A stretch of 43,087 nt of DNA, taken from positions 355,821 through 398,907 of the forward strand of contig NPFB01000084.1 in assembly GCA_014084085.1 (NCBI GenBank). The letters are read 5' to 3'. Below, one piece after another: positions 1 through 43,087 of the stretch (position 1 is its first letter; the number at the start of each line of letters is the position of its first letter). The stretch is from Hondaea fermentalgiana. Lineage: Eukaryota; Sar; Bigyra; Thraustochytrida; Thraustochytriidae. The translations under genes were made by a program, and so were the position numbers. A model generated the notes under the pieces. The model was not told where the DNA came from. It worked only from the letters and a program-made list of their open reading frames with translations, and made no database searches.

Positions 1-44
1 ATCAAGATAGTGACGGAAGCTTTTGAAAGAAGAAGATTCAGTGC

Positions 45-2094
45 TTACTTTTTTGCAGGCGCCGTGATGGGCGTGCCATTTAGACTCACTAGGCAGCACG
101 CGACCTTGAAAGCCGCAGTAATCATATCCACTTGGTGGATTGGGACCTTTTGGGTGAGCCAATGGTAGTCTTTGACACGATTTATTGCTCTCTCTACGTG
201 AATCCGAAAGTTTGCGATTTTCCATGTATCATTTGCCTCCTCTCGTGTAAGCGTATGCTGCCCCTTGAATCATTTTGGTGGCATGTACAGATATGCACCC
301 TTTCGCTTGGCCACCTCCTCGAAAATTACGAAACCTTTGTCAGCCATGATGCTTTGACCCGGGTGTGCGCAGACCTCGTAGAAACCCGATCGCTCTGTCA
401 GTTTGGAGTCTGATATACGTCCTGGAAAGGCAGCAGACTGCCATGCAATAGTACCACAAGCACTCAGACCAATCAGCAACTTGGCTGTATTGCGCGCCTC
501 GCATTCGCTCCAAGTTGCACTCTGAGCCGTTGGGTTGTCTGGTACTTGAATTTCGAGCTCAGTGGCATCAAGAATCCAGCTGACCGTTTGGTGACCAAAT
601 CGATCAGAGACGTGTTTGGGGCACGTAACATCCAGCATACACGGCAACGGAGTTGGGAACATGCGCGAGAAAGTATGATGCAGAAGATGGATGCCGAATT
701 CAAAGGTTCGCGATATCGTGGATTGGTGGACATCAAACAACGAACCCATCACGATCTGACTCAAATTAAGGCGCAGGATCATTAGCGTAATGAGAAATTT
801 GTCCTCAAGCAAAAGAGGAGCCGTCCGGTGAGAGGGCGATCTGCTTGACGGAGTTGAAAGACTGTCTGAGGCTTCGGAACTATTGGGCTTATTCTTCAGT
901 CCTTGTTCAGACTTCGCGAACCCCTTGTCCTCACGAAAGCTCTGCCACTTGGCGGTAGCTGCACTGCGCTGCTTCGCGTGACAGCCACCGAAATCATGGA
1001 CTGCAGACACTATTTCGTAGAAAGCAGGTACGCCGCTGACGCCAGTGTAAAATCGAAGTATTCTGGCGAAGCGCGGAATCGACTTGAAAGATGCCCACCG
1101 TAGAGGAACTTGAGAAGAAGAAGTTTTTGTGACCGCTTCTCAGAAAAATGGCGTAATAATCTTTCGCCTCTTTGGCCTTCGCCCGCGCTTCTTTCTTGGC
1201 CTGTTTGGAATCGCTGACGGCAGCGTCTCGTTCTTCACGGAGCTTCTGGAGTTCAGCTTGAAGCTCTTTGTTCTCTGTTGTCAGTTTCTGATTATACACT
1301 GTCAGCTTTTCTTTGTCGCTTTGGAGTTCATTAATCGTGAAATCCGTAAGAGTTGCCAATCTCTCTTAGAGGGTATTAGCACGAGCGTCAGCTTGGCTTG
1401 CATTCGAGGTCTTGACAAAGAGAGCCTGCGCACGTTTCTTAGCAGAGCTGGCCTCATGTGACAGTCGCCTGATTTCATTCTTTGCCACATCACTCCCCTG
1501 GTTCGCAACTTCAAGCTTCGCGTCAAGCTTTCGCGCCTTCTGGGTGCGCTCATAGTCAGCATCACTCTCTGCATGGCGGGCACGCGATGTTCGACGGCGT
1601 TTTGCCTGACTGCGCTCAGGCGAAGCGATGTGACTTGTGAGTCTGCGCTCCGCTATCGTCTTTGGTGTGAGCTTATCGCTCGCCAGTACCCATTTGCTAG
1701 TCTTCCATTCAGCCCTCTCACCAGCCGGTGGAGGAGACATTGCCGTTTCGGCAGCTATCACTTGGGTTATATCAGACTTCAAGACCCAATCGTTCGTCTT
1801 CCGTGTGTCGAACTCAAAGGAGTTTGGGCTAAAATGATGCCAGCGGAAGCGTCTTCTTGCCCTTGTCCCTGTAGCAACATTCCGCCGCAATCTGTTGAAG
1901 ATTACATCTCGCGCCTTGCTCTCGCGAAGTGCTGCTGCATCCGTTCTCGTGTGACGGTTGCTTCTGTAAATCTCGGAAGTGCGGAAAGGACCTTGTTTTT
2001 TCTGGCACCATTTCAGAGTGCATGAGCATTTCGTATTGCTAGGCGATTTCACAGCCGACATTTGCTCTGCAAGCGCGCCCGGCATCAGGCCCAC
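45..2094 (-). pseudogene. decayed DDE transposase (DDE_Tnp_4 / ISL2EU-like), two in-frame stops and a frameshift
   Basis: Reading the minus strand from about 2094 to 45 gives one broken transposase. The part from 2094 to 1369 has a Cys/His-containing N terminus (CSC..WCQ) and begins a basic coiled coil. An in-frame TAA at 1366-1368 interrupts it, and the same frame then continues the coiled coil. Between about 1140 and 1060 the frame shifts by one. After that comes FYTGVSGVPAFYEIV, a stretch typical of these transposases before a helix-turn-helix. The first two catalytic Asp lie in ILDATE and GRISDS, followed by ADKGF. A second in-frame TGA (270-272) cuts the protein before FKGQHTLT and IHVERA, whose Glu (codon 192-194) would complete the DDE triad. 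The frame ends with TAA at 45-47. Both stops could come from C-to-T changes (CAA to TAA, CGA to TGA); this is inference. Terminal inverted repeats and target-site duplications were not found, and one end may lie outside the window. Confidence 0.8.
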
Positions 2095-2746
2095 GTCGTG
2101 CGGACAACCTAACCACCACCACGGAGACCGAGCTCGTCGACCATCAAAAACGTTGTCTGTACGCTTGGGGCAGCTGTGAGAGCTCGCGAGGCACTAGCCT
2201 GACCAGTGTGCTTTCCAACTCGCGACCCTCCCACCGGCGCACGGACCCCGGCGGGTCGACTTCGCGCGAGGGAATTGATTCTGCACAACTTGAGGTCACG
2301 CTGCGCAAGGATATCCTTACTACATAGGCCGCTTAGGCCGAAGGAGCGAGGATTGGCGCGAAATAGGGCCCTTTCGACGATGCATGTCTGAGCGCGAGCG
2401 CGGTCGGTGCACACGCGGCGCCCGAGGTGCCGAAGCAGCAGGGCGTGGAGGGCCTCGCCGAGGTCGCGGGCTGCGCTTCGAGCGGGCGCCGTCTCGCGGG
2501 AGCGGCAGACGCGCATCGCGACGCGCATCGCGACGCGCATCGCGACGCGCATCGCGGGGAGCGGGGAGGCGCAGGGCGGGGAAGAGAGAGAACCGGGCGT
2601 CGAGCGCGGCGGAGGAGCTGCAGAGGCTCGCTCGGCGCGCAGGAGGGCGCGGCGACCGCGGAGACCGCGCTCGGCCTCAGGCCGCGCCGGGAGAGCGAGG
2701 GAGAGAGCGCGCGCGCGGAGGAGAGGCGCGGACGGGAGGCGGGGCG
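2095..2746. other. intergenic / 5' leader between transposase relic and MDP1-like gene
   Basis: This stretch is strongly GC- and purine-rich towards its right end and holds the 4x12-bp tandem repeat at 2508-2555. The frame of the phosphatase is open from 2384, but the translation there is Arg/Gly/Ala-rich low complexity with no conserved domain. I therefore treat it as promoter and 5' leader, not as an N-terminal extension. Near-cognate or upstream ATG initiation cannot be excluded. Confidence 0.5.
2508..2555. repeat. 4x 12-bp perfect tandem repeat (GACGCGCATCGC)
   Basis: Four perfect copies of GACGCGCATCGC run head to tail 192 bp upstream of the chosen ATG of the MDP1-like gene. The unit is a multiple of three, so copy-number change would not shift the reading frame that is open through it. 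Confidence 0.95.
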
Positions 2747-3298
2747 ATGGGCGAGGTGCCGAAATGCGTGGTCTTCGACCTGGACAATCTGACTTGGTAC
2801 CCGGAAATGTATCACCTTTGGGGGAGAAAGTCAGGAAGCCCCTTCAGAGCGTTGCCGAACGGCAACGTTGCCGACCGGGGCGGCACGGAGGTGTACCTAA
2901 TGGGCGCCATTCGCGATATTCTCAAGGACCTGGACGCGAATGAAAAGTGGCAACACACAACGGTGGCCGTTGCCTCAACCTGCGACGAGCCCGAGTGGGC
3001 GCGCGAGTGCATGCAGAAAATAATTGTGGACGCCGCGTCCGAGCGCCCGCTTGAGGAGTACGTGGCCGTGTCGGAAATTCACAAGGGCAGCAAGAGTGGC
3101 CATTTTCATACCATCGCCTCGCAAACTGGAGTCAAGTTTGAAGAGATGGTCTTCTTTGACGATCAGCGGTACAATTGCGACGTTGTGAGCAAGCTCGGGG
3201 TCACGTGCTACCTGGTGCCCACAGGGGGTGTGACGCAACGCGTGTGGAATACAATGCTTGAGACCTTTCCTTCGCCGGGCAATACAATTTCCTGCTGA
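2747..3298 (+). CDS. MDP1: magnesium-dependent phosphatase 1-like HAD phosphatase
   Basis: A 183-residue acid phosphatase of the haloacid dehalogenase superfamily (MDP-1 family, normally 150-200 aa). Family members use a nucleophilic Asp and Mg2+ to remove phosphate from protein tyrosine or fructosamine-type sugar substrates. Motif I is VVFDLDNLTWYPEM with Asp11 and Asp13. Motif II is ASTCDEP (Ser77/Thr78), the motif III Lys is in HKGSKSGHF (Lys116 region), and motif IV is FFDDQRYN (Asp138/Asp139). The start is the ATG at 2747 because conserved sequence begins directly after it and the upstream in-frame stretch is low complexity. Motif I reads DLDNLT, where most animal, plant and fungal members have DLDYTLW. 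The gene converges on the giant gene, 264 bp away. No signal peptide or membrane segment is seen, so it is probably cytosolic. The family call is firm; the substrate is not known. Confidence 0.88.
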   Translation: MGEVPKCVVFDLDNLTWYPEMYHLWGRKSGSPFRALPNGNVADRGGTEVYLMGAIRDILKDLDANEKWQHTTVAVASTCDEPEWARECMQKIIVDAASERPLEEYVAVSEIHKGSKSGHFHTIASQTGVKFEEMVFFDDQRYNCDVVSKLGVTCYLVPTGGVTQRVWNTMLETFPSPGNTISC

Positions 3299-3445
3299 TG
3301 AGCAGTCAGCAAGGATACTAGCAAAGCGCTGTTGCTTTCACTGCCTCTTGAGAAATAACACCAAGTTGGCCATACACCGATCAAGGTACACAATCTTTAT
3401 AACAACATTGTTTTTCTTTTTCGATTCATTGGTCTACGATGATTT

Positions 3446-3494
3446 GTTCGTTCGTTCGTTCGTTCGTTCGTTCGAGCGTTCGATCGATCGATCG
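3446..3494. repeat. (GTTC)7 and (ATCG)3 microsatellites in convergent 3' region
   Basis: Seven perfect GTTC units (3446-3473) are followed after a short spacer by three ATCG units (3483-3494). They lie between the converging ends of the MDP1-like gene and the giant NEL gene, so they fall in a 3' UTR or spacer and not in coding sequence. Confidence 0.9.
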
Positions 3495-3562
3495 TCGTCT
3501 TCCTTTGTGACTTGTTTCGTGCGGAGAAAAAGAGCAGCGTCTTGATGCACTAGCAACGGTGC

Positions 3563-6500
3563 CTAGAGCTGCTCCGGGGGCTGCTGGTCGGCCAGGGGAA
3601 TGCAGCGAAAGAGATGTGTCTTCATATCCTCGAGCGTGCGCACCTTGCGCCAGTAGTCGGTTCCGCTCGGCACCCAGAATTGCATGAGCTCTTCCAACGA
3701 GTAGACCGTTCCATCGAGCTCGACAGGATCCGCAAGTTCGTCTCCAGCAAGGTCAGTACGCCCCAGAGACACACGACGATTTTTTGTGGGAAGGTCTTTC
3801 CACACCACGTCTCGAGCAAATTCTAGACGCAGCTGGCGTTCCCATTCGCCCCACTGCGCGAGCCACGCCTCAAAGTCCTCCTCCGAAATGGCGCGGATCG
3901 TGCGACACACATTGAAGATCTCCGATGTAGGAATATCAATGTACGATCCGTAGCGCATCATGCGCGAGGATACAGGGAGGTTCAAAGGGACCCGAAGATC
4001 GATCTCGTACCTCAAAAACACGCAGACATCATCGGTACTACTGTAGCCACCGCGCTTCGCGATCGAGCGAGCCGCGGCCTCATGGACGTATCCAAGACGC
4101 ATGAGGCGCCGACCGAGCTCGCGGAGCTTCGTGCGGTCTCCACGTGCACGCGCAATTTCGCAGACAACGTGCATTTGGTTCAGCGCCCAGATTGGCTTGT
4201 CTTCGCACGTGTCGATGCTGGAAGTCATGCAAATGACGAGCTCTTCGCGCGTCCCAGGGTCGTCCACAAGCAGCTGAATGATCTCCATCACCCGCTCAGC
4301 AAGGCCGCGTCGCATGTTCCTCTGCCGAAACTCGCTAGCTGTACGAAGCTTACTGAGGAACCGTACAACACTGCGCACGTACGCAGCTTCGACACAGGGC
4401 TTGATGTCGAGAATGGGAGGAGGTTTGCTCGATTTGCCAACATTCGGTTGACTTCCGCGGCTGCTGCTGCTCTGCCTCGCCGCGCTCTCACCTGTATCAG
4501 CGCCGGCAGGCTGCTCTGATTCCGGATCCTCGGCAGATTCTTGAGCGGCCTCCTGAGCGGCCTCCTGAGCGGCCTCCCGATCGGCAATGATCTTGATGGC
4601 CTCTTCGCTCAGCGGTCTGCCGTCCTTTGTGACCCACCCAGCAACAGTACTCCAGAAGCGCACAGCGTCGTCCAAATCGCCGATGGAGTCGTCCGAGTCA
4701 TAATCATCATCAGAATCATCCACGTCACTATCCTCGCCGTAGTCGTTGCGAGATTCTGGATCGTCACGTGTCACAATGTACTCCATCGCCTCCTCCCGCA
4801 GACCGTGATCTTCGGTACTATTAAAGTAAAAGTCGACGCCCTCGCGACCGCTTTGGCGCCAGAGCGCGACCGTTTCTGAATCATCCGTCACCCCTGTGTT
4901 GGCCACGTGAACGGCATGGGTAAATCGAACCGGTTTCTCTGGCATCTTGATCTGTTCAATCTCTGCAATCGCGTCGCTTTCTGCAATTTCAGCGCTCGCG
5001 ACTTTTTGCAATATCTCTGCTATCATGGCCTCCTGTTCCGGTGTGAGGTCTACTTGCGAACTTGCAAACGACGCAGCGCTTACATTCGATGTGGCAGACG
5101 CTGCAGACGGACGCCTAGGCGGTGCGAGGGAAGAAGAAGAGGACGATCCTCCCCGGAGGCGCCTTCCAACGCTGCCAAGCGCGCTTCGCGCGAGGCGCGA
5201 CGAAAGGCTCGAGCCCGAGCCTCGACGGCGAGTCGCGCCGGCCGTCTGCGAAACCTGCGAGGCAGACCTCGATGGTCGCGAAGTCAACGACCTACGTGCA
5301 GACCGGGAAAGTCGGCCACTATGCACAGATGGAGTCGTCTCGAGATCAGCCTCCCCATCGCCTTCATCGTCGGCGTCGCTACCAAGGTCGACATCGTCGT
5401 CGTCGGTGGCGGCAGCAGCAGGATCTTTTGTCTCTTCGATGATGGGCTCGAGATCCTTGCGCGCTTCTTCTTGAGCAGCTAGACGAGCCTTGCGCTTGAT
5501 TTCTTGAATCTCAAGTCTGCCTTGCGCAGCCGCGGTGGCAGCTTCGTCACGCTTCGCCTGCGCTTGCTGCCGAGCCTCATTGGCCTCCTCCCAGAGCGTG
5601 CGTGCTTCTTTAGCTTTGTCGACTGCATCGGCCATGAAATTGAGCAAGGACTGCGGAAGGCTTTCAATCATGACTGAACCATTGATCATCAGGTCATGGC
5701 CTACCTGGACATCGTCAGGAAGAGACCTGATCTCGCCACAGCCGACGACGCTAAGCGTTCCGGGAACTTTGAGACCGCGCGGGATCTCCTTCAGCTTGAC
5801 GCAGTCGACCAAATGCAGGGAGACGCCAGTTCTTTCTTCGCTGCTTGCCTCCGAAGAGGTCGGGAGATCGTCGAAAGTGCGAAGAGGTTCCTCTTCGGGC
5901 TCCTCCATGTCGCTCTCCGAGCTGCTAGATGAGGAAGAGCTGCTGCTGTCGCTGCTGTCGCTGCTGTCGTTGCTGTCGCTCCTGCTCCTATTCCCGTGGT
6001 GGCGGCGATGACTTCGGCCAGCGCCTCCTTCAGCGCGTTCTGCAAGGCTATACTCGGTGACGATGCGCGATTCGACGCTGGAACGGCTTCGCGTGAACAT
6101 CGGACGCATGACCTTGGACGCCATCGTGCCGATGCGGCTCATCTTGCGCACGGGTGTGGCATTTGCGTTGGAGAGCACAGGAGGCGCCGAAAGACTCCAG
6201 TTGGTCGGCAGCGTTTCCAGCTCAGGGCACTCGAGAATAGTGAGGGACCCGCGCACATGGAGATCAGGCGAGATCTTACGCATTTTTAGGCACTGATACA
6301 CGATCGCCGACCCGTACACTTCAAAAGGGGGCAAAGTCTCGAAGTCGTCCGCCATTGCAAGAATCAGCGAACCGTAGACGGTCAGCTTGCGTGGCATTTC
6401 CGAAAGACTGCTGCAGCCGAGAAGATTGAAAAATCCCTCTCCGTCTGCGTTCGAAATCTTGGTGAGTGCAGGGTAGCCCACAGTGATGCGCGTCTTTGCA

Positions 6501-9500
6501 AGTGACTTCAACGCCATACAATAATGCATGTCAATGGCTTCGTAGCAGACGAGCTCCTGCGGCATCTCACGCAGCGATGTGCAATGCTGCATATGGAGAC
6601 AGCCTTTCGGAATGCGACCGCTCTCTCGGTGATGGACGAGCCCGGGATCCGGAATGCCAATTTCGAGGCGTTGGGCCCCCAGCTTTTCTAGAGACGTACA
6701 GTGCGACAAATGCAGATCTCCGTAGACGCGCTCAAGATAGACCTCGCGCAAGCGCGGGCACCGACGAAAGTTTGCCTTGCCTCCAGACACCTCGGCGTTC
6801 GCCTCGGACTTGACCTGACCTACGATTGTGCCGGGACGAATCTTGACAAGTTCTGGCATCCCCGTGGCAACGAGATTGCCGAGAACACGGACCGGTGGAA
6901 GCTCGACGATGCTTGACCCGGAGAGCGTTAGATCGCCGAGCACCTCGGTCATGCCAAAGAACTCAAGCGCCGTGCAGCCGGTGAGATCAACATCACCTCG
7001 CGCCTTAGAGTCCACAACAATAAAACCGTTCTTCCATCGCCCGCGCACGCGTCCTACACGCAAGCCGCGTGGAATGATACGAAGCGCCTTGCAGTTGCGC
7101 GCTTCGAGGTTTGCGAGGTGGGCATTGGACGGTATACTTGTCAACGAATGGCAGTTGGAAATATCGAGCTTCAGTTGACCCTTTGAGTTTGCGAGCGCCT
7201 CATCGGGCAAGAACATGAGATTGCGACAGCCAGAAAGGCGTAATTCCTCAAGATTCGGCGGAAGGACGTCCGGAATCATTTTAAGCTCGAGCGAATCACT
7301 CAGATTCAGCGAGCGGAGATTTGTCAGCTTGACCAGCAACGGGCTCAGCACACTTGAGTCCTGGAACAGCACGTTGCACTGCGTAATTTCCAGATCGCGA
7401 AGCGAGTCCAGATCCTCGTCGGGAACGTCGAGTGTGGTGAGGTTAGAAAGCTCCTGCAGACGCATTGACGACCTTGCGCCCACCACGGAGCAAACCTCGA
7501 GCATGGGTAGATTGCTGAGGTTGACGGTGCCGTTCACGCGAAAGGGAGGGCCAATCTGCTGCACCTTCTCACAGTCTCGTACCACGAGCTTGCCTAAAGT
7601 GCGAGATCCCTCGAACGTGACGGCCTCGAGCATGTTGCACAACATGAGAGTCACTTCGACCTTGGGCCCCACGCTGGCGCTCTCGGTCGCCATTTCTTTT
7701 AGGCTGGCAAGACTTTCGAGTTCTAGGCTGCCCTTCTCGACGAACAAATGCGTCGCTAGCGACTCGAGCTGTGTGCAATGGTCGACAACCAAGGCACCAT
7801 CGATGGTCAGCCCACCTGCAGCAACTTTGGTGAGGAATTGACATCCGGAGATTTGCAGTCGACCGTGCATAACCACCTCCGGTGTGGAAGTCCAAAGCTC
7901 GTTGACGTTCCTGCACCCGTTGATGTAAACTGACACGGACGATGACTCGTCTGAAGTATCATTGTCATTGTCTGCAGAGTTGAGCGCAAGGGCCTTGGGA
8001 TCAAGTTGAATGCCGTCGAGCGAAGAAAAGCCCCTACAGCTCGAGACGCTCAAGCGGGAGCTCACCGTCACGCCAGCCATGGATGCCAGAGAGTGGCAAG
8101 AGGTCAAGTTGAGGTTGCGAACAGTGAGACCGTCCAAATCATGCAGCGCAGGACCCGCGCGAACCTTTTCCTGCTCCTTTTGAAGTTTCAATCGCCGTTT
8201 CGTTCTCTGCTCGAGACGGCCCAGATACTTTATCCACTTCGCCCGCTTCCTGCGCCGTTTCTCTCTGTAAGCCTGTTTTTCTCGTTCCTCGCGTCGTTCG
8301 CTTCTCTCCTGACGCCGTTTCGCTCGATTCTCGCGACGTTCCGCTCGACCTTCCGTCTCAGACCCAGAGGAATCCTCTGAGACGTAGTCGCGTGCGTCAA
8401 AATTCGTTGCTGCCGCGCGGATTCGATCAAAGGCCCAGTAGGACCAGATTTGGATTTCGCGTGCTTGATCGCTAGTCATTGCACGGCAGGTCTCGAGCGT
8501 ACGGAGAGTGTCGCTTTCGATGAGCCTATCCAAGAGATTTTCAAAGCTCTCGTCCTCTTCGATCAATGGGGCCATGAAGCAGCGCAACACTTCAATTTCC
8601 CGACGGCCCTCGGGACTATCGCGCGGAGGCACTCTTAGGTCCACCTCGCCTTCGGGGAGCTCGAGCTTATCGAAGGCGCTCACAACGGCTTGTCTGTGTC
8701 TTTCAAGAATCAAGTCATAGCCATTAGCCAGGCCCTCGACCGTCAGCGCCCGAGCGGCCCGAATTGTGCGAACTCCCTGATCGTAGAACATGTCAAAATA
8801 AGAAGCCAGGCCTTCAAAGCGAAGGGCGCGCAGAATTGCCTTTTCTTGGTCATTCAGCGGTCTGCGTCGCCACGCCCCGGGATAACGATCCGGATTGCCG
8901 AACTCGGCATCCGAAAGGTTCTCGTCAATGTCGTCATCACCAAAACTTGCAGACGCCGCCTCAGCCGAGAAGAGGCGACGCGTTAGTCTCACAGTGGTCA
9001 TTCGATCCATGCCCCAGAGGGGGCTTTCGGACTCGGTCATGATCGCAAGCAGCTTAGCCTTGCAATCATCAATGGAAGAAGTCCCCTCGTCCTTCATTGT
9101 CTCCCAGTATCGCGCCATGCCGAGGCGAGCAAGTATGCGTAAGAGAGGTGGATCGCGCTCGGTACGGGCAGCTGCATTGCGGATAGCAAGCATAATTTCG
9201 GTCCGCTCGCGAAAGCTTGTAACCCCGAGCTCCCAGAGATCAGCGTGCGAGAGCTGGCTAGCAGCTCGCAAGGCGTTCGGTTTGCGCCCTTGTACTTTGC
9301 CAAGGAGAGCAGGGGCGCACTCGTCCCAACCTGCTGTTTCTAAAATGTGCTTGACATGAGAAGCAGAGCCGTAGCGGGGCTGTGAACGACGCCGCATTGC
9401 TGATGCGGAGGACAGTTGCGATGCGCGCCGGCGGCCCGAGGCGGCTGATGTTTGCGACCGACGACGCGTTGCAGACGAAGCCGTCGAGCGCCGGCGCGAT

Positions 9501-12500
9501 GACCGTGAGCGAGATGTCTCGCGTGGCATGGAAGGGGACTCATCTTCAGCATTGCTGAGCGACGCATCCTCCTCTTCATCAACTTGAGAACTTTCCTTTT
9601 CCGCGATCTTTGCAGCCTCTTGGGCGGTGTCCTCATCGGACCAGGACGATGCGCAGGAGCTCGACCCGCCCGAGTCGTAACCGTCCATAATTACCATGTC
9701 AGAACCCATCGTCAAGCGGGTGTGGGGCAGCGCCTTGAGAATGCGCAGACTGTCTTCGGTCGAGATGCCAAACTCTCGAAGCTGAGTGATGTTCAACGAC
9801 TTGAGTCTTTCAATACTCCTTACGCCACAACGCACAATAACGTCGTGGTATTGCTCTGTATCGACTGACTTGAGAAATTCGCGAACGGCAAGGGGTCCGT
9901 CCCACATGTTGAGAACAATTTCCTTTTGCAGGGCTCCTGTGGAAGACGCCGTCGAGTCCGAGTCAGAACTGGATGCGCGACCGCGTTGCGTCCCCATCAT
10001 TGGCATTTGATGCAGGCAAGCCAGAAGCCTATCATTCTGGGCGCCAAAGATCTCGGCAAGCGCGTCGGCAGAAATTGCATGAAGTTGCGCGACCGTGTGA
10101 TAGCCTTGCTCAAAGAGGGCTGGTGCAACGTGAGCAAAGCCAGCGCTTGCTAATTTGGCAAAAATAAAGTCCCTTTCGTCGCCCTCAGCCCTCTCACACA
10201 ATACCTGCGAACTCGCGTCGCTAGCATTGTCTTCGCTGGGCAATCTGGACGTTCGCCGTTCACTTGCCTGAGAACCTCGCCGAGAGGAAGAGGCTTGACT
10301 GCTCCTTTTACTCTCCCTTTTTCCCTTTTTCTTATCCTTCTTCTTCTTCTTCTTGACGGGAGGCTCGCTACCCTCTTCGGCAAAGTCCGCGGGGAGGTCA
10401 GCGGCGCGAAAAGCCTCAATGATCTCGGCACGAGCCGCGTACGAGGCCACTTTACATCGCCTCAGAGAATCGTGATCGAGGTTTTTTAACTTCACCGTTG
10501 CGCAAAGCCGAGCTTGCGTCATTTCCTCGTACAAGGGGCCCTGGTCGATGCTTGCGAGGACCTGATATACTGGCGAGGCCAGCTTCGCGCGTACGCTCTC
10601 ATCTTGGGCCTCTTGATTTTGACGCTCTGCTTCGTCGACGAGCTCTTGTGCATCGTCGATAGCCTCTTGAGAGCCTTGCGACTCTGCTTGCGCCTGAAGC
10701 TCGAGAGCAGCTGCGGCATGGACAGCAGCAATAATGCGCTGCCGCTTCTCGAAACGCACGTAGCCAAGCTCGCGCAAACTTTGGTGAGACATCGACCATG
10801 CTGCCTGGGCTGCGGTGTAGATTTTTTTCGATTTCAGCCTGGCGACAAGACTTCGCTCATCAATTTCATTGAGTGCCTCCACAAGTGCAGGACTTGGCGT
10901 GCGCGCTGGCCCAGCTTCAACTTCACCAGCAATTCTACGCAAAGCAGCTATGATTGGTTTTCGCGTCTTCTTAAATTGCATGCCAAGAGCCTTCATCTCT
11001 TTGTTCCCGACATAGCGGCACGTGTCGACGTTATCGTATCCCCCTCTTTTCAACTTTTCGTACCATTCCATCAGATTCTCACGACGCAGCGCTCTGCGCA
11101 AGCGCTTGCGGAAAATCCGTTGCGCTTTTTTATCATTTGCCGCGTTTGGATCAGCTTCGTCGCCACTCCTCTCCTTGTCAACATCACTGTAGTCTTCTTC
11201 TTCTTCTTCCTCTTCGCTGCTGTCCTCTTCGCTGCTGTCCTCTTCGCTGCTGCTCGAGCCGCGGCCAGAATACCTGCTTCTACGAACTCTGCTTCCAGAG
11301 CTGCATTGCGTGCGCCTGGTTTCGGAACGGCGCGTCAAGGCATCTTCGCTATCATCGTCACTGGATGTTGCACGATACCCCTCCCCCTCCCAAAAACTAC
11401 GGTCGCGCATGGCCGCTAACACTCGTAATCGCGTAGAGAACATGAAAATGCCTGCCTCGCGCAATTGCCCATGTGAGATATTTTGACAGGCTTCGAATGA
11501 ATCAAAGCCTCTACTTTCGAGGTGACGAAGAATGCTCTCATCCAGGTCAAAGTTTCGAAGAGCTTGACGCAAGGTGCGACCTGGTCTGCCAGTGCTCTCT
11601 CGTGCCGGTGCTGGTGCTGGTTGCCGTCGATCAGGGTGCGACCATGCTTCGCGAGAGTTCAACATCGTCAAAAGTCTGACGCGGTCAATGAAGCGATGTA
11701 CGCCCCAAACAAGCAACTGCCCGTGCGAAATCGTGCGGCAAGTCGAGTATGTCAGCGAATTGGCTGCGGTAAACCTTGGCAGCAGGTCCTCGCGATTGAC
11801 GGCTCGGAGGATCCCCACAAGACCAGCTTCAATATCTTCTTCCCCAGCGTCCTTATCTTCTTCCTCAGGCTCGTCAGGCTCGTCAGGCTCGTCAGGCTCA
11901 GCCTCGGCATTTGCAAACGCCTCGAGGACTCGCTCACGATCCAGAAAAAGCCGCACCCTCAAGCTATTGTGCAGAAAAAAGTGCGAGAGGAGACTTTTGC
12001 AGACACTCACCGAAGTAAGCCCCTGGCTTTTGAAGGCCGGCCACAGGGTGTCTTCCATTTCGATGCTTGAAAGAATTTTGCGCACGGTAGTAGCATTTGA
12101 CGTGTATGACAACGCCAGAACCTTCTTACGATCCTTTTCATCTTCCTCGTCCTCGCTTTCCGTTGGGGTGTCGCTCTCGTGCACGCTGTACTCAGACACT
12201 GACGAGAGGCTGGAGTGATCAAGAGCGTCATCAAAAACGTTCCAGCCTGAAGGGACGCACTCGACCAGCTCGATACGACCGAGCTCAGCGGTTCCTGACT
12301 GCGAGAGCCCTCCTGAAAGAGGCGAGTTTCGGATTTCCACGTCAACACGGTTGGGGTTCGCGGTCTCCAGGTGACCGGCGAGGAATTTCAGGGAGGGGCA
12401 ACTGAAGATGTGCACTGCGAGGTCAACATTAGCCTGCGGTTGAAGATGAAGGTGGCCCTCCGTGATGCAAGCAAAGTGTCGGCAAGATCGGACACTCAGA

Positions 12501-14185
12501 GGCCCGGTCAAGTGCAACGAGCCTGCGCTGCTAGAGAGCGACTTGAGGGCCGGGCAATCGTCCAGATTTGCTCCGGCGATGGTGACTTCGCCTTTCGACA
12601 AAGCGCGGAGAGCTCTACAATTGCTAATTGACAAAGACCGTGAGCACTCGAGCGAGGAGGTCGCCACGGTCTTGAGCTTTGCGCAGCGCTCGAGCGTGAG
12701 CCCCGCAATGCTTACATTGTCGCCTAGAGACCGGAGTTCGTCGCATCCTCGAATGTAGACGCTGTGCGATGCACTGATCAGATTCGGCGCGAGCTCTTCG
12801 ATGTCATCCAAGCTTGACAAGTGCAGATCTGAGGTCACGCAGGTATTCTCGAGCCAGTCAGCTGCGCCTTTGACGCGTTCCAGATTGAGATTCTTGACTG
12901 TCCACGCCACCTCGGCGGGGTTCACATTCGGCATGGAAGCGTCGCGGATCTTAACGGAGCACTTTGTACGGATACGCTCGGGAAGACCCGGAATGTCGCT
13001 CAGCTCCCCGTTCATGTTGAGCCATAAGTCTTTTTTGAGCCGGAGACCGCGAACTTGTGGCGGCCCCTCGCGAGCCTCGAGTTCGGCGATACGATCTTGG
13101 CGGGCCTTGAGAAGACGGGCGCGACGGCGGGCATTTCGGCGCTCCACGCGCTCGCGCTCCAAGCGAGCACGAACGCGTTCTGGAGCGCGTGTGTCCTCGA
13201 AGGCGGAAATGATAGCGTGGCGAGCAACAAAGGTAGTCACACCGGCAGCGCGGAGGGGCACATGCGTTAAGGTTCCGCACCGCGAGAGTGTTGTCCACCC
13301 ATTTTCTTCAAAAAGCGGAAACATATCCTCCATACCAATACCGCGCAAGAGTTGGCGAATCATAAACGGCTCGTTTGACTCAGGATCGGTACTCAGCTCG
13401 CCGGACTCGTCGTCACTGATGTCTTCGGGATCAAAGTTCTGACCGGGATCACTGTTAACGGCACTGGAGGCATCGAGATTTTCAAATGCGGCGATGATGC
13501 GTTCGCGCATGGAGAACAGCGGAACGTCTGCAGCGCGCAGATCAGAGTGAGACACATTGCGAAGCCGATCGAGCGTCACAAGATTCTCGCGCTCAAAGGA
13601 TGGGATAAAGTCTGCATGTCCAATGTTACGAAGGACGTTCGCGATGGTCACCATCTCATCGTTTCTGTCGAGGTCGTCGACGTCCGAGTCGTAGTCAGAT
13701 CCGTAGTCGAGGGCTGGCGCTGCAGCGTAGAGAGCTTTCTTGACTTGATCTATGCCATCAACGTTTGCGCTTTCCACTCTGTCGGCCCAGTCTTCGATGT
13801 AAGCTCGTGTCGCTGCATCGCAGCGAGAGCGGTCTTTCTTCTTGGACCTTTTCCGTCTCGGCCGTCTGCCCCTTGATCGTGACGCGCTGCTCGAAGATCC
13901 TGACGTGTCGCTGTCGGAGGACAAGGGCGAGGACTCTTGCGAGGAGCCGCTGTCACTGGTTGCGCTGTCCCGCTCCCGCCTGAGCAGGCGATTCGCTGCT
14001 TCTTCGTCGTCTTCGTCGTCCGAGCGGTCCGAGTCGCGGCGCACCACGACGTCTTCGCCGTCTTCGGGGCCCAGGCCTGCCTCCGCGAGGCTTGCCGCCA
14101 GGGCTGCTGCGAAGGCGTCTTCGTCGCTCTGGCCGTCCTGCTGCTCGCGCAGCGCCCGCAAGAGGTAGCTCTCGTTCTCGCTCAT
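3563..14185 (-). CDS. giant UIM / SAM-like repeat / LRR protein with C-terminal NEL-type E3 ubiquitin ligase domain
   Basis: One uninterrupted ORF of 3540 residues. Residues 21-36 (DEDAFAAALAASLAEA) fit a ubiquitin-interacting motif. About 14 SAM-like helical modules of roughly 60 residues follow (near 180-238, 274-331, 700-760, 788-843, 870-928, 1022-1086, 1099-1156, 1203-1262, 1336-1395, 1433-1488, 1609-1672, 1680-1740, 1781-1840, 1866-1925). Leucine-rich-repeat blocks occupy about 385-660 and 2012-2850, many units reading V.G.L.L..C..L..LP. A coiled coil lies near 2855-2915, and acidic or Ser/Arg-rich linkers separate the modules. Residues 3260-3460 resemble the NEL domain: Cys3327 sits in SSIDTCEDKPIWALNQM, matching the CxD catalytic motif with Asp3329, and the later WLAQWGEW (3441-3448) matches another conserved NEL stretch. 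NEL enzymes pass ubiquitin through a Cys thioester. The start is the first ATG before the UIM. No signal peptide or transmembrane segment is seen. Ligase activity is inferred from motifs only. Confidence 0.9.
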   Translation of the reverse strand: MSENESYLLRALREQQDGQSDEDAFAAALAASLAEAGLGPEDGEDVVVRRDSDRSDDEDDEEAANRLLRRERDSATSDSGSSQESSPLSSDSDTSGSSSSASRSRGRRPRRKRSKKKDRSRCDAATRAYIEDWADRVESANVDGIDQVKKALYAAAPALDYGSDYDSDVDDLDRNDEMVTIANVLRNIGHADFIPSFERENLVTLDRLRNVSHSDLRAADVPLFSMRERIIAAFENLDASSAVNSDPGQNFDPEDISDDESGELSTDPESNEPFMIRQLLRGIGMEDMFPLFEENGWTTLSRCGTLTHVPLRAAGVTTFVARHAIISAFEDTRAPERVRARLERERVERRNARRRARLLKARQDRIAELEAREGPPQVRGLRLKKDLWLNMNGELSDIPGLPERIRTKCSVKIRDASMPNVNPAEVAWTVKNLNLERVKGAADWLENTCVTSDLHLSSLDDIEELAPNLISASHSVYIRGCDELRSLGDNVSIAGLTLERCAKLKTVATSSLECSRSLSISNCRALRALSKGEVTIAGANLDDCPALKSLSSSAGSLHLTGPLSVRSCRHFACITEGHLHLQPQANVDLAVHIFSCPSLKFLAGHLETANPNRVDVEIRNSPLSGGLSQSGTAELGRIELVECVPSGWNVFDDALDHSSLSSVSEYSVHESDTPTESEDEEDEKDRKKVLALSYTSNATTVRKILSSIEMEDTLWPAFKSQGLTSVSVCKSLLSHFFLHNSLRVRLFLDRERVLEAFANAEAEPDEPDEPDEPEEEDKDAGEEDIEAGLVGILRAVNREDLLPRFTAANSLTYSTCRTISHGQLLVWGVHRFIDRVRLLTMLNSREAWSHPDRRQPAPAPARESTGRPGRTLRQALRNFDLDESILRHLESRGFDSFEACQNISHGQLREAGIFMFSTRLRVLAAMRDRSFWEGEGYRATSSDDDSEDALTRRSETRRTQCSSGSRVRRSRYSGRGSSSSEEDSSEEDSSEEEEEEEDYSDVDKERSGDEADPNAANDKKAQRIFRKRLRRALRRENLMEWYEKLKRGGYDNVDTCRYVGNKEMKALGMQFKKTRKPIIAALRRIAGEVEAGPARTPSPALVEALNEIDERSLVARLKSKKIYTAAQAAWSMSHQSLRELGYVRFEKRQRIIAAVHAAAALELQAQAESQGSQEAIDDAQELVDEAERQNQEAQDESVRAKLASPVYQVLASIDQGPLYEEMTQARLCATVKLKNLDHDSLRRCKVASYAARAEIIEAFRAADLPADFAEEGSEPPVKKKKKKDKKKGKRESKRSSQASSSRRGSQASERRTSRLPSEDNASDASSQVLCERAEGDERDFIFAKLASAGFAHVAPALFEQGYHTVAQLHAISADALAEIFGAQNDRLLACLHQMPMMGTQRGRASSSDSDSTASSTGALQKEIVLNMWDGPLAVREFLKSVDTEQYHDVIVRCGVRSIERLKSLNITQLREFGISTEDSLRILKALPHTRLTMGSDMVIMDGYDSGGSSSCASSWSDEDTAQEAAKIAEKESSQVDEEEDASLSNAEDESPSMPRETSRSRSSRRRSTASSATRRRSQTSAASGRRRASQLSSASAMRRRSQPRYGSASHVKHILETAGWDECAPALLGKVQGRKPNALRAASQLSHADLWELGVTSFRERTEIMLAIRNAAARTERDPPLLRILARLGMARYWETMKDEGTSSIDDCKAKLLAIMTESESPLWGMDRMTTVRLTRRLFSAEAASASFGDDDIDENLSDAEFGNPDRYPGAWRRRPLNDQEKAILRALRFEGLASYFDMFYDQGVRTIRAARALTVEGLANGYDLILERHRQAVVSAFDKLELPEGEVDLRVPPRDSPEGRREIEVLRCFMAPLIEEDESFENLLDRLIESDTLRTLETCRAMTSDQAREIQIWSYWAFDRIRAAATNFDARDYVSEDSSGSETEGRAERRENRAKRRQERSERREEREKQAYREKRRRKRAKWIKYLGRLEQRTKRRLKLQKEQEKVRAGPALHDLDGLTVRNLNLTSCHSLASMAGVTVSSRLSVSSCRGFSSLDGIQLDPKALALNSADNDNDTSDESSSVSVYINGCRNVNELWTSTPEVVMHGRLQISGCQFLTKVAAGGLTIDGALVVDHCTQLESLATHLFVEKGSLELESLASLKEMATESASVGPKVEVTLMLCNMLEAVTFEGSRTLGKLVVRDCEKVQQIGPPFRVNGTVNLSNLPMLEVCSVVGARSSMRLQELSNLTTLDVPDEDLDSLRDLEITQCNVLFQDSSVLSPLLVKLTNLRSLNLSDSLELKMIPDVLPPNLEELRLSGCRNLMFLPDEALANSKGQLKLDISNCHSLTSIPSNAHLANLEARNCKALRIIPRGLRVGRVRGRWKNGFIVVDSKARGDVDLTGCTALEFFGMTEVLGDLTLSGSSIVELPPVRVLGNLVATGMPELVKIRPGTIVGQVKSEANAEVSGGKANFRRCPRLREVYLERVYGDLHLSHCTSLEKLGAQRLEIGIPDPGLVHHRESGRIPKGCLHMQHCTSLREMPQELVCYEAIDMHYCMALKSLAKTRITVGYPALTKISNADGEGFFNLLGCSSLSEMPRKLTVYGSLILAMADDFETLPPFEVYGSAIVYQCLKMRKISPDLHVRGSLTILECPELETLPTNWSLSAPPVLSNANATPVRKMSRIGTMASKVMRPMFTRSRSSVESRIVTEYSLAERAEGGAGRSHRRHHGNRSRSDSNDSSDSSDSSSSSSSSSSESDMEEPEEEPLRTFDDLPTSSEASSEERTGVSLHLVDCVKLKEIPRGLKVPGTLSVVGCGEIRSLPDDVQVGHDLMINGSVMIESLPQSLLNFMADAVDKAKEARTLWEEANEARQQAQAKRDEAATAAAQGRLEIQEIKRKARLAAQEEARKDLEPIIEETKDPAAAATDDDDVDLGSDADDEGDGEADLETTPSVHSGRLSRSARRSLTSRPSRSASQVSQTAGATRRRGSGSSLSSRLARSALGSVGRRLRGGSSSSSSLAPPRRPSAASATSNVSAASFASSQVDLTPEQEAMIAEILQKVASAEIAESDAIAEIEQIKMPEKPVRFTHAVHVANTGVTDDSETVALWRQSGREGVDFYFNSTEDHGLREEAMEYIVTRDDPESRNDYGEDSDVDDSDDDYDSDDSIGDLDDAVRFWSTVAGWVTKDGRPLSEEAIKIIADREAAQEAAQEAAQESAEDPESEQPAGADTGESAARQSSSSRGSQPNVGKSSKPPPILDIKPCVEAAYVRSVVRFLSKLRTASEFRQRNMRRGLAERVMEIIQLLVDDPGTREELVICMTSSIDTCEDKPIWALNQMHVVCEIARARGDRTKLRELGRRLMRLGYVHEAAARSIAKRGGYSSTDDVCVFLRYEIDLRVPLNLPVSSRMMRYGSYIDIPTSEIFNVCRTIRAISEEDFEAWLAQWGEWERQLRLEFARDVVWKDLPTKNRRVSLGRTDLAGDELADPVELDGTVYSLEELMQFWVPSGTDYWRKVRTLEDMKTHLFRCIPLADQQPPEQL
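3806..4408 (-). other. NEL (novel E3 ligase) domain of the giant protein
   Basis: Codons for residues 3260-3460. The order of landmarks matches the bacterial IpaH/SspH/SlrP-type NEL fold. First comes an amphipathic helical lead-in (FLSKLRTASEFRQRN), then the catalytic TCEDK loop (Cys codon at 4205-4207), then ALNQMHVVCEIARARGD. Next are R.LMRLGYVHEAA, DDVCVFLRYEIDLRVPLNL, MRYGSYIDI, and EEDFEAWLAQWGEWERQL. Family assignment is by eye and needs a profile search. Confidence 0.82.
5636..8152 (-). other. second leucine-rich-repeat block of the giant protein
   Basis: Codons for residues about 2012-2850. Repeats of roughly 20-24 residues follow the pattern V.G.L.L..C..L..LP. Examples are GDVDLTGCTALEFF, GDLHLSHCTSLEKLG, and VRGSLTILECPELETLP. 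A Ser/acidic linker (about 2700-2790) splits the block before the last units (SLHLVDCVKLKEIPRGLKV). The block lies N-terminal to the NEL domain, the same order as in bacterial LRR-NEL effectors, and would be the expected substrate-recognition part. That role is inferred. Confidence 0.8.
8411..13648 (-). other. array of SAM-like helical modules in the giant protein
   Basis: Codons for residues 180-1925, broken by an LRR block near 385-660 (genomic 12206-13033). Units share a pattern of L..I....L...F...G..T...C..ISH..L...GV..F..R..I..A. Examples are IGMEDMFPLFEENGWTTL with AAGVTTFVARHAIISAF, and FDLDESILRHLESRGFDSF with AGIFMFSTRLRVLAAM. This is the sterile alpha motif logic, in which the late (L/I)G..... 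R..I....... helix is diagnostic. Copies have diverged strongly, so not every one may fold as a SAM domain. SAM arrays often polymerise, which would make this a scaffold. Confidence 0.72.
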
Positions 14186-14308
14186 CCTGTGCGCGCACGC
14201 GTCTCACGTCTGCGTCTCACGTCTGCGTCTGCGTCTACTGCGGCGGCGACGACGACGAGACGCTGCCAGTCGCCTCACCTCGCCCCGCCTCGCGTCGTCT
14301 CGACCGCG

Positions 14309-14332
14309 AGCAGCAGCAGCAGCAGCAGCAGC
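14309..14332. repeat. (AGC)8 trinucleotide repeat
   Basis: Eight perfect AGC units lie 124-147 bp upstream of the giant-gene ATG, in its presumed 5' leader or promoter. They are non-coding in the calls made here. Confidence 0.95.
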
Positions 14333-14644
14333 TTGCGCTGCACGTGCAGCACGTGTTCTCCAGCCGCTCCTCTCTCTCTTCTGCAACGTCGGCGAGGCGC
14401 GGACGCGGGGGGAAGGGGAGGGGAGGGTGGAGGGAGGGAAAAAGAGGCGCGCGAGGGCGCCTTCGCGACGCGACGCGCGTGGGCGGCCTCGCCGTGCACC
14501 TGCTGCCTGCTGGGGTCGGTCGACGGCCGACGGGTGGATGGGTGGTGAAGGATCCAAGTTGGTCTTCGTCTCGTCGAGTGATGCTCTCCGATTTTTCAAA
14601 ACCTCGCTCGCCCGCTCGCGCAGCTGCAGCAGGGCCAGGCCAGG

Positions 14645-14670
14645 CGGCGCGGCGCGGCGCGGCGCGGCGC
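14645..14670. repeat. (GGCGC)5 pentanucleotide repeat
   Basis: Five GGCGC units run head to tail in the divergent promoter region, in a very GC-rich context. No function can be assigned from sequence. Confidence 0.9.
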
Positions 14671-15717
14671 TGCTGCCGCTCCGCGCTCGCGCTCGCGCTC
14701 CGGCCCGCGCGCGCGCAGGCGCGCTGCAGGCACGCAGGGAGGCAGCGAGGGAGGCCGGCAGAGGCAGGCACGCGTCTCCTTCTCTGCTGCTCTTTCCTAT
14801 TCGGGTTCTGCACGCGCCGCGGCAACGCAGAGAGGTGCAGAGGGGGAGGGAGGAGCAGAATGTATGCGCTCGCGGTAGCCGCGCGCTAGGGGGGGGTAGC
14901 CGCGGGGGTGTGCGCACGTCCCGACTCGACTCGAAGCGCGAGGACGCGACGGCGACGATAGCGACGGCGACGGCGATGACGATGACGGCGAGCAGAGGCG
15001 AGCGGAGGCGAGAGCCCGCGAGAAAGGGGGGGGGGAGGGAGGGAGGCGGGGCCGGCGTCTCCGTCGCCGCGCGCGGAGGAGCGGCGAGGGAGAACGGCGG
15101 GAAACGAGCCAGCGTGAACATGCAGTGGGCTCACTCTTGTGCGGCTCCAAGTGGCCGGCCAGCACGGAAGGCAAAGTGTGGTTTCATGGCCAGGCTTTTT
15201 ATTACAAAAAAAGGATGAATGAAGACCTGGTCGTGAGAAGGTCGTGAAAGAGATGATGATGTGCTTGAGATGAAAGGACTTGGGAGGAAAGATCTTGGAG
15301 GGGACACGCGAGGAGGCGCGCTTGTTCGTATTTACATTCGCGAAGAAGCACCATCTTTGCTTGAATTTCGACTTGTCTGCCAGTCTCTGCCTTTGCCTGC
15401 CAGCCTATCAATGGCATGTTTCAACGCGACGATAATCGGGGGCCTCATCCACGATGGGACGGCCGGGCGCTTCCAATGGTAGGAGAACCATTCTGTCACG
15501 GATGTGATGGGCATTGAGAACAGGTCCACGGCGTCTTTGCATCTGAGCCCCTGCCAGCCAGACATTCTCAGTCGTCCGGGTTCCTACTACTAGGCCTCAA
15601 CTTCAAGCTGGATGCTCTTGATGATCACTGGCGATCACCGGTCAAGAAGAAGAACAAGAAGAAGCTTGCCGAAAACAAACGGAAAAGATCAAAACACGAT
15701 TATCGCCAGCGCCGAGG

Positions 15718-16896
15718 ATGGGCGCGGCGACATGGATCGAGGCGGCAGCGCAGAGCCGCCCGTGCCTGGTGGGCGCGGGCTTTGCTCTGTGCGTCGTGCT
15801 CATCTGGGTGCATAAAGCCTTCGAGCGTTGGCTCTTTGGCCATGGCGTCCTCGAGGGACAGAGGCGCAGCCCACCGCTCGGACAGTTCGTGAACACAGCT
15901 CGCGGCCGCGTGCACTATCTTTTTCTCGACAAGCACGGCGATTGCCGCAACGACCTTGCACGCACGGGTCCTATCGCCGCAGCAGAAACAAGTCGGACAC
16001 CAACGCCGGCGCCAAACGCCGCTGGGACCACCTATGGAGCCTTCGATGCTCCTTTGCTTGATGCGGAAGCAGCGACGACGCCGATGCAGCAGGCACGACA
16101 TGGCGAAAGGCTCGAGTACGGTGGCGTCCATGGCGAGCTCGTGGTGATTCTGCATGGCTTTGCTGGGTCGAGCGACCCTTTCATAAACGACGAACGATCC
16201 GGCTATGCCAGCTTTCTCAATGCCAATGGGTATGCCGTGCTAGCCCCAGACCTCTATGGTCACGGCCACTCGGATGGCCCAGACACGACATATAGCAGCG
16301 AGCTTTTTGCGGAGCAGCTCGCAGAACTCTGCCTCGTCTTTGGGATCTCCAAGCCGTTTGATCTTTTTGGATTCTCCATGGGCGGCTCTGTTGCGCTTAT
16401 TTTTGCACATCGCTATCCACACCTTGTACGTCGCCTCGTGCTCCAGGCCCCGCACATTGTGGAGTCACCGCTAAGGCCGAGTTTACAGGTCGCATTACGC
16501 ATTCCCTTCTTCCGTGAACTTGTAGCATACGTAATCATCTCCTTTATTGGGGAGAATCGCGGAAATCCAGCAGCCGTGCGCGCAAGTTATCGACTTCTTT
16601 TGACCAACCTTCATGGCGGCGGCCGTTGGACGAGTCCGGGTCGCGGCGGGTCTACCAAAGAAATGCTTCGCGCGGTTGAAAAAGAAGACCGAATCCAAGT
16701 CTTTATGCTTTGGGGTGAAAAGGACTCGACAGTCGGTATAACGCAGTCCCGCAAGGCGCTTCGTCTCGCGCCTCGAAGTCAGCTGGTCACGCATCGCCAT
16801 GCGGATCACATGACTTTTGCAGACGGTGATCCCGAGGTCCGTGCCTTCTTCCGCACCCAACTCCTTTCGTTTTTGCGAGCTCCCGACCGCACTTGA
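15718..16896 (+). CDS. membrane-anchored alpha/beta hydrolase
   Basis: A 392-residue serine hydrolase of the alpha/beta fold. An N-terminal hydrophobic segment (about 16-32) would anchor it in a membrane. A variable Pro/Thr/Ala linker follows (about 85-125), then the catalytic domain. The oxyanion-loop motif HGFAGSS is at 146-152 and the strand/turn GYAVLAPDLYGHGHS at about 171-185. The nucleophile elbow is GFSMGG with Ser220. The acid is probably Asp336 in WGEKDSTV, and the His is in HADHMTF (His364 or His361). The layout resembles monoacylglycerol lipases, ABHD-type esterases and epoxide-hydrolase-like proteins. The substrate is unknown, although a lipid ester is plausible given the anchor. 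The start is the ATG at 15718, which opens directly before the hydrophobic segment. The divergent neighbour is the giant NEL gene. Confidence 0.85.
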   Translation: MGAATWIEAAAQSRPCLVGAGFALCVVLIWVHKAFERWLFGHGVLEGQRRSPPLGQFVNTARGRVHYLFLDKHGDCRNDLARTGPIAAAETSRTPTPAPNAAGTTYGAFDAPLLDAEAATTPMQQARHGERLEYGGVHGELVVILHGFAGSSDPFINDERSGYASFLNANGYAVLAPDLYGHGHSDGPDTTYSSELFAEQLAELCLVFGISKPFDLFGFSMGGSVALIFAHRYPHLVRRLVLQAPHIVESPLRPSLQVALRIPFFRELVAYVIISFIGENRGNPAAVRASYRLLLTNLHGGGRWTSPGRGGSTKEMLRAVEKEDRIQVFMLWGEKDSTVGITQSRKALRLAPRSQLVTHRHADHMTFADGDPEVRAFFRTQLLSFLRAPDRT

Positions 16897-17189
16897 TTGA
16901 TAAATGTCTACCTAACTTTATAGAGCAAATCGACGTCTTCGTGGCGGACCGTTTTCACCGCAATCACTCTGCGCGAGGTCCTGCCTAACGCTGGCAGTCT
17001 GCCGCCTAACCTGCGCCTCGCATCTGCAAACCCTCAAGTGTGTGTGCGTGTGTGCGGCGCATGCAATGCACACGTCACAACACAGCTGCAGATGGACTTT
17101 CTTTCTCCCTCTCTCCCCCTCTGGGCACGTGCAGCCCCAAAGCGCGCAGCAAAGCAACAGCAAAAGCGAAATCCAGCGCGACCGGCACC

Positions 17190-19856
17190 ATGAGCGACCG
17201 GCAGGTGACGGTGGCGTGGGAGGATGACTTTGCGGACGCCGTGGGCAGCGCAGCTCAATTGACGCCCCAACAGCGCCGAGAGGCAGGCGCGCAAGAGGCC
17301 GTACGACGTGAACTGGAGGCGCGCATCAGTGACGAGGAATCAGGCGACGAAAGCAAGCGGGACGCGAAGTTGATGAGTACGGCCAGGATCGTCGGCACAC
17401 TCGCGTTCTGGTCACCCGAGGAACGCGACGAGCTCCTCGATATCGCTAGAGAAGCTGCACAGGTTGCTTGGACTCATAAATATCAGGTGCAGTACCTTGC
17501 TGACGCTGCAGTCCGCTGGCCCGAAGTCCTCGACGAGTCCTGGATTGACGAGGTGAGCTCGCATGTCGACGAAATTGTCGCCCGGAGCGCTTCTGCATCG
17601 GGCTCCGAATTAGCACGTTTTGCCCACACGCTCTCGTTTCTATGTGCCTGGTTCAAGACTGAGAACGTGATTTGCCCCGATCTTGATCTCGAGGGCCTTT
17701 TTCAGATCCATCATGGCGGTGTTCAGTGCGGAGCCATCGACTTGTTCGAGTATCTGCCCTCTGCAGCACAGCAGCGCTACGCAAGTGCTCTCGCCAAGGT
17801 CTTTTTCGAAAATTTGCATTGCTTTCCCAAAGCATGGTTTCTCTTGACGGTCACGCTTGATGTCGAGACAGCTGCAAGCGTGTGCACCCCCGACCAAGCC
17901 ATCCGGCGCGCATGCGAGCTTCTCACTGCTGAAGATGATCCCGAGATCGATGGATACTACGACCGTCGCCATAGTCGGGACGAGGGCGTCAAATCCATCT
18001 TTGACGCCTACAGCTCGCTCGACCCGGAAATCTATGGCGATCTTCCCAAGCTCGTCGACGCTGTCTTGAAATGGTTTAAAACTCGCAATCCCACAAATGA
18101 GCTCAGCTATTCGGATCGAGCGTTCTACAACGCACTGGCTTGGGCCATCGGTGGGAGTCGCGACAAAGACAAAGCTTTCAAGCAACCCTGGACCGATTTC
18201 CTCGTGCAACAGCTCGGCAACGAGAATCACCAACTAGCCTTTGTTCGATACGCGACCGAAGCGCTCGCTTCGGGGTGCGACCTTGAGGGCGGCGAGGTCA
18301 ATCTGACAAAGGTCCGTGCCGCCGCCCTTGCCTGCTCTGATCCCGAGCGCGCCCGATACTTTGGCAGATTCCTTCCCCAGGCATTCACCAAGGACTCCAA
18401 GGCTTTTAGCAAGATGCTTGCGGAATCGTCGCCGCTCGCTACTCGCGTCTGCGTGCTGGAAGCCCTTCTCACGCTACCCCCGGCAGATTTTCTCCGGCTC
18501 ATGCCGAAAAATCTCGCTCCATTCCCTGCGCCCTGGAAGGCTCTCTCGCAACGCGCAATTGCGCGCAAAATGAGCGACGGCGCCTTCGAGGAGATCTCCT
18601 GGAAGGGCGTCTCCTTTCAATTACTTTTGGAGCTCACCTACGACCCTGCGTATTACCATGGCATGACCACTGCAGATATGTTGGAGACCGTCGTCAAGCC
18701 GGTGAGTCTGGGCTACGGATCCGCTGCAGACGCCCCCTTTGTGCGCCGACGCTGTCCCGTAGGCGGCTACGGCGTCAATCAAACGGACTTTGGGATGATC
18801 CGGCCGCTCAGTTCGGCCTACGCTACCGAGTTCGTCTCGCATTCCTGGAGATATACCTTTGCCATGGTGATGGACATGCTTCAGTTTGGGAGCAATGCAG
18901 ACTTGGACGCTTATTATTGGTTCGATCTTCTCGTGGTTGACCAGCACGACGCACCATCGCGCCCGGCAACGTGGTGGGATACAACGTTTCGCAACGCTGT
19001 TGGCTCCTTTGGACACCTTTCGCTCGCGGTTGATTTCTGGAAGATGCCGACGACGCTCACGCGCATCTGGTGCATTTGGGAAATTTATTCGAGTCTCGAC
19101 CTTGCAGGCGAAGTGGAGCTCTGTTTCCCTTGGCGCGAAGAGCGAGAGGGAGCTCGTGCAGCCGTTAGCGATGTTTCGCAGGTCGCGGCCTTGCTCGACG
19201 ACATCGACGTTGCCTCCGCGGACGCCACCTATGCTGCAGACAAGACGCGCATCCTTGATGCCATCAACGCGTCAGAATCAGCATCGGTTGACATTGTCAA
19301 CCAGCGCATTCGTGCTTTCTTTGCATCGTGCCTACTTGGATACGCGGCCTACTACGGCCCCGCAGAGGTTGTGTATGAGGTACTGCGATATGAACCTCGT
19401 CTTGACATGGGTCAAAAACTCTCCCTGGATGGAATGACCCGTCCTATTCAGCTTCCCGCTCAGGCCGCACTTGAGTGGGCGTCCCCGAACCTCATTGACA
19501 GTCTTCTCGATGTGGACAAGGTCCCTCAAGCCTTGCGCGAGTATTTCATGGGTCGTGCGCTCTTTGCATATTTTCGCGCCGAGAATGAGAAAGAGCGTAC
19601 TCGCTATCGTGACATTATTGAGCTCGTCGCGATGACAAAGGAGGTCTCTCTTTCACTGGACGACTTTTTGAGTGACAAGGGCTACCTCAACCCCACGGAG
19701 GAAATGTTGGAGCCCTTGCGCGCCATTGCCGCTGCTGTGCCTGTGCAGGACGTCGCTATCACAAAACCAACCAAGTCGAAAATGTCTTTGCGCTTGTCTC
19801 GACCTGCAGTCGGCGGCGTCAAGGCCAAGAACAAGGCAAATTGTCTTTTGCAATAA
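17190..19856 (+). CDS. TIR-like domain protein with C-terminal CaaX box
   Basis: An 888-residue protein. About 540 N-terminal residues are mostly helical and unrecognised, possibly an alpha-solenoid. They lead into a TIR-like domain that begins at FVSHSW (548-553) and continues with YYWFDLLVVDQHDA, WWDTTFRNAVGSFGHLSLAVDFW and LTRIWCIWEIYSSLDLAGEVELCFP. Glu631 in WCIWEIY occupies the place of the catalytic Glu of NAD-cleaving TIR domains, and Cys628 fits the SxxCxxE pattern. This TIR variant is widespread in protists. The protein ends in KANCLLQ, a CaaX box (Cys885, X = Gln) preceded by a basic stretch, so prenylation and membrane attachment are predicted. The ATG at 17190 has a good context (caccATG). 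The frame is open from 17040, but that upstream part is low complexity. NADase activity is inference; signalling or scaffolding is equally possible. Confidence 0.75.
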   Translation: MSDRQVTVAWEDDFADAVGSAAQLTPQQRREAGAQEAVRRELEARISDEESGDESKRDAKLMSTARIVGTLAFWSPEERDELLDIAREAAQVAWTHKYQVQYLADAAVRWPEVLDESWIDEVSSHVDEIVARSASASGSELARFAHTLSFLCAWFKTENVICPDLDLEGLFQIHHGGVQCGAIDLFEYLPSAAQQRYASALAKVFFENLHCFPKAWFLLTVTLDVETAASVCTPDQAIRRACELLTAEDDPEIDGYYDRRHSRDEGVKSIFDAYSSLDPEIYGDLPKLVDAVLKWFKTRNPTNELSYSDRAFYNALAWAIGGSRDKDKAFKQPWTDFLVQQLGNENHQLAFVRYATEALASGCDLEGGEVNLTKVRAAALACSDPERARYFGRFLPQAFTKDSKAFSKMLAESSPLATRVCVLEALLTLPPADFLRLMPKNLAPFPAPWKALSQRAIARKMSDGAFEEISWKGVSFQLLLELTYDPAYYHGMTTADMLETVVKPVSLGYGSAADAPFVRRRCPVGGYGVNQTDFGMIRPLSSAYATEFVSHSWRYTFAMVMDMLQFGSNADLDAYYWFDLLVVDQHDAPSRPATWWDTTFRNAVGSFGHLSLAVDFWKMPTTLTRIWCIWEIYSSLDLAGEVELCFPWREEREGARAAVSDVSQVAALLDDIDVASADATYAADKTRILDAINASESASVDIVNQRIRAFFASCLLGYAAYYGPAEVVYEVLRYEPRLDMGQKLSLDGMTRPIQLPAQAALEWASPNLIDSLLDVDKVPQALREYFMGRALFAYFRAENEKERTRYRDIIELVAMTKEVSLSLDDFLSDKGYLNPTEEMLEPLRAIAAAVPVQDVAITKPTKSKMSLRLSRPAVGGVKAKNKANCLLQ

Positions 19857-20389
19857 TCACGAGCCAATGGCCCAAGGACGATATTATGTTGCTGTCTATC
19901 TTGAACGAGCTCCGAGGTCGCAATCCAAGAGACGGACTCTGTATCCCTCCCGGACCGGCTACTGCCAACAGCATCCTCGAGCCCCTGTCTCTTCCTACTC
20001 TTCCTTCTCTTCGCTTGGCTGCCTGATCTTTGGGTCTGCTATTCTTGCTGTTGCTTGATTACTTGCTTGTTTGCTTCACCGCGGCGGCGAGGCGCGTGCG
20101 TGGCCTCGTCGCCCGAGACGCCCGCGTCGCACGCCCGCATCATCAGCTGCAGAGGATACTCTCGCTCTCGCTCGTGGCGCCGTGAGCGAGCGAGATCGGA
20201 CCCGTGCGGGTTTGGAGCGCAGCTGTGCTGTGCGATAGTAACACGGTAGGACTGTGCGTGCAGGTCCGCCCGGGTCGAGACTCGCTTCGCTTCGGATTCG
20301 GCGGCCGGACCAGGCAGCTGCCGCGCGAGGCGAGCCCGAGTCGACGATGGCGGCAGCGGCAGCAAAAGGACAACGCGCGGAAGAACACG
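19857..20389. promoter_or_regulatory. intergenic spacer and 5' leader of the acyl-CoA synthetase gene
   Basis: A 533-bp spacer between two genes in the same direction. It contains a pyrimidine-rich stretch around 19985-20060 and a GC-rich leader. An upstream ATG at 20347-20349 opens a 50-codon frame ending at 20499 that overlaps the main start in another frame. No RNA gene or repeat was recognised. Confidence 0.5.
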
Positions 20390-22333
20390 ATGGACACGAA
20401 GAAGGCTCTCAAGCTCGCGGCGGGCGCCGGCCTGGGCGTGCTGGCGGCCAAGACGCTGGACGAGAAACTCTGCATCTCGAGCGACCTTGCGCAGATTGAG
20501 ACGCTCAAAAAGTATGCGCTGCTCGAGCAGCTGCCCGAGGACGCTACCGTGGCTGATGTCTGGGAAGCCACGGTTGCAGCCACGCCGGACAAGGTTGCGG
20601 TCATCTTCGCCGAAAGCGGGGAGAAGATGAGCTTTCGCGAGGTCGACGCCATGGCGAACCGCGTTGCCGCCGCGCTGCGTGCGCAAGGTCTCGGTGCCGA
20701 CGATGTGGTGGCTCTCTTTGCCAACAACTGCATCGAGTACGTGTACCTTTTTCTGGGCATTGCCAAGGCCGGCATGGTCGCAGCGGTCATTAACAGCAAC
20801 AACAAGGCCAAACCTCTCTTGCACAGCCTCGAGGTCGCCTCCTGCAGCGCCATCGTTTATGCCGCCGAGCTCGAGGAACAGCTCGAAGAAATCGCCGAGG
20901 ACCTGGCGCAAGCAGCGTACTTTCGCATCGCCCTGTCCTTTGATGAACCGTCACGCGGAACCCAGGCGCGGGGCATTCCCGTGCTCGAGAGCCGTCGGCT
21001 CGAGGACGTTCTCCCCGGACCGGAATCGGACATCAGCTCGTCGCCAGCCTTTCGTGCCTGGCGCGCACATAGCAGCAAGCTTCACCCGTGTTCGTACATT
21101 TACACGAGTGGAACCACTGGACTCCCCAAGGCCTGTGTCGTGACCAACTATCGTCTCCTACTCATGTTTCTGCGCATGAAGCTGTACAATGTAGGCCCGG
21201 ACGATATTACGTACACGTGCCTCCCGCTCTACCACTCGAGCGGATTGGGTATTGGCCTCGGCAACGCCATTCTCCAGGGCTCAACGATTGTCTTGTCGCG
21301 AAAGTTCTCCGCCTCTCGCTTCTTCAAGCATTGTGCAGAGCACAATGTGACCGCCGTGCAGTACATTGGCGAGGTCTGCCGATACCTTTTGCACTCGCCC
21401 GCCTCACCGTGGGACCGCAAACACAAGGTTCGTGTGGCCATTGGCAATGGGCTTCGCAAGGAGATCTGGGTGGCCTTTCAAGAGCGTTTCCAGATTCCGG
21501 AGATTGGCGAATTCTATGGCGCCACGGAAGGCAACCTTTCCTTTACAAACCATTGCCGTGGTGTTCTCGATGGCAATCACAGAGACGTTGGCATTGTCGC
21601 GCGAGTCGGCCCTCTTCTCAAGGAACGCAAGCAGTTCAAGATTGTTCGCCACGACGTCGCCACAGAGCAGCCCGTCAGAGACCCGACCACTGGATACTGC
21701 GTCGAATGTGCGCGGGGCGAGCCTGGCGAGCTCCTCGGTCCCATCGATCCGGCGCGCAAGGCAACCATGTTTATGGGATACACGGGGAAAGAGGCGACCG
21801 ACAAGAAGATCCTCAAGAACGTGCTCAAGGAAGGAGATTGCTACTTTCGCACGGGTGATCTCATCCGTCATGACCTCGATGGCAGCGTCATCTTTGTAGA
21901 TCGTGTGGGCGACACTTTTCGATACAAGGGCGAGAACGTGGCGACCGGCGAGGTAAGTCAGGTTGTCAGCACTTTTCCAGGTATGGTGGAGGCAAATGTT
22001 TATGGTGTTCAGGTTCCCGGGAGCCTCGATGGTCGCGCATGCATGGCCGCCGTGGTGCTCGACCCAACAAAGCCAAACGTAGACTGGGCTGCTTTCTCCG
22101 ACCACGTGCATCATTCGCTTGCGACGTATGCCGTCCCGCACTTTGTCCGTATCCTTACACGCATGGACCTCACGGGGACTCTCAAGCATCGCAAGGTCGA
22201 CCTTGCCAAGGAGGGAATCGACCCGACAATCATTTCCGATTCGCTTTGGTACCTCGACACTTCGACACGGAGCTACAAACCTCTTGATGCCAAGAGCTAT
22301 GCGGACATTGTTGCTGGCAAGGCGCGTCTCTAG
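20390..22333 (+). CDS. very-long-chain acyl-CoA synthetase (SLC27A/FATP-like)
   Basis: A 647-residue member of the AMP-forming acyl-CoA synthetases, in the fatty-acid-transport-protein branch. It activates long or very-long-chain fatty acids with ATP and CoA, through an acyl-AMP intermediate, at a membrane. The ATP/AMP motif YTSGTTGLPK is at 238-247. It is followed by PLYHSSGLGIG, the FYGATEGN motif, YFRTGDL, and the FATP signature VGDTFRYKGENVATGEV (506-522). The C terminus has the LTGTLKHRKVDLAKEG region with the catalytic Lys typical of this group. The N terminus (ALKLAAGAGLGVLAAK) is a short hydrophobic stretch. The length matches the family. The ATG at 20390 was chosen because family similarity begins soon after it and upstream codons are Arg-rich. 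The gene converges on the purple acid phosphatase gene 213 bp away. A role in polyunsaturated or very-long-chain lipid metabolism is inferred. Confidence 0.92.
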   Translation: MDTKKALKLAAGAGLGVLAAKTLDEKLCISSDLAQIETLKKYALLEQLPEDATVADVWEATVAATPDKVAVIFAESGEKMSFREVDAMANRVAAALRAQGLGADDVVALFANNCIEYVYLFLGIAKAGMVAAVINSNNKAKPLLHSLEVASCSAIVYAAELEEQLEEIAEDLAQAAYFRIALSFDEPSRGTQARGIPVLESRRLEDVLPGPESDISSSPAFRAWRAHSSKLHPCSYIYTSGTTGLPKACVVTNYRLLLMFLRMKLYNVGPDDITYTCLPLYHSSGLGIGLGNAILQGSTIVLSRKFSASRFFKHCAEHNVTAVQYIGEVCRYLLHSPASPWDRKHKVRVAIGNGLRKEIWVAFQERFQIPEIGEFYGATEGNLSFTNHCRGVLDGNHRDVGIVARVGPLLKERKQFKIVRHDVATEQPVRDPTTGYCVECARGEPGELLGPIDPARKATMFMGYTGKEATDKKILKNVLKEGDCYFRTGDLIRHDLDGSVIFVDRVGDTFRYKGENVATGEVSQVVSTFPGMVEANVYGVQVPGSLDGRACMAAVVLDPTKPNVDWAAFSDHVHHSLATYAVPHFVRILTRMDLTGTLKHRKVDLAKEGIDPTIISDSLWYLDTSTRSYKPLDAKSYADIVAGKARL

Positions 22334-22546
22334 CAAGCTAGGTGAAAGCGTAGGCCGCACAGCCTGACAAGCTCAAAAGTAAACATTTTCGGTTTCCTTC
22401 AAAGTTTTGTGTGTCAAAAGTATTCTTTCTTCCAGCCGCGTCGCGCTTTGGCGATATCGGGCTTGCCTTGATGCAAAGCTTGTCGTAGTGACGAGACAAT
22501 CAAGAATTCTTACATTATCGTGCGATCCTACTATTTTTTGAAAGAC

Positions 22547-23896
22547 TTAGGTACGGCAAGCCGTGCGATTCCAAATTGCGTTATCAACGATGGTGTAGTC
22601 TGGCATTACGGGGAAGGGCGTCTGGCCAGGGAATTCAAAATAGCCAGCAGGATTGCGAAGCCAGGTCCAGTTGGCCAAGTTGGCGTCAAGAATGTCAAAG
22701 GTGCCAAAACCAAAGGAAGCGTCGCGCTCCAGAGACCATTCAGGTTGCTGGTAAAATTCGTTGGCCGTCTCTTCGCGGTTGCCTCCATCACCAATCGTAA
22801 TGTGCACAGGGGCGCACTCGGTGACGGTATAGTTGTTCACCGGGGCCGTGCGCTCGTAGGCGTGAACGTGGCCCGAAAAGACAACGTCGACACCATACTC
22901 GACAAAGAGGGGTTCCATGGACACGCGCATTTCTTCGGCCTCTTGCTGATGGCTGACGTCGGAGCAGTACATGGGAGCGTGAAAGATGACAACAAGCCAC
23001 GGGGTAAGCGCACGGTCAATAGTGGGCAGCGTCTCTTCAAGCCAGCGGTACTGAGGGCTATCCGTTCCAGTGTTGCAGTAGGAGCAGAGGCTGACGAGGG
23101 TCATGGGACCACGTTGCGTGGTGAACCACATGGGCCCCGTACCGGCATAACGCTGCTGGTACGCCATCCAGGCCTCTTGACTCGAAAGCTCGTGGTTGCC
23201 ACCGGCCCACATGATTTCGCCCTTGCCAGTGAGGACCTGGGCAAGTCGACCAAAGGTATCCCAACGAGGCTGGTAGCCGTCGGCGTACGAGAGATCACCA
23301 GGCCAGATAATGCTGCTGGCACCACTGGTCTCGAGTGCCTCTGCGGCCCGCGTCATGGTCATGTTGCTGTAATTGGTCTGGCCAACGTCAGCAAGAACGA
23401 CAGCGGAAAAGACCTCGCTGGTGCCTGCGAGGGGCGGCGTGGTGAAGGAAAGAGTTTCGCTTGTAAGTGCCTGGTAGAAGTACTTTGTGGACGGACGAAG
23501 ACCCTCGAGCTTGCACTTGTGCAGGTACGGAGACTGATAAATGTCGGACGGGTTGTGGTACGATCCACCGGTGTTGAGATTTGCATACGTGGTGCTTGAT
23601 CCAGTGCCAGTAATGGTTTCGTCGTCGGTCCAAGCGGAGCATGTGGTAGCGGGAGCGGCAAAGGTATTGTTGGTGGCAAATTGGACGTAGTAGTTCCATT
23701 TGCCATCAGAATTGCCAACGATGCGCAAATTGATTTGCTGGGCAGCGTCGTTGGCATCATCCTGAAGTAGACGCATGTCAATGTCCTGGCCGGGGGCGGG
23801 ACGAACCCAATTGTCGTTGCCGCCAATGCGGGCTTCGCTGGTGCCGACGGCAGCAAGAGCCACGGCCAGAAGCGAGAGCATTGATTCGAGTTGCAT
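22547..23896 (-). CDS. secreted purple acid phosphatase
   Basis: A 449-residue metallophosphoesterase of the purple acid phosphatase family, which hydrolyses phosphate monoesters with a dinuclear Fe/metal site. It starts with MQLESMLSLLAVALAAVGTSEA, a clear signal peptide. A fibronectin-like N-terminal domain (about 25-160) precedes the catalytic domain. The five metal-binding motifs are all present: ADVGQT (Asp170), PGDLSY (Asp201, Tyr204), GGNHE (Asn234, His235), IFHAPMY (His306) and SGHVHAYE (His343, His345). Several NxT/S sites suggest glycosylation. The frame is open to 24052, but the first ATG with a signal peptide is at 23896. The likely role is phosphate scavenging in the secretory pathway or outside the cell. 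A 62-bp tandem duplication lies 87-210 bp upstream. All key residues are in place, so the gene looks active. Confidence 0.93.
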   Translation of the reverse strand: MQLESMLSLLAVALAAVGTSEARIGGNDNWVRPAPGQDIDMRLLQDDANDAAQQINLRIVGNSDGKWNYYVQFATNNTFAAPATTCSAWTDDETITGTGSSTTYANLNTGGSYHNPSDIYQSPYLHKCKLEGLRPSTKYFYQALTSETLSFTTPPLAGTSEVFSAVVLADVGQTNYSNMTMTRAAEALETSGASSIIWPGDLSYADGYQPRWDTFGRLAQVLTGKGEIMWAGGNHELSSQEAWMAYQQRYAGTGPMWFTTQRGPMTLVSLCSYCNTGTDSPQYRWLEETLPTIDRALTPWLVVIFHAPMYCSDVSHQQEAEEMRVSMEPLFVEYGVDVVFSGHVHAYERTAPVNNYTVTECAPVHITIGDGGNREETANEFYQQPEWSLERDASFGFGTFDILDANLANWTWLRNPAGYFEFPGQTPFPVMPDYTIVDNAIWNRTACRT

Positions 23897-25225
23897 GATG
23901 AGTTCAAATTCTTCGATCGTCGGTCTGTAAGTTCTTGGCTTTGGGGTTTTACTTTCCTCTTGTTTTGGATTTGCTTCTAGGACCGTGCAATCTGCTTCAC
24001 GATATCTGAGAACAAACAAGATAATAGCGAGCGATGGCGGCGTTCCGTGCAATCTGCTTCACGATATCTGAGAACAAACAAGATAATTGCGAGCGATGGC
24101 GGCGTTTCTGCATCTTTGCTTCCTGACCGAAAGCACGAGTCCACCCTCGATTCGACGCGCTCAGGGCACGTGCTTTCTGTGGCTGGTATAAGGGGAAACA
24201 CGCAAACCAAAAGTTGAGCAGACTTGTGAATCTAGGGTGACGCTGATCGCGGCACACTGCGGTCTCGCGTGTCGCTCCGAACCACTTCGGTGCAGTCACG
24301 CAAACTTCCACTTGCTAGTGCTTGCTCACCCGGCCGTCTGTCAGCTGGAGCTGTTCGGCGTGCACTGACGCGGTCGCCTGCTCCACAAGTGGTAAGATAC
24401 AAAGATCACAGCAATGTGTCCGTCCACTGCTCTGCAGGACCGGAAATTTGTAGCGAATGACTTCTCAATTCGGCATGCATAAGATTCGCAAGGTCTCCCA
24501 GGTCGTTGTCCTCAGTCATGCCTGTTCATCCTGTCTTGGTTGAGATCATGGGGGACACGCACTTTATGGATTCGGCACCCTACAAGATTCACCGGTCAAG
24601 AAGGATCTCCAAGCTTGACGGTTGTCGAAAGCGCGGCTTCCCGAGGACGGAGTCGGAGTCGATGGCGGAGACAGAGACCACGACGGAGTCCATGGCGGAG
24701 ACGGAATTAGAGCAGGAGTTAGAGCTCGAGCTGGAGTTGGAGGTGGCGGCGGCCAACCATTGTTGAAGTGCAGTGAGCGGAGGAGAGATTCACGTGTTGC
24801 ATTCGGTCTCGATTGCTTGAACACGAAGAATCTGCGACGGACGAGCTCGTCATCGGACGCTGCACGGCCCAGGTCAGTCAGGGCTGGTTCTGCTCGAGCT
24901 CGCACGGCAGGCACACGTCACGTCATGCTGCAAGTCGCACGCTTTCCCGCGCCCAGCAGAAGCGAGGCGAACGGACCTTGAGAGCGCCTCTCGATGCATG
25001 CGGTTGATGGCGAAGCTGGCGCTCGAGCTGCGCGGAGAGCACAGCAGGGGAGGGAGTAAGGGAGGGAGGTATTCACGAGAAGAGCGCGCGGGGCAGCAGC
25101 GGTCGCAAGCGGTCGCGAGGAGGTCGCCACGAGTCTGCACGGCCCCGGGAGATCGACTGCAGAAAACGCTCGCGTGCGCCGCCTACACGTGAGGACTGAC
25201 TGGTGCGAAGAGGACCGGCGAAGAC
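23897..25225. promoter_or_regulatory. 1.3-kb divergent promoter region between phosphatase and SDR genes
   Basis: The spacer separates the minus-strand purple acid phosphatase from the plus-strand SDR gene. It holds the 62-bp tandem duplication at 23983-24106. Around 24650-24745 there is a GGAGAC/GAGCTGGAG-type purine-rich imperfect repeat stretch. Short open frames on both strands show no conserved domain. No RNA gene was recognised. Confidence 0.5.
23983..24106. repeat. 62-bp tandem duplication upstream of the purple acid phosphatase
   Basis: Unit 1 is 23983-24044 and unit 2 is 24045-24106. They match along the whole 62 bp except for one a/t difference, in GATAATAGCG versus GATAATTGCG. Each begins CCGTGCAATCTGCTTCACG. 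The near-identity implies a recent duplication. Its place, 87-210 bp before the ATG, puts it in the phosphatase promoter or 5' leader. Confidence 0.95.
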
Positions 25226-26143
25226 ATGTCGCTCGCCAAGATCGCAGGCATGGCGGCCCTGGGCGGCGCCGTGGCCGCCGCGACGGCGGTGCAGGTGACC
25301 AAGCTGCGCGACGCAGCGAGTGAGCCGGAGTCTGGTCTCGCGCGCCGCGTGCAGCGCAAGAGGGTTATTCTCGTGACGGGCGCCGCGAGTGGCATTGGGC
25401 TGCGCACGGTGCAAATGTTTATGGCGAAGGGCTGGTTCGTCGGCGCCTTTGACATCAACGAAGACGCATTGGAAAAGGCGCTCGGAGACTCGGTCTCGCT
25501 CGTCAAAGGGATCGTGGATGTATGCGATGCCGAGTCGTGCAAACGAGCCGTGCAGACGCTTTGCAGCGCAGCGCCGGGTGGCGCCGTGGATGTGCTGTTT
25601 AATTGCGCCGGGATCCTCTCCATTGGCGAGTTTGAGCGCATCCCGCTGGAGCGGCAGCAAAGTATCATAGATATCAACTGCAAGGGTGTTATCAATATGA
25701 CAATGGCATGCTTGCCAGCGCTCAAGGAGTCTCGAGGTTGCATCGTTAGCATGGCGTCTCTTTCTGCTGTGGCCGGGGTCCCTTTCCACGCCACGTACGC
25801 TGCGTCCAAGGCTTTTGTCTTTTCATTCACGGAAGGTCTGCGCTCGGAGCTTGTCCAATACGGTGTGCGTGTATGCGACGTCTCGGTCGACTATGTTTCA
25901 TCGCCCATGACAGCCACGCAAAACTGGTCTCAAGGCACTTTTATGGCAAAAAAGAACTTTGCCACCACGGGTCAAGTTGCCTGCAAGGTTTGGGACGCCG
26001 TTAATCAGGCGACTCGCTTCAACGAGCATTTTTTCGTCGACGACGCCACGCGCTTTGCCTTCAGGATGTCGCCACTCTCGCGCGCGCTTGGTCTCTCGTA
26101 CCATACCAAGGCTGTTGCTCAGTCAACGTCTGCCAAGCTCTAA
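25226..26143 (+). CDS. short-chain dehydrogenase/reductase, copy 1
   Basis: A 305-residue classical SDR with a Rossmann fold, an NAD(P)-dependent oxidoreductase. An Ala/Gly-rich hydrophobic N terminus (about 6-24) precedes the enzyme and may be a membrane or lipid-droplet anchor. The cofactor loop TGAASGIG is at 51-58, an acidic residue ends strand 2 (VGAFDIN), and the structural motif NCAG is at 126-129. The active-site Ser is in SMASLSAVAG, with Tyr191 and Lys195 in YAASK. The Asp after beta-2 suggests NAD preference, as far as this rule holds. A paralogue lies 1 kb downstream in the same orientation (27140-28060). The ATG at 25226 has no rival. The substrate is unknown; alcohols, fatty aldehydes, sterols or 3-hydroxyacyl compounds are all possible for this class. 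Confidence 0.88.
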   Translation: MSLAKIAGMAALGGAVAAATAVQVTKLRDAASEPESGLARRVQRKRVILVTGAASGIGLRTVQMFMAKGWFVGAFDINEDALEKALGDSVSLVKGIVDVCDAESCKRAVQTLCSAAPGGAVDVLFNCAGILSIGEFERIPLERQQSIIDINCKGVINMTMACLPALKESRGCIVSMASLSAVAGVPFHATYAASKAFVFSFTEGLRSELVQYGVRVCDVSVDYVSSPMTATQNWSQGTFMAKKNFATTGQVACKVWDAVNQATRFNEHFFVDDATRFAFRMSPLSRALGLSYHTKAVAQSTSAKL

Positions 26144-27139
26144 GAAAAAGCTGAGCATTTGTGCGGACAACTCAATGTAAAGAAAGCAAGAAGTAAAGTA
26201 AGAAAGAGGAAAAGGACGAAAGAAAGGGAGGAAGGAAGGAAGGGAAGGTCAAGCTGGCTTGCCTCGAATTCGCCATTGAGCTTCTCAACCAATCTGCCCC
26301 TTTTCCCTTCATCAACTTGAAGCATCATTCTGAGCAATTCCGCTCCTCCACGGCAGCCAGATCCTCCTCCATTTGGACAGCCAACGTGTCTTCATCCTCT
26401 TGCCCTGCGACCCCTTTTCTTCTCCGACCCCCTTCACTGCTCTTTTCCCCCCAACCTCGAAATCACCAAAATTCCTCCTCTCATGCTGCTTCTTCTGCTC
26501 AACGTATTTACCAACACGTACAAGCCGCCAGTGCGGTCATTCTGTCAGTCTGTCGGTCGGTCGGTACGATCCCTGACTGACTTGGGGCCGCCGCCTTACT
26601 CGCTTCCTGTCACCGACCATGGCGAGCTCCTCGCTCCCTGGGCCCGGTCGAAACGGCGCGGTACGATCCCACCAATCGCACCTTTAGACCTACTTGTATA
26701 CTGCTCGTGATACTACCAGTCACAGTGAGAGTCTTTACAGGCAAGTAAGCAGCTAGCTGCCAGTGAGCCGCGCGCGCCCGGACCGTCTTGTCTTCTTCTG
26801 GCGACGCTTCCGGTCTCGATCCCGCTGTCAGTCCGCTGCGTGCCCGGCCCGCGCTCGCCTCGCTGCCCCGCGACACGGCGATGTGCTGCAGAACGAAAAC
26901 CCCCTCCTCGCCGCGCCGCGCGCTTCGCCTTCGCCTTCGCCTTCGTCGTCGTCCTCGTCGTCGTCTTTGCCGCCTTCGTCTTCGTCGTCTTCGACTTCGT
27001 GGTCGCCGTCCTCGCGGAGTATCTTGGATTCGTATCTTTGGCGGCGCGAAGGAAGAAAGAGATCGTCCCGGACGCGCAGAACCAGATCAAGAACCAGAAC
27101 CAGAACTAGTACGGGAGGCAGCCCGAGAGAGAGAGCATC
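26144..27139. promoter_or_regulatory. 1-kb spacer between the two SDR genes
   Basis: The left part is a purine-only stretch (about 26177-26250, GAAAG/GGAAGG type), the 3' flank of SDR copy 1. A pyrimidine-rich region follows (about 26340-26480), then GTCG-rich repeats near 26543-26565. CTTCG/TCGTC repeats lie at about 26925-27000, before SDR copy 2. The long open frames here are products of these repeats and carry no domain. Confidence 0.5.
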
Positions 27140-28060
27140 ATGACGCTCAAGCAGGTGGGCGCGGCGCTGCTGGTGGGCGGCGTGGCGGCGGCGGCGGCGG
27201 CCAAGGCCGCGAAGGCGCGCGATGCGCTGGGCGAGCCGGAGTCTGGGCTCGCGCGGCCCGTGGACCGCAAGCGGACGATCCTTGTGACTGGCGCCGCCAG
27301 CGGCATTGGGCTCAACACCGTGCGCCTGTTCCTGGCCAAGGGCTGGTTCGTGGGCGCCTTTGATCTCGACGAGGAGGCGTTGCGCAAGGCCCTCGGCGAC
27401 CGCTCGGCGTCGTCGGTCGTCCTCGGCCGCGTCGACGTCTGTGACGGTGACTCGTGCAAGAGCGCCGTGGAGACCTTTCTGCGCGCGGCGCCTGGCGGTG
27501 CGATGGACGCGCTTTTCAACTGCGCAGGAATCCTCACGATCGAGGAGTTTGAGCGCATCCCGCTCGCGCGTCAGCAGCTCATCATTGATGTCAACTGCAA
27601 GGGCGTCATCAATATGACCTTACCTGCGCTACCGGCGCTCAAGGAGGCCCGCGGATGCATCATTACCATGGCCTCCGGATCCTCTGTCGCAGGCATCCCG
27701 TACCATGTTACGTACGCTGCAACCAAGGCCTTTGTGTATTCTTTCACGGAGGGCCTGCGCACGGAGCTCTCGCCGCAAGGCGTTCGCGTCTGCGACGTCA
27801 GTGTCAACTACGTGGCGACGCCAATGACCGCCACACAGCAATGGAGCAAGGGCAGTTTTCTCGTCAAGAACAACTTTGCCACCGCGAGCAGCGTAGCTGG
27901 CACGGTCTGGGACGCGCTACACAAGGCCACTCGATTCAACGAGCACTTTTACGTCGACGACGTCACGGCCAAGACCTTTACTATTGTTGCGCTTTCCCGT
28001 GCCCTTGGGCTCTCGTACCATACCAAGCTCATTGCCGAGTCCATGCAAGCTAAAATTTAA
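27140..28060 (+). CDS. short-chain dehydrogenase/reductase, copy 2
   Basis: A 306-residue classical SDR, tandem paralogue of the gene at 25226. By eye about two thirds of residues are identical over the enzyme domain. TGAASGIG is at 50-57, FNCAGIL follows strand 4, the Ser is in MASGSSVAG, and Tyr192 and Lys196 are in YAATK. VGAFDLDE ends strand 2, as in copy 1. The N terminus (VGAALLVGGVAAAAAAKAA) is again hydrophobic and Ala-rich. All catalytic residues are intact in both copies, so neither looks like a decaying duplicate. Differences cluster in the N-terminal segment and the last 30 residues. The downstream spacer is 1.1 kb. Substrate unknown. Confidence 0.88.
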   Translation: MTLKQVGAALLVGGVAAAAAAKAAKARDALGEPESGLARPVDRKRTILVTGAASGIGLNTVRLFLAKGWFVGAFDLDEEALRKALGDRSASSVVLGRVDVCDGDSCKSAVETFLRAAPGGAMDALFNCAGILTIEEFERIPLARQQLIIDVNCKGVINMTLPALPALKEARGCIITMASGSSVAGIPYHVTYAATKAFVYSFTEGLRTELSPQGVRVCDVSVNYVATPMTATQQWSKGSFLVKNNFATASSVAGTVWDALHKATRFNEHFYVDDVTAKTFTIVALSRALGLSYHTKLIAESMQAKI

Positions 28061-29185
28061 CGATTTCATTCCTTTTCTTGCAATCTCCAGAAAGACTGAT
28101 TGAGAAAGGGACCACCATTGACAGTAAATGGAAGTCATGATGGTGGGCCGAAGTTTTCGGGCCAACGGTCTCGGGCCTCCAATTTCGCTCACCGTCACTC
28201 TTTCTCAACGAAATGGAGAGGAAAGAAAGGGATGTAGGCCCTACTACGAAGAAGTTGTGGCTCAGTCATTCATGCCTCCTCGAAACCGTCGTACACACTC
28301 TCTTCTGGCTGGATCCAGATCGCTTGAGCGTTTCGCAAAGGTGGCAGGTAAGTAGGTAGGTAGATATATTTGGCTCACAGCGCAGCGCCACAGTGGCGGG
28401 TCGTTTTTGTTTTTCTCTGCCCTACTTTCACAAATCATCGCCGCCTCGCCCTCTCTCCTTGTTCTTGCGACGGTGCAGTCTCCTGCCGACGCGAATCGCT
28501 GCCGCTGCTTCAGCGGCTCGCCTCCATGCCCTCCACATCCCTCGTTTCCTCATTCCTTCGCTCGTTGTCTCGAGATCGCGCGAGCCTCCACATCTCAAGC
28601 GTTACACGCACGAGTGACCCGATGTGGTCACCAACAGTGGCGAGCAAGCATCGAAGAACCAAGCGGTTCGTTCGCGAATTGACCGCACCCTGTACAGTTT
28701 CGCGCACCGTTCGTGCCCGCGCGACGGCCTCTCGCTGTTCGCCAGCCTCAACAGACCCCGCCGTTACCAGACTTGTCAGGGCGCGCTACGTGAGCAGCCC
28801 ATAGGCTACGGCTAGCACACGTCGCCGGGGTTGGCCCTCCACAAGTGACCGTTGACCGCGCTTACAGAGTGAGACTTCGTGTAACTTGGACGAGTCCTAT
28901 TAGCCGCAGTGCAGGCTGCCGGCTGGGGCGAACCAGGGCAGGGCTAGCGTTGCTCTGCTGCCAGTGGGCCCGCCAGGTCACTTTGCCGGCGTTCAGAATG
29001 CTCGCGGCGAGTCTACATGGAGTGTAGGGTTGGCCTATCGCGTAGGAGTCAACTCGGAGAGGAGGACTTCGAGGGCGTCGAAGCGGGCAGCAGGACTCGC
29101 AAGCATACCTGAAACTAGCAAAGCATCAAGCCAAACAAAGTAACCAACTGATCGCTCCAGCAACACAGCCCGGCGGCCAGGAAGA
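28061..29185. other. 1.1-kb spacer with no recognised gene
   Basis: The spacer contains a (GTAG)n-like run at about 28347-28366 (TAAGTAGGTAGGTAGATA) and a pyrimidine-rich section around 28400-28560. Open frames on either strand lack conserved domains, and no tRNA cloverleaf or B-box was seen. It presumably holds the promoter of the small secreted protein gene. Confidence 0.5.
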
Positions 29186-29713
29186 ATGATGTTCTTGCGC
29201 GTGAGCCGCGGCGCAGCCATGTGGCTTGGGATGATGCTCTTGGTGTGCGTTTCTGCCTCTGTTTCCGCACATGAGTCCGAAGAGACGAGCAGTGAGCTCG
29301 TCAACTACTTGATTGTCTCGTCCGAGTACAATGATGAGCCGGCGTGCCGCACAAACAAGGGCGAGGGCGACTTCGAGTCTGCCTTCTACCCTGTCGAGCT
29401 TCCCAGAAACGAGTGCTTTGAGCTGTGCGACGAGTTAAAATCCTGCGTTTCGCTCTCTGTGTTTACTCAGCGCGAAGAAACGGCGTGCATGCTCTACTTT
29501 AAAAGGGAAGATGTACCGTCTGTTCTACCCAAGTTGCATGGCATTGCGCCGGTCATCGATGAAAGCTTCCGCGAGGTTTCGCCCAAAGAGTTCTACTACG
29601 AATCCTCGGAGGGGTTCGACCTCGCAGCCTGCTACAAGAAGCTGCCCTCTGTTCCAAAGAAGCGTCTGCGCCATCGCTCTCGCCGCTCCAAGACCGACTC
29701 GGAGACGTCGTGA
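29186..29713 (+). CDS. small secreted protein with PAN/apple-like cysteine pattern
   Basis: A 175-residue protein. The first 28 residues (MFLRVSRGAAMWLGMMLLVCVSASVSA) form a convincing signal peptide with an A-x-A type cleavage site. The mature part has Cys54, Cys77, Cys81, Cys87, Cys101 and Cys149. The core NECFELCDELKSCVSLSVF then ACMLYF has the spacing of a PAN/apple module, where the first helix carries C...C and a later strand carries the partner Cys. PAN modules bind proteins or carbohydrates. The C terminus is basic (RLRHRSRRSK, 160-169), without a retention signal or GPI site. Two adjacent ATGs are possible starts and differ by one residue. The PAN call is tentative; the protein could be an unrelated secreted disulfide protein. 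Confidence 0.65.
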   Translation: MMFLRVSRGAAMWLGMMLLVCVSASVSAHESEETSSELVNYLIVSSEYNDEPACRTNKGEGDFESAFYPVELPRNECFELCDELKSCVSLSVFTQREETACMLYFKREDVPSVLPKLHGIAPVIDESFREVSPKEFYYESSEGFDLAACYKKLPSVPKKRLRHRSRRSKTDSETS

Positions 29714-30076
29714 GCACCAAAGGAATGCCGCGCCCCCCCTTGTAGAATTAGGCTCTTTTATTCTTTCATCTCAATGTCTGGCTATCGTTTGTAGTATACA
29801 CCACCACCTGTTTCCATCTTGCGCCTCTCATCACATCGGCATGTCGCCGCTGCAATGGTTGACGGTTGTTTGCGCGGGCCAGCGTCGAACATTGACAAGC
29901 CCAGGGCGGCTACAGTGAGAAGCGACAATGTCTTCACTTCTAGACTAGGGCCAGTATAGTACCTATTTTTCTGCAACCCAAGAACCGTGGTGGCGCGGCA
30001 CACCCGCGAGCCAGAGATCGACGCACGACATCAATCATTCATCGCAGACGAGGATCGCAAAGAAGCGGCCAGCGAC
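29714..30076. promoter_or_regulatory. 363-bp spacer and 5' leader of the lipase-PX gene
   Basis: The lipase frame is open from a GTG at 29987, but no ATG occurs before 30077. Nothing else was recognised. Confidence 0.45.
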
Positions 30077-32038
30077 ATGAGCGACGCAGCGGCCGAGAAC
30101 CTCGACGGCACCGGGGAGAATGCAGCGCAAGGCGACGGCGGCGCGGTCGCGCTCCAAGACTTTGTAGGCAAGATGCAAGAGGCGTGGGCAGCGGGAGTCG
30201 GTAGCGCGTCGCGGAGCGAGGAGGCCGCGGCGACCCAGGCCGCAGAAGACGTGGTGGCCGACAAGAAGGACTCGAATGCAATCTCCACGACGCCGAAGGA
30301 CAGGCTGCAAACATTTTGGGCCAAACTCAGGAGCCCAGACACGTGGAGCGAACTTGCCGAACGAGCCGCCAAGCAAAGCCTTGACCAATTCGGCGTCGAC
30401 AAAGATCAGAACAGACAGCTTGAGTCGGCACTGTGGTCCATGAAGGCTGGGGAGAAAAAGGAGGATAACTTTTTCTTGCTCATGGGCAAACTCAAGCTCA
30501 CTCTCGACCACGCGCAGGAGCTTCTTGGCAAAGACCTGAAACTTTCTCCAACGCAAGCGCTAAGGTCCATGTCTTTCCTCATGGGATGCTGCGAGGCGTA
30601 TATTGCGGAAAACGCGACGGCCATCGAGACGCTGGCACGAGAGGACGGCGCGAAAGAGGCCGAAAAAGACCTCTTGATTGAGTTGGACCGAAATATGGAG
30701 TTTGCCAATGCCGCTTACGACGAATTCGATCCCGATGAGACCATGTTTGAATTCTTTGCTCGCCGCGAATACACGCTCATGTATTACGACTCTGCTACCG
30801 ATTACGAAATGGCGGCGCATTATGTGGCCTTTAGCCCAGCCAAGAAACGGTGCGTCGTGGGCATCAAAGGCACGAGCACGCTCAGCGACATGCTCACGGA
30901 CATTTTGTGCCGTTCAACGCCCTTTGTAGACGACGAGACGTTTGCACACGACGGCATCAAGATCACGGCGCAGCGCGTCGCGGCTCGTGTGGAGCCTTTT
31001 CTGCTGAACCTCTTTGCGCCTCTCAATTATGAGATTCTCTTTACGGGCCATTCGCTCGGCGCAGGCGTGGCGGCGCTTGTCGCTGTGATCTTCCGCGAGG
31101 CGCACAAGGTTTCCAAGGTGCGGGCGCTTGCCTATGCGTGCCCGCCAGTGCTGGACAAAAAGGCGGCCTTGCGCACGTACGAGTACGTAACGTCGGTGGT
31201 GAACAACAGAGACATTATCCCGCGCACGTCTCTGAGCAATATGAATATTATGAACGAGGCGCTTGCGCGGGCTCATGACTTGATTCAGGCTGGCGAACTA
31301 GACAGTGCCGCGCCTGCAGCAAACGGTGAGCGCGTGCTGCGCATGATGCGCGAGGTTCAAGAGGAGGCCAAATTGGCCTACGATCAGGACTTGTATGTTC
31401 CCGGGCGGGTTCTCTACATGTTCAGTCCAAACACCAAGACGCGGTGTGCGCTCGAGAAGACTGGCGACTTGGCGAATTTGCGTCAAATGCTTTTTACAAA
31501 GTCGATGGTTCTGGACCACTCGATGGACAATTACATGTACGAGCTACGAAACACGCTCTTTGATCTGCACAAGTTGCACTCGATCACAAGTCCACCCGTT
31601 ATGCCTGACACTGAGGGGGCTCTCGTGAGCATTGTAGACTATATTCAGGTTTTTAGTCCTGCGGACATGCGCGATGTGGTTTTTTACGTCATCAAGACTA
31701 CGGTGGCGCACTCTCCAGATCGGGTTAGGGAGTACGAGGCGTATCGTCGATTCACTGATTTTGAGCGCCTTGTCGAGGGCGTGCGGGCTGCAGGGGCAAC
31801 GCTGCTGACTAAACTGCCGTCGCGAGTTACGGTCTGGGAACCTGTGGATCGAGCGCGGCAGTTTGAGATTTACCTTTCGGCGCTCATTCACAAGGCGGCG
31901 TACAAGCGGCTCGATGATGTCATGGAGCTTGTTCGAGACTTTATTGGCGTGGGCCAGCGCCCTCCTGCACCTGAGTTCGTGCTCGATCATCTCGCTGCGC
32001 AAAAGGGAGGCGCCAAGGGATATAATGATGTGTCTTGA
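30077..32038 (+). CDS. class 3 lipase fused to a C-terminal PX domain
   Basis: A 653-residue protein. The N-terminal 200 residues are helical and charged. The central lipase_3 domain (about 230-490) resembles sn-1-specific diacylglycerol lipases. It has the strand VVGIKGTSTLSD, the nucleophile elbow GHSLGAG with Ser326, Asp379 in NNRDIIPR, and probably His481 in VLDHSMDNYM. The C-terminal PX domain (about 520-640) has YRRFTDFERL (Tyr556-Arg557-Arg558-Phe559) and FEIYLSALI, so it probably binds a phosphoinositide such as PI3P and directs the enzyme to endosomal or vacuolar membrane. No signal peptide or transmembrane helix is seen. The start is the first ATG, 30077; the frame is open to 29987 only through a GTG. 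The gene converges on RPS23. The reaction is probably acylglycerol or phospholipid hydrolysis; the membrane target is inferred. Confidence 0.88.
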   Translation: MSDAAAENLDGTGENAAQGDGGAVALQDFVGKMQEAWAAGVGSASRSEEAAATQAAEDVVADKKDSNAISTTPKDRLQTFWAKLRSPDTWSELAERAAKQSLDQFGVDKDQNRQLESALWSMKAGEKKEDNFFLLMGKLKLTLDHAQELLGKDLKLSPTQALRSMSFLMGCCEAYIAENATAIETLAREDGAKEAEKDLLIELDRNMEFANAAYDEFDPDETMFEFFARREYTLMYYDSATDYEMAAHYVAFSPAKKRCVVGIKGTSTLSDMLTDILCRSTPFVDDETFAHDGIKITAQRVAARVEPFLLNLFAPLNYEILFTGHSLGAGVAALVAVIFREAHKVSKVRALAYACPPVLDKKAALRTYEYVTSVVNNRDIIPRTSLSNMNIMNEALARAHDLIQAGELDSAAPAANGERVLRMMREVQEEAKLAYDQDLYVPGRVLYMFSPNTKTRCALEKTGDLANLRQMLFTKSMVLDHSMDNYMYELRNTLFDLHKLHSITSPPVMPDTEGALVSIVDYIQVFSPADMRDVVFYVIKTTVAHSPDRVREYEAYRRFTDFERLVEGVRAAGATLLTKLPSRVTVWEPVDRARQFEIYLSALIHKAAYKRLDDVMELVRDFIGVGQRPPAPEFVLDHLAAQKGGAKGYNDVS

Positions 32039-32431
32039 ATGTAGAGAGCCACATCAATGCCAATGAAAACGATGTTTTGCGAGTTGATGGTTGTATGAAG
32101 AGGGTTCGAGCTGTTCGTGTGAACGTGTAGGTAAACTCGACGAGGTCGCATTAGAGCAAAGCAAAGCAAAGCAAAAACCTGAACGATGGAAGTACATTTG
32201 CTTCAGGGCGTGTCGCGATCATTTTAATCCATGCACGCACAAGCTTTGCTTGCGATGACCACATACGAACGAGCTCATGATTGGACGAATGGACAAGACA
32301 AGAGTGGCAAGTGGACGAATGAGTTTGCGCGAGAGCGCTGCTTACATCGTGATCCACCTCACCTGTGAATTGAAAGGGAAAGAAAAGAAAAAAGGGAATG
32401 GAAACGGGGTCAAGGCGAAAGGAAGGATCAA
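32039..32431. other. convergent 3' spacer between lipase-PX and RPS23
   Basis: A 393-bp AT-richer spacer with an AGCAA repeat (about 32154-32175) and an A/G-rich stretch near 32370-32400. It contains the 3' UTRs of both genes. No RNA gene or conserved ORF was seen. Confidence 0.5.
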
Positions 32432-32860
32432 TTAGTTACGGGGCTTCTCCTTCTTCTCCTTGTACAGAGCCCAGAGGGAGACGCCGGCGACCTTGACGAC
32501 CTTGAACCGGACACCGGGAATATCACCGACGGCGTGGCCAGAGCGACCGAAGCCGGCGATGAGGACCTCGTCGTTCTCATCGACGTAGTTGAGGCAGCCA
32601 TCGCGGGGCACGAAGGCAGAGATCTTCTTGCCATTCTTAATCAACTGCACACGCACACTCTTACGAATGGCGGAGTTGGGCTGCTTGGCCTCAATACCGA
32701 TCTTCTCGAGCACGATACCCTTGGCCATGGACGCGCCGGCCATGGGCAGGTTGTACTTGGTGTTGCTGTGCGCCTTGGCGAAGGCCTTCTTGGCCCATCG
32801 CTGCGTGCGGCGGTGGTTCCGGTGCTTGCGCGCCGTGCGGATGCCTTGGGGCTTGCCCAT
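32432..32860 (-). CDS. RPS23: 40S ribosomal protein S23 (uS12)
   Basis: A 142-residue cytosolic ribosomal protein that lies at the decoding centre of the small subunit. It starts [18 protein letters not shown], the near-universal eukaryotic N terminus, and keeps the decoding loop KQPNSAIRK. Pro61 is the equivalent of the prolyl residue hydroxylated in other eukaryotes. The [20 protein letters not shown] region and the basic C terminus KEKKEKPRN are also typical. The length is one residue shorter than the usual 143. The frame is open upstream to 33004, but the extra residues are low-complexity Arg/Ser/Gln, so the ATG at 32860 is the start. It is transcribed divergently from the P2 gene across a 926-bp GC-rich region, suggesting coordinated expression of two ribosomal genes. 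Confidence 0.97.
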
Positions 32861-33786
32861 CCTGCTGCTGCTCCGCTGCTGCTGCTGCGACTCTCCTGCT
32901 CCGCTGCTGCTCCGGGTCTGCCCTCGCTGCCTCGCTCGGCTCTGCTCTCCCCGCGCACCAACTAAACTCCTCCTGGCCACTGCTCTCTCTGCGGCCCCTG
33001 CCACGGACGCCCCGGCGCCCCCGCGCGCCGGACTCCGCCTGCCCTAACCGCGGCCGCCCCCGCCTCCGGCCGCGCCCTTTCCCGGCGCGCGCGCAAGTGG
33101 GGAAAGGCGCCGCGCAAGTGCGGAAAGGCGCGGCGCAAGTGGAGAATGGCGCGGGGCGCCGCGGGGGCCGCGCGGGCGCAAGTGCGGAAAGGCCGCGGCG
33201 CAAGTGCGGAGAGCCCGCGCGCAAGTGCAGAATGCGCGGAAGCGGCACTTGCGCGGCGCCCGGATGAATGGGTGGGTGGGCGGGCGCACAGAGGGGGCGC
33301 GAGACACAGAGAGAGAGACACAGAGAGAGAGAGACGAGGCGAGGGAGGTTATAGCGGCAATAGGGAGAAAGGCGGAGAGACAGAACCCTTAAATTGCCGC
33401 AGGCAGGAGGAGAGCAGCAGAGCTCTTCGTCTGGGTACGTGCAGCGCGAGCGCGAGCGCGAGGACGCGGGCGCGGGCGCGGGCGGGGCGGGGCCGGGCGT
33501 GAAGGACTGGAGACGCGCGGGAGGAAATCGCGAGGTTGATTGACGACGAGGTGGCGGCGGCGAGGAGGAGAGAAGCGATGCGAGGTGATGCAAGCTGTCT
33601 CACGCTCTGGTGGACGGACGGGTGGCGCCCACCGCGGCCGGGTGACCCTTGTCCGTGCACGCTGCGCGTAGGGGGTGGGAGAGGAGAGGAAGAGGAAAGG
33701 AAAGGAACTCAGGAAGGACTGACGTGATGATTGATGATGATGATGATCTTGGCGACGACAGGAAACTTTCAGAACACTCAAGCAAA
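32861..33786. promoter_or_regulatory. shared divergent promoter region of RPS23 and P2
   Basis: A 926-bp region between divergent ribosomal protein genes. It includes a (CTG)n/polypyrimidine leader next to RPS23 and the phased GCAAGTG array at 33093-33252. A GAGA-type run (about 33300-33335), CGAGCG repeats (about 33442-33490) and an AG-rich leader before P2 complete it. Long open frames on both strands are repeat-driven and carry no domains. Confidence 0.6.
33093..33252. repeat. helically phased array of GCAAGTG elements (six direct, one inverted)
   Basis: GCAAGTG occurs at 33093, 33114, 33135, 33178, 33200 and 33221, with an inverted CACTTGC at 33246-33252. Start-to-start distances are 21, 21, 43, 22 and 21 bp, that is, two helical turns with one slot skipped. 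The flanks are partly conserved (GCGCAAGTGCGGAAAGGC). This looks like an array of binding sites for one factor, 233-392 bp from the RPS23 ATG and 535-694 bp from the P2 ATG. The factor is unknown. Confidence 0.8.
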
Positions 33787-34131
33787 ATGCAGTACGTCGC
33801 AGCATACATGCTCCTTGCCCTTGGCGGCAAGGAGGCCCCGTCCTCGGACGACATCAAGGGCCTTCTCGAGAAGGCCGGTGTCGAGGTCAACGAGGAGAAG
33901 CTCGAGACCTTCGTCAAGGCCGTTGAGGGCAAGGACATCAACGAGCTCATCGCTCAGGGCAAGGAGAAGATGGTCACCATCCAGGGCGCTGCCGGCAGCG
34001 GCAGCGGTGGTGCCGCCGCTGGCGGTGCCGCTGGTGGCGCCGCGGCCGAGGAGGCCGCCGAGGAGGAGGAAGAGGAGGAGGTCGACGTCGGTGGCGGCGA
34101 CCTCTTTGGCGGCGACGGCGGTGGCTACTAA
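33787..34131 (+). CDS. RPLP2: 60S acidic ribosomal protein P2
   Basis: A 114-residue stalk protein of the large ribosomal subunit; it forms dimers with P1 on P0 and recruits translation GTPases. The N-terminal dimerisation domain is typical (MQYVAAYMLLALGGKEAPSS, DDIKGLLEKAGVEV, INELIAQGKEKM). An Ala/Gly hinge (67-87) and a run of Glu (88-98) follow. The tail is VDVGGGDLFGGDGGGY instead of the SDDDMGFGLFD-type end that binds elongation factors in animals, plants and fungi. The ATG at 33787 begins the conserved domain; the open frame from 33649 upstream is not conserved. P2, not P1, is chosen from the MQYVAAYMLL start. Divergent neighbour: RPS23. Confidence 0.95.
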   Translation: MQYVAAYMLLALGGKEAPSSDDIKGLLEKAGVEVNEEKLETFVKAVEGKDINELIAQGKEKMVTIQGAAGSGSGGAAAGGAAGGAAAEEAAEEEEEEEVDVGGGDLFGGDGGGY

Positions 34132-34473
34132 GCGAGTGCACCGGCGGCGGTCTGTCACCTCTGTATGCCCACGCATGTTCTTGCCGGGCTTTGGACGCCC
34201 GAAGTCAGGGCATTGAACGATTTGTGTAAGCCTACAGCCTTCAACCTATTTTAGACCCCCTTTTCCCATCCTTTTTTTCCTGTCTTGCAGCGACGTCTTT
34301 CGACTCGTTCATCTTGCTCCACGTGTGTCTACAACTTTCTCTTGCTCGTTGTCACCGAAAGTCTTTCCACGAAAGCCAAAAAGCAAGAAAAAAGGAGAAA
34401 GAGAAAAGAAGAGAAAATATCTATAGCTTGTGTGGTATTGATTGACTACATGCGAACTCGTTGCCTAGGCTAA
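34132..34473. other. convergent 3' spacer between P2 and nitronate monooxygenase genes
   Basis: A 342-bp spacer with a T-rich tract followed by CTTGCAG (34284-34290), and a GTAAG at 34226-34230. Together these look like a possible 65-bp 3' UTR intron. An A/G-rich stretch (about 34375-34420) follows. No coding potential was recognised. Confidence 0.45.
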
Positions 34474-35475
34474 CTAGTTCTCAACCATCATGCTCGACGT
34501 CTTGCGCAAGCAGGCAGCGGCATCGTTTACGAGACCCTCAATGAGATCTTCGCAGGTGGGAATATCGTGAATGAGAGCAGTGACCTGGCCCAGGCTCCAC
34601 ACGCCTTCGTTGATGTCGCCGGTCTCCTGGAAAGCACGCTTGTACGCAGCGCCACGGACGTAGTCGCGAATGCGGTCAAACTCGCCAGGGTGCTCGCGCT
34701 CCGTCTCGAGGATGCGCATGGCCGTTTCGTTCTTGTACACGCGCTCGGTGTTGCGCATCGACCTCATGATGAGCGTGGTGCTCGACTCGTCGCCCTCCAC
34801 AATGGCCTTTTTAATGTTATCGTGAATGGCAGCTTCCTTGGTGGCCATAAAGCGCGAGCCCATGGCCACGCCCTGGGCGCCAAGGTTGAGCGCCGCAGCC
34901 AACTGGCCGCCCGTGCCCATACCGCCGCATGCGAGCCATGGGATGCTCAGATCTTGCTGCGCCTTTGCAAAGAGGACCCAGCCGCCGACATCGGTCTCAC
35001 CAGGGTGACCTGCCGCCTCGAAACCATCAATAGACACCATGTCGACCCCCATGCGCTCGGCGGTCTTGGCGTGTCGGGTAGAGGTGCACTTGTGGATGAT
35101 GGACATGCCGTTGTCCTTGAACAGCTTCACGAACGGCTCGAGACCCTTGTAGTGGCCCGCGGTCTCGACCACGCGAATGCCCTCCTCGACCACAACGTGA
35201 GCGTACGCATCATAGTTCGGGGGCTTGAGCATGGGCAAAAGGGTCATGTTGACACCAAAGGGCTTGTCCGTGAGCTCCTTGGTCTTGCGAATCTCCGCGC
35301 GGAGGTCCTCGGGCGAAGTCTGCGTCAGCGCCGTGATCACGCCCAGACCACCCGCGTTCGACACGGCCGCTGCGAGACCGGCGTACCCGACGTAGTGCAT
35401 GCCGCCCAGCATTACCGGGTGTCGCACCCCGGTAAGCTCCGTCAGCGCCGTCTTGAACACCTGCTTGCCGGCCAT
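34474..35475 (-). CDS. nitronate monooxygenase (2-nitropropane dioxygenase-like)
   Basis: A 333-residue FMN-dependent TIM-barrel enzyme of the NMO/2-nitropropane dioxygenase family. Such enzymes oxidise alkyl nitronates such as propionate-3-nitronate to carbonyl compounds and nitrite, and often serve in detoxification. The N terminus HPVMLGGMHYVGYAGLA, the NAGGLGVITAL loop, the DGFEAAGHPGE motif (150-160) and the phosphate-binding GGMGTGG (184-190) followed by GVAMGSRFM (203-210) are all in place. The length is usual for the family, and no targeting sequence is evident. The ATG at 35475 begins directly before conserved sequence. The gene converges on P2. The related bacterial enoyl-ACP reductase FabK shares this fold, so the exact substrate is not certain. 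Confidence 0.9.
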   Translation of the reverse strand: MAGKQVFKTALTELTGVRHPVMLGGMHYVGYAGLAAAVSNAGGLGVITALTQTSPEDLRAEIRKTKELTDKPFGVNMTLLPMLKPPNYDAYAHVVVEEGIRVVETAGHYKGLEPFVKLFKDNGMSIIHKCTSTRHAKTAERMGVDMVSIDGFEAAGHPGETDVGGWVLFAKAQQDLSIPWLACGGMGTGGQLAAALNLGAQGVAMGSRFMATKEAAIHDNIKKAIVEGDESSTTLIMRSMRNTERVYKNETAMRILETEREHPGEFDRIRDYVRGAAYKRAFQETGDINEGVWSLGQVTALIHDIPTCEDLIEGLVNDAAACLRKTSSMMVEN

Positions 35476-36693
35476 CTTGCTTCTTCGTAGAAACTCGCTT
35501 CGCCCCGCCTCGCCTCGCCGCGCCGTGTCCTGCGCTTGCGCTCGCGCCCGCGTCCGCTCGGGTCTGCTCTGCTGCTTGCTCGCTCAAGCCGCTCTGTCTT
35601 GGTAAGCGGAATGGATGTCCCCCGTAATCCAAGCTTGGGCACGGACCAAGTTACAGCGCGGACATCGAAATCCGCCGAGCGAGGTCATGAAAGACCCAAA
35701 TGTCAAAGCATCCATTCACTGGCACCTAGCAGGCTGCAGCTGCCATATTTGCCTCCAGCTGATGACAATGAGTCGCAGCGTGTCGCACGCAGCAGCTTAT
35801 CGAATACATAAGCAAGGCGGGCGAAGGCAGGGCAGCAAAGAGCAAGGGAACAGAGAGTAGAGGGAGCCAAAAGTAAGGCAACCAAGAGCGCCCGACCCGC
35901 ACCGAAAGGTTCCGGGAGGAGGTGCGCAAGAATGGCAGTGGCATGTCGATTGGCGCGGCAGACATTGCAAATTGCTGCACTGGTGCGGACGGAGGCGTTT
36001 CCTGCTCGCAAGATGACCAACCGGAGAAACGCCCGAGAAGTCGATCGCTCCAGGACGGGAGAAAATTTTTCTTGCCAACCGTTCTGTAATTCGTCATAAA
36101 GATCGTGTCCTTTTTCGCTGCTCTCTCTCTCCCTCTTTCTACTTCTTGGTGTTTCAAAATGCATGCGCTTTTCGGATTTTCGATGCCACTAAAGGACAGG
36201 GCTGATGTCGATGGGTTTGTTTTCGTTACGCATAATGAGTCAGACACTTTCCCGTGAGCGAGACGTCAATCCGAAACTCCGAGTCGTCTTGCCTCGCTTT
36301 CTTCATTCTTCCTTGGGCACCCTTTCTTGACGTTTTGCTCACGAGCTCTTCAAGGATCTCTTCCCTACTCACGAGCTCTTCGAGAGTCTCTTCTCTGCAG
36401 CTGTTTCGCGATTCGACGGTCGAACGTGACTCTCATTGCTCTTCACACAGAAAGGAAAGATCCGCTCAAGCCTCTCATCCTATTTCTTTTTTATCATGCT
36501 GACTGCCCCGCTTGTTCTCTCTCTGCATACTCCATCGCGTGCGCTGTTACCGCAGTGCCGTTTTCTGGATGGCTCACGCGAGGCTCGGAGAGCCTATTCT
36601 GCAGCACAGATGCCGCTTCCCGAGCTGACCCAGATATTAGACCCAGGTCAAAAGCAAAGCCAGAACGCGCGGCGACGACAACACGTCGGAAGC
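35476..36693. promoter_or_regulatory. 1.2-kb divergent promoter region
   Basis: The spacer between the minus-strand NMO gene and the plus-strand signal-anchored protein. It contains a CACGAGCTCTTC repeat (about 36340-36385, two copies of an approximately 30-bp unit) and a pyrimidine-rich stretch. The downstream protein's frame is open through 36436-36693 with ATGs at 36496 and 36610, so its start is not fully certain. No RNA gene was recognised. Confidence 0.5.
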
Positions 36694-38016
36694 ATGTACG
36701 GCGCCGTGGAGGCGAACGGCGGCGGGGGTGGGGCAGGGCCCGCGTACGGGACGCGGCGCACGTGCGGATCGCGCGCGCTCGCGGGCTTCGTGCTGCTTGT
36801 GGCTGCGTCGGTGGCGCTGGTCGTTTGGAGCCTCCAAGGAAACCACCAGCAGCAGCACAGCACGGACGTCAACCTTGACGTGGACGAGCCGCTGACGAAC
36901 GCGCGGGCGAAACACCACAAGAATGAAGACAAGGGCCTGCGCGCGCGCTTCCCGCTGCCGGCAGGGCACCAAAAGGATTGCGCCGCGGAAGATTTCGTCG
37001 GCACCACTCTAAAACTGATCAAGGAGACCAACTTCGTGAATGCCATGCTCAACTCGGGCTTTAATGCCGAGATTCTCGACAAGTTCGAGGCGAGCGACAT
37101 CATCGGCTTCCACAATGACGACAAGTTTCTCGTCGTCTTTGACAACAGCTTTCAGATCGGTCTCGTGCGTCGCCATGGCTTGAATCCGGGCGCGGAGCAC
37201 ACGCCCTTTGACGAGAACAAGCTCCTGGATTGGCCCGTCGACGCTGACGGCGACTCACAGTTCGAAGCCATCACGTACAACCAGTCTGCTGGTACCTTTC
37301 TCATTTTCGAAGAAACCTACCAGGACGCCACGGATGACGACGATGATACGGACAGCTCGCATTCGCGTGCGCACGAGGTCCGAATTTCGGACGATGAGCA
37401 ACTTGAACACGTGCGTGTGTGTGACGTGGACTATGCTTTCTCGCACGACAACAAGGGCATCGAAGGCGCTTCCGTTATTGAGCTTCATGGCCAATCCTAC
37501 GTCCTGGCGCTCTGCGAAGGTAACTATTGCGACGGCGGCGATCGGGGCCGCGAGCCTGGCAATGGTCGTATGCTTCTTCTTGAGCGCCGTATCGGCAGCG
37601 ATAATTCCACAGGGGACGACAAACACGAGGACGCCTGTGTCTACGAGGTCAAGCAAGTGATCAAGCTGCCTGAAAGCGTTGCCTTCATGGACTACTCCTC
37701 GCTTTCGGTGTACGAGAACCGCAAACTTGTCATCACCAGCCAGGAAAACGCAGCCGTATGGATTGCGGACATCGAGCCTGTTTCGCAAGAGGAGAGCGAC
37801 GCAGGCAGCGACCTCTTGCGCTTCCAGAATGGCCGCATCCTTGATTTCCCGCGCAACGACCTTTGCGAAATCATTTACTGCAACATTGAAGGCGCTTACT
37901 TTTTGCAGGACGACATCATCGTCACCGTGAGCGACGCCATGAAATCCAAGGCCCGCCAGCCCTTTGTGTGCCGTACCAAGGGCCAGAGCATTCACGTTTT
38001 CCTTGTGCCCGAGTAG
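36694..38016 (+). CDS. signal-anchored extracytoplasmic protein of unknown function
   Basis: A 440-residue protein. A short Gly-rich cytosolic tail is followed by a hydrophobic segment (about 28-46, LAGFVLLVAASVALVVWSL), which predicts a type II membrane protein with a large lumenal or external part. The rest is rich in beta-strand patterns: IGFHNDDKFLVVFDNSFQIG, FEAITYNQSAGTFLIFEETY, CDVDYAFSHDNKGIEGASVI, LALCEGNYCDGG, VYENRKLVITSQENAAVWI and LCEIIYCNIEGAYFLQDDIIV. This suggests a beta-propeller. Paired Cys (LCEGNYC, CEIIYC) and NxS/T sites fit the secretory pathway. I know no characterised protein with this sequence, and similarity to SdiA-regulated/YjiK-like propellers is only a guess. The start could also be the ATG at 36496 (MLTAPLVLSL) or 36610; 36694 gives the cleanest topology. 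Confidence 0.7.
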   Translation: MYGAVEANGGGGGAGPAYGTRRTCGSRALAGFVLLVAASVALVVWSLQGNHQQQHSTDVNLDVDEPLTNARAKHHKNEDKGLRARFPLPAGHQKDCAAEDFVGTTLKLIKETNFVNAMLNSGFNAEILDKFEASDIIGFHNDDKFLVVFDNSFQIGLVRRHGLNPGAEHTPFDENKLLDWPVDADGDSQFEAITYNQSAGTFLIFEETYQDATDDDDDTDSSHSRAHEVRISDDEQLEHVRVCDVDYAFSHDNKGIEGASVIELHGQSYVLALCEGNYCDGGDRGREPGNGRMLLLERRIGSDNSTGDDKHEDACVYEVKQVIKLPESVAFMDYSSLSVYENRKLVITSQENAAVWIADIEPVSQEESDAGSDLLRFQNGRILDFPRNDLCEIIYCNIEGAYFLQDDIIVTVSDAMKSKARQPFVCRTKGQSIHVFLVPE

Positions 38017-38435
38017 TGGCATTTTCAGATCTTCATTCACCAAACACAACATGACAGGACATAACCAAAACATGAACATGAAGTCTCGATTGTGAGCTCG
38101 CGTGAGATCTTCACACGAGCACCTTTTGCGTCGCCACCTTGCGCTCTCGGTTTCTTTCTCATCATGGCTTGCTAATGAATCGATTGCTCGTTGGCAAGCC
38201 TCCATGACAGGTAAGGTAGAAGACAAAGTCAAAAAGTCTCAGACTCGACTCGGGTCGACAAATCACGCCGGGCAAACGTTGAGCGAGGAAAGAGAGTCTC
38301 AATTCTGCCATCGGGCCAGGACATTGGCAGCGCTGCGTGTGATTTTGCGCGCGCGCGCCGCGAGGACTCAGCCCTCAAAGGCAGCAGGCCGTCGTCGACG
38401 TCTTGTGGGAAACGGAGAGGTAATCAATCGCCACC
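38017..38435. promoter_or_regulatory. 419-bp spacer and promoter of the neuferricin-like gene
   Basis: The spacer lies between genes in the same direction. It has a CT-rich stretch near 38140-38165 and a GC-rich run (GCGCGCGCGCC) near 38347. Nothing else was recognised. Confidence 0.45.
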
Positions 38436-38472
38436 ATGGCCAAGGAAGAGTCCTCAGCGGCCGAAGCGGTGC

Positions 38473-38503
<31 letters not shown>

Positions 38504-39266
38504 GACGCAGTCGGCAGCTGCCAACGCGGAGTCGCGCAGGCTATGGTCCGCGCTTATCGCGTACATCGTCGGAGGACTTGCTCTGGCCATGGTAGTGGCC
38601 ATGTTCGAAACAAGTGAACACATGTTTTCAGAAGAAGAACTCGCCAAGTTCGACGGCGTGGCCACGCCCGGGAAGCGCTATCTCGCTGTGTTGGGGGAAG
38701 TCTTCGACGTGAGTTCTGGAGAATACTATACGGGAAGTGGTGGGTACGGCTACTTTGTTGGCAAGGACGCATCCCGCTCCTTTGCCACGGGCGAGTTCTC
38801 CGGCCCCGCCCGTGACGACATCCTCGACTTGAACGCGGGCGATGTCCAGGGCATCGTGCAATGGCGTGACTTTTACCGCTCGCACAAAGACTACTCGTTC
38901 AAGGGCAAGCTTGTAGGTCGATTCTATGACCCGATGGGCCAGCCGACGCTAGAGATCGAAAAGATTCAGGCCATAATCGCCGACGAGGAAGAGGCCGCAG
39001 CCGCACGGGCGGCTTCAAAGTTGCAGTATCCTTTATGCAACAGCCGTTGGACCCAGGCTGAAGGCTACGAGGTATGGTGCACAAATTCCTTGCAAACGAA
39101 TTTTGAGGCCAAGCGCCTCGTACCACGTCTCATCTTCGATCCTACCACGCACAAGGAGCGGTGCGGCTGCGTCGAGCTTGACGAGGCGGTGCAGGACACG
39201 AACAAATTCAAGACCTATGATAAGTGCAACGCCAAGGCACAACGCTGCAAGTTTTCCAAAAAGTGA
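38436..39266 (+). CDS. neuferricin-like membrane-associated cytochrome b5-domain protein
   Basis: A 276-residue MAPR-family protein (neuferricin/CYB5D2 type), which binds haem through a cytochrome b5-like fold at the ER or secretory membranes. A poly-Ala N terminus (about 11-30, GCA repeats) precedes a transmembrane helix (about 36-56). The b5-like domain (about 62-165) has FSEEELAKFDG, YLAVLGEVFDVSSGEYYTG, GYGYFVGKDASRSFATGEF and WRDFYRSHKDYSFKGKLVGRFY. The C-terminal part has six Cys (201, 215, 243, 245, 264, 271), including the CNSRW and CGCVELDE stretches seen in neuferricins. Haem is bound in this family by a Tyr, not by the two His of true b5. The ATG at 38436 has a strong context (ccaccATGg). 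The function in protists is not established. Confidence 0.88.
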
Positions 39267-39569
39267 ATGGCGAAAGTATGATAGGTCCTAGTTGAAAAAA
39301 GCGGACGGCGTGCATGCGTTGCGCGAATGCATGCGCGTCGTTGTTTCGATGACAATAATTTCCGACGGGTCAGAAACAAATGAAAAAGCAGCGCGCTCTG
39401 CTCGATTAAAAAGAAAAATACGGACGATCAAGTCGCAATGCTCCAGAGCTCATAGAAACTCGATGAATGGATGGTGATAACCCCCGAAAGATGAAAAGTT
39501 CTAGAAAAAAAATTGCATAAAAACGTCGAGTCCATCCATACACGCAAAACACAGAAAGACAACAAACGA
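39267..39569. other. convergent 3' spacer between neuferricin-like and PH-filamin genes
   Basis: A 303-bp A/T-richer spacer with CATGCATGCG-like alternation near 39310-39335. It would contain both 3' UTRs. No other feature was seen. Confidence 0.5.
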
Positions 39570-42500
39570 CTACATGGCCTCGGCCTTGTCTTCCTGAATC
39601 TCAGAAAGCTTGACGGGGTCTGCGAGACCCCACATAGTGAGGAGCACGTTGACCTTGGAAAGATCCGTCGAGTACAGATGGGCAAACATGGGCTTCGACA
39701 GCGAGTGGACCGCAATCTGGGCCAGAGTTTCGACAAAAGACCCGTACGAGAGCGAGCTCACGTTGGACTTGCGCGTCACCGACGTGTACAGGTCACGAAT
39801 CTCCTTGCGCGAGATAAATGTCGGTGTCACGTCATAGTCTTGGGTAAGCTGGATCATGTCGGAGAGCTGCACAGCGTTCGTGCCGCCGAGCTGCTTGTAA
39901 AACTCAAATACTCTCGAAAGGACCACGGCGTGTTTGTCAAACAAGTTGATCATCTGCTTGCTGAGCAGCGGCGCCCCTTCGCGCTGCGACTGCTTTTGCG
40001 GGTGTTCCTTGCCAAGACTCGACGCCTTGTGGACGCCAGGTTCGCCGGGCCTCGCGTTTTTCCGACTTCCAGGAATAGCACGCTGTTGCGGATCATTCTC
40101 GCGGCCTAGCGCGCTCGGCCGTCTGCGACGCGAATGCTGTGAGGCGCCCTCCATATCGTCATAGGCGCCTTCCGGGTGACCCGCGCCCCTGGAAGCGCGC
40201 GAGGTGGCGCGAGCTTGCTCCACGAGACTTTCCGAGTCGGCTTGCACGCTCTGACGGATGCTTGCCATGTGGCGCACCTTTTCGTCCAAGAGCTGACGCG
40301 ACTCGTCGATTTCGCGGCGCGCACGGAGGAGGTCCTCCTTTTCGCGCTCAATTTCCCGGGCCCGCTCCTCGAGGGATTCGCGCACGAGCGGGGCCTCGTC
40401 GGCGTGCGGCGACCACGGCCCATTGCTGGCGGCCCCGCCGCCGTATGAGCGCGCCGTCGGGCCGCCTCCGTACATGGACGAGCCCACCGAGGCGGACGAA
40501 GAGGCAGCAAACCCATGGTACGGCTCGTCCTGGGGCCCTCCCATGGGCGGCGCGGGGTTGAAGATGGGGAAATAGCTCGAGACGGGAGCATACTGCTGCG
40601 TGAGTGCCTGCGACGGCTGCGACGCCGCGGACGAGGCTGACGGGGCGCGCTGCTGTCTGCTCGGGTCGTTCGGTACGCCGTTACCATGCATTTCGATGAC
40701 ACCGCTATTGGATCCCGTCTGCACATGCGAAGAAGCACGAGTGCCGTCGCGTGGTTCCGAGCCAGCAGTGGAACCGACAATGGACAAGGGACCACCGCTC
40801 GTGCCATTGGGCACGCCGTTTTCGATGGCGGGCGGCGCATGCTCTTCCGGGCCAGCGCCTGGGAGTCGCAAGAGTCCGCTTTCCTTGAGCATTTTCGAAA
40901 AGGTAATGAACGGATTCACGTCATTCTGCGGGTGCCGTCCTTCGGCGCGCTCGCGGAGTAGCTTGTTAAACTCTGATGCCGTGTAGGCGGCCGCAATGTC
41001 CTCGGCACTCAGCGAAGCTGCGACACCCGGCCGAAAGGGGCTCCCCTGGATGTCCCGAAGCGGCTCGATGTTGCTGCGACCGTCGTCAAGTTGTACGCGG
41101 ACTTCAGCGCTAAGATCTTCGCCGCCCGCCTGCTTGTTAATGAGGTCCGTGCGCGACATCTTCACCGTATACGTGACGCGAAGCGTGCCGTCACCGTTGT
41201 CCTTGACGTCCTGCAGCTCGAGCGGCTCGCCCAGCGTCACAGTGAACTCGCGTCCGCCATCGAGTGTGACGGGCTCGTCGAACTCATTACGTGCCACAAT
41301 TGTGAACTCGTTGGTTTGGTCAATTACGGCGCAAAGAAGCCCTAGACCATCTGCCGTGCAGTGACTCGTGGCCACGGGAGCGGGCAGGATCTTGGGGTGG
41401 TACGGTGATCCGTAAATATCGTATCCGGCGAGCATGATGGTGAGCTCGTACTCGCCCAGACGGGAGGGCACGTATTCACAGGAAAAGGTTCCGTCCTGAT
41501 TATCGACCACATTCAGGTCATAGTGAAGATCCTGGCTCTCGAGGACGACGGATGGCAGTTGCCGCACAATTTCGAGGGGCTCGCCAAACTCATCGCGAGC
41601 CTGGATGGTGAAATGGGAAGGAATTCCAATTTGGCCTTCATGGAGACCGCGGCCGTAGGCTGTCCAATTTTGCGCCTCGTCCCAGCGACGCGTCGCCTCC
41701 TCGGGGTCGATTTCAGGCGCTACGCTCGGGTCCTTGACGGTCGGGTTCGTCATGGAGTGGTCCTCGCGCGCCTGCTCCAAAAGTGCCAGCTTCAAGACCC
41801 ATTCGCTGGCCTCCTCTGGCGACGTGGCGGCGAACTCGTACGTGCGCTGCCGTGATGGGTCTTGCGGATTACGCTCAACGAGGTGAAATTCGTTTTCCCA
41901 ACGGATGGCAGAATTTTTGTGGCGACGCTCGGGGACAGGATGGACAACCTGCGTGTGAAGCAGATCGATTTGGCCCTTGAGGGATTGATCCTTGTAGTAC
42001 AGGAGCTTGACGCGGCGTTTATCCATGCGAAAGTAGCGACGGTTCCAGTTTTTGCGGAATTCTCCGCGTTTCCAAAGCTCGCCCTCGATGACACATTCGT
42101 CGGGAACCTTGAACTTGGGGATGCGACCCTTTCTCTTGCGCTTGGTGGTCTTTTTCCCGCGTGCCTCTTCGTCCTCACCTTCTTCCCGCGCCCTTTGCAT
42201 TTCAACCGTCTGGTTCACCTCCATGTCCATTTCTTCGAGTTTCATTTGCAACTCGTCAAAGTCCTGGTTCAGCTCATAGTCATCATAATCGAGGTCAGCC
42301 ATGGGGTCGCCATCCTGGTAGAGGTCGGGACGCGCGGAGGCCGTAAACCTGCGTTGGCGACTAGGGGCGTTCCTCCACTCGGCAGGGACGGGGTCCTCCT
42401 CTTCCTCTTCGGTGTCGTCTTTGCCGCGTCGCCCTCGCGCGCCCTGACGTGCGCCTCTTCCTCGTGCAGAAGCAGCGCGACTGGCGCCGCCGACGCTGTT

Positions 42501-42843
42501 GCGACCAAAGGCAGCTGCGCCGCCGCCAAGCGGACTCGCGCCGCCAAAGCGTGCAGACGTGCGCCTCGCAAAGGACTCCTCGCCTGCGCGGCCGAAGCCG
42601 CCCGGAGTCCGTGGTTTTTCCGAGGATGTGCCCCCACGAAGGTCGGGGCGTCGCATGCTGCCGGTCTGCTTGGCGGATCCTTCGAAGCCGCCTCCGCGAC
42701 GAGCACGTTCCGAGGCGAACTTGGCGGGGAGCTTCTGCTGCGGCGGCGTCTGCGGGCCTCCGCGAGGGCTACCGCCAAAATTGCGCGCGCTGTTGCCTCC
42801 GGCGCGCTGTCCATGTGGAGACTGCTGTTGTTGTTGCTGTTGC

Positions 42844-42875
<32 letters not shown>

Positions 42876-42998
42876 GGGATTACTGTTTTGCTGCTGCTGT
42901 TGAAACCCTTGCTGCTCGCCACCGGGCGCAGACTCCTCATCGAGGCCGCCACGCGCGCTGCTCTTGCCGCGCTTGAAGGGGCTCTTCAGGAACGCCAT
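39570..42998 (-). CDS. polyQ / PH domain / filamin-type repeat scaffold protein
   Basis: A 1142-residue protein without introns. A Gln tract (residues 41-59, mixed CAG/CAA) lies in a disordered Gly/Arg-rich N terminus, followed by an acidic helix (about 195-275). A PH domain spans about 301-411 (EGELWKRGEFRKNWNRRYF, VKLLYYKDQ, YEFAATSPEEASEWVLKL). Two filamin-type Ig repeats follow, about 437-540 (FTIQARDEFGEPL, DGTFSCEYVPSRLGEYEL, YGSPYHPKI) and 545-660 (FTIVARNEFDEPV, DGTLRVTYTVK, IQGSPFRPG). A low-complexity region leads to a coiled coil (about 874-920). A helical C-terminal module (about 1010-1130, VFEFYKQLGGTNAV then SYGSFVETLAQIAVHSL) occurs in protist cytoskeletal or ciliary proteins. 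The combination suggests a membrane-to-actin or ciliary scaffold. No actin-binding CH domain is seen. The ATG at 42998 opens the frame. Confidence 0.85.
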
Positions 42999-43065
42999 CC
43001 TCGCTTTCTCGCTTCTTCACCACCCCGACGGCGGTCCCTCGAACTAGCAGGCAAGCCAACGTCTC

Positions 43066-43087
43066 ACATCGCATCGCATCGCATCGC
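43066..43087. repeat. (CATCG)n microsatellite at the window edge
   Basis: More than four CATCG units run into the end of the window, about 70 bp upstream of the PH-filamin ATG. The full length is unknown because the window stops. Confidence 0.9.

Follow-up and report, generated by a model that had tools for sequence, protein, structure and literature searches.

A family of candidate NEL ubiquitin ligase genes in the thraustochytrid Hondaea fermentalgiana

The window analysed here, a stretch of 43,087 nucleotides from the genome of Hondaea fermentalgiana, a single-celled marine thraustochytrid (Labyrinthulomycetes, Stramenopiles), contains a gene for a giant protein with a NEL domain near its C-terminus. 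In the excerpted text of one review, NEL ligases are regarded as weapons that bacteria turn on the ubiquitin systems of their hosts (PMC9320238). The window gene is probably one of 13 native thraustochytrid genes for cysteine-type E3 ligases with a NEL catalytic domain. Sequence comparison gives firm grounds for placing the 13 genes in the NEL family, while E3 activity through a Cys-ubiquitin intermediate is putative. Most of these genes encode a further small domain behind the NEL, which likely has a U-box-like fold.

The giant gene and its NEL domain

A first-pass annotation, made from the letters alone, had placed a NEL domain at the end of the giant protein, between positions 3806 and 4408, and the Pfam match on the minus strand falls within these limits (Table 1). 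It had named a profile search and a comparison of predicted structure as checks; the profile match reaches 95.7 bits, far above the Pfam cut-off of 24, and the predicted fold of the NEL part agrees with known NEL structures. The residues that it had pointed out are also in place: Cys3327 and Asp3329 are the C and D of a CED, in TSSIDTCEDKPIWALNQM, and WLAQWGEW follows downstream in the translation. A phmmer search of PDB sequences with the window protein yielded 13 rows at E<=1, 12 of which are NEL enzymes, ranging from SlrP (3.9e-12) to IpaH7.8 (1.1e-6); the thirteenth, BGL14 (E 0.13), is not. In the phmmer alignments the CED of the window protein pairs with the CED of both SlrP and SspH1. 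We take the Asp of the CxD motif to be the general base, the role that it has in the bacterial NEL enzymes.

Table 1. Features of the giant gene (positions in the window).
Feature	Residues	Position	Strand	Basis or remark
Giant-protein ORF		3563..14185	-	3540 aa, without internal stop
SAM-like repeats (12)	184-1929	8399..13636	-	with the first LRR-like block and linkers in between
First leucine-rich-repeat-like block	~390-690	12116..13018	-	translation, by eye only
Second leucine-rich-repeat block	~1990-2720	6026..8218	-	limits by eye; repeats in the translation
NEL domain	3272-3457	3815..4372	-	Pfam PF14496, E 3.5e-27; model resembles NEL structures
Presumed catalytic Cys codon	3327	4205..4207	-	aligned with Cys of SlrP and SspH1 CED
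Presumed general-base Asp codon	3329	4199..4201	-	invariant in 13/13 paralogues, 18/18 rows with homologues
Candidate U-box-like C-terminal domain	~3470-3530	3596..3778	-	model m8b17346506dc, pLDDT 82.1

Leucine-rich repeats (LRRs) ahead of the NEL, which are typical but not universal for NEL E3s, are present in the window protein. Within the second block Pfam reports LRR_EndoS at residues 2217-2271 (29.1 bits, cut-off 27.9), and in the first, LRR-like block (residues 390-690) the Pfam scan reports no LRR match; a simple LRR pattern count gave 0 in this protein and, being too strict, was left unused. Pfam assigns SAM_2 to three stretches, and a profile trained on the window protein itself raises the number of SAM-like repeats to 12, while none of 20 shuffled sequences gave a hit. 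By eye, the protein begins with an acidic, low-complexity stretch. There is no Pfam match to RING1-IBR-RING2 zinc domains anywhere in it.

A NEL gene family and its homologues

When the genome (36,005,907 bases, 238 contigs) was scanned with the NEL profile, 13 places on 12 contigs scored above the cut-off, at 80-109 bits; none was found in 14 control genomes. A protein query recovers the same 13 genes as 14 rows, one gene being split. The first-pass annotation was right about a NEL domain in a eukaryotic gene, but it overlooked both the multigene family and the U-box-like domain behind the NEL. Cys and Asp of the CxD motif are invariant in all 13 paralogues, in all 15 rows of an alignment that includes a Bradyrhizobium NEL and P0018, and throughout the 18 rows of the homologue set. 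One paralogue, L014, reads CGDMIV instead of CxDKP.

The front parts vary: the window protein has SAM repeats with LRRs, L010 and L013 combine SPRY with LRRs, L011 gives a weak ARM match, and the others have LRRs. Among the 12 other genes, Pfam finds LRRs above its cut-off in three (L010, L013, L015) and only below it in three (L017, L018, L019); the remaining six have no Pfam LRR, although repeats are visible by eye in five of them, and L011 has ARM instead. Contig C172 carries two of the NEL genes in head-to-head orientation, within 10 kb (L009:2771-5281, minus strand, and L009:6139-9003, plus strand).

Some family members are already deposited. The ORF of L018 is letter-identical to P0004 over 1109 residues and L013 to P0014 over 1767, and the first 910 residues of L009a are common to P0011; all three records are labelled Hondaea fermentalgiana. 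They were deposited as Disease resistance protein TAO1 (P0004), Tubulin beta chain (P0011) and Ryanodine receptor (P0014), and P0011 appears to fuse a NEL gene with the adjoining tubulin gene. The NEL sequences are therefore not new, since public records exist under misleading automatic names. We found no description of a NEL family in thraustochytrids in the literature searched, which excluded subscription papers and preprints, so that one may exist elsewhere. A 2019 paper reports that NLR genes of Klebsormidium have a NEL domain, in the portion consulted on the basis of a similar LRR-type domain, SSF52075 (PMC7145615), and PF14496 is merely listed among the profiles searched in Giardia in the corresponding part of another (PMC7029713).

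Homologues beyond this genome comprise P0003 (3458 aa, from another dataset), which is the orthologue of the window protein, eight of eleven proteins from a second search, the other three being this organism's own, and five from a third search, namely four of eukaryotic type and the Bradyrhizobium protein P0019. The NEL tree was built from 35 rows after removal of the duplicate L024, 26 of them eukaryotic; it is unrooted and holds few bacterial kinds, 17 of its 32 inner branches are supported below 80, and the P0019 branch is long. The window NEL pairs with P0003 (99/99), and further pairs are L010 with P0013 (96/100), L016 with P0015 (100/99), L019 with P0006 (97/91), L009a with P0009 (98/84) and L018 with P0005 (85/85), from which several duplications predate the split of those lineages. 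The bacterial rows lie on one side of a branch with 95/95 support.

Identity to P0003 is highest in the NEL part of the window protein, at 72.6%, compared with 67.2% for the last domain and 37.8% for the whole protein; LRR stretches near residues 2401-2600 come next, at 64-66%. Among the homologues, the NEL proteins P0007, P0008 and P0012 bear importin-like, PRP6-like and SspH1 names, and the label, as read for P0007, is that of a dinoflagellate, Durusdinium trenchii. A dinoflagellate host was considered for them; the PRP6 stretch within P0008 shows 63% and 47% identity with pieces of the Hondaea genome, and these records possibly reflect thraustochytrid DNA therein or joined gene models. P0018 (205 residues), a NEL with an unusual letter composition found on an ENA contig, may come from another eukaryote with a lower-GC genome.

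Genomic setting and origin

The surroundings of the giant gene were said to be typically eukaryotic, and ordinary genes do surround it: acid phosphatase, abhydrolase, AMP-binding enzyme, purple acid phosphatase, lipase, nitronate monooxygenase, and filamin with PH, with three of the ten neighbouring ORFs scanned lacking a Pfam family. GC3 of the NEL tail is 0.662, within the range of seven neighbours (0.597-0.796), and across the family the GC3 of the NEL part mostly tracks that of its own gene, L018 deviating most (0.81 vs 0.698). Just upstream of the giant gene, GC rises to as much as 0.71 at 14001-15000, where a 305-residue ORF without a Pfam match is located.

A domain of bacterial kind in itself prompts the question of whether contaminating bacterial DNA or a chimeric assembly join lies behind the NEL stretch, and we found no evidence for either. 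This reading was rejected as exceedingly unlikely because the 13 NEL genes are spread over 12 contigs, one of them 1.1 Mb long, because orthologous pairs exist in other datasets, and because two of the proteins are identical to deposited Hondaea proteins and GC3 is host-like; identity to the Bradyrhizobium NEL is, moreover, only 21-25%. Joined bacterial DNA was also a refuting condition named in the first-pass annotation, whose interpretation is supported. Nor does the window protein count as a bacterial type III NEL effector, since the gene is eukaryotic and family proteins are identical to Hondaea records.

The bacterial census covered Pseudomonadota only (299 genomes), and for this reason we name no donor. 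NEL occurs in six of the 299 drawn genomes (the centre included), yet in several kinds, and in all five Pseudomonas genomes reached through loci. Full-length bacterial matches score ~130-259 bits, against 80-109 for the eukaryotic ones, and bacterial part-matches score lower. In addition to full NELs, each of the five Pseudomonas genomes (G001-G005) has a single short match that covers the first 72-101 positions of the profile, in frames of ~1,260-1,320 residues, a shortened kind of NEL. In GTDB genomes, patterns derived from the 13 NELs hit 80 stretches, of which none was confirmed, and a mixed pattern set gave nine loci, all in Pseudomonas. The best match to the LRRs of P0010 is an LRR protein (E 2.9e-14), with SspH1 at 6e-5; the LRR parts may possibly be kin to those of bacterial NELs.

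A giant-virus source was also considered and rejected: scanning viral contigs with the 13 NELs matched four stretches, none a relative, and a structure search of viral models gave 81 matches at E<=10 and 0 at E<=0.001. With the Bradyrhizobium NEL as first sequence the viral scan returned 35 contigs at 36-38% identity, one at 30%, which judging by identity and contig type are probably bacterial prophages.

Most simply, the NEL family would have been gained from bacteria and then duplicated, with alteration of the target-binding parts and addition of the U-box-like domain. The reverse, that NEL arose in eukaryotes such as thraustochytrids and was taken over by bacteria, has in its favour that the eukaryotic set is diverse, with 26 rows, deep branches and an age sufficient for orthologous pairs. 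We nonetheless consider it improbable, given that NEL occurs in only six of the proteobacterial genomes drawn, yet in several kinds, and given that reviews, as far as the excerpted text goes, treat NEL as bacterial and predicted in >900 species (PMC9320238). A putative gain from bacteria remains our preferred reading, and the family is relevant to how genes pass between bacteria and protists.

The last domain and a putative mechanism

What is new is the ~65-residue domain behind the NEL, whose model resembles U-boxes and AvrPtoB. In this genome it is confined to NEL genes, and it is absent from ten bacterial NEL tails. That it has a U-box-like fold is likely, at a strength below that of NEL membership. 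The first named Foldseek matches of its model are the U-boxes of E4B and Prp19, with AvrPtoB and LubX also matched; a profile of the domain scored higher against the genome's own U-boxes than did any of 800 column-shuffled controls; the spacing from the hydrophobic residue to DP is, by eye, that of the genome's U-boxes; and D-P-H-N of P0016 corresponds to D-P-F-N of the genome's E4-type U-box. U-boxes contact the E2 through a hydrophobic residue in the first loop and a proline in the second. Among 26 last domains, 25 have the hydrophobic-x-G motif and one has the second-loop proline; L012 is the only paralogue whose last domain lacks hydrophobic-x-G and the DPV part. Against these likenesses, an unrelated small fold, for instance a cap holding the NEL inactive, would explain why Pfam detects no U-box in any of 12 NEL-gene tails at E<=5 (L012 not in the set), why a PDB profile search finds none, why fold scores are modest (best Foldseek E 0.08), why the proline is replaced in 25 of 26, and why two of five models have a mean pLDDT <58. 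In view of the named matches, the shuffles, the spacing and the E4-type motif we regard such a fold as rather unlikely, though less so than any other alternative weighed here.

In the proposed mechanism, E2~ubiquitin would dock on the C-terminal module, recruited with the help of the U-box-like domain; ubiquitin would be transferred to Cys3327, Asp3329 serving as the general base in the manner of the bacterial NEL enzymes, and from there to a lysine on a target that the N-terminal part binds. In the window protein that part would be the LRR blocks and some 12 SAM-like repeats, which could also form polymers or scaffolds; in the paralogues it would be LRR, SPRY with LRR, or ARM repeats. Such a two-module layout recalls the RBR ligases, and we tentatively suggest, at somewhat less than even confidence, a new eukaryotic class of hybrid E3s in which a bacterial-type NEL is coupled to a U-box-like E2-docking domain, in a family of 13 genes whose target-binding parts are interchangeable (SAM/LRR, SPRY/LRR, ARM, LRR) and which would work by an RBR-like relay. 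Both E2 docking and the targets are putative.

The NEL fold might instead have been kept as a scaffold, sensor or binding module that is not, or is no longer, a ubiquitin ligase, as the lower eukaryotic scores, the giant SAM-rich architecture and the CGDMIV of L014 could suggest. The invariant CxD residues and the NEL as best conserved part are, however, as expected for an enzyme, and we hold a lack of ligase function to be unlikely. Export of the NEL proteins to act on other eukaryotic cells, in the manner of bacterial effectors, is proposed by analogy only and is highly improbable for a protein of 3540 residues with such an acidic start. With a ligase of the cell's own as the preferred reading, a native NEL family in a free-living eukaryote would mean that the fold can serve the cell's own ubiquitin system, and would offer a natural test of how the enzyme is restrained when no bacterial-type LRR lock is present. 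Should the U-box-like domain dock E2s, this would be a third cysteine-E3 layout beside HECT and RBR.

The thraustochytrid proteins share with the IpaH/SspH/SlrP/NopM effectors (PF14496) a NEL with CxD, the predicted fold, the C-terminal place and, in most members, LRRs upstream. They differ in being eukaryotic, in their 13 paralogues, in the SAM, SPRY or ARM parts of some, in the U-box-like domain behind the NEL and in having no secretion context. The long Pseudomonas proteins (L020-L028) likewise carry the NEL at the C-terminus of large proteins, with a C-A-D motif and an LxLPxxxxxML stretch that by eye resemble the eukaryotic ones, but identity is ~25% and none of nine tails has a U-box-like domain. 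To the U-box E3/E4 ligases (E4B/Ufd2, Prp19, CHIP) the last domain is alike in its predicted strand-strand-helix core, hydrophobic contact position, DPV and helix Trp; unlike them it falls below Pfam detection, has mostly replaced the loop proline and is coupled to a NEL. AvrPtoB, which the last-domain model resembles, is a bacterial effector whose E3 domain is U-box-like; to our knowledge it is not a NEL protein. RBR ligases such as Parkin and HOIP combine an E2-docking RING-fold module with a catalytic cysteine, a logic that the thraustochytrid proteins may share, although their catalytic domain is unrelated.
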